Part shown: positions 1 to 64,000 of the stretch, piece by piece
How the letters are laid out: each line of letters opens with the position of its first letter
How positions within the stretch are numbered: the first letter of the stretch is position 1
DNA from: Methanohalophilus euhalobius
GTDB lineage: Archaea; Halobacteriota; Methanosarcinia; Methanosarcinales; Methanosarcinaceae
DNA length: 64,000 nt
Reading direction: 5' to 3'
NCBI RefSeq assembly: GCF_900215215.1
Contig: NZ_OBDR01000001.1
Location: 62,001 to 126,000 of the forward strand
Translations under genes and position numbers: made by a program
Notes under the pieces: model-generated
Database searches by the model: none
What the model was told of the DNA's origin: nothing
The model's input: only the letters and a program-made list of their open reading frames with translations

Positions 1-2
1 GT

Positions 3-206
3 GAGGTTGAAACAAAAGTTATGTGTTCAATTTTTGGGATTGTGATCGGAAAGACAAATCTGCCGCTGGTTCATGAAGGGGATGCTATATATCATATCGC
101 CAGATATCCAGAAGCTGAAGAGGTTTCTAATTACATAGAATCATATCATGATGAAATTGATCCTCTTAACGATGAAATAGCAGATAAGAACAATTCTCTG
201 GCATGA
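3..206 (+). CDS. C-terminal end of a succinylglutamate desuccinylase/aspartoacylase-like protein (partial)
   Basis: The frame is open from the left edge to a TGA at 204-206, so this is the 3' end of a gene that starts outside the window. The visible 67 residues contain GIVIGKTNLPLVHEGDAIYH. This resembles the C-terminal beta-barrel segment of zinc-dependent M14 family aspartoacylase/succinylglutamate desuccinylase-like proteins (G-x-V-I-G-x-T-N-L-P-L-V-x-x-G-D-A). It is followed by an acidic tail rich in Glu and Asp. The zinc-binding and catalytic parts would lie upstream and cannot be inspected. The family call rests on one motif and is moderate; the reading of the frame as coding is firmer. 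Confidence 0.5.
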   Translation, partial: EVETKVMCSIFGIVIGKTNLPLVHEGDAIYHIARYPEAEEVSNYIESYHDEIDPLNDEIADKNNSLA

Positions 207-275
207 TTGTTTGGATCTAAAAAAGTCTATTTTCTTTTTTATCAGGTATTGATTACCGTTTTAATGGTATGTTCA

Positions 276-443
276 TCATTGAGAGAGGCCGGTCTGGGCC
301 TGCCCTTGTTAAAAAATATGTAGAAATGCATGGTGGGAGTATCTGGCTGGACAGTGAAGTTGATAAGGGTAGGTACATTTACGTTCACAGTACCTCTTGA
401 TGAATATTTTTTAGAAAATCAATTTATAACTTTCAAAATTTAG
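276..443 (+). pseudogene. Decayed C-terminal HATPase fragment of a sensor histidine kinase
   Basis: Pieces of a histidine kinase ATPase domain appear in different frames. GLGLP lies at about 289-305, VKKYVEMHGGSIWLDSEVDK at about 307-366, and the terminal strand TFTFTVPLDE in another frame from 375. The last frame ends at TAG 441-443. This is the order of the G2 box and final beta strand of HATPase_c domains, but at least two frameshifts separate the blocks and no upstream kinase domain is present. It is a remnant rather than a gene, and no promoter or ribosome site is associated with it. Confidence 0.6.
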
Positions 444-598
444 AAAGTGTATGAATTGTTATGTTGGCAGTTTGTATAGTATAAATCCAATGTCTGTGTA
501 GCAGAAGGAATAAGGATGAGATAGCTGTTTTTCTAAATGGAAAATGGTAAAACTAATACTGAAATTAAAATAGAGAAATATTTATTGCCGGGATTGGT

Positions 599-934
599 TT
601 AATTCCCTGGATGAATTGTAGGAATATTTTTCCTGTATGAGAAAAACCGACTATTGAATATTATTGGGGTGGATGCCAGTGCAATTATTATCAATGCCCA
701 TGCACAGAGTCCTATTGCTGCGTATATCGGATACTGGAACATTTCACCGAACATGGTCGGCTCGATTATGATACCAGCAGATCCCAAGGTCTGAACCATT
801 TTTAGACCTGTATTTGTAAATATGTGCCAGAAAAATATAGATGCTACCAGTAACATTCCTGCTTTTGCTGTAAGATAACATGCTGGGTGGCTTTTAAACG
901 TGCCCTTTCCAGAGGTTTTGCTTTTTTGGATCAT
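599..934 (-). CDS. Hypothetical small membrane protein, two predicted TM helices
   Basis: A 111-residue protein that I do not recognise. Residues about 24-44 and 65-90 are hydrophobic enough to be two transmembrane helices. The N-terminus is basic and rich in Lys and Ser, and the C-terminus is short and basic (about RFFSYRKN). A weak purine-rich stretch (GTGGA) lies before the ATG. The gene stands alone between a kinase remnant and an AT-rich gap. The start could be the internal Met at residue 27, which would leave only the membrane part. Coding status is plausible from its length and helix pattern but no family supports it. Confidence 0.45.
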   Translation of the reverse strand: MIQKSKTSGKGTFKSHPACYLTAKAGMLLVASIFFWHIFTNTGLKMVQTLGSAGIIIEPTMFGEMFQYPIYAAIGLCAWALIIIALASTPIIFNSRFFSYRKNIPTIHPGN

Positions 935-1561
935 GATTTTCCACGGATACTTCCTAATTATACACTAGGATTCGCATCTATATAAAAAAATCCGGATTTA
1001 TTAATTATGAACAATATTATTCATGAACAATTTAGCAAACTAACAACATATATTTTGTTATTGCTGTTATTTATCAGTTCAAATCGAATTACTATTAAAA
1101 TTTAAGTTAATTTCTATTACATGTATAATCATGGATATTTGTTCTACTATTATCTGAAGTTCACAGTACAGATATAAATTAAAGTGCTAGTTATTTGGAT
1201 TGATTGTACTGTTCCCTATTTTATCATATCATAAACTACATTGCAAATCATAAGGCTAAAAAATTATTGCTTTTCATTCCATAAATAGAGAGTGTGTCAA
1301 TGAGAATCATTAATAATAATTTAGGCTAGCCATATGGTACGATCCTTATTTCAACACGTTTGTAGTTGTAATTATTGCAGGTCCTCTATGCCACAAAATT
1401 CCTAAATAGCTGTGCCACCCACATCAATATGGGAGTTGAGGGTAGATTATGCAGATATACAAAATTACAGTATTGCACGTATTATTGGTACACTGGATTT
1501 TTGATAGGAAAACAAAGTGTAGTGTGAGAAGCACTATCCAATATAAAACTTAACTGGGAGA
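935..1561. other. AT-rich intergenic stretch with no recognised gene
   Basis: About 630 bases of AT-rich DNA between two minus-strand genes. I read both strands and found only short open frames without ribosome sites or recognisable protein motifs. No tRNA, tandem repeat or convincing hairpin was seen. The part nearest 935 would hold the promoter of the 599-934 gene. Confidence 0.4.
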
Positions 1562-1915
1562 TTATTTCTCCCAGTAAGGAGCAAATCCATATTTTGCATA
1601 GACATCCGTCAGCCATTTGCGCTCATTGGACAAAGGCCAATTATCTTTATCAAATCCTTCCGATTCTTCAAGCAGAGACCTGTCGTGATGAAATACAAAC
1701 CTGTGCTTTCCTTCTTTCAGAGATAATGCTTCCCAGGGAACTGCAAATAACTTGTCTTTGAAGGAAAGGGCTGCATAGGCAACCGTACCAAAGTCAAGGT
1801 CAATCATCAGTTCTTCTATATGGCCAATGTCTTCACCGTTTAAATCTTCTACTTTGTCTTTTTCGATTGTACTTGCTGACAAAAATTTAGGTGCACTTCC
1901 ATTCATTTTTCCCAC
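1562..1915 (-). CDS. PRC-barrel domain protein
   Basis: A 117-residue protein with a single PRC-barrel fold at about residues 10-90. The family pattern is present: KVEDLNGEDIGHIEELMID, then a YAALSF strand, then KLFAVPWEALSL. Archaeal PRC-barrel proteins are small cytoplasmic beta-barrel proteins. Some have been linked to cell division or RNA-related functions, but the role of this stand-alone copy is unknown. The C-terminus (KYGFAPYWEK) is aromatic, as in several methanogen members of the family. It is divergent from the DNA ligase gene and separated from it by about 220 bases that must contain both promoters. Confidence 0.8.
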   Translation of the reverse strand: MGKMNGSAPKFLSASTIEKDKVEDLNGEDIGHIEELMIDLDFGTVAYAALSFKDKLFAVPWEALSLKEGKHRFVFHHDRSLLEESEGFDKDNWPLSNERKWLTDVYAKYGFAPYWEK

Positions 1916-2139
1916 TCCTATTAAATGAAAGGCATGCGAACAGGATATTCTGATTTCTTATACCTGCGGTTAAACCAGAATGAAACAAATTCTTTCACCA
2001 CAGCTACAAATCAGCCCCCATACCTTCCATACATTCTTCTTTTTTGATGGTTGTTAAAAGTATCGCCTATATGGGCCATCTAAAGCTATTTCTGGTAGTA
2101 AACACAAATTTATACAGGATCTTTTAAGGTGGGGAGGGC

Positions 2140-3848
2140 ATGTAGTCATTTCGGAAACTTGTGAAACTTTATGAAAAATTAGATAATTCTACATCTCATA
2201 AGAAAATAATTGAATTGCTGGCAGAGCATTTTCAAAGACTTGAGCCGGCAGAGGTGAAAATAACCGCATATCTTGCACTGGGTACAATAGGTCCCCGTTT
2301 TGAAAAAATTGATTTGGGAATTGGAGATAAATATGGTATACAAGCCATCTCCCAGGCCTATGATGTGGATATGGAAAAAGTAGAGATTGCATTTGAGAAT
2401 CAAGGAGATCTGGGGGATGTGGCTTCTGATCTTAATGATAGACAGCGAAGTTCACTTACACTCAAGTATGTTTTTCAGCATTTTGTGCAGATAAGGGACG
2501 TTTCGGGAAAGGGTAGCCAAAAAAGAAAGATAAATCTACTCGCAGAAGTCCTGTCACAGGCCAGGCCTTTGGAATCCAGATATATTATGCGTATTGCACG
2601 GGGAAATCTGAGGCTGGGTTTTGGTGAGAAATTTCTTCTGGAAGCTCTGGCTCTGGCCTTTACAGGTAGCCGGAATAATACAGCCAAAGTGGAAGATACA
2701 TACAATATATGTACTGATATCGGTCAGCTTGGCGAGTCTCTGGCAAAGCACGGGATGAGTTCACTGGGTAAGTTTTCCATTAAGATTGGCAGGCCTGTCC
2801 AAATGATGCTAGCCAGCAGGGTAGATACTATGGAGGGGCTGAATGAGAAATTCTCTGCAACCATGGCAGCCGAGGAAAAATATGATGGAGAAAGGGTTCA
2901 GGTACATGTGGACAGAGATAATATAAAGGCGTTCTCAAGGCGGCTAACTGATATTTCTGCACAGTTTCCTGATGTCATTGAGGCTGTTCGCGAAAGTGTA
3001 AAAGCTGAAAAAGTTGTCTTAGATGGAGAAATAGTTGCCTATAGGCAAGGGGAGTTCCTTCCTTTCCAGGAGCTTATGCAGCGCAGGCGAAAGTATCATG
3101 TCAAGGAATATGTGGAAAAAATCCCTGTTGCCGTTTTTTTCTTTGATGTTATATATCTCGATGGTAAATCCCTGATGAATAGGTCTTATCCTGAAAGAAG
3201 ACAAGTTTTGGAAGAAAATCTCGTAGAGACAGAAAAAGTAAAACTTGCAGGTCGGGTTGTGAGTGCAGATTTCTCCCGGATACAGCGTTTTTTCGATGCT
3301 TGTGTGGAGAAGGGGATGGAAGGCATAATTATTAAGTCAGTAAAGGCTAAATCCACTTACAGGCCGGGAAAAAGAGGTTGGTTGTGGGTTAAGTGGAAAA
3401 AGGAATATATTGAAGACGTAAGAGAAACCTTTGACCTGGTGATTGTTGGAAGTTATCATGGTAAAGGGAGGCGCAAAGGTTCATTTGGAGCATTGTTATG
3501 TGCTGTGCTCAATAAAAGCGAAAAAAGGTATGAAACTCTGGCTAAAGTGGGTACGGGTTTCAAAGATGAAGACTTTGCGGAAATCAACGATCTTCTAGAA
3601 AAATATGCCGTTGAAAAACAACCTGTCAACATTTTGGTAGACAGTAATATGCAACCAGATAAATATATTGAACCAGCTGTTGTCATCGAAGTAATTGGTT
3701 CGGAGATTACTTCTAGTCCCTCCCATACATCAGGTCAGGAAAATTCAGGGAATGGATATGCATGAGGTTTCCACGTTTCCTTAGAATAAGGTATGACAAA
3801 GGCCCAGAGAATGCAACTACAGTTGAAGAGGTGAAACATCTGAAATGA
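2140..3848 (+). CDS. lig: ATP-dependent DNA ligase with in-frame TAG at codon 2 and a frameshift before motif VI
   Basis: An archaeal type ATP-dependent DNA ligase, which seals nicks through an enzyme-adenylate. The adenylation motif KYDGER is present (AMP-accepting Lys encoded at 2878-2880), followed by the DGEIV, MEGIIIKS and WVKWKK motifs. The continuous frame runs from GTG 2161 to TGA 3763-3765. However, the good ribosome site (ggtggggaggg) precedes ATG 2140, and the intervening codons give SFRKLVKLYEKLD. This matches the family N-terminus (F-x-x-L-x-x-x-YEKL) and is interrupted only by TAG at 2143-2145. At the 3' end a one-base loss makes TGA. The other frame continues RFPRFLRIRYDKGPENATTV (motif VI) to TGA 3846-3848, which overlaps the polX ATG. 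Read through both lesions, the protein would be about 569 residues, the usual length. It is either a recoded gene, a fresh pseudogene or a sequencing error. Confidence 0.8.
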
Positions 3849-5557
3849 TCAATCGGGAAATAGCCAAACTGCTCTATGAGATTGCGGATATATTTGAATA
3901 TAAAGAAGTAGAGTGGAAACCTCGTGCATACCGCAAAGCAGCCAGAAAAATAGGGGATATGAGGGAAGACATCTCAGGGCTCTACTCAAAAAAGGGCAGG
4001 GAAGGATTGGAAAATATTCCCGGTGTTGGGAGCCGTATTGCAGACCACATTGTTGAATATATTGAGACCGGGTCTGTGGAAGAATTTAGAAAGATAAAAA
4101 AGCAAACTCCCAGGGGTGCTAGTAATATAATAAAGATTAGAGGGCTTGGTCCTAAAAAGGCAAAAAAACTCATGGATGAACTTGACATACAATCAATACC
4201 CGATCTGAAAGAGGCAATTAAAAATCAGGAGATCCGCAAACTTGAAGGGTTTGGAAAAAAGACTGAAGAAAATCTGGATAAAGCAATTTCCCAATACGAA
4301 AAAAGCCATGAACGCATGCTTTTACCAAAAGCAATGGATTTGGCTGAAGAAATTATAGCTTATATGGAAGAAAACACTACCCTGAAAAAAATAGATTACG
4401 CTGGATCTCTGCGGCGGATGAAGGAAACGATCGGGGATATTGATATACTGGTTGTTGCTTCGGATCCTGAAGAAGTCATGGATGCCTTTGTTAATTTTGA
4501 AAATGTGGACGAGGTTGAATCCCGGGGTAAGACACGCAGTACAATAATATTGCAAAACGGCGGTCATGTAGATTTGAGAGTGGTTCCTGAAAGTAGTTAT
4601 GGAGCAGCATTACAGTATTTTACAGGTTCAAAGGATCATAACATCGAACTGAGAAATCTTGCCCTCTCGAAAGGCTATAAGCTTTCTGAATATGGATTGT
4701 TTAAAGAGGATTCCAAAAAAAAGATTGAAGGAAAAAAAGAAGATAGGATCTACGGAAAATTAGGTCTAAATTTCATTCCGCCACAACTGCGGGAAAACAG
4801 GGGAGAGCTGGAATGTGCAAAAAATACACTTCCTTCACTGGTGAAATTAGAAGATATCAGGGGTGATCTGCATGTCCATACCTCTTACAGTGACGGTACG
4901 GATAGCCTCAATTCTATGATCACACAGGCCGATAAATTGGGATATGAGTATATTGGTATCACTGATCATTCCAGATCCCGCAAGATTGCCGGTGGTTTAG
5001 GGACCGATAAGGTAAAAGATCAGTGGAAGGAAATAGATAGCCTCCGCGAGGATTTTGATATAGATATCCTGAAAGGTATTGAAGTGGATATCCTTTCTGA
5101 TGGAAGTTTGGATTGTCCGGATGACATTCTTGAGGAAATGGATATTGTCGTGGGATCTATTCATTCCGGTTATAAGTCTTCCAAAAAGAAAATGACTGAA
5201 AGGATAACTACGGCCCTGCAAAATGAATTCCTGCATGTGCTGGGACATCCTACAAGCCGCAAGATCGGTATTCGGGAAGCATATGATGTTGACCTTGACC
5301 AAATCTTCGAAACCGCGGCAGAAAACGGTAAACTTATGGAAATAAACAGCCAGCCCGAAAGGCTTGACCTTAACGACAACCTGATTTTACAGGCCAAAGA
5401 ATATGACCTCAAGTTTTGCATAAGCAGCGACAGTCATTCCTCTGCACAACTGGATTTCATGAAATACGGTATCGGACAAGCATGCCGAGGATGGCTTACA
5501 AAGGATGATATTGCGAACACCTATTCACTGAAAAAACTGAAACGATTAATTGGCTGA
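3845..5557 (+). CDS. polX: DNA polymerase X family protein with PHP domain (PolX)
   Basis: A 570-residue PolX, the usual length. Residues 1-140 hold helix-hairpin-helix repeats (IPGVGSRIADHI, IRGLGPKKAKKL). The Pol beta-like nucleotidyltransferase core follows, with GSLRRMKETIGDIDILVV around residues 186-203 supplying the metal-binding Asp pair. The C-terminal PHP metal-dependent phosphoesterase begins at about residue 340 (DLHVHTSYSDG) and continues with ITDHS, GHP and SSDSHS. The enzyme fills short gaps and removes 3' blocks in base-excision repair. The ATG overlaps the last codon of the reconstructed ligase reading frame (ATGA), so ligase and PolX form a repair operon with translational coupling. 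Confidence 0.95.
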   Translation: MINREIAKLLYEIADIFEYKEVEWKPRAYRKAARKIGDMREDISGLYSKKGREGLENIPGVGSRIADHIVEYIETGSVEEFRKIKKQTPRGASNIIKIRGLGPKKAKKLMDELDIQSIPDLKEAIKNQEIRKLEGFGKKTEENLDKAISQYEKSHERMLLPKAMDLAEEIIAYMEENTTLKKIDYAGSLRRMKETIGDIDILVVASDPEEVMDAFVNFENVDEVESRGKTRSTIILQNGGHVDLRVVPESSYGAALQYFTGSKDHNIELRNLALSKGYKLSEYGLFKEDSKKKIEGKKEDRIYGKLGLNFIPPQLRENRGELECAKNTLPSLVKLEDIRGDLHVHTSYSDGTDSLNSMITQADKLGYEYIGITDHSRSRKIAGGLGTDKVKDQWKEIDSLREDFDIDILKGIEVDILSDGSLDCPDDILEEMDIVVGSIHSGYKSSKKKMTERITTALQNEFLHVLGHPTSRKIGIREAYDVDLDQIFETAAENGKLMEINSQPERLDLNDNLILQAKEYDLKFCISSDSHSSAQLDFMKYGIGQACRGWLTKDDIANTYSLKKLKRLIG

Positions 5558-6143
5558 AAGTTCCAAAACTTTTCCAAATGCCATTTTACGGGCAGGGATG
5601 TTAGGATTATTGTTAAAGAAGGCAATGATAAAAATACATTTCAAGTCCTTCTATCAGTCAAAGTGTAAAGAGGATTTGAGAGCAAAGGGGCCTTTTCCCA
5701 ATGCTCTCAACTCATACCCCACTCCTCTTTTCAGTCGCAATCCCTATTACGACTGGTTGTGGTGAGAATTGCCTTTCCTCTCACTCCAAATTGATAAATG
5801 TGGTCTTTATATATATACAAAATGGCCAGAAATATTGTATGCAATTAGAAATTTTCAATAACATTTTAATTGATTTTTATGTATGTTTAGACTTTAATTA
5901 AAATCGACAATAGATAAATGCATATACAATATATGTCTTCGATGGGGGGTTAACGAGGCTTGTGACGGTAATTCCTTTTTCTTGTACACCCATCCCCAAT
6001 AACACTCATATTTTTCAATATATCAGGTTTTATCTTTTAAGTGCAACAGCGAGGATTAATTTCCCGACTCTTCTTATCAACTATACTATATATCAGGTTA
6101 TGTTAAATATCATATACTGATTCTTCAAACTTGGAGTGGGAAT
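5558..6143. other. Intergenic region with a strong hairpin and a possible solo CRISPR-repeat-like segment
   Basis: No convincing gene was found here; two overlapping open frames lack ribosome sites and motifs. A perfect 9-bp inverted repeat (TTGAGAGCA/TGCTCTCAA, 5676-5684 and 5702-5710) with a GC-rich loop lies 120 bases after polX. It is followed by a pyrimidine-rich stretch. The segment near 5730-5765 (CAATCCCTATTACGAC) recalls archaeal CRISPR repeat cores but occurs only once. The 6070-6110 part is TATA-rich and probably contains the promoter for the next gene. Confidence 0.4.
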
Positions 6144-6380
6144 ATGACAGAACCAGAAAAGGAAATTGAAAAGAATTATTCATACAATAAACAGGAACTT
6201 ATTGGATTTTTGGATGAGTTTAAGAACCAAATTGAGGCTGGAAAAATAGAGATCGGACAAGAATATGTTGAGATACCCGATGGCAACATGGACGTAGAAT
6301 ACGGTTTCAAAATTGAAAAAGGCCAAAAAGATATTGAAATAGAAATAAAATGGAAAAATAAAAAGATAATAGTACTTTGA
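6144..6380 (+). CDS. amphi-Trp domain-containing protein
   Basis: A 78-residue acidic protein matching the small amphi-Trp domain. An amphipathic helix (ELIGFLDEFKNQIEAGKIEI) is followed by beta strands ending in the characteristic EIEIKWKN with its conserved Trp. The domain is widespread in haloarchaea and methanogens and its function is not known. The ATG follows a purine-rich site (GGAGTGGGAAT). The gene stands alone, with its own TATA-like region near 6085-6115. Confidence 0.75.
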   Translation: MTEPEKEIEKNYSYNKQELIGFLDEFKNQIEAGKIEIGQEYVEIPDGNMDVEYGFKIEKGQKDIEIEIKWKNKKIIVL

Positions 6381-6700
6381 AAAGATTACATATAATATTA
6401 TTGTATATTGATGAACAAGGAAATAAACTACATCAGATGCTATAAATTCCTTTCATTGTGATCTGATGGTGAATAAAACAATTTTCATCCTGCATTATAC
6501 CCTACCCATCCCTATATCTATGTGATTTTTTGGGATATAAGTAGCGGAACGAGGAGTTTTGGACTTTCTTATTTATTCCCGGTATAGTTTAAGGTTTTTT
6601 GCTTTAATATTGCTTTAAAAGGTGAGTCTATTTAGTTGATCATGAAAAAAATAGTAAGATGGAAATGTTCCATCTTTGAATTATTTATAGTTTGGTTGTC
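6381..6700. other. Intergenic region between convergent genes
   Basis: A 320-base gap between two convergent genes. Apart from the hairpin and T-run listed separately at 6645-6676, it is AT-rich with no recognised coding region. A 30-codon frame at 6641-6733 overlaps the end of the uspA-like gene and lacks support. Confidence 0.4.
6645..6676 (-). terminator. Hairpin plus T-run downstream of the universal stress protein gene
   Basis: Read on the minus strand, a perfect 9-bp stem (AAGATGGAA/TTCCATCTT, 3-base loop, 6656-6676) is followed after four bases by seven T (6651-6645). It lies 24 bases beyond the stop of the minus-strand gene. Archaeal termination depends mainly on the T-tract; the stem may protect the 3' end. 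Confidence 0.55.
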
Positions 6701-7138
6701 TTATGGGACGACCATCACAGACGTTTTCGCATGACGTACGACATTTTCTGCTACACTTCCCAATAAGAGCTGGGTTAGACCTGTTGCACCCAGTGTCCCC
6801 ATTACGATGAGATCTGTATTGTTTTCCTTAGCAAAGTTTACAATCCCCTCAGAAGGGTAATCTTCAATGGTAACTGGTTCTACTTCGACTCCAGCTGCTT
6901 TACCCACTTCAACAACATAGTCAGTGGCATCCCTGCCTTCTTTTTCTAAATGGGTACGCGTTCCTTCAGCCCAGCTTTCTCCGCGAACTGCAGCAGAAAC
7001 ACCTACTGGCGGTATGACAAATAGGGCCTTGACCTTTGCATCGGTTGATTTTGCAAGATCTATACCCCAATCTACCGCATTCTTTACATTCTCAGATCCA
7101 TCAGTGGCGATTAATATGTTTTCAATTTTCTCACTCAT
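6701..7138 (-). CDS. Universal stress protein, UspA family
   Basis: A 145-residue single-domain Usp protein. It begins MSEKIENILIATDGSENV and ends with the ATP-binding signature MGTLGATGLTQLLLGSVAEN (G-2x-G-9x-G-S). The last strand is SVMVVP. This signature marks the ATP-binding subgroup of Usp proteins, which act as cytoplasmic stress-response regulators. I start at ATG 7138 rather than an upstream Met at 7192, because GGGGGTATTATA precedes 7138 with correct spacing and homology begins there. It is monocistronic and convergent with the amphi-Trp gene. Confidence 0.92.
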   Translation of the reverse strand: MSEKIENILIATDGSENVKNAVDWGIDLAKSTDAKVKALFVIPPVGVSAAVRGESWAEGTRTHLEKEGRDATDYVVEVGKAAGVEVEPVTIEDYPSEGIVNFAKENNTDLIVMGTLGATGLTQLLLGSVAENVVRHAKTSVMVVP

Positions 7139-7334
7139 TATAATACCCCCGTTTATTATACAGAGAAATAGACTTATATAGTTTATGGTCAAAACACTGA
7201 TAGAACTGTTAATATAAATTAAATATTAATATAGTATATTTTATATTTTCTTTATAGTTATAAATGAGTTTTTTCTATACACCGGATGACAATAATGTGT
7301 ATAATCCAAAATGAATTCTATGATTGGTATCCTT

Positions 7335-7752
7335 TCACAGGGTTGGTTCAATGCCTTCATCCAGCAAGACTTTTGCCGTCCATTTCGCTGCATTTCCCGT
7401 TACACTTGGGCATTTATCATCATGCCCTCCAGCTTCTTCAAAAGCTTCAAATTCTTGGGGATCCCACAGATTGTAGGACTTCCCAAATACTTCTTTTTGG
7501 ATATCATTACAGATGATACTACCATATTCATCAATGAATTCTTCTCTAACTATCCTTGATAATTTAGATGAATCCATCCAGTGAGCCTCCGCCAGCAAGG
7601 GAGTGGGACGCCTGGATCACTTCATCATCGATTCCACCAAAAATATCCTGAATTGCGGAAAGAACTGTTTGAGAGCAGTAACCATATTTTCTTTCGTACT
7701 CAAAACCTTTATCGTAAGCCCTGTCTAGAATTTCCTGCTCATTTTCGACCAT
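7335..7752 (-). pseudogene. Broken C_GCAxxG_C_C family redox protein gene
   Basis: Two pieces of one family lie in different frames. The 5' piece (7564-7752) starts MVENEQEILDRAYDKGFEYE after a GGGGGTATTTT site, contains YGYCSQTVLSAI and ends AGGGSLDGFI at TAA. The 3' piece (read from about 7575 down to 7335) contains DEYGSIICNDIQKEVFGKSY and DKCPSVTGNAAKW. Family members normally carry about 30 residues between these, including the name-giving CGAxxG motif. That stretch is deleted and the frame shifts at the join near 7575-7590. The four-cysteine redox centre cannot form. The sequence is otherwise well kept, suggesting recent loss or an assembly error. Confidence 0.7.
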
Positions 7753-8015
7753 AAAATACCCCCTTTACCAAATAATGTTGTCCTCGCTGTGGATATATAT
7801 TTTCCTTTCAGTGTTGAGTTGTTTGGTTAGTGTAACCAAATACAATTTCCAAAATGCTGGGTATTCAATAGGATAATTGTAGCATGATAAAATACCAATT
7901 CTGTAGAAATTATGTCTAAATTAACAGCCAACAAATCTTGATAATCGTGTGAATATCGAGGATTTCTACAAAGGCTAAATACAGTTCTTATAATTGAACT
8001 CAAATCACATTCGTC

Positions 8016-9551
8016 TTATTCTATCTTCAAATCTCCCGCAGGTTCCCATTCATCTGATTTTTCATTCTGCACATTAACCGTAGTCATAATCTCCTGAAAA
8101 CTTTCAAGGGCAGATTCCAGATTCTCAACAATTTCATTTGCCAGAATATCCGGTTCAGGCAAATTGTCAAGGTCGGCCAGACTTTCATCCTTGAGCCAGA
8201 ATATATCCAGGTTGGTTTTGTCGCGTGCTATAATTTCATCGTAGGTGAATCTACGGAAACGTCCCTCTGGATTGTCTTCACTCCACGTTTCTTCCCGGTT
8301 GAAACGGTTCTCCGGGTTGTAGCACCTGATGAAATCTTCAAGATCGGAGTATTTCATCGGGTTCTTTTTCAGCGTATGATGTACATTGGTACGATAATCG
8401 TAAATCCATACTTCTTTTGTCCAGGGATCTTTAGCAGCCTTTTTTGCTTCAAAGAAAAGCACGTTTGCTTTTACACCGTTTGCATAGAAAATGCCTGTAG
8501 GCAGTCGCAGTATGGTGTGCAGGTCGGTGGTTTCAAGAAGTTTCTTGCGTACGGTTTCACCAACCCCGCCTTCGAACAAAACGTTGTCCGGAAGGACCAC
8601 TGCTGCCTTACCTCCGGCTTTCAACATGGTGCGGATATGTTGCAAGAAGTTGAGCTGCTTGTTACTTGTGGTGACCCAGAAGTCCTGCCTGTTATAGGTG
8701 AGGTCCTGCTTTTCAATTTCCCCTACTTCGTTTGTGAAAGTCATGCTGCTCTTCTTACCGAAGGGAGGATTGGTGAGAACGTAGTCGTAGCGTTTCCCTG
8801 CGTCGGCAATCAGTGCATCGGTGTTGTCGATCATCGGTTCACCGTCGATCTCACCGATGTTGTGAAGGAAGAGGTTCATCAGTGCAAGCCTGCGTGTTCC
8901 GGCCACAATTTCGTTGCCTGAGAAGGTCTGATCTTTCAGGAAACGATTCTGTTCCTGATTCAATCCTCCTTCCCGGTTCTTGAGGAAGTCATAGGCTGCC
9001 AGGAAGAACCCACCGGTACCACAGCAGGGATCACCTATGGTTTTGAGGGGTTCGGGTTGCAGGCATTCCACCATGACCTTGATGAGAGGACGGGGTGTGA
9101 AATACTGGCCTGCACCGCTTTTGGTATCTTCTGCATTTTTCTGCAAGAGCCCTTCGTATATCTCACCCTTGGTATCCACACCCATCATGACCCAGCTTTC
9201 CTTATCGATCATGTCAATGACCTTGTACAGCATTGCCGGGTCACTGATTTTGTTCTGGGCTTTGAGGAATATCTGGCCGAGCATGCCGGGCTTTTTCCCC
9301 ATTTCCTCAAGCAGCTTCCTGTAATGGGTGTCCAGTTCTGCCCCGCGTTTCTGTTTCAATTCTTCCCACGAGTATTCTTCCGGAATCCCGATATCCCGGT
9401 TGTAGGGCGGCTTGTTATACTCGCTGGCCATCTTCAGGAAAATAAGATAGGTCAATTGCTCGAGATAATCTCCGTAACTGACTCCGCCGTCACGCAGGAC
9501 GTTGCAGAAGCTCCATACCTTGGATACGATGGATGATGTGTTTTCTGACAT
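8016..9551 (-). CDS. hsdM: Type I restriction-modification system DNA methyltransferase subunit HsdM
   Basis: A 511-residue N6-adenine methyltransferase. It has an N-terminal helical HsdM domain, then the SAM-binding motif DPCCGTGGFF (about residue 174) and catalytic motif IV NPPFGKK (about residue 261). It partners with HsdS for target recognition and with HsdR for cleavage. It is the last gene of the operon and begins 30 bases after the DUF262 gene, with an AGGTCC site before the ATG. Its sequence is visibly richer in G+C than the DUF262 gene just upstream. All catalytic motifs are intact, so modification is expected to work. Confidence 0.96.
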   Translation of the reverse strand: MSENTSSIVSKVWSFCNVLRDGGVSYGDYLEQLTYLIFLKMASEYNKPPYNRDIGIPEEYSWEELKQKRGAELDTHYRKLLEEMGKKPGMLGQIFLKAQNKISDPAMLYKVIDMIDKESWVMMGVDTKGEIYEGLLQKNAEDTKSGAGQYFTPRPLIKVMVECLQPEPLKTIGDPCCGTGGFFLAAYDFLKNREGGLNQEQNRFLKDQTFSGNEIVAGTRRLALMNLFLHNIGEIDGEPMIDNTDALIADAGKRYDYVLTNPPFGKKSSMTFTNEVGEIEKQDLTYNRQDFWVTTSNKQLNFLQHIRTMLKAGGKAAVVLPDNVLFEGGVGETVRKKLLETTDLHTILRLPTGIFYANGVKANVLFFEAKKAAKDPWTKEVWIYDYRTNVHHTLKKNPMKYSDLEDFIRCYNPENRFNREETWSEDNPEGRFRRFTYDEIIARDKTNLDIFWLKDESLADLDNLPEPDILANEIVENLESALESFQEIMTTVNVQNEKSDEWEPAGDLKIE

Positions 9552-9581
9552 TGTTGGACCTTTGATGATGCATTTACAGAT

Positions 9582-11816
9582 TTACTTTAAAATTCCTTTA
9601 AACCATGCAATTGCAGCTTCGCCATCATGTCTTTCTATTGGACTTACCTCTCTGCTATGCCTTATCGCATTTCTAAGTGTTGATAGTTGCTTGAATCTGG
9701 TTTGCAATTGATTTTTATTCTTGAAGTAAGGTTCAAAATGTGGCCAGTTTAATTTAGATGCCATTATATCGTAATATTCAAAGAGGTCAAAATACATTAT
9801 TCGTTTAGAAAATAGATTAAAATCATTATCTGATAAATGAGGGTTTTTCCTTTTCTCACTTTCAATCCTTTTCTCAACTTTTTCTTGTATATGCCCGGGT
9901 GTATTCTTCTGATATGCTTTATGTGAATCTTCAAAAGAATTAACGATAAAACTTCTTAAAGAATTCTCGATGCTCTCTATCTCATTATCCAATTCTTTCA
10001 AAGATATGGGGACATTAATTTTTTCTTTTATCAATTGATTTTCTATTGCATTAATAATAGTGTTTTGTCTTTCTCTCAAAAAATCATCCAAATCACTTTT
10101 TGTGAATGGCTTTCTCAATAAAATACTTACAGCCTTTTTACTTATCAAATGGGAAGCGAGAACATCATAGACTTTTTCATTATCATTGTTATCAAACATT
10201 TCTTTTAAATATTCATTAGGCATCCTGTTGTTTATAATATGCCTATTTGTTGTAGGTGATAGCGGAGTACGGTTTAGAATACGGTTTATGGTTGGAACAT
10301 TTTCATCCTTGAAAACCGAAGCTGGAACAATGTGATGATCATCAAGGGATTCATATTCTGGTAATTCAAAAGTAGACCAATCTCTTGCTCCATTGATGAT
10401 AAAAAGATTAAAAATTGCATTATATATAGCAGATCCTTTAGGATTATCGTTTAATAAGTCTATATTTTTATATGTGCTAAAAAACTCCTTTATTACTTCG
10501 GGTTTATCGTCTTCATTGTTAAACCACTTTTTGAGATCTTGAAAATCTTTTGCAGATATTGATTCAACGCTACTTGAATAACGGTTTGTGAAGATTGAAG
10601 CCCAATACCATTTCCTGATTTTTGCTTGCATATCAAGTTTATTTTTTCCATCACTTTCCTCGACAAAAGCTTTAATGGCTGCAAAAGCCGGAATTATAGA
10701 TGGATAAGGAACAAAATAAGGATTGATTGCCCCATATTCACGTGGATTTTTTAAAATAGTTATAGTCTTCTTTATCGCATCAACCGAACGGGACCATTTT
10801 TGCTTGAAAGTTTCTTCATCTGGTATGAGTACGATTTCATCTTTTGTACGATCTGGTTTCTTAATTGTTTTAGTTGCTCCAGGTACCATGTAATAGAGAT
10901 ATTTTGCCGAGCAATAATATTGTTCCAATATAGACATTACCTGCAAAATGTAAATTTTCATTTTTTTAGGTTTGGTGAATTGTAATTCTTCTTCTGCCTG
11001 TTTCCACATTTGCTTTAAATAGATCTCTTTGGGTCTAAGGATGGCATTCAATAGATCAAAAATATCGAGTTTTACACCTTTACTGTTTATCTGAGTAAAT
11101 ATATCGCAAACTTTGGCAATATCAATATCACGATCAAGTTCAATGTAACTGATAAAATACTGGTTGAATAATTCCTCTATTATATCTTTAAATTCTCGTG
11201 CATTTTTAACATAAACTGCATATTGATCCCGTTTTAATTCATTTTCGGCATCTACATTTTCGAGCTGGTTGGTCCAATAATCACGATAACCTTTTATCCA
11301 GTCACCTGTTCCCCATGTACCTTCTTTCATTTCAGAAAGAGGGAATAAATGATGTTTATATTGTTCTTCCTTATTTTGAAGAATATTAGTATATTTTTTT
11401 GATGATGTGTCATAGAAAAAAGCTTCTTCGTATTCTTCATTTAGTAATTTGTTTATGTTAAGGAAATAAACGATTGGGTTTTTTCTTCTAGGGAAGGGTT
11501 TTCCCGGATTAAAGAAAGCATAGTAGATAGCTGTCAAACGTTGTTGTCCATCCAAAATTATGTGTTGTGGGTCATTACTTCCTTCAAATCCATAAATCGG
11601 TTCACAGCTCAATATCTCGTAATTTTCTTTGCTTCCTTTCCACAACAATAAGGTTCCAATATAATAATCCATGAATATTGAGCGAACAAGTGAAAGAACA
11701 TCCCATGGTTCCCACTCGAAATCACGTTGAAAATCAGGAATAATATAATGTCCCTTTTTAAGTTGGTCTATGAGGCTTCCTAAATGGACTTTTTCTGCTT
11801 TCTCTACATTCTTCAT
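9582..11816 (-). CDS. DUF262-HNH (GmrSD-like) protein with C-terminal HEPN-like motif
   Basis: A 744-residue protein. The N-terminal DUF262 (ParB/GmrS-like NTPase fold) signature is clear: IIPDFQRDFEWEPWD (residues 25-39) and ILDGQQRLTAIYYAF (about 86-100). Around residue 492 is an HNH-like segment (DDHHIVPASVF, then NRTPLSPTTNRHI), as in DUF1524-type nucleases. The last 60 residues contain LRNAIRHSREV. Its RNxxxH arrangement (Arg about 715) is the catalytic motif of HEPN RNases. DUF262/DUF1524 proteins include type IV restriction enzymes that cut DNA with modified bases. The gene sits between hsdS and hsdM with gaps of about 30 bases and is strongly AT-rich. The HEPN assignment is an inference from the motif and helical context. 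Confidence 0.85.
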   Translation of the reverse strand: MKNVEKAEKVHLGSLIDQLKKGHYIIPDFQRDFEWEPWDVLSLVRSIFMDYYIGTLLLWKGSKENYEILSCEPIYGFEGSNDPQHIILDGQQRLTAIYYAFFNPGKPFPRRKNPIVYFLNINKLLNEEYEEAFFYDTSSKKYTNILQNKEEQYKHHLFPLSEMKEGTWGTGDWIKGYRDYWTNQLENVDAENELKRDQYAVYVKNAREFKDIIEELFNQYFISYIELDRDIDIAKVCDIFTQINSKGVKLDIFDLLNAILRPKEIYLKQMWKQAEEELQFTKPKKMKIYILQVMSILEQYYCSAKYLYYMVPGATKTIKKPDRTKDEIVLIPDEETFKQKWSRSVDAIKKTITILKNPREYGAINPYFVPYPSIIPAFAAIKAFVEESDGKNKLDMQAKIRKWYWASIFTNRYSSSVESISAKDFQDLKKWFNNEDDKPEVIKEFFSTYKNIDLLNDNPKGSAIYNAIFNLFIINGARDWSTFELPEYESLDDHHIVPASVFKDENVPTINRILNRTPLSPTTNRHIINNRMPNEYLKEMFDNNDNEKVYDVLASHLISKKAVSILLRKPFTKSDLDDFLRERQNTIINAIENQLIKEKINVPISLKELDNEIESIENSLRSFIVNSFEDSHKAYQKNTPGHIQEKVEKRIESEKRKNPHLSDNDFNLFSKRIMYFDLFEYYDIMASKLNWPHFEPYFKNKNQLQTRFKQLSTLRNAIRHSREVSPIERHDGEAAIAWFKGILK

Positions 11817-11843
11817 ATTAATCTCTCACTTGGTTTTATTGCT

Positions 11844-13832
11844 TTATTTCGCACCGGCTTTCTCCGCCTGCACCTTCTCCAGCAGCACTTCGGCAGGCTC
11901 CCAGTCTGGTGCATTGTGCACTTCTTCCAGTTCCTGCTGGTTGAGCAGTTTCCCCTCAAAGGCCTTTTTCAGGATGCTCTGGCGCAATGCTTCTGCCTTT
12001 TCCAGATTCTCTTCGATGTCCTGTTCGACTTTATCGCATACCGATAGGCGGGTTTCGATTTCGCTGACGATGGCTTGTTGTTCTAAAAAAGGACAAAGTG
12101 GATATTCAAAATTGCTTAATTGACTTTGATTTATTGATGCCATACCAACTGTTTGTTGAGCATTTCTATTGAAGTAATGATTTGCTGAAAGGAAAAACCA
12201 ATAATTTACGAGTTTTGAATTGATTTTTGAATTTAATCTCAATCTAATATTTTTACTTTCATAGACTGAAAATTCCATGTTTTCTGGAATTACTGCAGTC
12301 TTCCCTACTAACTCTCTACTATTCACTCGATTTACCAATAAATCGCCAGCATTTAACCCATACTCATTTTTTTCATTTTCTGTGAGTATAATTCTTTTAA
12401 TATCAAACCACTCAATTATTCCATTTTCGATATTGTACATCCTAAGACATGCAGTTCCTTCTTCAGAATAGAACGACTTTTGTTTATAAATTCCATTTTT
12501 CATCGATTCAGTAATTTCACCCACTTTTATCCATTTCCATTCTTTAGGAATTATTGGCAATTTCTCTAATTCATTATCTGAAAGAAAGTTACCTCCTTTG
12601 ACTTTTTTTGGTTTGGAAGGTTTTTTCCCTTTTTTCCCTTTATTTTCCCACTCTTTAACAGCCGTTTTCCATTCATCCAGTTTCCGGTTGTAGCTTTCTT
12701 CCCTCTCCTTCTGAATCTGCTCCAGCAATTCTTCCGCATCCGGCAGGTCGGTCTGCTGCTGTCGCCACTGCTTCGTAAGTTCTCCCTCAAATGCCTTCTT
12801 CAGCACCGCCTGCCGGTACACTTTGAGCTGCTCCTGTGCCTTTTTGAGGTTGGCGATGCCGTTGTCCAGTTCGCTGAAGAGTTGCTCTATTTTGGAGACG
12901 ATGGTGCGCTGTTCGGGTAGGGGTGGTAGGGGATATTGATAATTCCAAAGAATCGTAGGATCAACATGAGGCGTTCCTGTTCCCTTTGGTTTTGTATTTA
13001 TTTCAAGATATTTAGATTTCAAAAAATAATAAGCAAACTTATTTTCTGTAGCATGGAACTTGAGACGCATTAAGGTGCTACCCAATGCACCTTTTATTGC
13101 CTTTCCAACATAGCCACTACGGGATCCATCCCAAACCATTAAGAGGTCATCTTCTTCACATATTACACAATTCTCGCCATCAGTATAATATTTTATTTCC
13201 CCTTTATCAAAAGCCCTGATATCGATATATGGATATTTGAATACATCAGACGCTTCTGATTGTTGGTTTTTTGGTTTTTTCCCTTTTTGATATATGGCAA
13301 AATCGCCTAAACGAACTGTTTTCCATCCGTACTTCTCCTCAGATTTTAAAATATTCTTATTCAGCATGTTTTTTTGCGTATCCAATTTAATGTCCATATC
13401 AGTGCGATACTCCTTACCAGATTCCATTAACACCGGCTCGTAATCTCTGAAATAGTCTAAAGGCAGATAATAATAAGATTGAGGTGGTCTAAAGTCCTTT
13501 TTTAGCAGATAGGGATTGATTGGTTCGGAGAATTCATGGAGATGGCTAATCTTGATTGCATAACCAATTTCTGAATTCTTAAAATAGTCAAAAAAATCAT
13601 TTTTGGCAATACCTCCATATTCATGACATTGATCCCATATATTTTTTGGATAATCTTCGATAATGCCGGCAATTTCAAATGATGCAACAATTTTTTTAAT
13701 CGGTGAACTGGAATATATGAAGACTTTGGTGATGTCTCTTCTTTTAAAAATGGACTTTCGAAACTCGAATTTCTTTTTTCCTTTTAGAATTTCATCAACA
13801 TATTCTGGTTTAATTGACAGTAAAACGTTCAT
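11844..13832 (-). CDS. hsdS: Type I restriction specificity subunit HsdS with N-terminal ASCH domain
   Basis: A 662-residue protein, longer than the usual 400-450 for HsdS. Residues 1-125 form an ASCH (PUA-like) domain: MNVLLSIKPEYVDEILKGKK, the EFRK motif, then VFIYSSSP and VASFEI. Two target recognition domains follow. TRD1 begins near WKTVRLGDFA and closes with PLPPLPEQRTIVSKIEQLF. TRD2 begins near IPKEWKWIKVGEI and closes with LEQQAIVSEIETRL. Each is followed by a coiled-coil conserved region (KKAFEG repeated). I start at ATG 13832, where homology begins, preceded by GTGGTGG. It overlaps the end of the PIN-GNAT-PUA gene by 23 bases. ASCH domains are thought to bind RNA or modified nucleotides; fusion to HsdS is unusual. 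Confidence 0.9.
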   Translation of the reverse strand: MNVLLSIKPEYVDEILKGKKKFEFRKSIFKRRDITKVFIYSSSPIKKIVASFEIAGIIEDYPKNIWDQCHEYGGIAKNDFFDYFKNSEIGYAIKISHLHEFSEPINPYLLKKDFRPPQSYYYLPLDYFRDYEPVLMESGKEYRTDMDIKLDTQKNMLNKNILKSEEKYGWKTVRLGDFAIYQKGKKPKNQQSEASDVFKYPYIDIRAFDKGEIKYYTDGENCVICEEDDLLMVWDGSRSGYVGKAIKGALGSTLMRLKFHATENKFAYYFLKSKYLEINTKPKGTGTPHVDPTILWNYQYPLPPLPEQRTIVSKIEQLFSELDNGIANLKKAQEQLKVYRQAVLKKAFEGELTKQWRQQQTDLPDAEELLEQIQKEREESYNRKLDEWKTAVKEWENKGKKGKKPSKPKKVKGGNFLSDNELEKLPIIPKEWKWIKVGEITESMKNGIYKQKSFYSEEGTACLRMYNIENGIIEWFDIKRIILTENEKNEYGLNAGDLLVNRVNSRELVGKTAVIPENMEFSVYESKNIRLRLNSKINSKLVNYWFFLSANHYFNRNAQQTVGMASINQSQLSNFEYPLCPFLEQQAIVSEIETRLSVCDKVEQDIEENLEKAEALRQSILKKAFEGKLLNQQELEEVHNAPDWEPAEVLLEKVQAEKAGAK

Positions 13833-15294
13833 CGAGTTTGCCACCACTTTTTAGGGCTACATATTGTTCATGGTTTATTTCTGTTATTGATTGAGGGTGG
13901 CTCTTAAGAATATCTTTTTCCTTCAAATAGCTTAAGCTTAAGGGATTTGGCAAGTAAAAATGGTGTTTAAATGGAATCACAAAAACGTTTTCCTTTGCCC
14001 ATCCCATGAGTTCCTCATCGGAATAAACGCTTCTTTTGCCCACAATTCTTTTCAGTTCTGTGGGATCTGTTGTTCTAATTGGATCTTGGTCGACCACACC
14101 TATAGCCGTAATTGCTTTTTGATCTTTAGAGCGATAGAACAGAACTATACTTCCCGGAGTTATTTTTGTTATTCTTGAGGACGATAAATAGGCTTTTTTA
14201 ATTGCATTTCCAGGAACGTTTATTTCTGTATAGTCATCAAAAGTCAACTGTCTTCTGGAATAATCAGGAAAAAGAGTGTCATGATATTCTGGTTTGATTG
14301 GAACGATAAATTTTTTGATGCTTTCATCATCTTTAAAACATGGATAATATCTATTAGCAATCGTAAGAGGCTCTAAGCTTGTGTCTTCCACTTTAAATTT
14401 TTTCAAATATACATCTTCACCATTGCAGGTTCTCTTTCCAATGTTCTCAAAACCATAATTTCCAATTACATATACTAGAGGATCATCGTTTGTTTCAAAA
14501 TGGGTGAGGTATATCTCAAAGAAATTGTTATTTATACAGTATTGAAATGCTAATTTTAGGAACAGTTCTCCCATTTTAGAACCGGACAAATCTACCTTTA
14601 AAGTTGTTATTTTGACCCGAGGTTTTATAGGTTGAGGAGGAGAGGTGTCTATTGCTTCAGTTTCCTCTTTGAGCATCAGAAATCCCTTTATTTCTCCTTC
14701 CTCTTCATATATCCAACATTTACGACTTTGTTTCACACATTTTTCCGTCCACCACTGCTGAAAATCGGTATAATCTCTTTTTAGGGAATTAAAAAAGGGT
14801 TGATTAATGTCTATTTCATGAGCATATAATTGTTTTAATAATGTATGTTTGGGTTCATGTCTTTTATATAATCTTTTGAAATAGTCAAGTGCTGAAGAGA
14901 TCGAAAAAACGCGATGGTCAACATCCAGTCGGAATGCTTTCCTCCTTATTCCTTTGTCTTCTGTAATAATAAAATCTACGAGATTTTTATAAAGTGAATA
15001 CAGTATTTCGTTATCATTTATGTCATGTGAATTTGAAGGTGTTCCTACTAAAGATACAAATGAATCATCTGGCAGAGGTGGTGATGGTAGTATTGGATAA
15101 CCACGAAGTTTTGATAGAATCATCTCTCTTCTTTCAGCGTCATTATCATTTTCTATATCCTTGAGAGAAGCAGGATGAATTACTTCTTGATGACTATGTT
15201 CTCTGATTAGTGCAAGTAACTCTTGTAGATCTGGAGAAAGAATTTTCGGGTCCTGTATGGGAATCAAAATATTAGTGTCATATAGAATTTTCAT
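13810..15294 (-). CDS. PIN - GNAT-like - PUA/EVE-like three-domain protein
   Basis: A 494-residue protein within the restriction operon. Residues 1-150 form a PIN-type nuclease: the first Asp is in MKILYDTNILIP, a later acidic site is in HDINDNEILY, and FIITEDKGIRRKA follows. Residues about 190-310 resemble a GNAT acetyltransferase, with strand IKGFLMLKEE, KVDLSGSKMGELFLKLAF and the YGFENIGKR end. Residues about 340-480 contain TPGSIVLFYRS and ITAIGVV, typical of PUA-like EVE/ASCH domains. I use ATG 15294, which fits the PIN N-terminus, rather than 15312. It follows hsdR by 39 bases and overlaps hsdS. The substrate is unknown; an RNase or tRNA-directed effector is an inference from PIN and GNAT domains. 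Confidence 0.75.
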   Translation of the reverse strand: MKILYDTNILIPIQDPKILSPDLQELLALIREHSHQEVIHPASLKDIENDNDAERREMILSKLRGYPILPSPPLPDDSFVSLVGTPSNSHDINDNEILYSLYKNLVDFIITEDKGIRRKAFRLDVDHRVFSISSALDYFKRLYKRHEPKHTLLKQLYAHEIDINQPFFNSLKRDYTDFQQWWTEKCVKQSRKCWIYEEEGEIKGFLMLKEETEAIDTSPPQPIKPRVKITTLKVDLSGSKMGELFLKLAFQYCINNNFFEIYLTHFETNDDPLVYVIGNYGFENIGKRTCNGEDVYLKKFKVEDTSLEPLTIANRYYPCFKDDESIKKFIVPIKPEYHDTLFPDYSRRQLTFDDYTEINVPGNAIKKAYLSSSRITKITPGSIVLFYRSKDQKAITAIGVVDQDPIRTTDPTELKRIVGKRSVYSDEELMGWAKENVFVIPFKHHFYLPNPLSLSYLKEKDILKSHPQSITEINHEQYVALKSGGKLDERFTVN

Positions 15295-15333
15295 GCCATC
15301 ACACAAATTCATTTATTGAAAGATTATAAGAGC

Positions 15334-18090
15334 TCAAATCGCCAGTGCCTCATTCAATTCATCTATCATCGTGTTCATCTCATTCCCGAAGAGCTGGTAC
15401 ATCCGGCCACGTCCTCCCAGTGCATCAAACGGGGCATAGTCCAAGTCGTCTATTTCCAGATGGAAACTGGTGGCCACGTAATCCCTGATCATTCGCAGCC
15501 AGCCCATCTGGTCCTCATTGAATTTCAGGGTACCGGCCTGCTTATCGAATACCCAGTTCTGGAAATTCCTGCTTACGGTTAAGTCATAGGAAGTCAGTAC
15601 CGGGTCGATCTCGGTAACCCTGCGGATCAGGGAGATCAGGGCTGTGAGTTCGTTCTTCGGGGAATTCCCGTTGACCTCTTCCAGCTGTTCGTAGGCCTGC
15701 CAGACTCTCAACGGAGCCAGGTAGGGCTTCTCAGCTTTTAGTTTTTCCAGCACTTCCTTGATCATCCTGAAAGTGACATCCCTGCGCTGATAGGGCTGGT
15801 TATAGAAAATCTGCAGGGCAGTGATCTCCTCCCGGTTTGCCTCCAGATAGGCCTTGAAATCACTCACCACTTCATCAGCCCTGATCACAGCATCCTCATC
15901 CCACTCCGCTCTCAGGACCGTATCCGTATTTACAGTATCGATGATCTGCTCATGTACTTTGCGCACATTTTCCAGATACTCATTCAACTGGCCGGTAAAG
16001 GTAGCTCTTGCAGTGCTGAATAAATTCCCCCGGGCCTTCTTTCTGGCTTCATCTTCAGAAATTTCCGGCTCTTCTGTCTGAATCGTTTGCGTCTTTGCCT
16101 CGATTACATCCGGGTTGTGGGCATTGAGCAAATCCTTAATGGCCTCATTGATTTCTTTCCCGCCGGTCTTCTCGGCAAAGGTTTCCCGCTCCTGTGGTGT
16201 AATCTGTTTTTCCAATCTGGCCAGCCGGTTGGCCAGGGAAACATACACATCCTCATCCTCTGCTCCGAAGGTGACCGCTCCAAGCAGATCCTTCATAGGT
16301 GTGCCCTTCTTGCGCTCCAGAGACCTGCTGTCGGTCTTCATGGACCTGGTAACACCCACAGCATCCACGATCACAAAATGTGTCTTGGCCGAGATTGACG
16401 AGGGAGTCACCTTCTGCAAATCATCAAAATCCAGGGTGCGTGTACCGCGTCCCTTCATCTGCTCGAAATAATTACGGCTCTTCACATCCCTCATGAACAT
16501 AAGACATTCCAGCGGTTTGACATCCGTGCCGGTAGCAATCATATCCACCGTAACCGCTATTCTGGGATTGTAATCATTCCTGAACTGGGACAGGACGGAT
16601 TTTGGGTCCTCATCCACCTTGTACGTCACCTTCTTGCAGAAAGCATTCCCCTCTCCGAACTCTTCCCGGACGACCTGAATAATATCATCCGCATGACTGT
16701 CCGTCTTTGCAAATATCAGGGTCTTGGGTACCTCTTTTCTGCCCGGGAAAATCTCGGGAAGTTTATTCTTGAAAGTGCGAATTACATTTCGTATCTGGCT
16801 GGGATTAACCACATCCCGGTCCAGCTTATTTGAAGTATATGTGAAATCCTCATCAAGCTGCTCCCAGCGTTTTTTGCGGGACAATTTCTCCCGTTTATCG
16901 ACAAACTCCTCGGCCTTGATCTCTGCTCCGTTTTTAGTGATCTCGGTCTCAATCGTATAAACCTCATAACCCACATTCACTCCATCTGCCACGGCTTCCT
17001 CATGGCTGTACTCGCTCACCACATTCTCATTGAAAAAAGCAAAGGTACGTTTATCCGGTGTAGCCGTCAGGCCGATCAGGAATGCATCAAAGTAATCGAG
17101 AACCTGCTGCCACAGATTGTATATGGAGCGATGGCACTCATCGATAACCACGAAATCAAATTCTTCTATGGGGACATTCTCATTATATACAACCGGCAGG
17201 GGCTCTTTCGATTTCCACTCTTTTTCAGCCGGATTTTCCTCTTCTGATTCCTCGTCCAGTTCTTCATCCTTCAGTATAGAATAAAGTCGCTGTATAGTGG
17301 AGATGCAAACCTGGCTATCCGAGGAAATATAATTGGAAGTCAAGCGCTGCACATTGTAAAGTTCGGTAAATTTGCGGTTATCATCATTGGGTACATAGGC
17401 CATGAATTCCTGTTCAGCCTGTTCTCCCAGATTACGTGTATCCACAAGGAAAAGTATTTTTTTAGCATCGGCAAACTTCAACAATCTGTAAATGAACGTA
17501 ATGGCAGTATAGGTTTTTCCCGATCCTGTAGCCATCTGCACCAGAGCACGGGGACGGTTTTTTTTAAAAGATTCTTCAAGATTGTAAATGGCCCGAATCT
17601 GGCAATCACGTAATCCATCTGTTTTAAAATCGGGCATTTCAAGGAGTCTTTCCTTTAAACTCTTCTCCTGTTTGAGATAATGTAGAAATGTTTCCGGGCG
17701 ATGGAATGAGAAAGCAGGCCTGGACCTTGGTTTTGGGTCCCGGTAATCAGTATATCTTGTAACTTTCCCCGTACTTTCATACACAAAAGGGAGTGGTTCA
17801 TTATTGAGGTACTTCAACTTGCTCGTAGCATATTCAGCTGACTGCTCTTCAACAACAGTGAGGTGGTGCCCCTCCTCTTCCTTTTTGGCCTCGATAACTC
17901 CAACAGGTTTTTGATCCACAAAAAGTACATAATCTGCAGGGCCCACCTCGGTCTGGTATTCCTTTATCGCAACACCGGTTGAAGCGTTCCAATCAAGCTG
18001 ATTCTTAGCCTGTACAGCCCAACCAGAATCATTCAACTTCTTATCTATAAGATCTCTAGCTACCTGTTCGGGTTTTTGGTTGTGGCTCAT
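15334..18090 (-). CDS. hsdR: Type I restriction endonuclease subunit HsdR (EcoEI-like)
   Basis: A 918-residue restriction and translocation subunit. The N-terminal PD-(D/E)XK nuclease shows GPADYVLF and GVIEAKKE. Helicase motifs follow: Walker A MATGSGKTYTAI (about residue 187), DECHRSIYN (about 318), GLTATPDKRT, and IATGTDVKPLEC with MKGRGTRT in the second RecA lobe. The C-terminal region fits the EcoEI R-protein C-terminal domain that docks onto the methyltransferase. All catalytic motifs are present, so the enzyme should be active. It is the first gene of a five-gene operon and its promoter must lie in the AT-rich 18,091-18,300 divergent region. Confidence 0.96.
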   Translation of the reverse strand: MSHNQKPEQVARDLIDKKLNDSGWAVQAKNQLDWNASTGVAIKEYQTEVGPADYVLFVDQKPVGVIEAKKEEEGHHLTVVEEQSAEYATSKLKYLNNEPLPFVYESTGKVTRYTDYRDPKPRSRPAFSFHRPETFLHYLKQEKSLKERLLEMPDFKTDGLRDCQIRAIYNLEESFKKNRPRALVQMATGSGKTYTAITFIYRLLKFADAKKILFLVDTRNLGEQAEQEFMAYVPNDDNRKFTELYNVQRLTSNYISSDSQVCISTIQRLYSILKDEELDEESEEENPAEKEWKSKEPLPVVYNENVPIEEFDFVVIDECHRSIYNLWQQVLDYFDAFLIGLTATPDKRTFAFFNENVVSEYSHEEAVADGVNVGYEVYTIETEITKNGAEIKAEEFVDKREKLSRKKRWEQLDEDFTYTSNKLDRDVVNPSQIRNVIRTFKNKLPEIFPGRKEVPKTLIFAKTDSHADDIIQVVREEFGEGNAFCKKVTYKVDEDPKSVLSQFRNDYNPRIAVTVDMIATGTDVKPLECLMFMRDVKSRNYFEQMKGRGTRTLDFDDLQKVTPSSISAKTHFVIVDAVGVTRSMKTDSRSLERKKGTPMKDLLGAVTFGAEDEDVYVSLANRLARLEKQITPQERETFAEKTGGKEINEAIKDLLNAHNPDVIEAKTQTIQTEEPEISEDEARKKARGNLFSTARATFTGQLNEYLENVRKVHEQIIDTVNTDTVLRAEWDEDAVIRADEVVSDFKAYLEANREEITALQIFYNQPYQRRDVTFRMIKEVLEKLKAEKPYLAPLRVWQAYEQLEEVNGNSPKNELTALISLIRRVTEIDPVLTSYDLTVSRNFQNWVFDKQAGTLKFNEDQMGWLRMIRDYVATSFHLEIDDLDYAPFDALGGRGRMYQLFGNEMNTMIDELNEALAI

Positions 18091-18310
18091 GCGTTTGATC
18101 TCGCTGAAGTAAACTTATTTCTTTAGGATATGGAAATTAATTGTGAATTGGTCTGGATCATTGTATTTATCTATAATATGTTTGTTAATTAAAAGTTTAA
18201 TGATTTTATGCTGTTTTTGTTGGACATGTTCAGAATTTTGATTAAAAATAATTTTTATATCTTGCCTTCCACATATCTATACCATAGTAATTTATTGGGG
18301 TGTGGTCGGT

Positions 18311-19114
18311 GTGCGGTTAATAAACCTTAAAAAAACATCATTAAAACGAAATCCTCGTATAAATGAAAAATGGATACAGGAGCAAATATCTTCCGATCCT
18401 TCAATACTGGGCCTTGGAGATTTGATTCTAAAAGATATAGAACGCAATCATCGAGGTGCTGGCAGGCTTGATCTATTGCTTCAGGACCCTGATTCTTTAA
18501 AAAGATATGAAGTTGAAATTCAATTAGGTAAAACAGATGAATCTCACATAATCAGGACTATCGAATACTGGGATAATGAAAGAAAGAAATATCCACAATA
18601 TGACCATTGTGCTGTGATTATAGCCGAGGATATTACAAGTCGCTTTTTTAATGTAATCCAGCTCTTTAACGGCAACATACCTATTATTGCCATCCAGATG
18701 AATGCTTATGAAGTGGAAAACACTGCCGGCATTGCTCTGACTTTCACAAAGATACTGGATGAATTTGAACTTGACCTTATCGATGAAGATGAAGAAGTAA
18801 CTGAAGTTGTAGATAGATATTATTGGGAAAATAAAGGATCTAAAGAAACAGTGGAACTGGCAGATCGTTTACTTCACTTAATCAAAGAGATCGATCCCAC
18901 TTTTGAACTCAAATATAACAAATACTATATTGGTTTGACAAAAGACGGTTTGGCAGATATTTTTGTAAGTTTTAAGGCAAGGAAAAGTTACCTTATAATG
19001 CGATTAAAACTTGAAGACATCCAAAACGATCTTCTTGAATCAGGCCTGGACCTTAATACGGTTTTAATGAAGATGGACAAAGAATATCATTTCAGGCTGG
19101 TCCTCGCTGGTTAA
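18311..19114 (+). CDS. PD-(D/E)XK nuclease-like protein, unknown function
   Basis: A 267-residue protein divergent from hsdR. Its first half has the layout of a PD-(D/E)XK fold: EKWIQEQI helix, GAGRLDLLLQ with the metal-binding Asp, and RYEVEIQLGK as the E-x-K strand in which Gln replaces the usual Lys. A helix rich in charged residues follows (IRTIEYWDNERKKYP). This resembles NucS-type and other restriction-like nuclease domains. The second half (about 175-267) is unrecognised. GTG 18311 follows ggggtg with good spacing; GTG 18302 is an alternative. Its position beside a restriction operon suggests a role in defence, but catalytic activity is uncertain because of the Gln. Confidence 0.65.
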   Translation: MRLINLKKTSLKRNPRINEKWIQEQISSDPSILGLGDLILKDIERNHRGAGRLDLLLQDPDSLKRYEVEIQLGKTDESHIIRTIEYWDNERKKYPQYDHCAVIIAEDITSRFFNVIQLFNGNIPIIAIQMNAYEVENTAGIALTFTKILDEFELDLIDEDEEVTEVVDRYYWENKGSKETVELADRLLHLIKEIDPTFELKYNKYYIGLTKDGLADIFVSFKARKSYLIMRLKLEDIQNDLLESGLDLNTVLMKMDKEYHFRLVLAG

Positions 19115-19116
19115 GC

Positions 19117-19404
19117 GTACATGGTGGCAGCTGTGTAAGTTGCCATGGTGTTGATGGAAAAGGTGGTGTGCCGATAATGATGGGTACTGCAGTGCCTCCT
19201 GATATCACCTATGAAGCATTGACTGCTGATGCGCACAATGAGGATGAACATGAAGTTCATTCCGTTTATACTGATGAAACCATCAAGACGGCTATTAAAC
19301 AAGGAATTGATCCGTCGGGGGAATGACTGGATTATACGATGCCGCGCTGAGACATGTCCGAAAAGGGTCTCAACGACCTGATTGAATATTTAAAGGCCCT
19401 GTAA
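19117..19404 (+). pseudogene. Remnant of a small c-type cytochrome
   Basis: One frame reads GGSCVSCHGVDGKGGVPIMM, a classic CxxCH haem-binding site. It continues PPDITYEALT, SVYTDETIKTAIKQGIDP, then MPR, a TGA where Trp is normally found, DMSEKGLNDLIEYLKAL and TAA at 19402-19404. A further TGA precedes LDYTMPR. The pattern is that of cytochrome c domains of about 90-100 residues (CHG-x-D-G-x-G-G ... MPRW-x-M-S-x-x-DL-x-D-L-I-x-YL). The 5' end with its signal peptide is missing. Two internal stops and the lost N-terminus make it a pseudogene. Such class I cytochromes are unusual in methanogens, so it may be an acquired gene now decaying. Confidence 0.7.
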
Positions 19405-19443
19405 TTGACCAAAAAATATATTGAAGGATTATTGCCTGCAATC

Positions 19444-19743
19444 TCAGACAATATCCTTCAATGCATTTGCAGCAATATGTACACTTCCTACTCCTGAAAC
19501 ATAATTGGCTATTCGTACTGCCTGCATCACTTCTTCCTTTGTAGCTCCGGCATTGATTGCCTGTGTTGCTAGGTTTCTGACTCCGTTCTCAGCTCCTTTC
19601 GATGCATCAAGTGCCATTGCAATCAGGAATTTATATTGTAAGGGTATGCCTTCTTCGGAGAATGTCAATTCACCGCCTTGCTCGATTAAACCAAACAGAT
19701 CTGGATCTGCTTTCTTTATAGTATTGAGGGGATTACCTGTCAT
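19444..19743 (-). CDS. Carboxymuconolactone decarboxylase family protein without the redox cysteines
   Basis: A 99-residue AhpD/CMD-fold protein. PLQYKFLIAMALDASKG, the helix VRNLATQAINAGATKEEVMQ and the helix with ANYVSGVGSVHIA follow the family layout. The usual CxxC peroxidase site is absent; the protein contains no cysteine. It is therefore unlikely to act as an AhpD-type reductase and may have a structural or decarboxylase-like role. It is small, single-domain and on the minus strand, next to a DUF1059 gene in the same direction. Confidence 0.82.
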   Translation of the reverse strand: MTGNPLNTIKKADPDLFGLIEQGGELTFSEEGIPLQYKFLIAMALDASKGAENGVRNLATQAINAGATKEEVMQAVRIANYVSGVGSVHIAANALKDIV

Positions 19744-19809
19744 TTTGATTGCTCCAGTTATTTTGAATATAAGTATTGTAATACGGATTGATTAATTCAG
19801 ATAATTAAT

Positions 19810-20019
19810 TTATAGTGCACCACATCCACACCCTCGTCCGGTGAGGGTTGATATCCGGTACTTTATCTCCTTAATCTCATCTTCAGACATCTTTTCCAGT
19901 TCTTCTCCATGGACTTGCTTGATGTGGTCAAGCATCTTTTTTTCTACATCTTCCTGTTTGGTTCCTGTAGCCATTAAATTACATTTGAAACCCAAGTCCC
20001 TGCATTTGACTATTTTCAT
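19810..20019 (-). CDS. DUF1059 domain protein
   Basis: A 69-residue protein with the DUF1059 pattern. The N-terminal strand VKCRDLGFKCNLMATGTKQE is followed by the helix MLDHIKQVHGEE and a helix with EDEIKEIKYRI. It ends with the cysteine-rich tail GRGCGCGAL. Cys6, Cys13 and the terminal cysteines could bind metal, but the function of the family is not known. An AGGAGGGCAC ribosome site precedes the ATG. It is transcribed divergently from rtcA. Confidence 0.8.
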   Translation of the reverse strand: MKIVKCRDLGFKCNLMATGTKQEDVEKKMLDHIKQVHGEELEKMSEDEIKEIKYRISTLTGRGCGCGAL

Positions 20020-20132
20020 TCCTGTGCCCTCCTCTATTTAAAAAAAACATTAATTATCCTATAAACCATTTTTGGTTATACAGAAGAGGAGCGTCAGGTA
20101 AAATATTAAATAAAGAAGTATAATTAATTTCT

Positions 20133-21188
20133 ATGTCTGATCCTATCTTAGTAGATGGTTCCACTGGAGAAGGTGGTGGACAGATCATAAGGACCTCTGT
20201 AGCTCTTTCTGCGGTTACAGGGTTACCTGTGAAAATCATCAATATTCGTGCACAAAGGTATGTCCCGGGTTTGCGAGCCCAGCATGTGGCCGCAATTATG
20301 GCGGTTGCACAGTTGTGTAATGCAGAAGTGAGGGGAGTATCGGTAAGTTCAACGGAGATTGAGTTTGTGCCCGGTCCTATAATATCCAATCACATAAAAA
20401 TAGAAATTCCTACAGCAGGTTCAATCGGCCTTGTCCTGCAGGCCCTTCTGATTCCGATAACCATAGCAGATCAAGATGTACAGGTCTCTATTCATGGAGG
20501 TGCCACCTATGGAAAATGGAGTCCGTCTCTTGCTTATATACAGCATGCTCTCTGTCCCATTCTTTCAATGATGGGTTTTCATGTGACTATCCGGATTCTC
20601 AGGGAGGGTTACTATCCTCGTGGAGGAGCTCAGGTTTTGGTCAAGGTAGTACCACCGAAAGATTGCATTAAAGCCATTGATCTTTATGAAAGAGGAAAAC
20701 TGCTGGATATAAAAGGAGTTGCCCATTCGTCCTCGGACCTCGAAAGGGCAGATGTATCTGCAAGGGAAGTTGATGCCATACAGGATTATCTTGCGCAGAG
20801 ATATGAGGTACCAATAAATATTGATGCCCAATATTCACCCTCTTATTCCACCGGATCAGGAGTAACCCTCTGGGCTGTTTTTGAAAATTCTACTATCGGG
20901 ATGGATAGTCTCGGGGAGCGTGGTGTCAAAGCTGAGAAAGTAGGAATCGATGCTGCAAAAAATCTTTCACGATGCATTAGAGCAGGTGCAACAGTTGATG
21001 AATTTATGTGCGATCAAGTGATCCCCTATATGGCACTGGCCAATGGTCAATCGCGCTTTAAAGCAACATCTGTAACCAGTCATGCCAGAACAAATATGGA
21101 TATTGTGAACAGATTCCTGAATGTCAAATTTTCGGTATTAAGAGAGCAAAATTTATGGGTAGTGTGGGTGCAGTCATCAAATAGCTGA
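20133..21188 (+). CDS. rtcA: RNA 3'-terminal phosphate cyclase
   Basis: A 351-residue RtcA, the usual length. The N-terminal GSTGEGGGQIIRTSVALSAV carries the conserved glycine-rich signature. RAQRYVPGLRAQHVAA and YPRGGAQV also fit, as does TSHARTNMDIVNRFL near the C-terminus. The nucleotidyl-accepting His is expected in SVTSHARTN. The enzyme converts RNA 3'-phosphates to 2',3'-cyclic phosphates using ATP. A TATA-like AAATATTAAATAAAG lies about 25 bases before the ATG and there is no ribosome site, so the mRNA is probably leaderless. Confidence 0.95.
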   Translation: MSDPILVDGSTGEGGGQIIRTSVALSAVTGLPVKIINIRAQRYVPGLRAQHVAAIMAVAQLCNAEVRGVSVSSTEIEFVPGPIISNHIKIEIPTAGSIGLVLQALLIPITIADQDVQVSIHGGATYGKWSPSLAYIQHALCPILSMMGFHVTIRILREGYYPRGGAQVLVKVVPPKDCIKAIDLYERGKLLDIKGVAHSSSDLERADVSAREVDAIQDYLAQRYEVPINIDAQYSPSYSTGSGVTLWAVFENSTIGMDSLGERGVKAEKVGIDAAKNLSRCIRAGATVDEFMCDQVIPYMALANGQSRFKATSVTSHARTNMDIVNRFLNVKFSVLREQNLWVVWVQSSNS

Positions 21189-21248
21189 AAGTTAAATGTA
21201 TTGATTAAAATAGGAAGGCGTAAATTAGTGTAACAGGTGGTTGTTTGA

Positions 21249-22664
21249 ATGTTACAATTGTATAATACTTTAACAAGGAAAAAGGAAGTTTTCAAACCTT
21301 TAAAGGAAGATGAAGTTACAATATATGCATGTGGTCCTACGGTGTATAATATTCCGCATATAGGTAATTACCGAACCTTTTTAATGACCGACAATCTGGT
21401 ACGTATCCTGAAGTATTTGGGCTACTCTGTGAATCTTGTAATGAATATAACAGATATCGATGATAAGACTATCCGGGATTCAAAGAAAGCGGGAATGTCC
21501 CTGAAGGAATTTACAGAAAAATATACTGAAGAATTTTTCTGCGGACTTGATATGCTAAACATAAAACGAGCCTCTGCTTATCCCAGGGCCACTGAAAATG
21601 TGGATGGAATGATAGAGCTGGCACAAATACTGATGGAAAAAGGGCTTGCCTATGAAAAGGAGGGTTCGGTGTATTACAGGATTTCGGCTTTTCCGGATTA
21701 TGGTAAGCTTTCAAAACTGAATTTCAATTCAATTAAGATGGGAGCATCGGTTGATGTCGATGAATACGATAAGGATAATCCCCGGGATTTTGTTTTGCTG
21801 AAAGCATCCACACAGGAAGAGATTGAAAGGGGTATTTACTATGAAAGTCCCTGGGGTAAGATCAGGCCCGGATGGCATACTGAATGCTCGGTAATGTCAA
21901 TGAATCATTTTGGACCTTCCCTTGATATTCATACAGGTGGAGTGGACCTGATATTTCCCCATCATGAGAATGAAATTGCCCAGTCTGAAGGGGCTACAGA
22001 TAAACCCTTTGTAAGGTACTGGATACACGGGGAACACCTGATAGTTGACAGCGAGAAAATGAGTAAGTCAAAGGGTAATGTTTTCACTCTCCCAAAACTG
22101 GTTGACAAATATGGGGGAGAAGTTGTGCGCTTCATGTTTATGTCCGTGCATTACAGAAAGAAACTGGATTTTTCCGACTCCTTTGCCCGGCATGCACAAA
22201 ACAGCTATTTCAAACTCAGGGAAACACTGGAAAATCTGAAGTTCGCTATAAAGAGCGCAGATGATAATGAATATCCTTCTGATCAGGAAGTGATAGACCT
22301 GCCTGACAATCTTGAAGATGATTTCAGGAACGCTCTGGAAGATGATATGAACATCCCGAAAGCAATTGCAGTTTATCATGAATTATCCCGTGTTTCCAAC
22401 CAGTATCTTGAAGCCGGCAGGAATAAGGATGTACTTGAAAAACTTCTTTCCCTCTACAGGAAGTTTGCAGATACCCTTGGCCTTTTTGCACAAGAAGGTG
22501 AGGAAGTTCCAGAAAAGATTATGGAGCTTGTAAAGATACGTGAGCAGGCCCGAAATGAGAGGGATTGGGAAACAGCAGATGCTTTAAGGGATAAAATTGT
22601 GCAAGCGGGATTTGTTGTGCAGGATACCTGTGAAGGGCCTAATGTAAAGAGACAAAAGTGCTGA
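21249..22664 (+). CDS. cysS: Cysteinyl-tRNA synthetase
   Basis: A 471-residue class I aminoacyl-tRNA synthetase. [19 protein letters not shown] holds a zinc-binding Cys and the HIGH-like HIGN motif. The remaining zinc ligands lie in HTECS and in [30 protein letters not shown] (about residues 268-280) is the KMSKS loop. A helical anticodon-binding domain ends the protein, which stops with RQKC. It charges tRNA-Cys. An AGGTGGTTG ribosome site precedes the ATG. Many methanogens use the SepRS/SepCysS route, but Methanosarcinales often also carry CysRS, so its presence fits this group. Confidence 0.97.
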
Positions 22665-22708
22665 TAAAAAGATTATTTGCACTTCTGTCTTGAGGGTGGA
22701 AAAGTGGA

Positions 22709-23092
22709 TTAATAGTATACCACTGCCACATCATTGCCTTCCCTGTGTACAACCGGATACTGGGCTTTTGGTACCATGACGGTTATGCGTGACCCGCTCA
22801 GATAAATTTCCTCAATACTTGCTCCATCTTTGAATAGAACTTCTATATTGTTGCCGGTAATAGTGGCATTATCAACCCTGGTGCCCCATTCCACCACAAC
22901 ATTGATTGAATCACCATTTATGTACAGATCGATATTTTCCTCGTCATACTGTACGGTTTCCTTGATATTGTCCCCTTTGATTTCTACAACACCGGATTGG
23001 ACTATTGATCGATTTGTGTCGTCTGCACATCCACTGGTAAGTAGTATTGCAGAAAGGACGAAAATAGCAACAATTGATTTTATGAATTTCAT
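22709..23092 (-). CDS. Putative membrane-anchored lipoprotein, DUF3060-like
   Basis: A 127-residue protein with a signal peptide and lipobox-like LLTSGC (Cys about residue 27). The mature part is a series of short beta strands with GDNIKETV, GDSINVVV, GNNIEVLF and SGSRITVMV. Their spacing suggests a small right-handed beta-solenoid like DUF3060 proteins. No catalytic residues are apparent. It is expected to sit on the outer face of the membrane. It is monocistronic and convergent with cysS. Confidence 0.65.
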   Translation of the reverse strand: MKFIKSIVAIFVLSAILLTSGCADDTNRSIVQSGVVEIKGDNIKETVQYDEENIDLYINGDSINVVVEWGTRVDNATITGNNIEVLFKDGASIEEIYLSGSRITVMVPKAQYPVVHREGNDVAVVYY

Positions 23093-23176
23093 TGTTACCT
23101 GTTAACCAATTCAATTATTTAACCATTTTCAGATACCGGTGCTGTCTCTCTTCCATGTAATCATAATACAGTCATT

Positions 23177-23797
23177 TCACGATTTCATATCCCGCATTCT
23201 TCCATCGTTATTTAGCAATTGATCCGTGAAAGATCTAAATTCTTCATCAGGTTTATGTGCAGAAATTCCCAGTATGGTTGAATCAGGGTTAGCATTACGG
23301 AGAAAATCTTTTACATTTCTGATATTTTCATCTTTTGCAGATTCTGTTTTGTTCAAACAGATTATGTCAGCCTCTTTAATCCTGTCGATGGCAAATTTGG
23401 GCAATTTACTAATATCAGTGATGAAAGTTTTAGGATCTACAATATTTACAACAGGAGCAAAAGACATATCCGGAATATTCATCGGTTCCAGGCTTGCTTT
23501 TATCTGGGACGAGGATGCAGTTGATAGAAGTTCGATTATCACAAAATCAGGATTTGATTCACGGGTTGCATTTTTTAAAGTGCTTTCCAGATTGAACCTG
23601 AGACTGCAGGGAACGCAGGCGTTTAGCACTTCTTTTGTGATTATATTTGTGTTTTTGATATCATTATAACTGACTCTTCCTTCCTCGGTAAATATTATAA
23701 CAACCTTTTTCCCCTTATCCGCAAAACTCTTAGCCATTTCCTTTATTGTGGTCGTTTTCCCGCTTCCTGGAAAACCATTTATGATAATTATCTTCAT
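23177..23797 (-). CDS. CobW/HypB-type P-loop GTPase (G3E family)
   Basis: A 206-residue protein beginning MKIIIINGFPGSGKTTTIKE, a clear Walker A. A metal-site-like segment NACVPCSLRF stands where G3E GTPases carry their CxCC motif. DFVIIELLSTAS supplies the Walker B-like strand, and CLNKTES is the guanine-specific NKxD-like motif with E. G3E proteins help insert metals (Ni, Co, Zn) into enzymes. It lacks the C-terminal CobW domain, so it is closer to the short HypB/UreG type. The client protein cannot be deduced. A cupin gene lies 30 bases upstream in the same direction. Confidence 0.8.
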   Translation of the reverse strand: MKIIIINGFPGSGKTTTIKEMAKSFADKGKKVVIIFTEEGRVSYNDIKNTNIITKEVLNACVPCSLRFNLESTLKNATRESNPDFVIIELLSTASSSQIKASLEPMNIPDMSFAPVVNIVDPKTFITDISKLPKFAIDRIKEADIICLNKTESAKDENIRNVKDFLRNANPDSTILGISAHKPDEEFRSFTDQLLNNDGRMRDMKS

Positions 23798-23827
23798 ACA
23801 ACCACACCTTTAATTCATGTAATTTAT

Positions 23828-24139
23828 TTACTTAGTCAGGCACAGAAGTACTGCGAGGTCTTCTTGGGCTTGAAGGGAGTGAGGTGCATTTGCAGGCATG
23901 AAAATGAATGTACCTTCTTCCATTTCGATTTCATTTCCATATAAACGGAAGACACCCTTTCCTTTCAGGACCTGGACCACTCCTGTTTTTGTGGATGTAT
24001 GTTCATCAATATCAGTTCCACCTGCAAGACACATAAGTGTGTAATTATAGGTGTCTGATTTTGTCAGTACTGTACTGAAGATTCCCTCTGTGGGAAATTG
24101 CATCAATTCATTCAAATCTTTTGAAAATCCTTTGTCCAT
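23828..24139 (-). CDS. Cupin domain protein
   Basis: A 103-residue single-domain cupin. The first motif region contains GTDIDEHTS and the second contains GTFIFMPANAPHSLQA. Two His (in DEHTS and APHSL) could be metal ligands, as in small sensor-like cupins. I start at ATG 24139, which follows GAGGTGAAACA; an upstream Met at 24160 is less likely. It probably forms an operon with the downstream GTPase gene. The substrate is unknown. Confidence 0.85.
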   Translation of the reverse strand: MDKGFSKDLNELMQFPTEGIFSTVLTKSDTYNYTLMCLAGGTDIDEHTSTKTGVVQVLKGKGVFRLYGNEIEMEEGTFIFMPANAPHSLQAQEDLAVLLCLTK

Positions 24140-24200
24140 TGTTTCACCTCTTATTATCACAATTTATATTTTAGGCAATTGCAAACTTATCTCTGTATTT

Positions 24201-24320
24201 TTATTTATTTTTCCCGATGTGCCATTTGATCAATAAACCGATACCTATTATAATCAGGACAAATACAAACATACCCACCACAGTATGGTAACCATAACCA
24301 TAGTACCCAAATTCGTTCAT
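24201..24320 (-). CDS. Small single-pass membrane protein (39 aa)
   Basis: A short reading frame starting MNEFGYYGYGYHTVVGMF and continuing with the hydrophobic helix VFVLIIIGIGLLI, then a basic end (KWHIGKNK, TAA at 24203-24201). The ribosome site GGGGAAACTAA precedes the ATG. The aromatic Gly/Tyr-rich head and single helix with positive C-terminus suggest a small integral membrane protein. No family is recognised. It may be cotranscribed with the cupin gene 60 bases downstream. Confidence 0.5.
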   Translation of the reverse strand: MNEFGYYGYGYHTVVGMFVFVLIIIGIGLLIKWHIGKNK

Positions 24321-24442
24321 TTAGTTTCCCCTGCAATAATATATTAAATATACTCTGACAACATGTATTAATTTTGCCTTAATGTCTATGATAGATGCGG
24401 GTTTTGTGGATATTATCTAAAAATGAGTGAAAGGTTAAAACA

Positions 24443-24583
24443 ATGACAGACGATATAATGAAGTCCATGTTGGACAAAATGGCAAAGGATGGTTTGTTAA
24501 AATACAATCCTGAAACGGATACCTATGATGTAACTGAACTGGGCAATCAGGTATTCAATAATCAGGAAGAATCTTCTTCCTGA
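24443..24583 (+). CDS. Small acidic protein (46 aa), winged-helix-like end
   Basis: A 46-residue frame starting MTDDIMKSMLDKMAKDGLLK, then YNPETDTYDVTELGNQVF and an acidic serine-rich tail, TGA at 24581-24583. The sequence reads like the recognition half of a winged helix (helix, D-G-L-L, beta wing with Y-x-V-T-E-L-G). Small proteins of this type are common in Methanosarcinales. AAGGTTAAAACA precedes the ATG. It stands alone. Confidence 0.55.
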   Translation: MTDDIMKSMLDKMAKDGLLKYNPETDTYDVTELGNQVFNNQEESSS

Positions 24584-24840
24584 AATAAATACAATGGACA
24601 TTTATAAAATTAGACTGTAGCCTCTTCTTTAAGACCAAACAAATATATATTTAGTTGTACCTATTATTATCTGGAAGGGAAACATAAATCGGGGAGTTGT
24701 GAATTTCTGAATCGGCATTCGGTCATCTTAAGACAGGTGGTGGTTTTGTCCCTGGTTTCAAATATAGTAGATTGACTTACTGGTTGACTTTAACTCATGC
24801 CGATTGTGAATCCTATCTGATCAGTAATGGGGTATTATAC

Positions 24841-25182
24841 ATGGAAAAGATAAAGAAGATGGGTCTTTTAGGCGCAACTGCATTGATTGGTGCAGGATTG
24901 GCAGCTATGTCCGAAGAGCGAATAAGGGAATTTGTAAAGGCAAGGGTCAAGGAAGGTGCCATAAGCAAGGAAGAAGGCAAGGTACTTGTCGAGGAGCTTG
25001 TTAGCGAGACCAGAAAACAGAGGTTGAATCTGGAGAAGAATGTAGTGGAAAAGCTGCACAACACGCTTCAGACAGCCGATAAGGAACTTGCAGATTATGC
25101 GGATTCGATAGATGAAATGAAGATTCGGGAACTTGAGGGGGAACTTGAAAAAATGAAAAGCCTGAGGAAAGGCGATAAATAA
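24841..25182 (+). CDS. Phasin-like coiled-coil protein with N-terminal hydrophobic segment
   Basis: A 113-residue protein. A short hydrophobic stretch (MGLLGATALIGAGLAAM) is followed by a long charged helix. EGAISKEEGKVLVEELVSET is reminiscent of the phasin/PhaF-type coiled-coil family. A second helical section ends in LEGELEKMKSL. Its role is unknown; association with a membrane or protein assembly is plausible. I start at ATG 24841, preceded by GGGGTATTATAC as in other genes here, instead of an upstream Met at 24772. A 250-base leader region with an inverted repeat lies upstream. Confidence 0.6.
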   Translation: MEKIKKMGLLGATALIGAGLAAMSEERIREFVKARVKEGAISKEEGKVLVEELVSETRKQRLNLEKNVVEKLHNTLQTADKELADYADSIDEMKIRELEGELEKMKSLRKGDK

Positions 25183-25202
25183 CTGCTGTCTTGGCTATTC
25201 GA

Positions 25203-25228
25203 TTATTCACCATTTTACTGGTGAATAA
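25203..25228 (+). terminator. Perfect 10-bp hairpin downstream of the coiled-coil gene
   Basis: TTATTCACCA and TGGTGAATAA form a perfect stem around a 6-base loop, 20 bases after the stop of the preceding gene. The following bases are AT-rich (ATTATTCTTTTCC). It is consistent with a 3'-end stabiliser or terminator. Confidence 0.5.
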
Positions 25229-25370
25229 ATTATTCTTTTCCTTGAATGTGACTGTTTCTCTTGCGTCCTATATATTAGATATTGCTCTCTGCAAGTTTTG
25301 ACTTACAATCTAACGCTTGAATCAAAATATCAGGTAACTTTGAGTGTATGGTATATAATGTCTGATATTC

Positions 25371-26660
25371 AATGTCAGTAGTTCTCTAATTTTCTTTCCA
25401 TCTTGTTCCTACCCCTATTGAATTACCTTAAACACTGCACTACTAGCTGAATCCTTAACTTTCTCCTAAGCCATTCTTCAACAAACAGAATAAATCTGGC
25501 AAACCTGAACTTGTCTTCATCAATGGTTATTGGACCTGGTTTTACGATTGTAAAATGCTTTTTCTGGAGGTATATCCATACATTTCTGAGCAGGAACGAT
25601 ATTATAGTAAAGAAATATCTGAAAGTTACATCTTTTGTTGATGTCCTTGGTTTAACAACATTTCTCATCCTGTAAGATGATTCGTAAGCATTCCGTCTTC
25701 TGTAGACGTTACTAACCTTCCTTGGAGGCCACTTAACTCCATAAACAACAAACCCAAGGTTTTCACATCCGTATTTGCCTCTTTTACCTTTCATATACTT
25801 CACATCAATTACAATATCCAGCTGAACTTCTTGTCTTTGAGCATTCTTCATTACATACTCTGCAGACCTTGCTTTTCTCCCGTTAAGCAGTTGCTTGATT
25901 GCGTTTCCCCTTTTTACTACTGGTGTAATGTGAGAAATCTCCTTGTCCTGTAAGAACTCAAACACATCAACTGAATAGAACTCTCGATCCAGGCAAAGTA
26001 CCTTGATATTGAAATCCAGTTCTTCGATAAGATCTATGAAATAAGTGAGGTAATCAACTTTTGTTTTATTCCTTTCAACAGGAAGAACTGCAAAAGTAAA
26101 TCTCTCGTTCTTGTTTATAATGGACAGTGCTACATATGAATAAAAAGAGTTTGTTGATTTCTTGGCCTGACTACGTATCACGTAGTCTTGATTGAATGAA
26201 TCAACTTTTCCATAATATGGATCATTTGTAAAATCGATAGCAAACTCATACTTTTTTTCTGGTTTCAGAGTACCGACAGAACTGTGAAGAAGAATATTCT
26301 CATTTGCCTGGATAAGTTCTTCAAGACTTAGTTTCCTGAGATGATATCTCAAAGATGTCTCACATGGAATCTCTTGATAGTGTTTTGACGCAGAATGAAC
26401 CGAACTCTTATCCACTGCCATACACATGGCAGTGTAAAATAGATCTTTAGAGCTAAGTGAACCGTTTATCCTGATGTCGATATTTTCTAGAAGTGGTTTA
26501 AGAGCAGCATCAATACACTGTTTTGGTCTTAATTCAACCTTCTCACATGTCCTTGAATTGGATGGTGGAAATGACATATGGCGGCGTTCTCGCCACATAT
26601 AAAGCTATCGGGAGGTGTTGTTAAGTTCAGGTGCTCAAAATTAGCTAAGTACTGACATTA
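25371..26660 (-). mobile_element. ISH3-like insertion sequence
   Basis: A 1.29-kb element encoding one transposase and bounded by imperfect inverted repeats. The left end reads AATGTCAGTAGTTCTCTAAT and the right end, on the other strand, reads AATGTCAGTACTTAGCTAAT. I could not find a convincing target-site duplication, so the exact ends may be off by a few bases. No partial second copy is present in the window. Confidence 0.75.
25423..26598 (-). CDS. DDE transposase, ISH3-like family
   Basis: A 391-residue transposase with the DDE triad layout of the IS4/ISH3 group. FAIDFTNDPYYGKVD gives the first Asp, VLCLDREFYSVDVFEFL the second, and YESSYRMRN supplies the Y-E-x-x-Y-R signature containing the Glu. 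The C-terminal part is basic and hydrophobic. An alternative start is the internal Met at 26577. The frame is intact and the inverted repeats are present, so the element may be functional. Confidence 0.85.
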   Translation of the reverse strand: MWRERRHMSFPPSNSRTCEKVELRPKQCIDAALKPLLENIDIRINGSLSSKDLFYTAMCMAVDKSSVHSASKHYQEIPCETSLRYHLRKLSLEELIQANENILLHSSVGTLKPEKKYEFAIDFTNDPYYGKVDSFNQDYVIRSQAKKSTNSFYSYVALSIINKNERFTFAVLPVERNKTKVDYLTYFIDLIEELDFNIKVLCLDREFYSVDVFEFLQDKEISHITPVVKRGNAIKQLLNGRKARSAEYVMKNAQRQEVQLDIVIDVKYMKGKRGKYGCENLGFVVYGVKWPPRKVSNVYRRRNAYESSYRMRNVVKPRTSTKDVTFRYFFTIISFLLRNVWIYLQKKHFTIVKPGPITIDEDKFRFARFILFVEEWLRRKLRIQLVVQCLR

Positions 26661-26790
26661 ATTATTTTCATATTCATGTCTCTTATTAGGCAAGGAACAG
26701 TTGTCCAATAAAAATGCAAAACTTATATATTAAGCAGTAATGTGCCATGAACATAATATCTTCACATTTAACAAACAAGGAATACAAAAA

Positions 26791-27474
26791 ATGAAAATTG
26801 AAGAAATAAACCAGATGGGAAAAGAATTGAAAGACCTATTAAAACTCAAATATCCACCAGTAGCTGTTGCGCTTGTGCCAGACACTCATGAAGTACCTGA
26901 AGGTATCAATAAAATTGAAGAAAAAATGAGACACTGCCAGATGGTAGACAAAGTTCGCAAAGAGGAAAGCGAATTCTATGCCCTGGTGGATGACCAGAAA
27001 TGCAAAGGCGGTGCAGCTGTCATGGGACTACAGGAAATGGCACCCAAACTTGCCAACGGGGATGTCTATTACAATCTGAACCGGTATAAAACAATCAACT
27101 CCGCAAGACGTACTATGCAACAGGTTCCAACCTTAAAAGAGGGTTCTACGAAAGCAGTACTATATGGCCCTCTGGACAGGGTGAGCTTCATTCCGGATGT
27201 GGTACTTGTTATCGATACACCTAAAAAGGCAATGCAACTCTCACAGGCCCTTTTGCACCGTTTCGGTGGTCGTGTTAATGCAAGTTTTGCAGGAATCCAG
27301 AGTCTTTGTGCTGACGGGGTAGTCCAGCCTTATAAGGATGGACACATAAGTGCATCCCTGGGATGTGGCGGAAGTCGAAAGTATGCCAATGTTGCAGAAG
27401 ATGAAATGATAATGGGTATCCCTGTAGAAAGGTTGCATGATATGATAGAAGCATCTCATGAGATGTTTGGCTGA
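26791..27474 (+). CDS. DUF169 family protein
   Basis: A 227-residue protein of the DUF169 family found in methanogens and anaerobes. It begins MKIEEINQMGKELKDLLKLK with YPPVAVALV, followed by conserved cysteine-containing blocks: RHCQMV, DQKCKGG, SLCADGV and SLGCGGSRKY. The four cysteine blocks suggest a metal or cluster site, but the function of the family is not established. I start at ATG 26791, preceded by AAGGAAT, rather than 26740. A TATA-like TTATATATT lies about 70 bases upstream. Confidence 0.85.
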   Translation: MKIEEINQMGKELKDLLKLKYPPVAVALVPDTHEVPEGINKIEEKMRHCQMVDKVRKEESEFYALVDDQKCKGGAAVMGLQEMAPKLANGDVYYNLNRYKTINSARRTMQQVPTLKEGSTKAVLYGPLDRVSFIPDVVLVIDTPKKAMQLSQALLHRFGGRVNASFAGIQSLCADGVVQPYKDGHISASLGCGGSRKYANVAEDEMIMGIPVERLHDMIEASHEMFG

Positions 27475-27637
27475 AATCTTTATACCTTATTTATCTCTTG
27501 AATCGAAGTGGCATCTATACATTAGATCACCTCATTTTAATTTGAATGAATAGCAAATTTTGCTTTTTGCCTCTCAGTCTATTGTGGCAAGACCATTCAC
27601 AATCGTTAACTATAAATATATGTAAGTACACATCTAT

Positions 27638-27661
27638 ATGTGTAATAAATACATTACACAT
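27638..27661. promoter_or_regulatory. Operator-like perfect 9-bp inverted repeat
   Basis: ATGTGTAAT and ATTACACAT flank a 6-base spacer. The site lies 17 bases after the TATA box (TATAAATATA, 27611-27620) and about 25 bases before the start of the secreted-protein gene, so it overlaps the expected transcription start. This is the position of a repressor site. The ArsR-type gene at 28881 is the obvious candidate regulator. Confidence 0.6.
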
Positions 27662-27686
27662 GTATACAACAGAAAAGGTGATGGAA

Positions 27687-28163
27687 ATGGAAAATAAAAC
27701 AATTATAGTGCTTGCAGGCACCATTCTTATCGGCATAATGCTGATAGGGACCGTTTCAGCTCACTGGGCTAGTGGCGAATATGTACTGGGAGACTCCCGA
27801 AACAGCGGTTATGTAGATGGCAGTGGAGCAGGTTATTACTGCAACTATGGCTATGGACAGGGATATAATGCCAACGGAAGTTATTCAGCTGAGGATGCAA
27901 CATCAGTGATTACCGAAGATAAAGCAATCTCACTTTTTGAAGAAACTACTGGCATCGATGTAAACGATGAAAACGTCTATCAGATGGGACGCTGGTGGGA
28001 AATCAACTACATTGATGAAAATACTATTAAACAGGGACGCGTAGATTCAATAACAGAAGATGTAATCGAGGATTTTTCGGCCTATGCACCGCAGGAATCC
28101 TATGAATATCGGGACAACTACAGGTACCAGAGAGGAGCCGGTGGCTGCATGGGCTACCGTTAA
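27687..28163 (+). CDS. Secreted protein with signal peptide, PepSY-like C-terminal half
   Basis: A 158-residue exported protein. The signal peptide is MENKTIIVLAGTILIGIMLI, ending TVSA before HW. A Gly/Tyr/Ser-rich linker follows (about residues 50-70). A folded part reads TEDKAISLFEETTGIDVNDE, VYQMGRWWEINYID and then a final helix, similar in rhythm to PepSY-type domains. I start at ATG 27687, six bases after AAGGTG; ATG 27681 would overlap that site. It leads a small cluster with two paralogous membrane proteins and an ArsR-type regulator, under a strong operator-like dyad. Metal binding is possible but not shown. Confidence 0.7.
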   Translation: MENKTIIVLAGTILIGIMLIGTVSAHWASGEYVLGDSRNSGYVDGSGAGYYCNYGYGQGYNANGSYSAEDATSVITEDKAISLFEETTGIDVNDENVYQMGRWWEINYIDENTIKQGRVDSITEDVIEDFSAYAPQESYEYRDNYRYQRGAGGCMGYR

Positions 28164-28194
28164 TCCTCCTTTTTTACAGAGGTGACACAGTAAT

Positions 28195-28455
28195 ATGATG
28201 TATGGCACAGGTTTTTCCATATGGGGAATGATACTAAATTTCCTCCTGATCTTACTAGTCATAGGCTTCGTTGTTTCACTCTTGAACCGAGGTGGCACAA
28301 TGTGTTGTGGTAGCCATAATATGCCACGCAATGAAAATATAAATTCTGAGAACCAGAATAAAGCAGACAAGGAGCGTTTAAACAGGCTGGAAACCGAAGT
28401 CAAAGATACAAAAAGGATGATTGAAGGATTAAAAGATAAATTTGATGAAGTCTGA
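28195..28455 (+). CDS. Small membrane protein with C-terminal coiled coil (paralogue A)
   Basis: An 86-residue protein starting MMYGTGFSIWGMILNFLLIL with one transmembrane helix. A cysteine-containing linker (MCCGSHNM) and a charged coiled coil (ERLNRLETEVKDTKRMIEGL) follow. AGAGGTGAC precedes the start. It is paralogous to the next gene over both helix and coiled coil. Its function is unknown. The two genes follow the secreted protein within 32 and 155 bases and are probably part of the same unit. Confidence 0.65.
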   Translation: MMYGTGFSIWGMILNFLLILLVIGFVVSLLNRGGTMCCGSHNMPRNENINSENQNKADKERLNRLETEVKDTKRMIEGLKDKFDEV

Positions 28456-28609
28456 CCTTATTCATCAAAAGAGTATAAAGAATACAATCCCTACCGCAGT
28501 CCTTTGGGATTAAAAGCTCATATTTATTTACCTTCAGTCCTTATTTAATAAGCATATAAGCATTACAAAAATTGGACAAATGAATCTTTTACATGGGTGA
28601 CATGATAAC

Positions 28610-28846
28610 ATGATGTATGGAAATATGATGTATGGCACAGGGTTTTCGGTATGGGGAATGATACTAAACTTACTTCTTATCCTGCTTGTAGTTGGTGCTG
28701 TTGTCGTGCTTTTAACACGCAGTGGTGCCATAAATTGTGAAAGCCAGAAAACAGCAGACATAGAACGTTTGAACAGGCTGGAAAATGAAGTAAGGGACAC
28801 AAAAAAGATAGTTGAAGAAATCAAGGACAAACTTGACGAAATCTAA
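28610..28846 (+). CDS. Small membrane protein with C-terminal coiled coil (paralogue B)
   Basis: A 78-residue paralogue of the 28195-28455 protein. The start carries a duplicated MMYG element, then GTGFSVWGMILNLLLILLVV, a short linker with one Cys, and ERLNRLENEVRDTKKIVEEI. It lacks the double cysteine of its neighbour. ATGGGTGACATGATAAC precedes the start. The pair arose by tandem duplication. The ArsR-type regulator gene follows 34 bases downstream. Confidence 0.65.
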   Translation: MMYGNMMYGTGFSVWGMILNLLLILLVVGAVVVLLTRSGAINCESQKTADIERLNRLENEVRDTKKIVEEIKDKLDEI

Positions 28847-28880
28847 TTTGTTTAAAACATTAGTATAAAGGGTACAACCC

Positions 28881-29198
28881 ATGCAAAAAAAACTCCAGGG
28901 GATTGTCAGCCTTGGCGAAGCTCTATCGCATCCTCTGCGACTGAAACTTATATGTATGCTTGCAGACAGGGAATGGTATGTATATGAGCTTGCCAAAGAA
29001 CTCGATGTTTCCAGACAGGTACTGTATCTTCACCTGAAACGCCTTGAGAAGGCCGATATTGTTGAAAGCGATCTTCGTCTGGAAGAAGATGATATGCGTG
29101 CCAAGAAATTCTTTAAGTTAAAGGAATTTGATATAGAATTGGACGTTAAGGACCTTAAAAACATTTTTGAGACCGAGACAATCACAAAAAAGAATTGA
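28881..29198 (+). CDS. ArsR-type winged-helix transcriptional regulator
   Basis: A 105-residue HTH regulator. GEALSHPLRLKLICMLADRE and the recognition helix SRQVLYLHLKRLEKADIVES are typical ArsR/SmtB features. A basic wing (DMRAKKFFKLKEFDIEL) follows. The CxCxxC metal site of classical ArsR is absent; one Cys is in LICML. It therefore probably senses something other than metal, or does so through another site. It ends the cluster that begins with the secreted protein and may bind the dyad at 27638. It converges with the NaPRTase gene, with three bases between them. Confidence 0.85.
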   Translation: MQKKLQGIVSLGEALSHPLRLKLICMLADREWYVYELAKELDVSRQVLYLHLKRLEKADIVESDLRLEEDDMRAKKFFKLKEFDIELDVKDLKNIFETETITKKN

Positions 29199-29201
29199 TC
29201 T

Positions 29202-30428
29202 TTATTCCTCATCAAGTCCTTTAGTGCCGAATATATAGTTGGCCACCCTTACAGCATCCCTGTCGCCTGTTACTTTTTCCTCTGAATCGCTGAGTTTGAC
29301 AACAGGAATACCATTGATTTTATGCAACTTGATCACAATATTCAAGGGAGGATTCTCCCGGAAAAACCCTGAATTATTGGTCAGGCTTGTACCTATGCCG
29401 AAACTGCATTTGATTTTATCCTTACAATATTCCTGTATCCTGATTGCATCTTCGGCCTGAAGGGAATTACTGAATACCACCATCTTCTGGGACGGATCAA
29501 TCCCAAGAGCTTTGTAATGTTGAACTGCCTGGTCAATGAAAGTATAGGGGTCACCACTATCATGCCTGATACCATCATAAAGACGTGACAGGCGACCATC
29601 AAAGTTGTTGAAGAAAGCGTCATACCCATAGGTATCCGCAAGGGCAATGCCGAGCCTGCCATCATAAACTTTGACCCAGTTCTCGAAGGCAAATTTGTTT
29701 GCATTGCGCAAACCCACAAGGGCAGAATTACCCATAATCCATTCATGGCCTATAGTACCTATCGGCCGGGTTCCATGTTTCATTGCAAGATATACATTAC
29801 TTGTACCTGCAAAACTGCGGGATCGACTTAAGGTTTCCACGACCCTATCATGAAGTTCAAAACTGCGACGACGGCGAGTTCCGAATTCACTGAGTACACA
29901 TCCGGCATTATCAAGTTTGTCGGATACTTCTTTTATCATATCTCCATATTTGTCCAGGAGATCAGCCTTTGAAAGAAAGTCATCAGCCCAGTTATTTTCA
30001 ATTGTCTCAAAATAAAGTTCGGAAACCGTAGCCATGAGCACGATTTCCCAGAGAATGGTACTATGCCAGGGGCCTTTGATACTTATATCAAGATTATTGT
30101 CATCCGTCAGGAATATTTCAACCTCATCGGGATTAAAGCGGTAATTTTGTAGGTGGTCAAGATAGGTATGCTTGAAAAAAGGACAATTCTTTCCCAGCCA
30201 GTACCTTTCTTCATCCAGAAGGCGTAATTTGGGAATTTCTTCTCGGACTATATATTCAAGTTCTTCCTTGAACCGGGGGTTGAAACGTTGGTCTCCACGG
30301 TTTATGAAGCGATATTCTGCCTGTGCTTCAGGAAAAAGCTCAAGTACTGCCATCTGCATGGTCAGCTTGTACATATCATTATCAAGTATTGACCGAATCA
30401 CCTTATTGCCTTCAGATAATTGTAACAT
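29202..30428 (-). CDS. pncB: Nicotinate phosphoribosyltransferase
   Basis: A 408-residue enzyme of the NAD salvage pathway, forming nicotinate mononucleotide from nicotinate and [24 protein letters not shown] at the N-terminus, [13 protein letters not shown] in the middle, RHDSGDPY and VFSNSLQ near the PRPP site, and [11 protein letters not shown] follow the family. Length is normal. It is divergent from the membrane protein gene at 30527 and convergent with the ArsR-type gene. No clear ribosome site precedes the ATG, so the mRNA may be leaderless. Confidence 0.95.
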
Positions 30429-30526
30429 TTATTAGAGGAATAACAGCCCTTCTGTATTGCATTACAACTATTTAATATAAATGCCTTCGATGTATTACAT
30501 TTGTAATCGCCCGAGGAAGATAAAGT

Positions 30527-31153
30527 ATGGAAAAGAAAGAGGAAGAACTTGAGGGTGAAGGTTTCGATGAATTACTTCGTTATACTTTTCCTGGTTATAT
30601 TTTAGGTTTGATTGCCGGTATATTTCTTGATATTCAGGGCTACCAGACCAATCCCTTTGGCCAGTGGATTGTAAGGACTCTTGCAGGCGAGGGAGAATCA
30701 ATACTCGAAGGTTTGTATTCCATCAGGCAACATCTGGAAGGTGCAGCTGGATCAATGGCTCAGGCATACGGTTGGGGTAAATTTTTTGGTATCACAATCC
30801 CCTGGATAATAGATGCTGCAAGCCGAATGGCAGGAGTTGATGTATATGGAATACAGGGATTCTACATTCCTTATTTTTATGCTCTTAGTGATCAGATCGG
30901 TGCCAATATTTCCGGACTGGTGTATCTCAAACGAATCGAAGGTTCATGGTCTGCAGGAATATATCGATACATACACCATCCTGTGATGCTTACCAGTATT
31001 GCTGTAATCCTGCTGGTACCATTGGGATTGCTTTCAGCCCGTATCCTCGGATTCAGCCCGACAACACAGACTTTCACCGCCTTTGAAACAATTGTAGCAA
31101 ATCTCTGCTGGCTGCCTCCTGTTGTCGGGTGGATGGCTCAAAAAAGAAAGTAA
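30527..31153 (+). CDS. Conserved membrane protein of unknown function
   Basis: A 208-residue integral membrane protein that I do not recognise. The acidic N-terminus ([20 protein letters not shown]) leads to a helix ([16 protein letters not shown]). A long extracellular-type segment rich in Gly and Ala follows, then two C-terminal helices ([16 protein letters not shown] and [15 protein letters not shown]). GAGGAAG precedes the start. The 98-base divergent gap with pncB contains ATTACA half-sites and a TATA-like ATTTAATATAAATG. Confidence 0.6.
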
Positions 31154-31228
31154 ATCGCTCGAAGCATTCATATAACTTGTACTGTTCTGTTGCATAAAAA
31201 GACAAACTGCAACGGAAACTCTAAAACT

Positions 31229-33673
31229 ATGGCCAAATATCCTGAAAAAATTAATCCTCCGGAAATACTATCGCCTGTCGGAAATTATGATGCACTGCTG
31301 GGTGCTATCAAGGGAGGAGCTGATGCTATATATCTGGGGGTTGGAGAATTCAATGCCCGCCAGGGTGCATCCAACTTTACACCCGAAGAGATGGAAAATG
31401 CCATCGACCTTGCACATCTGCATGGAATTTCAGTATATCTGGCATTCAATGTGCCGGTGAAAGAAACGGAACTCCAGGATGCGATTGATGTCATAGACCG
31501 CGCCTATGCAGCTGGAATTGACGCGGTTATTATGAGGGATTTCGGATTTATAGACCTGATCAGGAATAACTATCCTGACCTACCCATACATGGGAGCACC
31601 CAGCTCAATACCAATAACACTGAAACTGTCAAATTTCTGGAAAAACTTGGCCTATCAAGAATAATCGTAGCAAGGGAACTTGACACTGCAGAATTGAAAC
31701 ACATCATTGATAGCACCGATATGGATATCGAAATTTTTGCACATGGTGCTCTTTGTTATTCTTACTCCGGACAGTGTCTCTTTAGCAGCTTTGCTGCCAA
31801 CCGGAGTGCAAACCGGGGTGCATGTGCCCAGCCTTGCAGATGGGAATTCGAGCTGTTCATCAATGGCAGGAACATGAACCATCATATTGGCGGTGTATCC
31901 CCTATAAGTTGTGCTGAACTCTGCACTCTGCCAGGTTTGGATGAACTTATCAACACAGGTATTAAAAGTCTCAAGATTGAAGGACGTATGAAAAGAGCTG
32001 AATATGTGACCGCCAGTTCTGAAATATACAAAGAAGCTGCAGAGATAATCTGCCAGGATAAAAGACCCGATTCCAGCTGGTTGCAGGAAAGGGAGAATGA
32101 CCTGGCAAAGCTATTTTACAGAGGTTTTACCCGTGGTTTTGTACTGGGTGACAGGAACGTGACCCACCCCGAATACAGCTCCAGTTATGGGGCATTTTTG
32201 GGTAATATACGCCGGGTAAAGAGAAGTAAAAACGCTGCATCCATTAAAGTGAAATTAAACCAGACACTTGAAGTCAATGATGGGATCAGTATCCATACCA
32301 GACAACGGATGCTTGGGTCAAAGGTTGAGAAACTCACAGTTGACGGCGGGGACGTTGAGATAGCAGAAAAGGGGAGTATTCCCTACATACATATCAGTCC
32401 TAAAACGGTAAAATCTGTAAAAACCGGAGACGATGTTTACCTGAATACAGACGTTTCCCTTCTGGAAGAAATGAGTGAAAGGGATGTTAAAAAGGTACCT
32501 GTGAATTTCCAGATACGTGCAAATATCGACAGGCAACTGGAAATTACTGCTTCTGCAGGAGATATGGAGGTGCTTCATGTGTCCGATTATCTAGTACAGA
32601 AGCCAAAAAACGCCCCTACTTCTGTAGAACAGATTACTGACATAATAAAAAGACTGGGAGACACTCCCTATATCGCAGATGAAATTGAGTTGAAAGGCCA
32701 GGAAGATATCTTTATCCCCCTCGGGGAACTTACCCGGGCCCGTCGCAGCGTGGTGGAGAAACTTCAGGAGAAACAACTGGAAAAATTCCACCGCCAGCCC
32801 AAAAACCCAGAATTACCAGCATCCAGACACAAACCCGAAAACAAAATTCCACGTAAATTACTCCTATCTGTAGAAGTAGCAGATATAGAGGGAGCAAAAA
32901 CTGCTGCTTACAGCGGAGCAGACATCATATATATCCCTGCGGATCTATTCGACAAAGTCGAGAGTAACAAAGACCTTGCTCAAAAAATTAAAATGAATAA
33001 TATTGAAATAGTATTCACTTTGCCTGCTATTATTCATGAGAATGAACTCGAAGAATGGACAGGCATCCTTGGAAAAATAAAAACAAGAGGATATACTATC
33101 GGCTGTGGTGAGCCGGGAACACTCCGTTTGGTACACCAAATGAAAATTAAATGTGTTGCACTGAAAAATTTCACTATTTTTAATTCCCTAACTACAAATG
33201 TGTTACAGGCAAATGGCGCATCCCGTGTAATCCTTTCCCCGGAACTTACCCTTGAAGAAATGCAGAATATTGTGCAGGCGTCAGATAATACTATCCAATT
33301 TGAGGCTATAGCATACGGCAGGCAACAATTACTTGTTACCGAACATGACCTGCTCAAACCTATTGTGGATAAAGGCTTCTATGATGAAGATAGCAATGCT
33401 TTCCTGCAGCACAAAAAGACAGACAGGTACCCCGTTAAAAGGTGGAGAAATAGAACTGTGATCTATGATTCCCATGTCATCAATATGTTGAATAATATAG
33501 ATGACATGAAGAATACCGGTATAGATGTTCTTCATTTAGAATTTCCACAGGAAAGTCATCGGAAAGTAGCAATTGTCGTTTCTGAGTTTAAGAAGATTCT
33601 GGATGGAAAAGGTAAAAAAAACATTCCGGACTCAAAGGTATATTCCAGAGGACTCTATTACACAGGCATATGA
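31229..33673 (+). CDS. Peptidase U32 family protein
   Basis: An 814-residue U32 protein. The N-terminal domain begins INPPEILSPVGNYDALLGA and continues with GADAIYLGVGEFNAR. The diagnostic cysteine block is AHGALCYSYSGQCLFSSF, then RSANRGACAQPCRW, and a fourth Cys region (SCAELC) follows. These cysteines are believed to bind an iron-sulfur cluster in U32 enzymes that act in RNA hydroxylation, as in RlhA and TrhP, rather than in proteolysis. A long C-terminal region repeats a similar TIM-barrel-like half. ATG 31229 fits the family start better than TTG 31190. Confidence 0.88.
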   Translation: MAKYPEKINPPEILSPVGNYDALLGAIKGGADAIYLGVGEFNARQGASNFTPEEMENAIDLAHLHGISVYLAFNVPVKETELQDAIDVIDRAYAAGIDAVIMRDFGFIDLIRNNYPDLPIHGSTQLNTNNTETVKFLEKLGLSRIIVARELDTAELKHIIDSTDMDIEIFAHGALCYSYSGQCLFSSFAANRSANRGACAQPCRWEFELFINGRNMNHHIGGVSPISCAELCTLPGLDELINTGIKSLKIEGRMKRAEYVTASSEIYKEAAEIICQDKRPDSSWLQERENDLAKLFYRGFTRGFVLGDRNVTHPEYSSSYGAFLGNIRRVKRSKNAASIKVKLNQTLEVNDGISIHTRQRMLGSKVEKLTVDGGDVEIAEKGSIPYIHISPKTVKSVKTGDDVYLNTDVSLLEEMSERDVKKVPVNFQIRANIDRQLEITASAGDMEVLHVSDYLVQKPKNAPTSVEQITDIIKRLGDTPYIADEIELKGQEDIFIPLGELTRARRSVVEKLQEKQLEKFHRQPKNPELPASRHKPENKIPRKLLLSVEVADIEGAKTAAYSGADIIYIPADLFDKVESNKDLAQKIKMNNIEIVFTLPAIIHENELEEWTGILGKIKTRGYTIGCGEPGTLRLVHQMKIKCVALKNFTIFNSLTTNVLQANGASRVILSPELTLEEMQNIVQASDNTIQFEAIAYGRQQLLVTEHDLLKPIVDKGFYDEDSNAFLQHKKTDRYPVKRWRNRTVIYDSHVINMLNNIDDMKNTGIDVLHLEFPQESHRKVAIVVSEFKKILDGKGKKNIPDSKVYSRGLYYTGI

Positions 33674-33677
33674 AGTG

Positions 33678-33735
33678 TTTCAACACAAATTGAAATGGAC
33701 AGGTATATATACCATAGTTTCAATTAATATTGAAA
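33678..33735. promoter_or_regulatory. Double operator TTTCAA-N6-TTGAAA around a TATA box
   Basis: Two perfect dyads of the same form, TTTCAA-N6-TTGAAA, lie at 33678-33695 and 33718-33735. Their centres are 40 bp apart, close to four helical turns. The TATA box GGTATATATACC (33702-33713) is between them. The second dyad ends 13 bases before the permease start. The geometry suggests cooperative binding by a dimeric repressor, for example of the ArsR type, controlling the permease operon. Confidence 0.65.
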
Positions 33736-33748
33736 TAGAGGTTGCACA

Positions 33749-34792
33749 ATGCCTGACCAATCATTAATTTATCACCTTGCTATCGTAGGACTGGGATCTG
33801 TACAGGAGTATCTGGCACTACATGTACTGCTATGTCTGGTGCCGGCCTTTTTCCTGGCCGGAGCTATAGCATCCCTTTTTTCCAAAGAATCTGTACTGAG
33901 ATTCTTTGGCAATGAGACCCCAAAATACATTTCCTACCCCGTTGCTGCAGTTTCAGGCTGCCTACTTGCAGTATGCAGCTGTACTGTACTTCCGCTTTTT
34001 GCAGGAATCTATCGCAGAGGTGCAGGAATCGGGCCTGCAACTACCTTCCTGTTCTCGGCACCGGCAATAAATATCCTGGCAATTGTCTACACCGCAAAAA
34101 TCCTGGGATATGACCTGGGAGTGGCAAGAGCTGTAATTGCAATCATTCTGTCAATCGCTATTGGACTTACAATGGCGGCAGTATTCGAGCGCCACAGGGA
34201 AAAAAAGGAAGGAATAAAAAATTTTGGTGAAGAAAGGCATGCTCACAGTGCATATCTTTTCCTCCTCCTTCTGGCAATCCTCATTGTTCCGGAGATACTT
34301 ACAGAATGGATTTTGCTGCTAGCCGTGGAAACTGTGCTTGTTATTATAACAGTATTCCTGTCATTCAACTGGTTCCGTAAAGAGGAATTGAAAGACTGGA
34401 TGGCAGAGACATGGTTCCTGGTTAAACAAATAGCACCTCTCCTTTTGCTTGGTGTTTTCTTTGCAGGTATTATGGTGGAACTGCTCCCGGCAGAATATGT
34501 GGCTGCAGTGGTTGGAGGAGCATCATTCGGTGCAAGTTTCATAGCATCGGTTGCCGCAGCATTGATGTATTTCTCCACCCTGACAGAAGTGCCTATAATC
34601 AGCGCCCTTACAGAACTTGGAATGGGAAGAGGGCCGGCCCTGGCAATGTTGCTTGCAGGCCCGGCACTGAGTCTTCCGAATATGATCGTAATCAGCAGGA
34701 TAATGGGAGCAAAAAAAACTTCCCTTTACATAGCTTTGATAGTAGCAGTTGCATCAATCGCCGGCTTTATATTCGGCCTTTATTTTGTATAA
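33749..34792 (+). CDS. Permease of the ArsP/DUF318 family
   Basis: A 347-residue membrane transporter with about eight to ten helices in two halves. The conserved first-half signature is AVSGCLLAVCSCTVLPLFAG, with YRRGAGIGPATTFLFSAPAI after it. The second half has LLLGVFFAGIMVELLP and STLTEVPIISAL. Members of this family export organoarsenicals or other soft-metal compounds, and the CSCT cysteines are conserved. It is the first gene of an operon with a metallophosphoesterase, a thioredoxin-like protein and a putative zinc-binding protein. This gene set commonly travels with ArsR-regulated permeases. Confidence 0.88.
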   Translation: MPDQSLIYHLAIVGLGSVQEYLALHVLLCLVPAFFLAGAIASLFSKESVLRFFGNETPKYISYPVAAVSGCLLAVCSCTVLPLFAGIYRRGAGIGPATTFLFSAPAINILAIVYTAKILGYDLGVARAVIAIILSIAIGLTMAAVFERHREKKEGIKNFGEERHAHSAYLFLLLLAILIVPEILTEWILLLAVETVLVIITVFLSFNWFRKEELKDWMAETWFLVKQIAPLLLLGVFFAGIMVELLPAEYVAAVVGGASFGASFIASVAAALMYFSTLTEVPIISALTELGMGRGPALAMLLAGPALSLPNMIVISRIMGAKKTSLYIALIVAVASIAGFIFGLYFV

Positions 34793-34803
34793 AGAGGTAA
34801 AAT

Positions 34804-35502
34804 ATGAGACTCCTTGTGATTTCGGATATACATGGGAATATGAAAGCCCTGGAAGCTGCAATGGAAATTCCCCATGACGAGGTTATCTGTCTGGGGGACC
34901 TGGTTGATTATGGCCCATCACCCAGAGAGGTAATCGATTTCATGATGGAAAACAATATTCCCGTTATAAAGGGAAACCACGATAGTGCAGTTGCAACAGG
35001 AATTGATTGTGGCTGCAGTTATGAAATCAAGCATCTTTCAATTGCCACCAGGGATTACACAAAAGATCAGCTGGATGATAGCCAGCTGGATTTCCTGAAG
35101 AATCTTCCTGCGAAAATTAAAAAAGAATACAGAGGAGGCAGTGTATTATTTACACATGGAAGTCCCAGATCCTTTTATGAGTATATAAAACCACAAACAC
35201 CTGATGCAGAAGTACAGGAAATGCTGAAAGGAGTTGAAGCGGATATGCTGGTGGTCGGCCATTCCCACATTCCAATGACAAGGAATGTTGGAAATATTAC
35301 CATTGTAAATCCCGGATCAGCAGGACAACCACGGGATGGCATACCCCGGGCATCCTGTGCGGTATTGGATACCGATTCGATGGATTTCAAAGTATACAGG
35401 CTGGAATACGATATGGAAAGTGTAACGGACAAAATAAGAGAAAGAATGCCCCACTGTGATGAACTTATAGCAATACTGGAAAATGCAGGCGTAAACAAAT
35501 AA
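34804..35502 (+). CDS. Metallophosphoesterase, YfcE type
   Basis: A 232-residue calcineurin-like phosphodiesterase. The metal ligands are all visible: SDIHGNMKALEAA, GDLVDYGPSP, GNHD, FTHGSP and GHSH. A C-terminal strand region (CAVLDTDSMDFKVYRLEYD) is typical of YfcE-type proteins. It is cytoplasmic and its natural substrate is unknown. GAGGT precedes the start, 11 bases after the permease stop, so the two are cotranscribed. Confidence 0.93.
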   Translation: MRLLVISDIHGNMKALEAAMEIPHDEVICLGDLVDYGPSPREVIDFMMENNIPVIKGNHDSAVATGIDCGCSYEIKHLSIATRDYTKDQLDDSQLDFLKNLPAKIKKEYRGGSVLFTHGSPRSFYEYIKPQTPDAEVQEMLKGVEADMLVVGHSHIPMTRNVGNITIVNPGSAGQPRDGIPRASCAVLDTDSMDFKVYRLEYDMESVTDKIRERMPHCDELIAILENAGVNK

Positions 35503-35540
35503 GAAAACTAACTGATAGGAAAATGACAGGAGAAAATCAA

Positions 35541-35771
35541 ATGAAAATAGAAATTCTTGGAACCGGATGTGCAAAGTGCAAGAAGACCTTTGAAGTTGTC
35601 GAAAAGGCAGTAAGTGAAGCTGGGATTGAAGCCGAGATCACAAAAGTTGAAGATATAAACAGTATTATGGATTATGGTGTAATGGTAACACCCGCAGTCG
35701 TTGTAGATGGTGATGTAAAGATTGCAGGCAAGATTCCTTCAGTCGATGATGTAAAGGAATGGATACAATAA
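35541..35771 (+). CDS. Thioredoxin-like small redox protein (TM0996/MTH895 type)
   Basis: A 76-residue protein, MKIEILGTGCAKCKKTFEVV, with a CxxC redox site at residues 10-13 and the cis-Pro strand VMVTPAVVVDGDV. This is the compact glutaredoxin-like fold common in methanogens and often found beside permeases of this family. The start at ATG 35541 follows GGAGAAAATCAA; the upstream Met at 35523 is not needed. It probably provides reducing power or sulfur/metal transfer for the operon. Confidence 0.9.
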   Translation: MKIEILGTGCAKCKKTFEVVEKAVSEAGIEAEITKVEDINSIMDYGVMVTPAVVVDGDVKIAGKIPSVDDVKEWIQ

Positions 35772-35784
35772 CCAGAGGGAAAAT

Positions 35785-36147
35785 ATGACCGATAATAACT
35801 GTTGTTGTTCTTCAGTAGTAGGAATATTCCCCTGTTCGGGAGGTTCCAACGTAGGCCAGCTGGCAAATCAGGCAGCAATAGAAATGACCAAAAATGGCAA
35901 GGGAAACATGATGTGTACAGTAGGCATCGGTGGCCGTATTGCAGGCCTTATGAAATCAGCAGAAGGAGTTGATGAGATCGTGGCTATTGATGGATGCCCG
36001 CTAAACTGTGCGAAGAAAACCCTGAAAAATGCCGGGATCGATGTAAATGAACACGTAATCATAACCGAACTTGGCATCAAGAAGAACAAGGATCTGGATC
36101 TCAAACAGGAACAGGTTAATGAAGTCCTTGAAAAAATCAATTCTTAA
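35785..36147 (+). CDS. Putative zinc-binding protein, DGC domain
   Basis: A 120-residue protein with the DGC-domain signature AIDGCPLNCAKKTLKNAGID. Further cysteines are at the N-terminus (NCCCSS, FPCSGGSNVGQL) and in MMCTVGIGG. The family is annotated as putative zinc binding; no function has been established. It is the last gene of the permease operon, with AGAGGG before the start and a 13-base gap after the thioredoxin-like gene. The abundance of thiols suits a soft-metal handling role. Confidence 0.85.
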   Translation: MTDNNCCCSSVVGIFPCSGGSNVGQLANQAAIEMTKNGKGNMMCTVGIGGRIAGLMKSAEGVDEIVAIDGCPLNCAKKTLKNAGIDVNEHVIITELGIKKNKDLDLKQEQVNEVLEKINS

Positions 36148-36194
36148 AGTCCAAATTACTTTATAGAAGGGAATTAACCTTCCATATTTTTTGC

Positions 36195-36731
36195 TCAGTC
36201 ACTATCCATCTTACGATAACCTTCAACAAGCTCCAGGTTCACACTGGAAACTTTGTGTTTAAAATCCATTAGACCCTGATCGACCAATGGCAATTCTGTG
36301 ACATCTTTCTCGCTCAGCACAGTGCGACCTACAGGCACACTTTTGGATGCCGGTAGATGGACACCCTGTACCGTAGCATTATGGAGTACCACCACATCAT
36401 CTTCAAGGACACTGTCAAATACTACCGCACCAAAACCTATGAAACATCTTTTGCCCAACTGGCATGGTCCATGTACGATACACCCATGAGCCAGTGAGGT
36501 ATCTTCATCGATAAAAACTTTAGACCCTTCAACGCCATGAAGAACCACATTGTCCTGAATATTACATCCTTTTCCGATAACAATAGATGCACCCGGTTCA
36601 TCTGCCCGTATTACAGCATTTGGTGCTACAAGGACATCTGCTTCTATCCTCACATTTCCCATTACAACGGCACTGTCAGCAATCCAGGCAGTATCATCGA
36701 TTTGTGGTTTGTCTCCCGCCGGGTTTTCCAT
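36195..36731 (-). CDS. Gamma-class carbonic anhydrase family protein
   Basis: A 178-residue left-handed beta-helix protein. The three zinc-binding histidines are present as His65 (VVLHG), His82 and His87 (LAHGCIVHGP), with the 5-residue spacing of Cam. Arg42 and Asp44 match the conserved Arg-x-Asp pair. The acidic loop of Cam is absent, so it is nearer to CamH or the ferripyochelin-binding-like group. It may hydrate CO2 or bind another ligand. It is divergent from the larB remnant. Confidence 0.9.
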   Translation of the reverse strand: MENPAGDKPQIDDTAWIADSAVVMGNVRIEADVLVAPNAVIRADEPGASIVIGKGCNIQDNVVLHGVEGSKVFIDEDTSLAHGCIVHGPCQLGKRCFIGFGAVVFDSVLEDDVVVLHNATVQGVHLPASKSVPVGRTVLSEKDVTELPLVDQGLMDFKHKVSSVNLELVEGYRKMDSD

Positions 36732-36792
36732 GATTATTTCTCCTGTTGTCCCTATAAGGGATAATTACAACTATAATAGATAGCCAAATATA

Positions 36793-36818
36793 TGAATTAT
36801 ATTGTAATATATAATTCA
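36793..36818. promoter_or_regulatory. Perfect 10-bp inverted repeat in the larB promoter
   Basis: TGAATTATAT and ATATAATTCA flank the spacer TGTAAT, 22 bases before the larB ATG. The segment includes TATA-like sequence, so the dyad would occlude the promoter if bound. It could equally form a stem in RNA. It lies between divergent genes and might serve both. Confidence 0.5.
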
Positions 36819-36840
36819 TTACAGGATAGAGAGGTCAGCA

Positions 36841-37568
36841 ATGAATCTCAAAAATCTTCTTCAAAAATACAAAAACGGTGAAGTCGGAATTGATGACACC
36901 CAGGCCTGTATCCGGTCCCTGGGTTATGTTCCTGTATGTAATGTCGCCAACATCGATACCTTCAGGAAACACAGGACAGGCATCATGGAAGCAGTACTTG
37001 CAGAAGGAAAAACACCGGAAGATATTCTGGAAATTGCAAAAGCCCAGATTAAGGCTACAGGTCGTGTCCTTATAACCCGCCTTAATGAAGATCAAACCTC
37101 ATGCATGAATAATGAATTTGGCAGTGAACGGATAGATTGGGGAATCCATCACAGGACTGCAGCTGTGCATGACGGGACACCCATCATAAAGACCGGAGGT
37201 GTTGTGGCTATAATTTCAGCCGGTACTGCTGATATCAATGTTGCAGAAGAAGCACGGATGACGGCAGCGGAGATGGGATGTGAGACTGTGAAGATAAATG
37301 ATGTGGGAGTTGCCGCCGGCCGGGAGGGTAACATTACCAACCGTGGTATAGAGCCTTTTTGATGTACCTGTAATAGGCCTGCCTGTATCCACCGGATATG
37401 GAAGAGGGGCAGGGTGAAGCTGCCCTGTATTCAATGCTACAGTCATGCTCGGTTCTGTCTGTTGTTAACATCGATGCAGGTTTTGTTGCCGGCTCATTCG
37501 CAGGCAGGATCGCAAATACGGTTGCTGATGCACGAGAACAGACTGATTCAGTAGTTATTGAGAATTAA
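36841..37568 (+). pseudogene. larB: Degenerate larB (nickel-pincer cofactor biosynthesis, AIR carboxylase-like)
   Basis: The 5' part (to TGA 37363) reads MNLKNLLQKYKNGEVGIDDT and GGVVAIISAGTADINVAEEA, as in LarB, the enzyme that carboxylates nicotinate adenine dinucleotide. After GREG there is an extra base. A second frame then continues LPTVV, TAG at 37349-37351, SLFDVPVIGLPVSTGYGRGAG. After another extra base near 37415, a third frame gives EAALYSMLQSCSVLSVVNID and so on to TAA 37566-37568. About 25 residues between DVGVA and AGREG also appear deleted. The 5' ribosome site (GAGGTCA) is intact. The gene cannot make a full LarB. Confidence 0.8.
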
Positions 37569-37582
37569 CAAGGCCGATCATC

Positions 37583-37835
37583 ATGAAAATTCTACTGTTC
37601 GATCCGTTCTCCGGTGCTGCCGGAGATATGATTATAGGTTCATTGATTTCACTCGGCGCCGATGGAAACAAAGTAAAAGAGACTCTCGAATCAATACTTG
37701 ATTACACCAGACAGTGGCATATTACATATCTCAGCAGAATATGATGATTGTAAAGAAGTCTCAAAAATTAGCGGAATTCCGGTCAGGGAAATTATAAGAA
37801 AAGCCCAAACAAAGGCCAGAGATAAATATGAATGA
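37583..37835 (+). pseudogene. larC: Degenerate larC fragment (nickel insertion protein)
   Basis: The start [20 protein letters not shown] is the unmistakable N-terminus of LarC (DUF111), which inserts nickel into the pincer cofactor. After about 40 codons the sequence diverges and stops at TGA 37742. A different frame then reads [20 protein letters not shown] and ends at TGA 37833-37835, matching the LarC C-terminus. The whole middle of about 300 residues is deleted. It lies 15 bases after larB, preserving the original gene order larB-larC. Confidence 0.75.
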
Positions 37836-37877
37836 AATTCGAATTTCATTACCTTTAAACGCATGGGCCAATCTAAA

Positions 37878-38018
37878 TTAAACTTTGTCTTCTTCATTTG
37901 ATAGGCGACTTCCCTCGTAATAATCCTGCTGCTTTGCTATTTTATTGAATTTTTTGCAGGCACGAACCCATAAACAAAGAGGTCTCTCACTGTTTTTCTT
38001 ACATGTTTTAAGAGCCAT
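37878..38018 (-). CDS. Small cysteine-containing basic protein (46 aa), unknown
   Basis: A 46-residue frame beginning MALKTCKKNSERPLCLWVRA and continuing with CKKFNKIAKQQDYYEG to TAA. The three cysteines (6, 15, 21) and the basic first half could support nucleic acid or metal binding. A strong ribosome site (GGAGGTATTTT) stands at the right distance from the ATG, which is the main reason to call it a gene. I do not recognise the family. It stands alone downstream of, and on the opposite strand from, the larC remnant. Confidence 0.6.
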   Translation of the reverse strand: MALKTCKKNSERPLCLWVRACKKFNKIAKQQDYYEGSRLSNEEDKV

Positions 38019-38109
38019 AAAATACCTCCAGATTAAATTTGAACAAGACTAGATTTAAAGTTTTTCACTGGATATGGATATTAAAAGTATGCATAAAACA
38101 GGGTGGAAA

Positions 38110-38352
38110 TTAATTTAGTGATGTCAGAGTGACCATTTCAGATGCTACTTTGATAAGCCTATACCAGGTATTCAATGTGGACCTCATCGATATTAGGTCA
38201 TCTGATGTAACTTTCATTATCAACTGATAGTCTTTGACATCTATTTCTATTGATGAACGATCTGTAACCAATCTATCCAATTCTGGTTTTACAGACAGGT
38301 ACAATTTAAGGGCATCCGGAGTTTCAATGATTGTTTCTGAAGATGAATCCAT
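38110..38352 (-). CDS. pcc1: KEOPS complex subunit Pcc1
   Basis: An 80-residue protein with the Pcc1 layout: LYLSVKPELDRL, strand SSIEIDVKDYQLIMKVTSDD, and helix LISMRSTLNTWYRLIKVASE. Pcc1 is the dimerisation subunit of KEOPS, which makes N6-threonylcarbamoyladenosine at position 37 of tRNAs decoding ANN codons. It ends the exosome superoperon, two bases after the Brix gene, which is its usual position in methanogens. Confidence 0.85.
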   Translation of the reverse strand: MDSSSETIIETPDALKLYLSVKPELDRLVTDRSSIEIDVKDYQLIMKVTSDDLISMRSTLNTWYRLIKVASEMVTLTSLN

Positions 38353-38354
38353 AC

Positions 38355-38807
38355 TTAATCATCCGTTGTCTTGAACCCCTTTATCTTTAGATTGAATAGA
38401 TTATTGCCATTACAATAAAAGCTCATTAGGTCATCAGCTACCTGAATAGAACACCTGGAGTTATTATTACCCTCAGGTAATAAATCAGCGAGGAATCCTG
38501 CCAGTTTACCACTGCCTTTAATGGACGGCATACTGTCCTTTGAAGAGGATTTTTTGGGCTTGTCATAAAATACAACATTCATCCATATGGATAATTGCTG
38601 TTGCCCTTCACTATCCAAAAATGTCATACTGGCAGGATTGCCATGATATTGCCCTACAATAAGCAGGGTTTCAGCATCCATACCATACAGTATATCCTCC
38701 AAACCACTTTTACCCCGTGTGACATACTCGCAGTTAAAAAAAGATGCAAGATATTTACAAAGGGTACGGGTTGGAGGTGAAGGAGAGCGTGATGAGGAAA
38801 TTAACAT
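38355..38807 (-). CDS. Archaeal Brix (Imp4-like) domain protein
   Basis: A 150-residue Brix-domain protein starting MLISSSRSPSPPTRTLCKYL, then YVTRGKSGLEDIL and LLIVGQYHGNPASMTFLD. Archaeal Brix proteins resemble Imp4/Rpf1 and are thought to assist rRNA processing and ribosome assembly. The ATG follows GAGTGAGAGG and lies four bases after the rpo12 stop, so the genes are coupled. The C-terminus is less conserved. Confidence 0.85.
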   Translation of the reverse strand: MLISSSRSPSPPTRTLCKYLASFFNCEYVTRGKSGLEDILYGMDAETLLIVGQYHGNPASMTFLDSEGQQQLSIWMNVVFYDKPKKSSSKDSMPSIKGSGKLAGFLADLLPEGNNNSRCSIQVADDLMSFYCNGNNLFNLKIKGFKTTDD

Positions 38808-38811
38808 CCTC

Positions 38812-38949
38812 TCACTCTGCTTTCAATGTCTTTATAGTGGTAGGTCTTCCTTTTACAAGAATACGATTCCCACAATAAGGACAGCGTATTCCAGTGTACT
38901 GGTAGTCAATTTCAACTGCTCTTTTACACCGGGTACATTTATAATCCAT
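38812..38949 (-). CDS. rpoP: DNA-directed RNA polymerase subunit Rpo12 (RpoP)
   Basis: A 45-residue zinc-ribbon protein, [20 protein letters not shown] followed by [16 protein letters not shown]. The CxxC ... CxxC pairs bind one zinc. It corresponds to eukaryotic Rpb12 and anchors Rpo3/Rpo10 in the polymerase. The length is typical. It lies between L37Ae (five bases upstream) and Brix in the conserved superoperon. Confidence 0.92.
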
Positions 38950-38954
38950 ATCTA

Positions 38955-39242
38955 TTACTCAACCTGTTCGACTGCTTTCTTAACGGTTCTGGATATCGTT
39001 TTGCCCACAGAAGTGGATGGGGTGTATGTACCACCTGCAAAGGTGTGGCCACATTTCCTGCATTCCCAGATACCTGTACCGACCCTTTTTACAGTAGGTC
39101 TGTCACATTTCACACAGGTATGTGGCATATGTGTCCGTTCTTCGATATCTCCAACAAGTTTACGATCCTTACGACCGTACCTGGTACCGTACCTTCCTGC
39201 TGAACGGGAAACCCTTCCCTTTTTTGAATACTTTTTTGCCAT
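38955..39242 (-). CDS. rpl37ae: Large-subunit ribosomal protein L37Ae
   Basis: A 95-residue basic protein. It begins [20 protein letters not shown] and has the zinc ribbon [20 protein letters not shown] with KCGHTFAGG. This is L37Ae (eL43), which binds 23S rRNA. Length and both CxxC pairs are as expected. It is cotranscribed with rrp42 upstream and rpoP downstream. Confidence 0.96.
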
Positions 39243-39285
39243 GATAATTGTCTCCTTGGATGGTATGATCTAAAAACCCTGTTAC

Positions 39286-40071
39286 TCATATTTCCAATAA
39301 ATACTTTTCTCGTATAATCTCGCCTTTTTCCTTCGCGATCTTACTTGCCTTAACAACTTGTGCCGGTGTCAAACTACCTGAACCACTTTTTTGCATTGAA
39401 CAAATGGAACCGTCCTGATTAGAGGATATGGTAATTCTTGTTTCACATACTGATTCTTCACCATAAGTGGGATCTAACACCATTTCATCACCAATCTTGA
39501 CCAGTGATATACCCACAGGCATTTCACGCACAGGCATGGGGTAATCTTCACCTTTTCCTTCTCTTTCAGAAGGTACTGTTGTGGTCATAAGGGCAGCGAT
39601 TGCACCCAGGGATGCGGCATCAAGTATATTTCCGGAATTATTCAGAACATGGACATCAATGAAAACCATCCATACCTCTTCGCCTTCCGTAATACAGAGC
39701 TTGTTTATATCTATTGCGCCAGATTCCCTTATGCCTCTATCTACAATCCTGGCCATCTCGATAGCTTTCTCTCTTGGAGGACCTGCTTCAAAGTCAGGTG
39801 AAGCAATTGGATTAAGTTCCATATTGGTAATGATAACTCCTTCTGTAGGACTATCGGGGAAAGGAGTACCAACCTGCATTTTGACACCCACCATTACCTG
39901 GGTATCCCCATACTGCACCATTGCAGAGCCTTCTGCCTTATCAATAATACCTGTTTCAAGAGCAATATCCCTTAACTCATTGAATTGGCGACCGTCTTCA
40001 CGTTCACCCTTGAGCATAAGGTTGTAAATATAATCCCGTTTCAGTCTGGAAATAACCTCACTGCCGCTCAT
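39286..40071 (-). CDS. rrp42: Exosome complex subunit Rrp42
   Basis: A 261-residue RNase PH-fold protein, [20 protein letters not shown], with [12 protein letters not shown] and [18 protein letters not shown]. Rrp42 is the non-catalytic partner of Rrp41 in the hexameric ring of the archaeal exosome. It lacks the phosphate-binding RR pair and catalytic Asp. I start at ATG 40071, preceded by GAGGGTGA; it overlaps the end of rrp41 by 14 bases, indicating coupling. Confidence 0.96.
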
Positions 40072-40945
40072 CTTCTTCACCCTCATCCTCTTCGGTTACA
40101 TCATTTTCATCCGAGTTTTCTGCTTCAGATTCTTCATTGTCGAATGAGTTATCCCTTTCTTCGTCTTCCTCTTCTTCTGGTTCAGGGACTTCTTCTGGAC
40201 TTTCCTCTTCAGCTTCTTCGCCTTCTTCATCCTCATTCCCATATCTGGAAACAAGGGCTTCACGCTGAATTTCAAGAATTTGCTGGCAGCCTTTTTTAAC
40301 CATCTCCAGGCCTTCTTCAAGTTCTTCAGGAGTAAGGTGACCATCCATCTGGAGAAGAGTTATTTCCCCATCCTGGGTCATTGCGACAGGAAGATCAGCC
40401 TGACCATAATTATCTTCTGGTTTGTTGAGATCAAGAACAAGCTGCCCATCAACTTTGCCTACTGCACAGGCCGAAACAAGCCCTTTCATGGGTATGCCAG
40501 CATCTGCAAGAGCAAGTGTTGCTGCATTGATAGCAGCGGTCCTGGTCCCTGCATCGGCCTGTAATACTTCTGCGAATACATCTATTACAGCACCGGGATA
40601 ATATTGTGTCATCACAACAGGTTCAAAAGCTTCTCCACTGACTTTGGATATCTCAGTACTTCTTCTGCTTGGGCCCGGTCTTATCCTATCTTCCACAGAA
40701 AAAGAGGCCATATTATACTTGTAGCGCACAAGTACTTCATTGGGTTTCTGCATCCTTCTCGGGTGCAGTTCCCGGGGGCCATAAACTGCTGCAAGCACCT
40801 TATTATTTCCCCATTCAAGGTAACATGAGCCATCGGCTCTTGAAAGCACACCCATCTCTACTTTCATGGGTCGGATCTCATCAACACGCCTTCCATCAAG
40901 GCGAAGACCCTCATCATCAATAAAACGTTCCGGTTTATCACTCAT
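40058..40945 (-). CDS. rrp41: Exosome complex catalytic subunit Rrp41 with acidic tail
   Basis: A 295-residue 3'-5' phosphorolytic exoribonuclease. The RNase PH core includes [31 protein letters not shown] (the phosphate-binding Arg pair) and [17 protein letters not shown] (catalytic Asp). The first 235 residues cover the normal enzyme. The last 55-60 are almost entirely Glu, Asp, Ser and Asn, an acidic low-complexity tail beyond the usual end. The tail may be a halophile adaptation or a protein-binding region. It pairs with Rrp42 (overlapping downstream) and with Rrp4 upstream. Confidence 0.97.
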
Positions 40946-40995
40946 TACAAGTTCTCCAAAATCCTGCTCAGTATATTAAATATTAAAAGGGCTGC

Positions 40996-41763
40996 TCAAC
41001 TTTCATCTTCATCACTAAGCAGCATATCTACTTTTCGGCAAGCGTCTTCTGTGTAGTCCTTTTTACTACTGGTAAATGGTACAGGTTTTTCCTTTTCCTC
41101 GATTTCATCGGATTCTTCATAACGCAGGAAAGCACTAATATGGTTGGTCAATCCTGATGTGTGGGATTTATTTTCGATAATCTCTATGGCCTGTGTCAGC
41201 CTGTTTATATCTTCATCTTTACCCTTTAACCATATCCTTCCGTTTTGCCCTATGAAAATGTCACAATTGGATTCCTTTTTGAGCATTGAAACCATGGATC
41301 CATTATGCCCGATGATACGTGGAACCTTCGTAGTGGATACATCTATAATCCTGCCTTCATCCAGACGGCGAAGACCTCGATCCTTCATTGAAAGTTCTAC
41401 TTTCATGGAAGTATTAACATCTTTTATACGCAAAATCGCACAGTCCCCGATGCCTATTTCTTTTCGCATCATTGAACTATCCACCCTTTTGGGATATTCA
41501 GATACATGAAGAAGTCCGTCATACGGGGAGCCGATATCAAATATCCAGTTTGATGAAGTTACTTCTATTACATACCCAATCACATAATCCCTGGGGGACG
41601 GTATGTACTTACCTGAAAAAGGAACAACTGTTACACGATTCTTATCATTGGCTACCCCGTAGAACAGTGAATATACTTTGCCGTCCTGCACATACGTACC
41701 TGTTCCAGCTTGCTTTTCATTTTCGGAAAGCATCAGACCGGGATAAACGATTTTGCGTTTCAT
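40996..41763 (-). CDS. rrp4: Exosome complex RNA-binding cap subunit Rrp4
   Basis: A 255-residue cap protein. It has an N-terminal domain (KIVYPGLMLSENEKQAGTGT), an S1 domain at about 60-130 (DYVIGYVIEVTSSNWIFDIG) and a KH domain at about 140-200 (PRIIGHNGSMVSMLKKES with its GxxG). The cap recruits RNA to the Rrp41/Rrp42 ring. The C-terminus is extended and charged. It sits 13 bases after SBDS in the superoperon. Confidence 0.96.
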   Translation of the reverse strand: MKRKIVYPGLMLSENEKQAGTGTYVQDGKVYSLFYGVANDKNRVTVVPFSGKYIPSPRDYVIGYVIEVTSSNWIFDIGSPYDGLLHVSEYPKRVDSSMMRKEIGIGDCAILRIKDVNTSMKVELSMKDRGLRRLDEGRIIDVSTTKVPRIIGHNGSMVSMLKKESNCDIFIGQNGRIWLKGKDEDINRLTQAIEIIENKSHTSGLTNHISAFLRYEESDEIEEKEKPVPFTSSKKDYTEDACRKVDMLLSDEDES

Positions 41764-41775
41764 CCTGAAATCCCC

Positions 41776-42468
41776 TTATAAGAGCTCAGTCTCAGCATCA
41801 CCTTTTGTGAGCCTGTTAATAAGACCATAAAAATCATTCTGCAATCCTGCGGGCATCCTGACTACAGCTGTCCAGGAACCATCATTTTCCCATTTATCTT
41901 TTACAAGGGTTCCGAAATTTGCTATTTCACCGTAAGATTTAGCTGCATATGAAGGAGGAACCTGTACCTTAATATCGACCTCTTCAAACCTGATAGGGAT
42001 TATTGGACGAATTGCTTTCATCACAATTTTTACCTGCTCATCAACACTTTTAAGAGGATCAATATGTACTTTTGCTTCTTCCATTGCAGTTTTAATACGG
42101 GCTGGTGGATGAGGTGCACGCGTTTGCGGATTAAGCGCATTATGAGCAATAATGCTTACAACCTGCTTTGTCTTTTCTTCAAGGAAATGCTTTCTCTGCT
42201 CCTGGGTAAGCTGTAGTTCCCCATGCATTATGATGTTGCCTGCAACTTCATAAACATCATCCGTACCAAAACTGTTAATGATATCGGATTCTGCTGCATG
42301 ATCTCCTTTCTTTGCATCGGAGAAAATATCTTCAACAGCAAGAATTGTCTCCAGCTTTACATCATTTCCTTGCCTGTACTCAAGAGCACCATCCGGGTCA
42401 ACCAACACTTCAAAATGGTTACTACCTTTCTTAAGACGGGCAATTAAAGCTTCATCAAGAGATACCAT
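41776..42468 (-). CDS. sbds: Ribosome maturation protein SBDS homologue
   Basis: A 230-residue SBDS protein. Its N-terminal domain begins MVSLDEALIARLKKGSNHFE and has VDPDGALEYRQG. The central helical domain has ELQLTQEQRKHFLEEK and NPQTRAPHPPARIKTAMEEA, and the C-terminal ferredoxin-like domain follows. SBDS releases the anti-association factor aIF6 from the large ribosomal subunit. Length is normal. It lies between psmA and rrp4, its conserved location. Confidence 0.97.
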   Translation of the reverse strand: MVSLDEALIARLKKGSNHFEVLVDPDGALEYRQGNDVKLETILAVEDIFSDAKKGDHAAESDIINSFGTDDVYEVAGNIIMHGELQLTQEQRKHFLEEKTKQVVSIIAHNALNPQTRAPHPPARIKTAMEEAKVHIDPLKSVDEQVKIVMKAIRPIIPIRFEEVDIKVQVPPSYAAKSYGEIANFGTLVKDKWENDGSWTAVVRMPAGLQNDFYGLINRLTKGDAETELL

Positions 42469-42491
42469 AATTTTTCACACCTGTACTGGAT

Positions 42492-43262
42492 TTACTGTTC
42501 TGCTTCTTCATCTTCTGCTTCTTCGGTTTCATCTTTGTGGTTTTCAAGTATCCGCTCCACATAGGATTCAACCTGCTGACTGGAATATTTGGAGAACATC
42601 TTATCTTCCACTTTCACCACACCGACTTCCAGAGTGGATGCATCCAGTTTCATGTCTGAAGCATTGTAAAGGGCTTCCATACCAAGCATAATAGCTTCAT
42701 CCAGATCCATTCCGTCCTTGTATTTTTCTTCGAAAACTTCCATGAAGGCGTTTCTACCTGCACCGATTGCTGTTGCCTTATATTCAAGTAGTGCTCCGCT
42801 TGGATCTGTTTCAAAGAGTTTTGGTGTGGAGCCATCAACACCTGCTATTAAAAGAGCTGTTCCATAAGGACGTACGCCTCCGTACTGAGTGTAGGTCTGC
42901 TTGTGATCACAAATCTTCTTTGAGAGCACATCAACACTTATAGGCTCATCATAGGAGACAACATTAACCTGTGCTTCTACTCTGGCACGATCTACAAGAG
43001 CACGTGCATCAGCTACAAGTCCTGAAGTAGCTACCCCGATATGTTCATCAATCTGGAATATTTTTTCAATGGATTCAGCTTCAATCAAATGACTGGTAAT
43101 TCTTTTGTCCACCAGGAGGACTACACCGTCCCGGGCTTTGATTCCAGCAGCTGTGGTTCCTCTCTTTACTGCCTCACGGGCGTATTCTACCTGAAATAAC
43201 CTGCCATCAGGACTAAAAACCGTGATCGCTCTATCATAACCCATTTGTGGTGCCATCTGCAT
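42492..43262 (-). CDS. psmA: Proteasome subunit alpha
   Basis: A 256-residue alpha subunit, starting [20 protein letters not shown] with the gate-forming N-terminus and [20 protein letters not shown]. It forms the outer rings of the 20S core, which docks the PAN ATPase. The C-terminus is an acidic extension ([15 protein letters not shown]). It stands between the RNase P genes and SBDS. Confidence 0.97.
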
Positions 43263-43333
43263 TTCGTATCTATCTCCTATTAATTCTTATGCACGTGGTA
43301 TCGATAACAACGTATAATATAGTTTCTATCCAT

Positions 43334-43702
43334 TTATATGTGTTTGTCGTCAGGGACGTTATATGAATCCCTTTTTTCAATGTACTTTTCGGTTGCCGAT
43401 CGCACAGTACCTGCAATTCCAAGCACATTTACAATTGCAGGATAACCACCTACTCTTGTAATTGTAGCAAGTATAGCCCGGGTCAGGTCTCCTGAACCTC
43501 GCTTGCAGCGAAGTATACCCATATTATCATTAAAATCAAGCAGCCTGATACCGGCCTGACTTGAACCAAAATCGCCAATTAATGCAGCGGAATTGGAAAA
43601 TATCTCATTGAGGAAATCCTCCCGTGAAACCCGTATCTCGCATATTAATTCCAGTGCAAGATACCTTTTCGGGTCCCGAAGAGTAGGAGGGAGTACTTTC
43701 AT
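43334..43702 (-). CDS. rnp2: RNase P protein component 2 (Rpp14/Pop5)
   Basis: A 122-residue protein, MKVLPPTLRDPKRYLALELI, with FLNEIFSNSAALIGDFGSSQ and RCKRGSGDLTRAILATI. This is the Pop5-like subunit of archaeal RNase P, which processes pre-tRNA 5' ends with Rpp30. The ATG overlaps the TAA of the Rpp30 gene (TAATG), and GGAG lies at a suitable distance, so I start there. Confidence 0.92.
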   Translation of the reverse strand: MKVLPPTLRDPKRYLALELICEIRVSREDFLNEIFSNSAALIGDFGSSQAGIRLLDFNDNMGILRCKRGSGDLTRAILATITRVGGYPAIVNVLGIAGTVRSATEKYIEKRDSYNVPDDKHI

Positions 43703-44415
43703 TAACAAAACTCCTGACTATTGTATTGAATAATGCGAACACCTTGCGGAGTTGAGGTATTTCTTCTGTTGCGTTTGATGATTCCTTCCGGAATAGTACT
43801 CAAAGCTGCATTTGCTTCATCCTCTTCCATACCGAACAACCCGGCAAGCGCAATCATTTCCCTGGGAGCCCGCATGTCATAGCAGGACATTGCATTGCTC
43901 GTAAGTATTGTGGGAACATTGTATTTTCTTGCAAGCTGTAAATTTTTCCTGAAATGTCCCAGAGCATGTACCCGCCTTCCACCCCTCTGTTTGATTATGA
44001 CATCAAGGTTGAATGCGATTGCCACTTCATTATCGTGGGCTGATTTTGCAAGGACATGATTAAAACCATTGTCTCTGCCGGTGGGAAGATTAGTCAGGAC
44101 ATCTACATTGGGATTTTCTACTGCACTGCGATTTATGGATTCACTGCCCCCATGAACCACAAGAACATCTACTTTCTTACGAAACTTCCCAACAAAACCA
44201 TGAAGTCTTGAAGAATTACGGACTTCTATCTCCACTCCATGAATCAGTTCTATACCTTCATGCGAACCATCAGATGGTGGTTCCCTATCAATATGATTCG
44301 TTATACCAATTCCTGAATATCCAAGATGGTTTGCAATTGAAAGCATCTGGTTTACAGAACCTGAACCATCCGGAAGCACATGGACATTCAAGTCATAATA
44401 ATCAAATCTGCTCAA
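43702..44415 (-). CDS. rnp3: RNase P protein component 3 (Rpp30)
   Basis: A 237-residue PHP-like TIM-barrel protein: [59 protein letters not shown] and NVPTILTSNAMSCYDMRAP. It forms the Pop5-Rpp30 heterotetramer of RNase P. The likely start is TTG 44415, which follows GGAGGA by five bases and matches the family N-terminus; the Met at 44436 is too far upstream. It overlaps the COG1325 gene end. Confidence 0.93.
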   Translation of the reverse strand: MSRFDYYDLNVHVLPDGSGSVNQMLSIANHLGYSGIGITNHIDREPPSDGSHEGIELIHGVEIEVRNSSRLHGFVGKFRKKVDVLVVHGGSESINRSAVENPNVDVLTNLPTGRDNGFNHVLAKSAHDNEVAIAFNLDVIIKQRGGRRVHALGHFRKNLQLARKYNVPTILTSNAMSCYDMRAPREMIALAGLFGMEEDEANAALSTIPEGIIKRNRRNTSTPQGVRIIQYNSQEFC

Positions 44416-44857
44416 AAAAATCCTCCAGCATTTCAAGGGCTTTATTCCTATCTTTAGGATAAGTGGCGATTTTTATTTTGACAGCAATCGCATCAGAAGA
44501 TGATTCCGTAACAAGTTTTCCAGAATATGCTTCCTGCTTGCTAAATCGTAGATGTAGCATCAGCTGATCATCAAGACGCTCATCAAGTTGGCGAAAAAGT
44601 TCATCTCTTTGGGATTTGGACAATTCCGAAACCAGACGGTTCATTAACGCAGAAGTTTCAGCCTTGCGCTTAAAATCCAGACTATACAAAGCCATCAGGT
44701 TACCGTAATGTCCCTCCACAACCATAGAATTTATCTGCTCATCGATATCCGAAGAGTTGCGGATAACATCCGGTAAAAGAAATTTCAGGGCAGAGATTAC
44801 TCTGTCCCTGTCTTCGGTTGCATGCGCAGTTACGCGCAATGTTATATAGTGAATCAC
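44402..44857 (-). CDS. Archaeal RNA-binding protein, COG1325 (exosome-operon protein)
   Basis: A 151-residue protein, [20 protein letters not shown], with [28 protein letters not shown] and [18 protein letters not shown]. It belongs to the COG1325 group of predicted RNA-binding proteins, almost always found next to the RNase P and exosome genes in archaea. The GTG start overlaps the L15e stop (GTGA), and its own end overlaps rnp3. Its molecular role is not established. Confidence 0.88.
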
Positions 44858-45444
44858 TTGCCCTGGTTATTGTTGGACCGGACACTCGGCCTGGTTTTCT
44901 CCGTACCGGTTCCTTTACGGCGCATACCTCTACTCTTTCTTCCTGCGCTTGTTTTTCCACGGAAAGTACGTCCCCGGCTGGAACTGTCACATATCCATTT
45001 AAGGTCCTTGTCTTTAACAATGGCAGGATGGAATGGATCCACAAGAATTGCTTCAAACCATTTATTCTTTCCATCTTCTCCTATCCAGTAAGAGTTGAGT
45101 ACTTCCATGTTAGGATGGCGGCGCGAAGCCCTTTCCTCGGCAATTCTCTGGAGACTCTTTTCTCCTGTGATCTTGTTTTTACCCATATGCTGGGTCCTTC
45201 TTCCACGCATATAACGGGAATTACGCCTGCTCCCACGGTGCACCTTTACACGTACGACTGTGATTCCCTGTTTTGCCTTATATCCAAGGGAACGTGCGCG
45301 GTCTATACGGGTAGGCCTTTTTACACGGGTTACTGAGCCTTCACGTCTCCATTCCTGAAGTCTTTCCCATCTGAGATCCTTTACATAAGAATCATCAGGT
45401 CTTTTCCATGCGTCTCTTACATAACTGTAAAATGATTTTGACAT
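44854..45444 (-). CDS. rpl15e: Large-subunit ribosomal protein L15e
   Basis: A 196-residue, very basic protein: [60 protein letters not shown] and [17 protein letters not shown]. It is the archaeal/eukaryotic L15e. I start at ATG 45444, preceded by AAGGTGA; an upstream Met at 45462 is less likely. It is the first gene of the superoperon. A GC-rich hairpin (ACGGGA/TCCCGT, about 45498-45514) lies in the upstream leader. Confidence 0.97.
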
Positions 45445-45583
45445 TATTTCACCTTGTTTCATTCATTGACGGTTCAGCCATAAAGGCCACACTCCAACGG
45501 GATTTTTTCCCGTAGATGAAACACGCCGCTAATACGACGGCAATATGATTTAAAGGTTTGTGTTACAAAAGAAAAGGAAAACG

Positions 45584-45783
45584 TGGGGCTGGTGAGATTC
45601 GAACTCACGATCGACGGGTCTCTCCGAACAACTGCACTTAGCAGCTTTGACTGTTCTTATGAACACATATCAGTGCTCCAACGGTTCCTCACTGGCAAAC
45701 CCCGTCGGGCAAGCCTCAGTAGACCCGTTGTTCATCATTTATCCGCTGGAGCCCGTCGCCATTCCTGGCTAGGCCACAGCCCC
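45584..45783 (-). tRNA. trnW: tRNA-Trp (anticodon CCA) with a 126-base box C/D guide intron
   Basis: Acceptor stem GGGGCTG (45783-45777) pairs with CAGCCCC (45591-45585), with discriminator A at 45584; CCA is not encoded. Exon 1 is 45783-45746 and exon 2 is 45619-45584, giving a 74-base mature tRNA with anticodon loop CTCCAGA. The intron (45745-45620) follows position 37. CTCC of exon 1 pairs with GGAG of the intron end, forming a bulge-helix-bulge site. The intron contains C box ATGATGA, D' CTGA, C' GTGAGGA and D CTGA. The guide before D pairs with GCTCCA and places C34 at the fifth position. The guide before D' (ACGGGTCT) pairs across the splice junction and places C39 there. Confidence 0.93.
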
Positions 45784-45886
45784 GCAAAACACGTTGCATG
45801 AAACGTGTAAGCATCCACCCAATACACCTCATATATAATATATTTACCGGTGCAGAGGCGGATAACCCGGCAAATATGTAATGAAT

Positions 45887-46942
45887 TTACTCATAATCTT
45901 CCAGCAGATCTGCCAGCTCAATGCAAATCTTCTCCACCTGTGCCGTCATTTCCTGACGGGAGTGTCCCAACAAACGTCCTATATAAAAAGCCCCTCCTGC
46001 ACCGACTCCTTCTTTCACATAGCCCTTCTCATATTGCTGGAGGCCCAAAAATTTTGATTTGCCAAATCCGAGATCTTCAGCAAACATTTCTACTCCAATT
46101 TGTTTTGCCAAATCACGGAAATTTGCAGTTTCATCATTTGCCACATAGCTAGTAGTAACAATGGAAAGATTACTCGTATCCATTCCCATATGTTTTATAA
46201 TGCTGAATACGGCAGCCATCTGTGTTCCACCTGCAAGAATTACACGTGTACCATTACCTATACCGGAAACAAGTCCGGCAACTGCAGGCATCATGGGATC
46301 ACCCACACAACGTACAGCTTCAAGAGGATCCTGCCTGAGTTTTCCGTGAGTGATATCTGAAGATTCAAGAGCTTGCTTTACAACCTGTGCTTTCAGTCCT
46401 ATAGGATTTGCTGAAGCACTACTGCTCACTTTTCCATCATATCCCAGAGCGTTTAGAACCGCCTGAGCAGTTGTCGTTCCGCCCGGAATACTCTCTCCGA
46501 TAACTATAAAATCTGATTTATCTTTAAGGTTTTTACCTGTTTCTTCTGCACGTTTGAAAACGGTGTGCGGATCTTCTACTGCGATTTTATTACGTATATC
46601 CGCCCCTGCAGGGACTTCAAGGTCTATCATAGGTACTTTAGGAGTGAGTTTCATACCCGCACGCACAAACACATGAGGCACTCCCGTAGTAACCAGAACG
46701 GCCCGGGTAGTAATCCCTGGCGTAGGAGTGTTAAAAGGAGGAGTCATAGGCAGTACGGGAACACTTATGATATTTCCCGTTTCCAGCACTTCAGCATCTC
46801 CTGCAGGAGTATAATCTGTCAGTTTGGCACTCTTTCCTGCGGCTGAAAGACCCTCTATATATGCAGTTTCGGTGTTGGAAAGCACACATACGAAAAGAGG
46901 CTTTTCGGGTACATCTTTATGTCCAGGTAGGAATGAATCCAT
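45887..46942 (-). CDS. cobT: Archaeal nicotinate-nucleotide dimethylbenzimidazole phosphoribosyltransferase-like protein (TIGR00303)
   Basis: A 351-residue archaeal CobT-type protein. Recognisable parts are FVCVLSNTETAYIEGLSAAG, PGITTRAVLVTTGVPHVFV, VIGESIPGGTTTAQAVL, CVGDPMMPAVAGLVSG and RVILAGGTQMAAV. It is expected to activate the lower-ligand base for cobamide synthesis. Cobamides are central to methyl transfer in methanogens. I start at ATG 46942. It lies between tRNA-Trp and proS on the same strand, 27 bases from the proS stop. Confidence 0.9.
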   Translation of the reverse strand: MDSFLPGHKDVPEKPLFVCVLSNTETAYIEGLSAAGKSAKLTDYTPAGDAEVLETGNIISVPVLPMTPPFNTPTPGITTRAVLVTTGVPHVFVRAGMKLTPKVPMIDLEVPAGADIRNKIAVEDPHTVFKRAEETGKNLKDKSDFIVIGESIPGGTTTAQAVLNALGYDGKVSSSASANPIGLKAQVVKQALESSDITHGKLRQDPLEAVRCVGDPMMPAVAGLVSGIGNGTRVILAGGTQMAAVFSIIKHMGMDTSNLSIVTTSYVANDETANFRDLAKQIGVEMFAEDLGFGKSKFLGLQQYEKGYVKEGVGAGGAFYIGRLLGHSRQEMTAQVEKICIELADLLEDYE

Positions 46943-46969
46943 GATAACCACTGTTTTATTTTATTAAAT

Positions 46970-48406
46970 TCAATAGGTTCTTGAAATATAAATGGAATTG
47001 ACTGCCTCTTCACCACACAGAGGGCATTTTTTACCCTTACAGCCAGGTTGTTCATTCGGTATTCCAAGTATTCCGGCTCCAATGACATCTTCCATCTCTT
47101 TACCGCAATCTTTCTTTCCACACCAGTAAGTCTGAACAATTCCATGAACCAGTTTATCTTTGATCCCTTCCAGACCTTCACAAAGGAAAATATGTTCCCG
47201 TAATTGGGCCTCAGCCTGTGAATACAGGTTTTCATGTATATCTGCGAAGGTGTCCTTTATGGTTGAAGCTATATCTTCAAGTGGAATCTGTTCTTTTTCA
47301 CCGGTGTCCCTTCTTGCCATCATTGCTGCCTTATTTTTCAGGTCACGGGGACCAATTTCCAGCCTGATCGGTACACCCTGCATCTCCCATTTGTAGTATT
47401 TGGCACCCGGGCGCTTATCGCTATCATCAGTCTTGACCTTAATACCGGCATCCTTGAGCTCTTCTGAGACCTTTTCACAGGCTGCAAGAACTTCTTCGGG
47501 ATTTTTGAATATGATGGGAATAATAACAACCTGCACAGGGGCGACCTCAGGTGGAAGTACAAGTCCCTTGTCATCACCATGAGTAGAAATTAGTGCTGCA
47601 AGACAGCGTTCAGAAACACCATAACAGGCCTGGTGAGCATATACCTGCTCCCCTTCAGAATCTTCATAGGTTATTTCAAAAGTCTTTGCAAAATTATCGC
47701 CCAAATGATGGGCAGTACCCACCTGAAGCGTTCTCCCGTCAGGCATCAGTGAATCAACAGCAATCGTATAATCCGCACCCGGAAACTTATCCCAGTCGGG
47801 TCTTCTGGAAGACAGTATCGGTATCGCAAGCCTGTGGTAGAATTCAGTATATATCCTTATTGCCTCATCTACCTGGCCGGCTGCTTCATCCCATGTAGCA
47901 TGAACCGTATGCGCTTCCTTGAAAGAAGTGATCTCCCTGAGGCGGATAAGGGGACGCGTGTGTTTTGTCTCATAACGGAATGTGTTGACAATCTGATACA
48001 GGCGCAAGGGGAGGTCTGCATGAGAGCGCACCCAGAGCTTATACATCGGATATATGGCTGTTTCACTTGTGGGACGCAATGCAAGCTTTACTTCAAGAGG
48101 AGATGTCCCCCCATGGGTCACCCAGTAGACCTCATCCTCAAATCCCTTTATGTGCTGTGCCTCTTTCATAAACTCGGATTCAGGGACAAGCAGAGGAAAC
48201 ATTGTTTCTTCATGGTCCCTGTCAAGAAGTTCCCTCATAATAGAATATGTTTTTTTTCTGATAGTAAAACCGAAGGGATGCCATACATAGAGACCCTTTA
48301 CAGGGTAACGTACATCCATTATCTTTGCAATTTGGAGTAATTCATTATACCATTCACTGAAATTGTCTTTTGATGGCAATGATGCTTCTTTTTCCTGTTC
48401 GCCCAT
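46970..48406 (-). CDS. proS: Prolyl-tRNA synthetase (archaeal type)
   Basis: A 478-residue class II synthetase: [70 protein letters not shown] and [20 protein letters not shown]. The C-terminal zinc-binding domain has CGKKDCG and [13 protein letters not shown], ending in the typical archaeal Tyr. I start at ATG 48406, which has GGTGAC before it; the frame is open further upstream (48526) but without homology. Confidence 0.97.
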
Positions 48407-48461
48407 AAAGTCACCAGAAATTGTTTTTAAAATCCTGCGAAGATAAATAAACCCATTATTT

Positions 48462-49106
48462 TTAGTCATTTCCAAGAGGTTGGATATTTTCAGAAGAGTC
48501 AACCTTGAGATTAGCGGAATCAGCATCCAGAATTACCATCCCTGTTTTAAGTGCTGATGCCTCCTCCGGAGTAAGATTGCTGCATGATGCCCTCTCAGAT
48601 ATAATAGTGCTGTTACCCAGTGGATCTTCCATTATGACGGTAAGATTAGCCTTGCTGGAAAGTGTATCATTTAACCTTTTCAGAATATTTTTCCCTGCAG
48701 CCTCTTTTTCCGGATCATCTTGCGACCATTTTATTGCAGTTTTCACTACATCCCTGACTCTGTAGAGCAATCCTTCAATATTTGTTACATAGGAATCAGA
48801 AACATTACCTGGTTCGATAACAATACCAAGTTCAGGAATCCTTACAGTTCCAGATATTGACCGGATAACCCTGCAGTTAAGGTCTTCTTCCTTTTCTATT
48901 TTCAATTCACAACGTATCGGCTCTTTCTGAGCCAGGATCATAGTGTCTGTAAAACGAAAACCACAGCCACAACGACTCGTTACATACATAACTTCACCAA
49001 AAAAAGGTATATCGTCACTCTGCCAGTGCATGATCATTTCATTGTGGCAAAGAGGACAGGTGGTTTGGGTATCAAATCCCTCTTTCCTTTCGCTTTCTGG
49101 GTTCAA
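48462..49106 (-). CDS. ZPR1 zinc-finger domain protein
   Basis: A 214-residue protein with a single ZPR1 module. The C4 zinc finger [20 protein letters not shown] with [11 protein letters not shown] is followed by the beta-rich domain ([28 protein letters not shown]). The eukaryotic homologue is an assembly factor for translation elongation factor eEF1A, so a similar chaperone role is possible here. It overlaps the end of sepF by four bases. Confidence 0.92.
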
Positions 49107-49480
49107 TATCTCCCACCAATTACCTTGGACCTGTCTATTTTTACGCCGGTTGGTGTTACCAATACCTGATCTTCTTTAATCCCCGCAATATCACCGTGGA
49201 CATCGATTATAACTTCCTTGAGATCTTTCAAAGCACGGTCCAACATCAGTTTATCAGCCTTAATATTGGAAATATCAATCATGAGGATATTACCGTCATA
49301 TATTTCTTTTTTAAGGGATGGTAATTCATTGAGATTGGTAAGTTCAGCAACCCTTACGTAAGTTTCAGCAGGTTCCTCATCCATTACCTCTTCATATTTA
49401 CCAAGATCAAGTTCAGTGTACTCCTCTGCAGAAGACGTAGTTTTAGTTCCACTTCCGAACAATTTGTCCATGAATGCCAT
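49103..49480 (-). CDS. sepF: SepF-like cell division protein
   Basis: A 125-residue protein, MAFMDKLFGSGTKTTSS, with a membrane-targeting amphipathic start. The SepF/DUF552 domain includes YVRVAELTNLNELPSLKKEI, NILMIDISNIKADKLMLDRA and a terminal VLVTPTGVKIDRSKV. Archaeal SepF is the membrane anchor of FtsZ in lineages that lack FtsA. The start ATG 49480 follows GGTGCGG; an upstream Met at 49489 is possible. It is cotranscribed with the ZPR1 gene. Confidence 0.9.
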   Translation of the reverse strand: MAFMDKLFGSGTKTTSSAEEYTELDLGKYEEVMDEEPAETYVRVAELTNLNELPSLKKEIYDGNILMIDISNIKADKLMLDRALKDLKEVIIDVHGDIAGIKEDQVLVTPTGVKIDRSKVIGGRY

Positions 49481-49557
49481 AGTCCGCACCTTTTATTTTG
49501 AATTAAAGAACGATAATGTCCTTATAACGTTCATTATATTTTAAAGATATCTTTGTC

Positions 49558-50037
49558 TTAAAGTTCCAGATTCCAGAATTCATCACCCACATAATGCAGG
49601 GATTCTACTGCTTTGCCTGAATCCGCAACCATCTGAGGTCCAGGCACAAGGGCCTTTCCGATAGCCAGTGGTTTTTTATGAGTTTCCTCTTTTATAACGA
49701 CAATATCCCCTTCCTTTATAACAGGGTCTGCCGAAACAATACCCGGACTCATTATATCCGCGCCATTAATTACAAATTTAACGGCGCCCTGGTCCACAAC
49801 TACCACGTATTCATTTATACCATATTCAAGCACACCCCTAACTGTAGGGTGCCAGTCTTCCTCATATTTGAAGAATAAGATTTTACCCTCTACGATGAGG
49901 ACTTCCATGTCATCTGCCCGGGCACTTTCTATTTTGCTATCTTCAAGACGGCTAATTTTGCCAAACTTTTCTTCCATTCCTTCAAAAAGTTTCTTCCTAT
50001 CGGATTTTCTCAATTGTACCCTTGATTTAACCTTCAA
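49558..50037 (-). CDS. PUA domain RNA-binding protein (MCT-1/Tma20-like)
   Basis: A 159-residue protein with an N-terminal pre-PUA domain (KVKSRVQLRKSDRKKLFEGM, EVLIVEGKILFFKYEEDWHP) and a C-terminal PUA domain (FVINGADIMSPGIVSADPVI, GDIVVIKEETHKKPLAIGKA). This two-domain layout resembles archaeal relatives of MCT-1/Tma20, linked to translation initiation or recycling. It is the first of a possible minus-strand unit with sepF. Confidence 0.9.
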   Translation of the reverse strand: MKVKSRVQLRKSDRKKLFEGMEEKFGKISRLEDSKIESARADDMEVLIVEGKILFFKYEEDWHPTVRGVLEYGINEYVVVVDQGAVKFVINGADIMSPGIVSADPVIKEGDIVVIKEETHKKPLAIGKALVPGPQMVADSGKAVESLHYVGDEFWNLEL

Positions 50038-50130
50038 AATATCACCCGGACGGATAGATCTGATCGTATTAGAATAAAAGTTGCCATAAGGATTTAAACC
50101 TTTATGCCTAAACCGGTTTGTTCACTTTGC

Positions 50131-50162
50131 CTAAATTATTTATAACCCATTGTCGTATTTAG
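50131..50162 (+). promoter_or_regulatory. Promoter element shared with the ileS upstream region (copy 1)
   Basis: CTAAATTATTTATAACCCAT followed by TGTCGTATTTAG. A nearly identical segment occurs at 51781-51810. TTATTTATA looks like a TATA box, about 110 bases before the start of the oxidoreductase gene. Confidence 0.45.
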
Positions 50163-50251
50163 TGAAAAATACATCTGACAATCTTGATTATCTATTACAC
50201 ATATGAACCTACAGAATAATCTGAATTTCAGGGTCTTTAAAGGAGAATATT

Positions 50252-51697
50252 ATGAATAAATATGATGCCATTGTAATTGGTGCAGGAGCAACAGGCCTGC
50301 TTGCCGCACTTACACTTTCAAAACACGGAAAGAAAGTACTGGTACTTGAAAAAAATAACCAGGTTGGAGGGAACTGTAACAGTTATGATGTTGATGGTTT
50401 CCAGGTCGATACTGGACCCCATGCGATAACCCACCTGAAAGCAGGTCCTTTGAAAAGATTGATGGAAAATTACTTTGACTATCTTCCTGTTTTCGAAGAT
50501 TACGGAAATTATTTTGTCAGAACTGAACGCAATTTTCTAAAAGTACCTTCTAATCTCAAGGAATTTGCCGTATTCGATGCACTGCCCCGCAAAGACAGAT
50601 TACTTATCGCACAGACCTTCACCAAAGAATTGACACTTTCTACCTTCGGGGTAGACCTTTCAAAAAAATCTGTATATGATGCACTGCCAAAGACACTATC
50701 CACCGATTCATACAATTTTGTTGATGCTATCTCCCATTTTCTCTCCGGCAAGTCAATGAAGGAAACCTCGGTACACAGAATATTAACAGGGAGCAGTTTT
50801 GTCAGGGACAGTATTACACAGGCACAATTTGCCAGTATTGTATCAAAGCCTGACAGACCACCGGTTGAGTCTATTCTCCAATCCATCATCCCTGCAAATT
50901 ACCATAATCAATTACAACTTCGGTTTAACAGTGTATCAAGCCAGTTTTCATCCCTTGGAAGACTTGCAACAAACAGGGCAAACGATTCGCAGGGATATCC
51001 AAGAAAAGGTCTCAAAGCACTGCTCAATGCAATACTGTATTCTTTACCCGACTCAGTTGATATAAAGACTGAGAGTAAGGCTAAAAAGATACTTGTTGAA
51101 AACAATCAGGTTACAGGAGTGGAAAGCGATGAAATCTATCTTGCAGACATAGTCATACACACCGGTTTTGTAAAGCATTTACCCGAATTAGTGCAAGATT
51201 TACCCCACAATTATATCGAGGAGTTGGACGGAATTGTTAATAGTAAGAGCCTGACTGTATGGCTGGGTCTTGATGAGACCAGGAAGGAATTCAACTACCG
51301 GGGTTCTGAAATCTGGTTTAAGGATAATGCCTATTGGGCAATGCCAATAAGTAACTATGATCCAACCCTTGCCCCGCCGGGGAAACAGCTTGTAGGTTTT
51401 GCTTTTGCAATAGATGACTCATCTCCTGAAAAGAAAGAAATAAAAAAAGCCCATGAGACAATATACAAAGTTGTTCCTGATATCCAGGATCATGTGGAAA
51501 TGCAACATGACCAGGTAACCATTCCTGAAAAAGCTGCAGTTACCATAAATGGCCATTTTGCAGGGATAAGAACACCCGTAAGGAATCTTTATGTGGCGGG
51601 TACAGATACCGATAGCCGCAGTATGGGAGTCACTCGTGCAGCATATTCCATAATTGAAATGTTAAGAATATTAAACGAAGATTCAAATCTGCATTGA
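50252..51697 (+). CDS. FAD-dependent oxidoreductase, phytoene desaturase-like
   Basis: A 481-residue flavoprotein. The Rossmann dinucleotide motif is IVIGAGATGLLAALTLSKHG, followed by EKNNQVGGNCNSYDVDGFQV, typical of the CrtI/phytoene dehydrogenase and related FAD amine-oxidase-like families. The C-terminal FAD motif RNLYVAGTDTDSRSMGVTRA is present. In methanogens such enzymes may act in isoprenoid metabolism, but the substrate is unknown. AAGGAGAATATT precedes the ATG. Confidence 0.88.
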   Translation: MNKYDAIVIGAGATGLLAALTLSKHGKKVLVLEKNNQVGGNCNSYDVDGFQVDTGPHAITHLKAGPLKRLMENYFDYLPVFEDYGNYFVRTERNFLKVPSNLKEFAVFDALPRKDRLLIAQTFTKELTLSTFGVDLSKKSVYDALPKTLSTDSYNFVDAISHFLSGKSMKETSVHRILTGSSFVRDSITQAQFASIVSKPDRPPVESILQSIIPANYHNQLQLRFNSVSSQFSSLGRLATNRANDSQGYPRKGLKALLNAILYSLPDSVDIKTESKAKKILVENNQVTGVESDEIYLADIVIHTGFVKHLPELVQDLPHNYIEELDGIVNSKSLTVWLGLDETRKEFNYRGSEIWFKDNAYWAMPISNYDPTLAPPGKQLVGFAFAIDDSSPEKKEIKKAHETIYKVVPDIQDHVEMQHDQVTIPEKAAVTINGHFAGIRTPVRNLYVAGTDTDSRSMGVTRAAYSIIEMLRILNEDSNLH

Positions 51698-51780
51698 GGC
51701 ACGTGTATTATGTTTCTTAAAAGTTGGATTCCAGCAACCATTTTGGCATTCAGCATAAAAGATTCACGAATTATTTAAAG

Positions 51781-51810
51781 CTAAATTATTTAAACCCATT
51801 GTAGTATTAG
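51781..51810 (+). promoter_or_regulatory. Promoter element shared with the oxidoreductase upstream region (copy 2)
   Basis: CTAAATTATTTAAACCCATT followed by GTAGTATTAG. It aligns with 50131-50162 with one mismatch and two single-base gaps, and includes a TATA-like TTATTTAAA about 60 bases before the ileS start. Confidence 0.45.
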
Positions 51811-51849
51811 GATAACCAGAATATCAGCTGTTCATGGAGATTACTTATT

Positions 51850-54800
51850 ATGATCAAGGAAGTTACCGATCAATATAATGCACAAAAAATCGAGGAAAAA
51901 GTCCACAATTTCTGGGAGGATAACCATGCCTACATGAAAGTAAGAGAACATCGCCGTGGAGAAAAGCGATTTTTCTTTGTGGACGGCCCACCATATACTA
52001 CCGGACATATACATCTGGGTACCGCCTGGAACAAAATTATCAAAGACTCCATACTTCGTTACAAATCCATGAATGGGCATGATATTGTAGACCGGGCCGG
52101 TTGGGACATGCACGGCCTCCCCATAGAAGTAAAAGTTGAAGGAGTCCTGGGTTTTGAATCAAAGAAAGACATTGAAAGTTATGGTGTCGAAAAATTCGTT
52201 GATAAATGTAAGGAATTTGCCCTGAAACAAAAGGATGCCATGACAGACCAGTTCCGCACCCTTGGGACATGGCTGGACTGGGAAGACCCTTACATGACTC
52301 TCAAGGATGAATACATAGAAGCTGCCTGGTGGACCCTCAAACAGGCTTACGAAAAAGATCTGCTTGAAGTGGGTAAAAGGGTAGTGAACTGGTGTCCCCG
52401 CTGTGAAACAGCAATTGCAGATTCTGAAGTTGAATATGAGGATCGTACCGACCCTTCCATTTTCATCAAATTTGCAGTAAAAGATGAAAATGACACATAT
52501 ATTGTCATATGGACTACCACACCCTGGACCATCCCTGCAAATATGGCTGTGGCTGTAAATCCTGATTTTGAATATGCAAAGGTCAGGGCCGTGAAAGAGG
52601 ATAAGGAAGAAATATTGATAATGGCCTCCGATCTTGTGGAAAGTGTACTTAAAAAAGGAAGGTACACAGATTATGAAATCCTTGAAACAATGCCAGGTGA
52701 AGGTGTTGCTGGCATGGACTATGAGCATCCACTTGTGGAAAACATACCGGAACAATCCAAATTCGATCATCGGGTTTATCTTGCCGATTTTGTAACTGCT
52801 GAAAATACAGGTTGTGTCCACATTGCACCCGGGCATGGTGTGGACGACTTTGATGTAGGAAAGGCAAATGATATTCCTGCTTTCTGCCCTGTTGGTTCAA
52901 ACGGCCACTACACCAAAGAGGCCGGCAAATATGAAGGTATGAATATCCGGGATGCCAACAACGTTGTGATGGAAGACCTTGATGCAAAAGGCCTCCTACT
53001 TGCCGATGATACCATCTCACATCGTTATGGCCATTGCTGGAGATGTAAGACACCTATCATCTATCTTGCCACCAAACAGTGGTTTATCAAGATTGGTGAC
53101 CTGAAGGAAGATATGCTTGCAGAAATAAAGAAGGTTGACTGGCATCCTGACTGGGCCGGTTCTGCAAGATTCAGGGACTGGATCGAAGGGGCCAGGGACT
53201 GGTGCATATCCAGACAACGCTACTGGGGAATCCCCCTGCCTGTATGGAGATGTGAGGAATGTGAATCTCTCAAGGTCGTAGGAACCCGCAAGGAACTGCA
53301 GGAAATTGCCGATGTTGATCCAGACACCGAGCTCCACAGGCCCTATGTGGACGAAATCAAATTAACATGTGACTGTGGCGGCCGTATGTCAAGGATTGAA
53401 GATGTTTTTGATGTATGGTTTGATTCCGCAGTGGCATCATGGGCTACACTGAACTATCCTCACCGGGAAGACCAGTTCAATGAATGGTGGCCTGCAGATT
53501 TCATAACAGAAGGACATGACCAGACCAGAGGGTGGTTCTATTCCCAGCTTGGCGCCAGCATGGTGGCTTTTGGACAGGCCCCTTACAAGAGTGTGCTGAT
53601 GCACGGGTTTACACTGGATAGCACAGGAAAGAAAATGTCAAAGAGTCTGGGTAATGTGGTCCAGCCTCATGAAGTCATCGAAAAATACGGCGCTGATTCC
53701 CTGCGTTGCTATGTGCTTTCTTCAAGTGCCCCCTGGGAAGACCTGAAATTTAACCAGGATGAACTTGCAACGATCCACCGGACAATAAATATTCTCTGGA
53801 ATGTCTATCGTTTCCCTCTTCCCTACATGGCCCTGGATAAATTTGATCCACAGGAAGTCTCTTTTGAAGCAGTTGAGCCATACCTGCGCAAAGAAGACCG
53901 CTGGATATTATCCAGGATGCAATCCGTTATAGAAGAAGTGGACAGGTCAATGGAACAGTACCTCCTGCATCGTGCTATCAGGACCCTCAATGAGTTTGTA
54001 TTGGAGGATCTTTCCCGGTGGTACATCCAGCTCATTCGACCCCGTACCTGGAACGAGGCGAATGATCCTGACAAACTGGCAGTGTACAGGGTTCTTTATG
54101 ATGTATTTGTAAACCTCTGCAAAGTAATTGCCCCTTTTATGCCCTATCTGGCAGAAGAAATGTATGAAAATGTTGTGAAAAACGTCGATCCCGATGCATA
54201 TCTAACTGTTCACATGTGTAACTGGCCAAAAGTGGATGAATCACTTAAGGATACCGATCTTGAAGAAAAAATGACGGTTGTGCGTGCCATGGTTGAAGCC
54301 GCATCCAATGCCCGCCAGAAAGTAAAAAGAAAACTACGCTGGCCGGTCAGCCGCATAATCATTGAACCTGAAAACAGACAGGTCTATGATGCTGTAATGG
54401 ACCTGCGTTTTGTCCTTATGGACCAGACAAATGCCAGGGATATAGATATTGTGGAAGTTAATAACAGTTGGGATGAACTTGGAGTAGAGGCTTCCCCAAA
54501 TCACAGCTCTATAGGACCGGTCTTCAAACAGGATGCAGGCAAAGTCATCCAATATATCCAGAAAGCCGATGCAAATGAATTGAAAAAAGGACTGGAAAAT
54601 GGAAAGATGAAGATTTCCCTTGATGGTGAACCTGCAACCTTAACCCCCGAAATGGTCAAATTTGAGGACAGAGTACCTTCAATGGTTGCTGTAGCAGATT
54701 TCAGCGGAGGGAGAATCTATGTGGATGCAAACCTCACCAGAGATATTGAATCCGAAGGTTTTGCCCGTGAAGTGATCCGCAGGATACAGGACATGCGAAA

Positions 54801-55020
54801 GGAACTCGATCTGGAAGTGGATGAGAACATTCTTGCACATATCCGTATAGATGATGAAAGGATTGTCGACCTGGTGCTGGACAGGGAAAACTACATCGCA
54901 AAAGAGGTCAGATCACAGGTTCAGCTAATTGGCTTTGATGTGGATGCTACAGGCACTCTGGTAAAAGACTGGAATGTGGAAGGTATAGATGTGCATATTG
55001 GAATATCCCCTGCTAACTGA
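51850..55020 (+). CDS. ileS: Isoleucyl-tRNA synthetase
   Basis: A 1056-residue class I synthetase. [20 protein letters not shown] contains the HIGH-like motif (about residue 52). The editing domain includes [14 protein letters not shown] and [31 protein letters not shown] carries the KMSKS loop (about 594). Zinc-binding cysteine pairs (CEECESL, CDCGGRM) and the C-terminal tRNA-binding part are present. GGAG precedes the ATG. It starts an apparent operon with mptE nine bases downstream. Confidence 0.98.
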
Positions 55021-55029
55021 GGAATTTGA

Positions 55030-55656
55030 ATGGAATATGACAAATGGGAACCAATATACAAAAAAATAGTAGAAGATTTCGATTTTTCCGAAAATGCTGA
55101 TGCTGATGCTGCACAGCTTCTTTCAAATCTTCTCATCGGACCTGTAAAAGCAGACCTAAACGGTCTTACTGATGTTATCAAGGGCAAAGATACATTAATT
55201 TGCGGTAATGCGCCCACCCTGAAAAAAGATCTTGAGCAGGTAGACCTTTCAGACCATGCAATCATTGCTGCCGATGGTGCAACATCAGTTCTGCTTGAGC
55301 AAGGCCTTCTCCCGGACGTGATTGTAACTGATCTTGACGGAGATGTTGAAAAAGAGATTGAGGCAAACAAAAAAGGAGCCATAATGGTAGTGCATGCCCA
55401 TGGCGACAATACAGACAAAATTCTCTCTTTTGTACCTCTTTTAACCAATATTATCGGTACATCCCAGACAAAACCTCCACATGGCCTATTCAACTTTGGA
55501 GGCTTTACAGACGGCGATCGGTGTGTTTTCATGGCTCATCAATTGGGGGCAACTTCCATGACTCTGGTAGGTTTTGATTTTGATGATGACAATGTCGATG
55601 AGACCAAAAAGAAAAAACTTAACTGGGCACGTCGGCTGATTGAAGGATTTGCATGA
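55030..55656 (+). CDS. mptE: 6-hydroxymethyl-7,8-dihydropterin pyrophosphokinase (MptE type)
   Basis: A 208-residue protein with MEYDKWEPIYKKIVEDFDFS, ICGNAPTLKKDLEQ, IAADGATSVLLEQGLLPDVI and VTDLDGDVEKEIEANK. These match archaeal MptE, which makes the pyrophosphate precursor of methanopterin, the C1 carrier of methanogens. Length is normal. GAGG precedes the ATG, nine bases after ileS. Confidence 0.92.
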   Translation: MEYDKWEPIYKKIVEDFDFSENADADAAQLLSNLLIGPVKADLNGLTDVIKGKDTLICGNAPTLKKDLEQVDLSDHAIIAADGATSVLLEQGLLPDVIVTDLDGDVEKEIEANKKGAIMVVHAHGDNTDKILSFVPLLTNIIGTSQTKPPHGLFNFGGFTDGDRCVFMAHQLGATSMTLVGFDFDDDNVDETKKKKLNWARRLIEGFA

Positions 55657-55715
55657 AAAGGATCGCCTCAGATAACCTATATATAACTTTGTATTAATTT
55701 ATATCTAGAACTTCA

Positions 55716-56807
55716 ATGCAAACTCTGGTAATCTGTATAGACCGGGACAATGATCTTGGGGACAAAGCATGGGTCCAAACACCAATTATAGGCAGAGAGG
55801 CTCACGTAGATGCTGCTGTCAGGCTTGCGTCTGCAGATCCGGAAGATTCAGATGTCAATACACTGTTTGGCGGAATCCATGTTTATGACGAGCTGAAAGA
55901 AAAAGGATCAGATGTTGAACTGGTCTCTTTTGCAGGAGACCGGAATGTAGGTGTGATTTCCGACCAGCGCATATCACGCCAGCTTGATGATATACTTTCC
56001 CGCTATGCTCCACAGGAGGCCATTTTTGTCTCCGATGGAGCTGAAGACGAAACCCTTTTACCCATTGTTCAATCAAGAATAAAAATCGATTCAGTAAAAA
56101 GGATTGTCGTTAAACAAAGCGCAAATCTTGAAAGTACATATTACATTCTAAAACATGCATTCAATGATCCCAAGATATCCCAGACATTTTTTGTCCCCCT
56201 GGGACTTGCAGCTCTTATCTATGCCATTTTCCTTCTGGCCCGATATCCGGAAGGAGCAATCATTGGGATTTCAGCTGCCATTGGCATTTATATGTTATAC
56301 CGGGGATTCGATCTGGACGAATCGTTTGCCGTTGTCAGGGAAAAGATGAAACAAGCCTTCTATGCAGGCCAGATGACCTTTGTCACCTATATGGCCGCAG
56401 GGTTGCTGATAATAATCGCAACCATAATGGGAGCTCTGGAATTGTGGGGTTACTATACAACAGGAGGTGGCTGGTATTATGGATTGATTACTCTTGTGAC
56501 TGTTTTCATAAACAAATCCGTATGGTGGTATGTTTCAGCCTTCCTTTTTGCGATTGCAGGAAAAATAATTGACCTAAAAATGGAAAAACATTTTTGCTGG
56601 AGAAAACTATCTCCTGTCCTCTTTGTAATTGCAGCAGGTTTTCTCCTATGGGGTTCCAGTGAATATATATTATCAATAAGTTCCCTGCCATCCGAATCTA
56701 CAGCAGGCAGTTTCAGCTTACAATATTTCATTTACTCGATAGTGTTATCCATAATTTCGGCTCTTGCAGGTGTAAAGTTATCCTTTTCAGGCAATCGAGA
56801 GAAATAA
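55716..56807 (+). CDS. DUF373 family membrane protein
   Basis: A 363-residue DUF373 protein. The soluble N-terminal half (MQTLVICIDRDNDLGDKAWV, PIIGREAHVDAAVRLASADP, DVNTLFGGI) is highly conserved in methanogens. The second half has about six transmembrane helices (from FFVPLGLAALIYAIFLLARY on). The function is unknown. A TATA box (CCTATATATAAC, 55676-55687) lies about 29 bases before the ATG and no ribosome site is seen, so the mRNA is probably leaderless. Confidence 0.92.
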   Translation: MQTLVICIDRDNDLGDKAWVQTPIIGREAHVDAAVRLASADPEDSDVNTLFGGIHVYDELKEKGSDVELVSFAGDRNVGVISDQRISRQLDDILSRYAPQEAIFVSDGAEDETLLPIVQSRIKIDSVKRIVVKQSANLESTYYILKHAFNDPKISQTFFVPLGLAALIYAIFLLARYPEGAIIGISAAIGIYMLYRGFDLDESFAVVREKMKQAFYAGQMTFVTYMAAGLLIIIATIMGALELWGYYTTGGGWYYGLITLVTVFINKSVWWYVSAFLFAIAGKIIDLKMEKHFCWRKLSPVLFVIAAGFLLWGSSEYILSISSLPSESTAGSFSLQYFIYSIVLSIISALAGVKLSFSGNREK

Positions 56808-56809
56808 AA

Positions 56810-57580
56810 ATGCACAGGGACATTTCTTTTGCTATAATTGGAGGCGTAGGTTTCCTCAAAAGTAATGGTTATGAAAAAATGACCATTTCAAGTACCTACG
56901 GGGATGCGGAGTGTTTTATAGGTAAAACCAGGGGTATCAACTTTGCCTTCATACCCAGACATTCGATAACAGGCCCACATATCCCCCCTCACAGAATCAA
57001 CTATCATGCCATAATATGTGCAGTAAAAAAACTTGGTGTCAAACAGGTAATAGCCACAAATTCTGTAGGTTCCATGAAAGGCCACCCTACAGGCTCATTT
57101 TTTATCCCTGATGATTTCATTGATTTTACAAAAGGGCGCGAATCCACATATTATCATGACCAGACGGTACATGTGGACATGAACCAACCCTACTGCCCGA
57201 AACTCAGACAATCCCTCATAAATACTTTGCAGGAAAACAGGGAAGACCTCTTTGAAGGAACATATATATGTACTGAAGGGCCGCGTTTTGAAACTAAAGC
57301 AGAGATACAAATGATGGCTTCATTTGGGGATGTTGTAGGTATGACCGGCCTGCCGGAAGTTATACTTGCCCGTGAAATGAAAATCTGTTATGCCTCAATA
57401 TGTACAGTTACCAACCCTGCATGTGGCCTGGGTAATGAAAGATTGACCGCAGATGAAGTAGTTAGCGTTATTAAAAACCGGGAAAAGGTACTGTTTGATC
57501 TTGTTATCAGCTCATTCCTTTCCATGAATGAGAAGCGGACATGTACATGCAGGCTGGCAAAAGATCATGCATGCCTTTAA
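56810..57580 (+). CDS. S-methyl-5'-thioadenosine/thioinosine phosphorylase family protein
   Basis: A 256-residue trimeric-type purine nucleoside phosphorylase: FAIIGGVGFLKSNGYEKM, FAFIPRHSITGPHIPPHRIN (phosphate-binding Arg-His), VIATNSVGSMKG, CTEGPRFETKAEIQMM and DVVGMTGLPEVILAREM. Methanogens use related enzymes for methylthioinosine or other 6-oxopurine nucleosides, so the preferred substrate is uncertain. The C-terminus is cysteine-rich (CTCRLAKDHACL). It begins two bases after the DUF373 stop and is likely cotranscribed. Confidence 0.88.
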   Translation: MHRDISFAIIGGVGFLKSNGYEKMTISSTYGDAECFIGKTRGINFAFIPRHSITGPHIPPHRINYHAIICAVKKLGVKQVIATNSVGSMKGHPTGSFFIPDDFIDFTKGRESTYYHDQTVHVDMNQPYCPKLRQSLINTLQENREDLFEGTYICTEGPRFETKAEIQMMASFGDVVGMTGLPEVILAREMKICYASICTVTNPACGLGNERLTADEVVSVIKNREKVLFDLVISSFLSMNEKRTCTCRLAKDHACL

Positions 57581-57582
57581 GA

Positions 57583-58407
57583 TCAGACAACATCTTTTGA
57601 TGTATCAATATGGACTCCGTTTGCCACATTGAACTTAATAACATCAGAAGTAGGGACCATCCCCCTGATCTTTGGGATTGAGAGTTTGTTTATTATTTTG
57701 TCAGATGATCGTTCAATGAATACATTGAATATCACATCTGCGGAATTGAAGAGATCACTTTCAAGTGCTTCTGGACTACTTCTTTTCAGACTGTAAAGAT
57801 AAGTTAGTGAAACCATCTGTTTTGTTGTTTCATAAAGCATGTTTAATAGACGTTTGATCAGGCCTGTATTGACATTAAGGTTGGTATAAAAGGAAAAAGT
57901 ATCAAATATTACATTTACCTCATCATCTTCCGCATCCAGAGCAATATTTTGTAAATTGTATTCGGTGAATTCGATTATCTTTGAATCAACAAACTCATTG
58001 CCCACACTGCTGACCATTTCTCCTGTTTGCGTAAAGTAGTATTCTCCATAAACATCAACAAAAATAATATTGGATGGATCAAAGCCTAAGTTTACTATGT
58101 CCTGATGGATATATTTGGGGCGCCGACCTGTGGCAAAATAGTAAGTTTTCCTTGTCTGGGAAAACTGATACAGGAAAACTTCGGACATCGATAGAGGATC
58201 TGCAGAAAAATAGACCAATGAACTTGACGGAAGACCCCCACTGAGACTGTCATCAAGTAAGGATATTCCCGTAGGCATAATAATAGGTTTTGATTCATCA
58301 GCAGATACACTCCCTGAATATTTATCTGAATTGCCCAAAACATTCTTGCTTTTTGGTGGTTGTGTCATTTGCTGAATTTCAAGATGTCCATTATTGTTAT
58401 TCTGCAT
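57583..58407 (-). CDS. KaiC/RadA-like RecA-fold protein without a Walker A motif
   Basis: A 274-residue protein with a RecA-like fold of the KaiC/GvpD group: GISLLDDSLSGGLPSSSLVY, then a core with YYFATGRRPKYI, Walker B-like VNVIFDTFSFYTN, and MVSLTYLYSLKRSSPE. Where the P-loop GxxGxGKT should be, it has SADPLSMSEV, so ATP binding is unlikely. Such degenerate RecA-like proteins are common in halophilic archaea and methanogens and may be regulatory. I start at ATG 58407, preceded by AAGGGTATGAT. Confidence 0.75.
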   Translation of the reverse strand: MQNNNNGHLEIQQMTQPPKSKNVLGNSDKYSGSVSADESKPIIMPTGISLLDDSLSGGLPSSSLVYFSADPLSMSEVFLYQFSQTRKTYYFATGRRPKYIHQDIVNLGFDPSNIIFVDVYGEYYFTQTGEMVSSVGNEFVDSKIIEFTEYNLQNIALDAEDDEVNVIFDTFSFYTNLNVNTGLIKRLLNMLYETTKQMVSLTYLYSLKRSSPEALESDLFNSADVIFNVFIERSSDKIINKLSIPKIRGMVPTSDVIKFNVANGVHIDTSKDVV

Positions 58408-58602
58408 ATCATACCCTTCACTACTAACTATTACTATATGGAGCATATTTATAAAACTTTACGCTAAAATATACTGAATAATATTGATCAAATATATAGT
58501 ATGATACGAAGAAGACGCTTACTTTATAATAGGGAAATACGTCTATGACAGAATATGACCCTCTGGACTCTTCTCTATCCTTTAAAAGGAAAGGTCACAG
58601 TA

Positions 58603-61038
58603 ATGCTGATTAAAGACCGAAAAAAAACTCCTGCAATAGTAGGTGAACTAACTCTGCGAAGTACCAGCGCAGGACCACGACCCTTACGATTTCTGGTATC
58701 GAAAGATAAGAAACAGGATTACCGTGCACCCGAGGAATTTATAGAGATACTCAGACGTTCGGAGAGAATATTGATTACCAGGCAGGGAAATGCCAAAACC
58801 CACAAAAAAATTATCGAAATGCTCGGCGGATTCCACCTTACGGGTGAAATGGTAGATGTGTGTCGTTTTTGTCTGCTCAATAAGGAATTCAATTTTGTGA
58901 ACAAGAAATCTATTTCTCATCAGAGAGAACGCATCTGTGAAACGTGTGCACAGGAAGAACTGAAACGGGCTCTGCGTAACTCCCAATGCCATTATTCTGA
59001 TGAGGCCATACAGCGCATATTTGATGTTTTAAACAAGACAAAAGACCTTGATCGCACCATCGGCATGCTAGATCCTGAAGAAATTGATTCGGAAGTTACA
59101 AGATACGACACAATAGCTTCAAAAGAAGATCAGAACCCATATCCAATAAGTAAACTTCCAATATCCGGCCAATTCAAGAAGTCATTATTAAAAAAATCTA
59201 AAAACCTATTACCTGTACAGAGTATTGCTGTACGCAAGGGTTTACTAAAAGGAAATAACCTTCTTGTGACCTCGGCAACAGCTACCGGTAAAACATTGAT
59301 CGGGGAGATGGCCGGTATAGAGAATATTCTGAAAAAAAGAGGCAAGATGCTTTATCTGGTGCCGCTGGTTGCTCTGGCAAACCAGAAATATAGCCAGTTC
59401 ACTGGAAAATATGAAGGTTTTGGACTCCAGACTTCAATACGTATAGGAAGTTCTCGTATAAAAACGCGCAAAACGGAAAAAATGTCACGTTCTCTTGATA
59501 CGGACCTTATTGTCGGAACCTATGAGGGGATCGACTACATTATGCGTTCTTCCAAAGCAGATATGCTGGGTCAAATTGGTACAGTGGTCATAGATGAAGT
59601 CCATATGCTGGAAGATGAAGAACGCGGGCACCGTCTTGATGGTGTTATTGCACGTCTCAAATATGCAGCACCAGGGGCACAGTTCATTTATCTTTCTGCA
59701 ACTGTAGGAAGTCCCCACGCCCTTGCAAAACATCTGGATGCTGAACTTGTGGAGTATGAACATCGTCCGGTCCCGATTGAGAGACATCTTATATTTTGCC
59801 CCCAGCAAAGCAAATTGAGAATAATGACCCGTCTTATACGTGAGGAATACAATCGGGTATCTTCAAAAGGTCATAAGGGCCAGACCATCGTCTTTACAAA
59901 TTCCCGTAGAAACTGTCATCGTCTTGCAAATGCCCTGCCAATCCAGGCATCTGCTTATCATGCGGGACTGGCCAATCCGGAACGTAAAAAAGTTGAGGAC
60001 AGGTTTGCCTCAGGAAAACTTCCTGTGGTAGTGACAACAGCAGCTCTGGCAGCAGGTGTTGATTTCCCTGCCTCACAGGTGATATTTGAATCCCTTGCAA
60101 TGGGAATTGACTGGATAAACCTGCAAGAATTCTTACAGATGCTTGGAAGAGCAGGAAGACCGGATTATCATGACAGAGGTGTGGTAGTTTTGCTTGCAAG
60201 TCCTGATAAGACATACGGGGGCGGACAGGCCGTGACAGAAGACGAGATGGCGGTAAAACTGCTCAAAGGCCGGATGGAAGAAATGAATTTGAAATATGGT
60301 CAGGAAGAGCAGGAAGAGGAAGTTCTGGCTTCGGTTGCAGTCACAAATTCAAAAACCGACCTGAACTATATATGCAGCAAAATGGTGGAGGATATTGATC
60401 TTAATTCCATTGTAAATAAATTGAAAAAATACCGGTTCCTGACACAGAAAGGCGATGGTATCAAATTGACCCGAATGGGCAGTATTGCAGCCCGACACTT
60501 TCTCTCTGCTTCACGTGCATTCCTTATCCGGGATGCAGTACGTGCAGGTCAGGACCCGATCGAGATTGCAGCCAATCTGGAATTCTTCGATGCGGTTTAC
60601 TTTAAGTTTGCACCCCAGATATCAGCAGCACTGAACGTGAATATGCCATCCCGGGTATTTCAGGGAGCGGCTCTGGATATTGTATTTGAAGGAGATAACC
60701 TATCCCAGCTGGAAGAGAAGATCCGGGATCAACTCTTCGAATTCGCTACTGATTTTTTGACATGTGGATGTAAAGAGAGCCCGTATTGTGGATGTGCTGA
60801 AAAGAATTTTTCCGAAATGATAATCAGGATGCGCGCTGGTGGTCGCGATCCAGAGAAGATTGCAGCCAGGCTGAACGAAAAGTATGGTATAAGTGCGTAT
60901 GTTGGTGATCTTTATGGCTACCTTGATGGCGTTATCCGCAACCTTGATGCTATTGAAATGATGGCAAGTGCCCATTCAAAACCGGATATCGCAAAACAGG
61001 CAAAGGATTTGAAAAAGAGTGTGGAAGCCGGCAGATGA
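58603..61038 (+). CDS. Archaea-specific Ski2-like helicase (COG1202, ASH-Ski2 type)
   Basis: An 811-residue superfamily 2 helicase. An N-terminal zinc-finger region has CRFCLLNKE and CETCAQEE. The first RecA lobe has TSATATGKTLIGEM (about 226), VLPL-like strands and VVIDEVHMLEDEERG (about 330), then YLSATVGSPHALAK. The second lobe has TIVFTNSRRNCHRLA, TTAALAAGVDFPA and MLGRAGRPDY. A C-terminal winged-helix/ratchet part includes another cysteine cluster (TCGCKESPYCGCAEK). This is the COG1202 group, reported to work with aRNase J and the exosome. I use ATG 58603, after GGAAAGGTCAC; a short overlapping frame lies just upstream. Confidence 0.9.
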   Translation: MLIKDRKKTPAIVGELTLRSTSAGPRPLRFLVSKDKKQDYRAPEEFIEILRRSERILITRQGNAKTHKKIIEMLGGFHLTGEMVDVCRFCLLNKEFNFVNKKSISHQRERICETCAQEELKRALRNSQCHYSDEAIQRIFDVLNKTKDLDRTIGMLDPEEIDSEVTRYDTIASKEDQNPYPISKLPISGQFKKSLLKKSKNLLPVQSIAVRKGLLKGNNLLVTSATATGKTLIGEMAGIENILKKRGKMLYLVPLVALANQKYSQFTGKYEGFGLQTSIRIGSSRIKTRKTEKMSRSLDTDLIVGTYEGIDYIMRSSKADMLGQIGTVVIDEVHMLEDEERGHRLDGVIARLKYAAPGAQFIYLSATVGSPHALAKHLDAELVEYEHRPVPIERHLIFCPQQSKLRIMTRLIREEYNRVSSKGHKGQTIVFTNSRRNCHRLANALPIQASAYHAGLANPERKKVEDRFASGKLPVVVTTAALAAGVDFPASQVIFESLAMGIDWINLQEFLQMLGRAGRPDYHDRGVVVLLASPDKTYGGGQAVTEDEMAVKLLKGRMEEMNLKYGQEEQEEEVLASVAVTNSKTDLNYICSKMVEDIDLNSIVNKLKKYRFLTQKGDGIKLTRMGSIAARHFLSASRAFLIRDAVRAGQDPIEIAANLEFFDAVYFKFAPQISAALNVNMPSRVFQGAALDIVFEGDNLSQLEEKIRDQLFEFATDFLTCGCKESPYCGCAEKNFSEMIIRMRAGGRDPEKIAARLNEKYGISAYVGDLYGYLDGVIRNLDAIEMMASAHSKPDIAKQAKDLKKSVEAGR

Positions 61039-61094
61039 AATGCAAAACATATTAAGGCATAAGGTTTATGAAATCTGGAAACGAGGATAAGGTT

Positions 61095-61466
61095 ATGGCT
61101 GAGGATAAAAAAGAAGGGCAATCTCAAAAGAAGAATATGAAAATCAAGTTGCATAAACCAGATCATTTCAATCAGGTATATGCCATCGGGGCAATGGGTG
61201 GACACAGTCCTTACGATTTCAGGATATGTTTTTATAATGATACCCCTCATGGAGTTTCAAATGACAATGAACAGGTTATCGAGCGTAACCTCGAATCAGA
61301 AGTAATCCTGTCCCCTCTGGCCGCAATGGAACTCTCCAGATGGCTCGACCAACATATCAAAGAATATGAAGCTGCTTTTGGCCCGATTGTCCGGAAGAGT
61401 GCGCAGAATACTTCTGCCAAAAAGCCGGTAGATGATGACAGTTCACATCTTCAAGGGTATATCTGA
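61095..61466 (+). CDS. DUF3467 protein
   Basis: A 123-residue protein. A charged N-terminus is followed by the DUF3467 domain: HFNQVYAIGAMGGHSPYDFR, ICFYNDTPHG, NLESEVILSPLAAMELSRWL and DQHIKEYEAAFGPI. The function is unknown; the domain is short and found in bacteria and methanogens. I choose ATG 61095, with GAGG eight bases before it; ATG 61068 is an in-frame alternative. It follows the helicase by 57 bases in the same direction. Confidence 0.82.
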   Translation: MAEDKKEGQSQKKNMKIKLHKPDHFNQVYAIGAMGGHSPYDFRICFYNDTPHGVSNDNEQVIERNLESEVILSPLAAMELSRWLDQHIKEYEAAFGPIVRKSAQNTSAKKPVDDDSSHLQGYI

Positions 61467-61595
61467 ACAGGGAGCAAATATATTTAAACCTGCAGGATTA
61501 TAATCGTTAGGCATAAATAGGGGAGACTACAGTTTACATTCGCGTATTTTGATTTAATCTATATTTAAAAATGATATTTGTGTGAGGATTTTATT

Positions 61596-61823
61596 TTGTT
61601 CCCGAATAAGAAGGTACAGAAACTTGTTGGATCCAGAATTCAGGTTGAAATGAAAGGCGACCACAGTTTACTTGATGGTATTCTGAAAAGTGCCGATGAT
61701 TATATGAATCTCCATCTGGAGGATACCTTTGAGATGGTTGAAGAGGAGCGTCAGCGTTCATTGGGCTCTGTAGTATTGAGAGGAAACAACATTATCTTAA
61801 TCGTACCGGCTGAAACACAATAA
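61596..61823 (+). CDS. LSm/Sm-like RNA-binding protein
   Basis: A 75-residue Sm-fold protein. FPNKKVQKLVGSRIQVEMKG and LDGILKSADDYMNLHLEDT fit Sm motif 1, and GSVVLRGNNIILIVPAE fits Sm motif 2 (L-R-G-N-N-I). Archaeal LSm rings bind U-rich RNA. The start appears to be TTG 61596, with GAGGA seven bases before it. It is followed 13 bases later by an HTH gene. Confidence 0.85.
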   Translation: MFPNKKVQKLVGSRIQVEMKGDHSLLDGILKSADDYMNLHLEDTFEMVEEERQRSLGSVVLRGNNIILIVPAETQ

Positions 61824-61836
61824 TTACGGGTTATTC

Positions 61837-62181
61837 ATGGAAATTGAAGAAGAGGCATTGAGTCTAATTCGCAAGCACCATGACGGTGTTTATCAGAATG
61901 AACTATGGAAGGATCTAAACATTGATAGTCGTAAGTGCTCCCGTCTGATTTCCCGCATGATGAAAGAAGGAAAGATCACCAGGGAACCAGCTGTAACCAA
62001 CGGGTCACGCACCTATCTTATTAAAGCGACAACACCGGATGAGAAATCCTATGAACTTATGCTTGCAGCAGGAATGTTCTCTCCGTGCACAGGTTGCAGG
62101 CTTGCGTGTCACCCCGAACATTGCGAAGCTCTTACTGAATGGATATTAAGACTTGTCAAGGAAAAACAAAATCAGACCTGA
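61837..62181 (+). CDS. HTH protein with C-terminal cysteine cluster
   Basis: A 114-residue protein. The N-terminal winged helix includes EALSLIRKHHDGVYQNELWK and the recognition helix SRKCSRLISRMMKEGKITRE. The C-terminal part has FSPCTGCRLACHPEHCEAL, a C-x2-C-x3-C-x4-C cluster that could bind an iron-sulfur cluster or zinc. This suggests a redox- or metal-sensing transcription factor of a type common in Methanosarcinales. It is cotranscribed with the LSm gene and precedes tRNA-Glu. Confidence 0.75.
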   Translation: MEIEEEALSLIRKHHDGVYQNELWKDLNIDSRKCSRLISRMMKEGKITREPAVTNGSRTYLIKATTPDEKSYELMLAAGMFSPCTGCRLACHPEHCEALTEWILRLVKEKQNQT

Positions 62182-62187
62182 CAAAAA

Positions 62188-62198
62188 CTATATATAAT
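62188..62198 (+). promoter_or_regulatory. TATA box of tRNA-Glu
   Basis: CTATATATAAT lies about 42 bases before the tRNA 5' end, the normal distance for an archaeal tRNA promoter with a short leader. It sits just after the stop of the HTH gene. Confidence 0.5.
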
Positions 62199-62240
62199 AG
62201 TAACGTATAGTAGGGTCGCTTTTAGATAGCGGTCAACTGT

Positions 62241-62318
62241 GCTCCGATAGTGTAGTCCGGCCAATCATTCCGGCCTTTCGAGCCGAAGACTCGGGTTCGA
62301 ATCCCGATCGGAGCACCA
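62241..62318 (+). tRNA. trnE: tRNA-Glu (anticodon TTC), CCA encoded
   Basis: GCTCCGA pairs with TCGGAGC, the anticodon loop CTTTCGA gives TTC, and the T-arm is intact (GGGTTCGAATCCC). Discriminator A at 62315 is followed by genomic CCA (62316-62318). Most of the sequence matches the common archaeal tRNA-Glu. The base of the anticodon stem has C27 opposite A43, where T27-A43 is usual. It is followed by a T-rich stretch (CTCTTTTTTTG) that probably terminates transcription. Confidence 0.93.
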
Positions 62319-62475
62319 TACATCTCTTTTTTTGTAATATACTATTTCATAACTATGGATAAGAAGCAAGGACTCCTATTCACATTTCCCAAAAAGAAAA
62401 TTCTGCATATTCCATACAGAAATTGAAAATGGCTCAACTGCAATTATTTTACTTCTAAATTAAATAAAAACAAAA

Positions 62476-62748
62476 TTATTTATCTGTAATTTCCATATAC
62501 TTTATAACTTTAGTACCCTTCAAATCCCCTTTAAGTAATTCCACTCCCTGCATTTTCAGTATTTTTGGCACATTTTCCGAAAGGGATTTCATGTAAGAAG
62601 GCGGAATCTGGGCTGCTTTGAGGTTTGGACAATTTTTGAGTATTTCCAGAATATCTATGTCACTTGGCCTAAACGAAAAGTGGATGAAATTTTCATCTTT
62701 GCCCAGTCTGTTAATTTCATTTCTTGAATTCAACATTCTTATTTTCAA
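62476..62748 (-). CDS. DUF1699 family protein
   Basis: A 90-residue protein: LNSRNEINRLGKDENFIHFS, FRPSDIDILEILKNCPNLKA, QIPPSYMKSLSENVPKILKM and QGVELLKGDLKG. It is the DUF1699 family seen almost only in Methanosarcinales; its role is unknown. I start at TTG 62748, seven bases after GGGGGT, which gives the family N-terminus (LKIRMLNSRN); ATG 62736 and 62763 are alternatives. Confidence 0.85.
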   Translation of the reverse strand: MKIRMLNSRNEINRLGKDENFIHFSFRPSDIDILEILKNCPNLKAAQIPPSYMKSLSENVPKILKMQGVELLKGDLKGTKVIKYMEITDK

Positions 62749-62932
62749 ATTATATACCCCCATTTGCAATTTTACAGCATAGATTATAAACTTTATTATT
62801 ACAATTCCCGAAAACAAAGTTACTTTTTATGAATAATTGTATTGAGGAATCAGTAAAAATAGTTAGCATTACCGTCAATACGATAGCAATGATCAATAAA
62901 TTTAATAATTGTAAATTTGACCTAAAGTTATT

Positions 62933-63181
62933 TCAACAGGTTGGTGCTTCTAACACCTCTCTGACATCACTCATTTTCTGGAGATAACCTGCCCCCAGAT
63001 TTGTAATTAAATAGCGATTTGATGCCTTTGTGATAGGTCCCTGATCTATAAGAGCTTCAAGGTAATTATCAGCACGATTAAAATTCAGATTTGCCTTATA
63101 TACGATAGAAGTTTTTGTTGCTTCTGTTCTCTGTACAATTTTAAGTATGTCTATCATAATTTCGAGTTTACCACGTCTCAT
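62933..63181 (-). CDS. Archaeal winged-helix transcriptional regulator (HTH_45-like)
   Basis: An 82-residue protein: RRGKLEIMIDILKIVQRTEA, TKTSIVYKANLNFNRADNYL, DQGPITKASNRYLITNLGAG. This is the small archaeal winged-helix group (T-x-I-x-Y-x-x-x-L-N-F). I start at ATG 63181, after GTGATGG. The gene is divergent from the aldo/keto reductase and several dyads lie between them, so it may regulate itself or its neighbour. Confidence 0.82.
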   Translation of the reverse strand: MRRGKLEIMIDILKIVQRTEATKTSIVYKANLNFNRADNYLEALIDQGPITKASNRYLITNLGAGYLQKMSDVREVLEAPTC

Positions 63182-63259
63182 GTGTACCATCACTTGCAAT
63201 CCATAATGAATATGAATTTGCTTGCAAAATACTATCTGTGCAAAAATACCATAAATAAC

Positions 63260-63329
63260 TTGTAAATTCTTACAAATGTAGTACTCATAATTATTATGTA
63301 CTACAGGTTCGTAAGAATAATCAGAACCT
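63260..63329. promoter_or_regulatory. Cluster of inverted repeats between divergent genes
   Basis: Three perfect dyads occur in 70 bases: TTGTAA-N4-TTACAA (63260-63275), TGTAGTAC-N13-GTACTACA (63277-63305) and AGGTTC-N13-GAACCT (63305-63329). They lie upstream of the winged-helix gene and of the aldo/keto reductase gene, where operators would be expected. Confidence 0.5.
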
Positions 63330-63378
63330 AATAGTCAGAATACCAAAGCTTATTATCACCGAAATACCACATTTTAGC

Positions 63379-64000
63379 ATGTTATACCGTACACTTGGAA
63401 AAACAGGTGAGAAAATTTCATCCCTTGGGCTGGGTTGTATGCGGCTGCCCATAATGAACGGCGATCCAGGGCACATTGATGAGAAAAGAGCTTGCGAGAT
63501 AATTCACTATGCCATTGACCAGGGGATAAATTATCTTGATACCGCATACCCTTACCACGAAAGTAAAAGTGAACCTCTGCTGGCTAAAGCGTTACAAAAT
63601 GGTTACAGGGATAAAGTAAATATCGCCACCAAAATGCCATCATGGAACATTGAAAGCCGGGAAGATATGGATCACTACTTTGATGAACAACTTGAAAGAC
63701 TTGGTACGGATCACGTTGATTTTTATCTAATTCATACTCTCAACCGGGACTTTTGGCCAAAACTTGTGGAACTTGGACTATTTGATTTCCTTGATCAGAT
63801 TAAAAAAGATGGAAGAGCCCGTTATGTGGGTTTTTCTTTTCACGATGAAGTCTCTTTGTTCAAAGAAATCGTTGATGCCTACCCATGGGATGTCTGTCAG
63901 ATCCAGTACAACTATCTTGACATCGATTATCAGGCAGGCCACGAAGGTTTACTGTATGCAGCATCAAGAAACCTTGGAGTAATAATTATGGAGCCTTTGA
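63379..64000 (+). CDS. Aldo/keto reductase (partial, runs off the window)
   Basis: The frame is open from ATG 63379 to the right edge (207 codons). It reads MLYRTLGKTGEKISSLGLGC, RLPIMN, YAIDQGINYLDTAYPYHESK, KMPSW, LERLGTDHVDFYLIH and ARYVGFSFHD. The catalytic Asp and Tyr of the AKR family lie in LDTAYPYH. In methanogens this subgroup usually ends in a ferredoxin-type 4Fe-4S domain, which would lie outside the window. No strong ribosome site is seen before the ATG. Confidence 0.92.
   Translation, partial: MLYRTLGKTGEKISSLGLGCMRLPIMNGDPGHIDEKRACEIIHYAIDQGINYLDTAYPYHESKSEPLLAKALQNGYRDKVNIATKMPSWNIESREDMDHYFDEQLERLGTDHVDFYLIHTLNRDFWPKLVELGLFDFLDQIKKDGRARYVGFSFHDEVSLFKEIVDAYPWDVCQIQYNYLDIDYQAGHEGLLYAASRNLGVIIMEPL

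Follow-up and report, generated by a model that had tools for sequence, protein, structure and literature searches.

Among described systems, the closest counterparts of the locus presented here are the bacterial ArsR/SmtB systems, such as the R773 and chromosomal ars systems of Escherichia coli, in which a small winged-helix ArsR protein with a CVC motif is associated with palindromic operators at arsenical-efflux promoters, often next to arsR. In methanogens, a comparable arrangement is represented by MsvR of Methanosarcina and Methanothermobacter, a repressor whose inverted-repeat boxes beside the BRE/TATA elements block the promoter (PMC3729527). For the transported substrate, the reference is ArsP of Campylobacter jejuni, a PF03773 methylarsenite efflux permease that coexists with Acr3; ArsP moves methylarsenicals out of the cell in their trivalent form, and in methanogens the methylation of metalloids can accompany methanogenesis as a side reaction (reviewed in PMC6205960).

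The window considered here is a 64,000-nucleotide stretch of the Methanohalophilus euhalobius genome (genome G000, contig C18, positions 62001-126000). It contains a permease promoter that resembles the bacterial ars systems in having an arsenical efflux transporter under its putative operators, here an ArsP_1 permease, with an ACR3 exporter under a third copy of the same dyad. It differs from them in having an archaeal TATA/BRE promoter, two operators that bracket the TATA box, a repressor gene that is unlinked, and an operon in which ArsP is accompanied by a metallophosphoesterase (MPE), an ArsE-like thioredoxin and a DGC protein. Unlike C. jejuni ArsP, the methanogen permease has other operon partners and a putative export function, and unlike the present dyads, the MsvR system has the motif TTCGN7-9CGAA, a V4R redox domain and another regulon. 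An open literature search found no paper on the dyad motif or on ArsR control, an arsenic regulator or an arsenic operator in Methanosarcinales, and returned no match for ArsEFG. We consider it very likely that the two dyads are the operators of a dimeric, metalloid-responsive ArsR/SmtB repressor, encoded on the same contig at about 419.57-419.91 kb, which would control the arsP-MPE-thioredoxin-DGC operon by double occlusion and be released by arsenic.

Architecture of the arsP promoter and operon

Exact matches to TTTCAA-N6-TTGAAA occupy positions 33678-33695 and 33718-33735, 40 bp apart from centre to centre, just as the initial annotation had reported. Their occurrence is far above chance: 0.02 exact dyads are expected in the 64-kb window, two or more were reached in 0 of 100 shuffles, and the whole 1.94-Mb genome holds three matches, two of them at this promoter, against none for a reversed-pattern control. 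The same annotation called the dyads identical, which is true of their half-sites but not of their 6-bp spacers (CACAAA vs TTAATA). About 22 bp separates the two dyads and includes GGTATATATACC at 33702-33713; the palindromic shape of this segment is not kept in aligned promoters, in which the TATA box alone is retained. The features of the promoter and operon are as follows.

33678-33695, no strand assigned: upstream dyad (putative operator 1), TTTCAA-CACAAA-TTGAAA, exact match; its centre lies 21 bp 5' of the TATA centre, a distance kept in most family promoters, and it adjoins the expected BRE
33704-33711, plus strand: TATA box TATATATA, contained in GGTATATATACC and identified by sequence; aligned promoters show a TATA-like element at the matching position
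33718-33735, no strand assigned: downstream dyad (putative operator 2), TTTCAA-TTAATA-TTGAAA, exact match, over the expected initiation region; relatives keep a dyad between TATA box and gene start
33738-33742, plus strand: Shine-Dalgarno-like GAGGT, identified by sequence, 6 bases 5' of the permease ATG
33749-34792, plus strand: ArsP-type permease, 347 aa (PF03773 ArsP_1, 1e-80, 271.5 bits vs a cut-off of 32.3)
34804-35502, plus strand: metallophosphoesterase, YfcE-like, 232 aa (PF12850, 7e-27; TIGR00040), in the same position in relatives and thus a conserved operon member
35541-35771, plus strand: small thioredoxin-like protein of the MTH895/ArsE family (PF13192; TIGR00412, 112 bits vs a cut-off of 62)
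35785-36147, plus strand: DGC-domain protein, 120 aa, with a Cys-rich N-terminus (PF08859, 2e-38)

The distance from TATA box to transcription start is well established for archaea, and on this basis the start is predicted at about 33733-33735, so that the downstream dyad would cover the initiation region while the upstream dyad would abut the BRE. A sigma-70-type promoter scan was set aside as uninformative because the host is archaeal. The nearest named relatives of the permease are Methanohalophilus proteins, 93% and 87% identical. The initial annotation had correctly listed the permease, the thioredoxin-like protein and the DGC protein as operon members but had overlooked the metallophosphoesterase gene between the first two. 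In this genome, no arsR gene lies in or beside the arsP operon.

Conservation and spacing of the dyad pair

A search for two dyads separated by 10-40 bases matched 79 of 393 genomes from the phylum, and the reversed control pattern matched none of them. Most genomes of the family have several exact dyads, the reversed control being found few times or not at all, and many of the pairs are exactly 40 bp apart. Among the upstream regions of 18 arsP orthologs in a separate genome collection, all from Methanosarcinales (Methanohalophilus, Methanolobus, Methanococcoides, Methanomethylovorans, ANME-2 and unclassified Methanosarcinaceae), in which dyads were counted with 0-2 mismatches, both dyads are present in 16, spaced 37-40 bp, and one dyad in the other two; none was found upstream of three bacterial arsP homologs. 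The flanking sequence has diverged while the dyads are unchanged, which indicates that the dyads are under selection. Judged from this comparison of sequences, the paired arrangement is a conserved regulatory element across the host's order, and such deep conservation supports the operator function that had been proposed for the dyads.

The spacing itself had been read initially as a sign of looping of the DNA or of cooperative repression that depends on helical phasing. This reading draws on the fact that 40 bp is close to four helical turns, but orthologous promoters place their dyads 36-40, 44-46, 48 or 51-53 bp apart according to lineage, with no helical periodicity, and the short stretch between the dyads of the present promoter would not accommodate a classical loop. 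Since these spacings are not multiples of the helical turn and the phase is not kept, looping is unsupported, and we regard it as most improbable. Cooperative binding of repressor at the two dyads is possible.

The fixed element is instead the distance between upstream dyad and TATA box. In nearly all promoters of the family, oriented by arsP, the two centres are 21.0 bp apart, and this holds whether the downstream dyad lies 16, 18 or 19 bp past the TATA box; two ANME-type promoters give 23 bp by the same scoring rule, and inspection of the pair sequences gives 21 bp for unrelated MFS promoters as well. Some other families place the downstream dyad 31 bp past the TATA box at the same 21-bp upstream distance. 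This constancy, set against the variable downstream distance, might be taken to mean that the upstream dyad also activates transcription through contact with TBP/TFB, with repression left to the downstream dyad. However, still other families have an upstream distance of 16-19 bp, the single-dyad promoter on contig C17 has one of about 17 bp, the constancy may reflect common descent, and ArsR proteins are typically repressors; activation is therefore very unlikely. Under a further reading, which we consider rather doubtful, the TATA box would be gripped on its two flanks by the same ArsR dimer, the upstream site being held at exactly two helical turns (21 bp) from the TATA centre. ArsR could in that case act directly on TBP/TFB, possibly as repressor and promoter-positioning factor at once, throughout the methanogens and ANME archaea.

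Steric occlusion by two dimers is the simplest mechanism. With one repressor dimer beside the BRE/TATA elements and another covering the initiation region, TBP/TFB and RNA polymerase would be unable to assemble. Such two-dimer occlusion would resemble, in outline, the action of MsvR at its own promoter (PMC3729527). Trivalent arsenic, as As(III) or perhaps methylarsenite, would then bind the cysteines of the CVC motif, where the DNA-binding segment begins, whereupon the repressor would be released and efflux induced; we infer both regulator binding and repression, together with the identity of the inducer and the transcription start.

A candidate repressor encoded at a distance

Among the small open reading frames beside dyad pairs, one ArsR/SmtB family recurs, and its C-V-C motif is invariant in 11 aligned sequences. 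Searched with a profile of these dyad-adjacent ArsRs, six families show a member no more than about 625 bp from a pair, while each genome of 2-4 Mb has two to four profile matches; by our estimate, adjacency at this distance by chance is far below one percent per locus. The profile was built partly from the same loci, and hence the exact adjacency count is somewhat circular, although this does not affect the identity of the family or the fact that it recurs in several lineages. Linkage of arsR to the pair or to the operon is seen in relatives, for example at four loci, and the most telling of these (L138) has DGC, Trx, MPE and ArsP genes on one side and DUF6951 and ArsR genes on the other, diverging from one pair that is common to both. 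In three of these six families, distinct from that of the host, a pair spaced 51-53 bp lies beside, and often between, the ArsP and ArsR genes.

The ortholog in M. euhalobius is unlinked. It is the single close relative in this genome and the best match to the profile (E 3e-41, vs 2e-19 for the next paralog), falls together with dyad-adjacent ArsRs in clades supported at 98/95 and 96/94, and scores above the cut-offs of PF01022 (47.4 vs 22 bits) and NF033788 (70.2 vs 55 bits). Its CVC motif (PLCVC) lies in the DNA-binding segment, without a third cysteine next to it, and its gene stands by itself, next to a gene resembling archaeosine-type tRNA-guanine transglycosylase. A locus of the L138 type appears to have been split in three in this genome, into the arsP operon with both dyads, a DUF6951-Usp-ACR3 operon with one, and the lone arsR. 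No good dyad was found at the promoter of this arsR; there is only the 2-mismatch TTTGAATGGTAATGGAAA (L084 1430-1447), just 5' of the gene, possibly a weak autoregulatory operator. A 2-mismatch TTTGAATGGTAATGGAAA is also found upstream of arsR in genus mates. The expectation that the repressor is encoded elsewhere, and that it is of the ArsR kind, thus gains support from gene neighbourhoods in relatives and from the unlinked ortholog here, and the paired dyads most probably provide two binding sites for an ArsR repressor whose gene lies 324 kb away.

Binding by some other regulator, with the ArsR neighbours incidental, is quite unlikely; the proteins to be considered would be MarR-type, MsvR or Lrp regulators, or another of the 13 ArsR-type HTH proteins that score above the curated cut-off in this genome. 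HTH_5 proteins are indeed numerous in the genome, and an ArsR-like HTH is encoded 4.5 kb upstream of the operon (28881-29198), but a single ArsR family recurs beside the pair in each of the six families mentioned above. The nearby protein, an ArsR-like winged-helix protein of 105 aa whose gene follows small membrane-protein genes, is a poorer candidate, as it scores weakly against the dyad-adjacent profile and groups outside the dyad-associated clade. A paralog on contig C14, at 97 kb, is likewise a poorer candidate in that it precedes its own SO_0444-type Cu/Zn permease. MsvR is ruled out as the binder, since its motif (PMC3729527) differs from that of the dyads.

The cognate regulator may differ between lineages. 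A second clade of CVC-containing ArsRs is represented at six loci of two genera, g5 and g14, and the g5 genomes have paired dyads with no main-clade ArsR listed, their best ArsR belonging to the second clade. Either the operator is recognised by ArsRs of both clades, or g5 has exchanged the cognate regulator for another.

The putative regulon and the nature of the inducer

The gene directly 3' of the pair usually encodes an ArsP permease, and within the family the same operon then follows. Other genes under the pair encode an ACR3 arsenite exporter at one locus and an MFS transporter with a SAM methyltransferase at two, and single dyads elsewhere precede ACR3 or Trx-DGC genes. In M. euhalobius, the third exact dyad (C17:112992) is upstream of the DUF6951-Usp-ACR3 operon, whose ACR3 scores above its curated cut-off (369.8 vs 282.8 bits); this combination recurs with a dyad in two genus mates and, with DUF6951 not listed, at two further loci. 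All three exact sites in this genome are thus at arsenic-type efflux operons, and frequent occurrence at unrelated sites, which the initial annotation had named as evidence against its proposal, is not seen here. One repressor probably controls both the arsP operon and, via the single dyad, DUF6951-Usp-ACR3.

Among nine related genomes the picture is more mixed. About a quarter of their 38 exact dyads are inside genes and eight are intergenic without an obvious arsenic link, while about two-thirds of the intergenic ones, by our tally, are at arsenic-type genes; given these intragenic and non-arsenic sites, a single dyad alone is weak evidence. One-mismatch dyads, with 34 genome-wide vs 11 for the control, are too noisy for widening the regulon. 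In two genomes (G001 and G002), an exact dyad also precedes an FmdE-like gene, next to which comes the gene for a TauE/SafE-like permease; this locus is possibly a further regulon member. The DUF6951 protein (PF22263; L064 6600-6914) is found repeatedly under the same dyad, beside ArsR or ACR3, and may be arsenic-related.

Metal specificity is the weakest step of the argument, as arsenic specificity rests on the presence of ACR3 in the same regulon. Proteins of the ArsR/SmtB family respond to a wide range of metals, and PF03773 permeases include Cu/Zn exporters; moreover, the two curated NCBIfam subfamilies that best match the permease, both partially and below their cut-offs, are the Cu/Zn (SO_0444) and organometal (SaoE) types. 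An ArsR/SmtB repressor at the dyads could therefore respond to a soft metal other than arsenic or to thiol-reactive stress (Cu, Zn, Cd, Hg, Sb or polysulfide), with the permease not an arsenical exporter. Against this, both in M. euhalobius and in relatives the same dyad precedes genes for ACR3 arsenite exporters that score above the curated cut-off, and the genome has a separate permease of the Cu/Zn type (L085, C14 at about 97 kb, 356-1812). The latter belongs to the same superfamily and appears to share an operon with an ArsR gene of its own (MCVCELSE motif), but it scores above the SO_0444 cut-off, has no TTTCAA dyad, and is paired with an ArsR of another lineage. We consequently judge a different inducer unlikely. 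The soft-metal character attributed to the operon at the outset is borne out by these ACR3 genes, and they favour an arsenic role.

Implications

The element described here is a real, conserved double operator of the ArsR type, with a named candidate repressor predicted to bind it. For the Methanosarcinales, the analysis provides a defined operator, a putative regulon (the arsP operon and DUF6951-Usp-ACR3 and, in relatives, ACR3, MFS-methyltransferase and Trx-DGC genes) and one candidate repressor. Methylation of metalloids by methanogens would give a reason for the export of methylarsenite, as a rationale rather than as evidence. How methanogens handle arsenic influences the speciation of this element in anoxic soils and sediments, and the putative regulon ties several uncharacterised genes, those for the DGC protein, DUF6951 and the metallophosphoesterase, to arsenic-type control.
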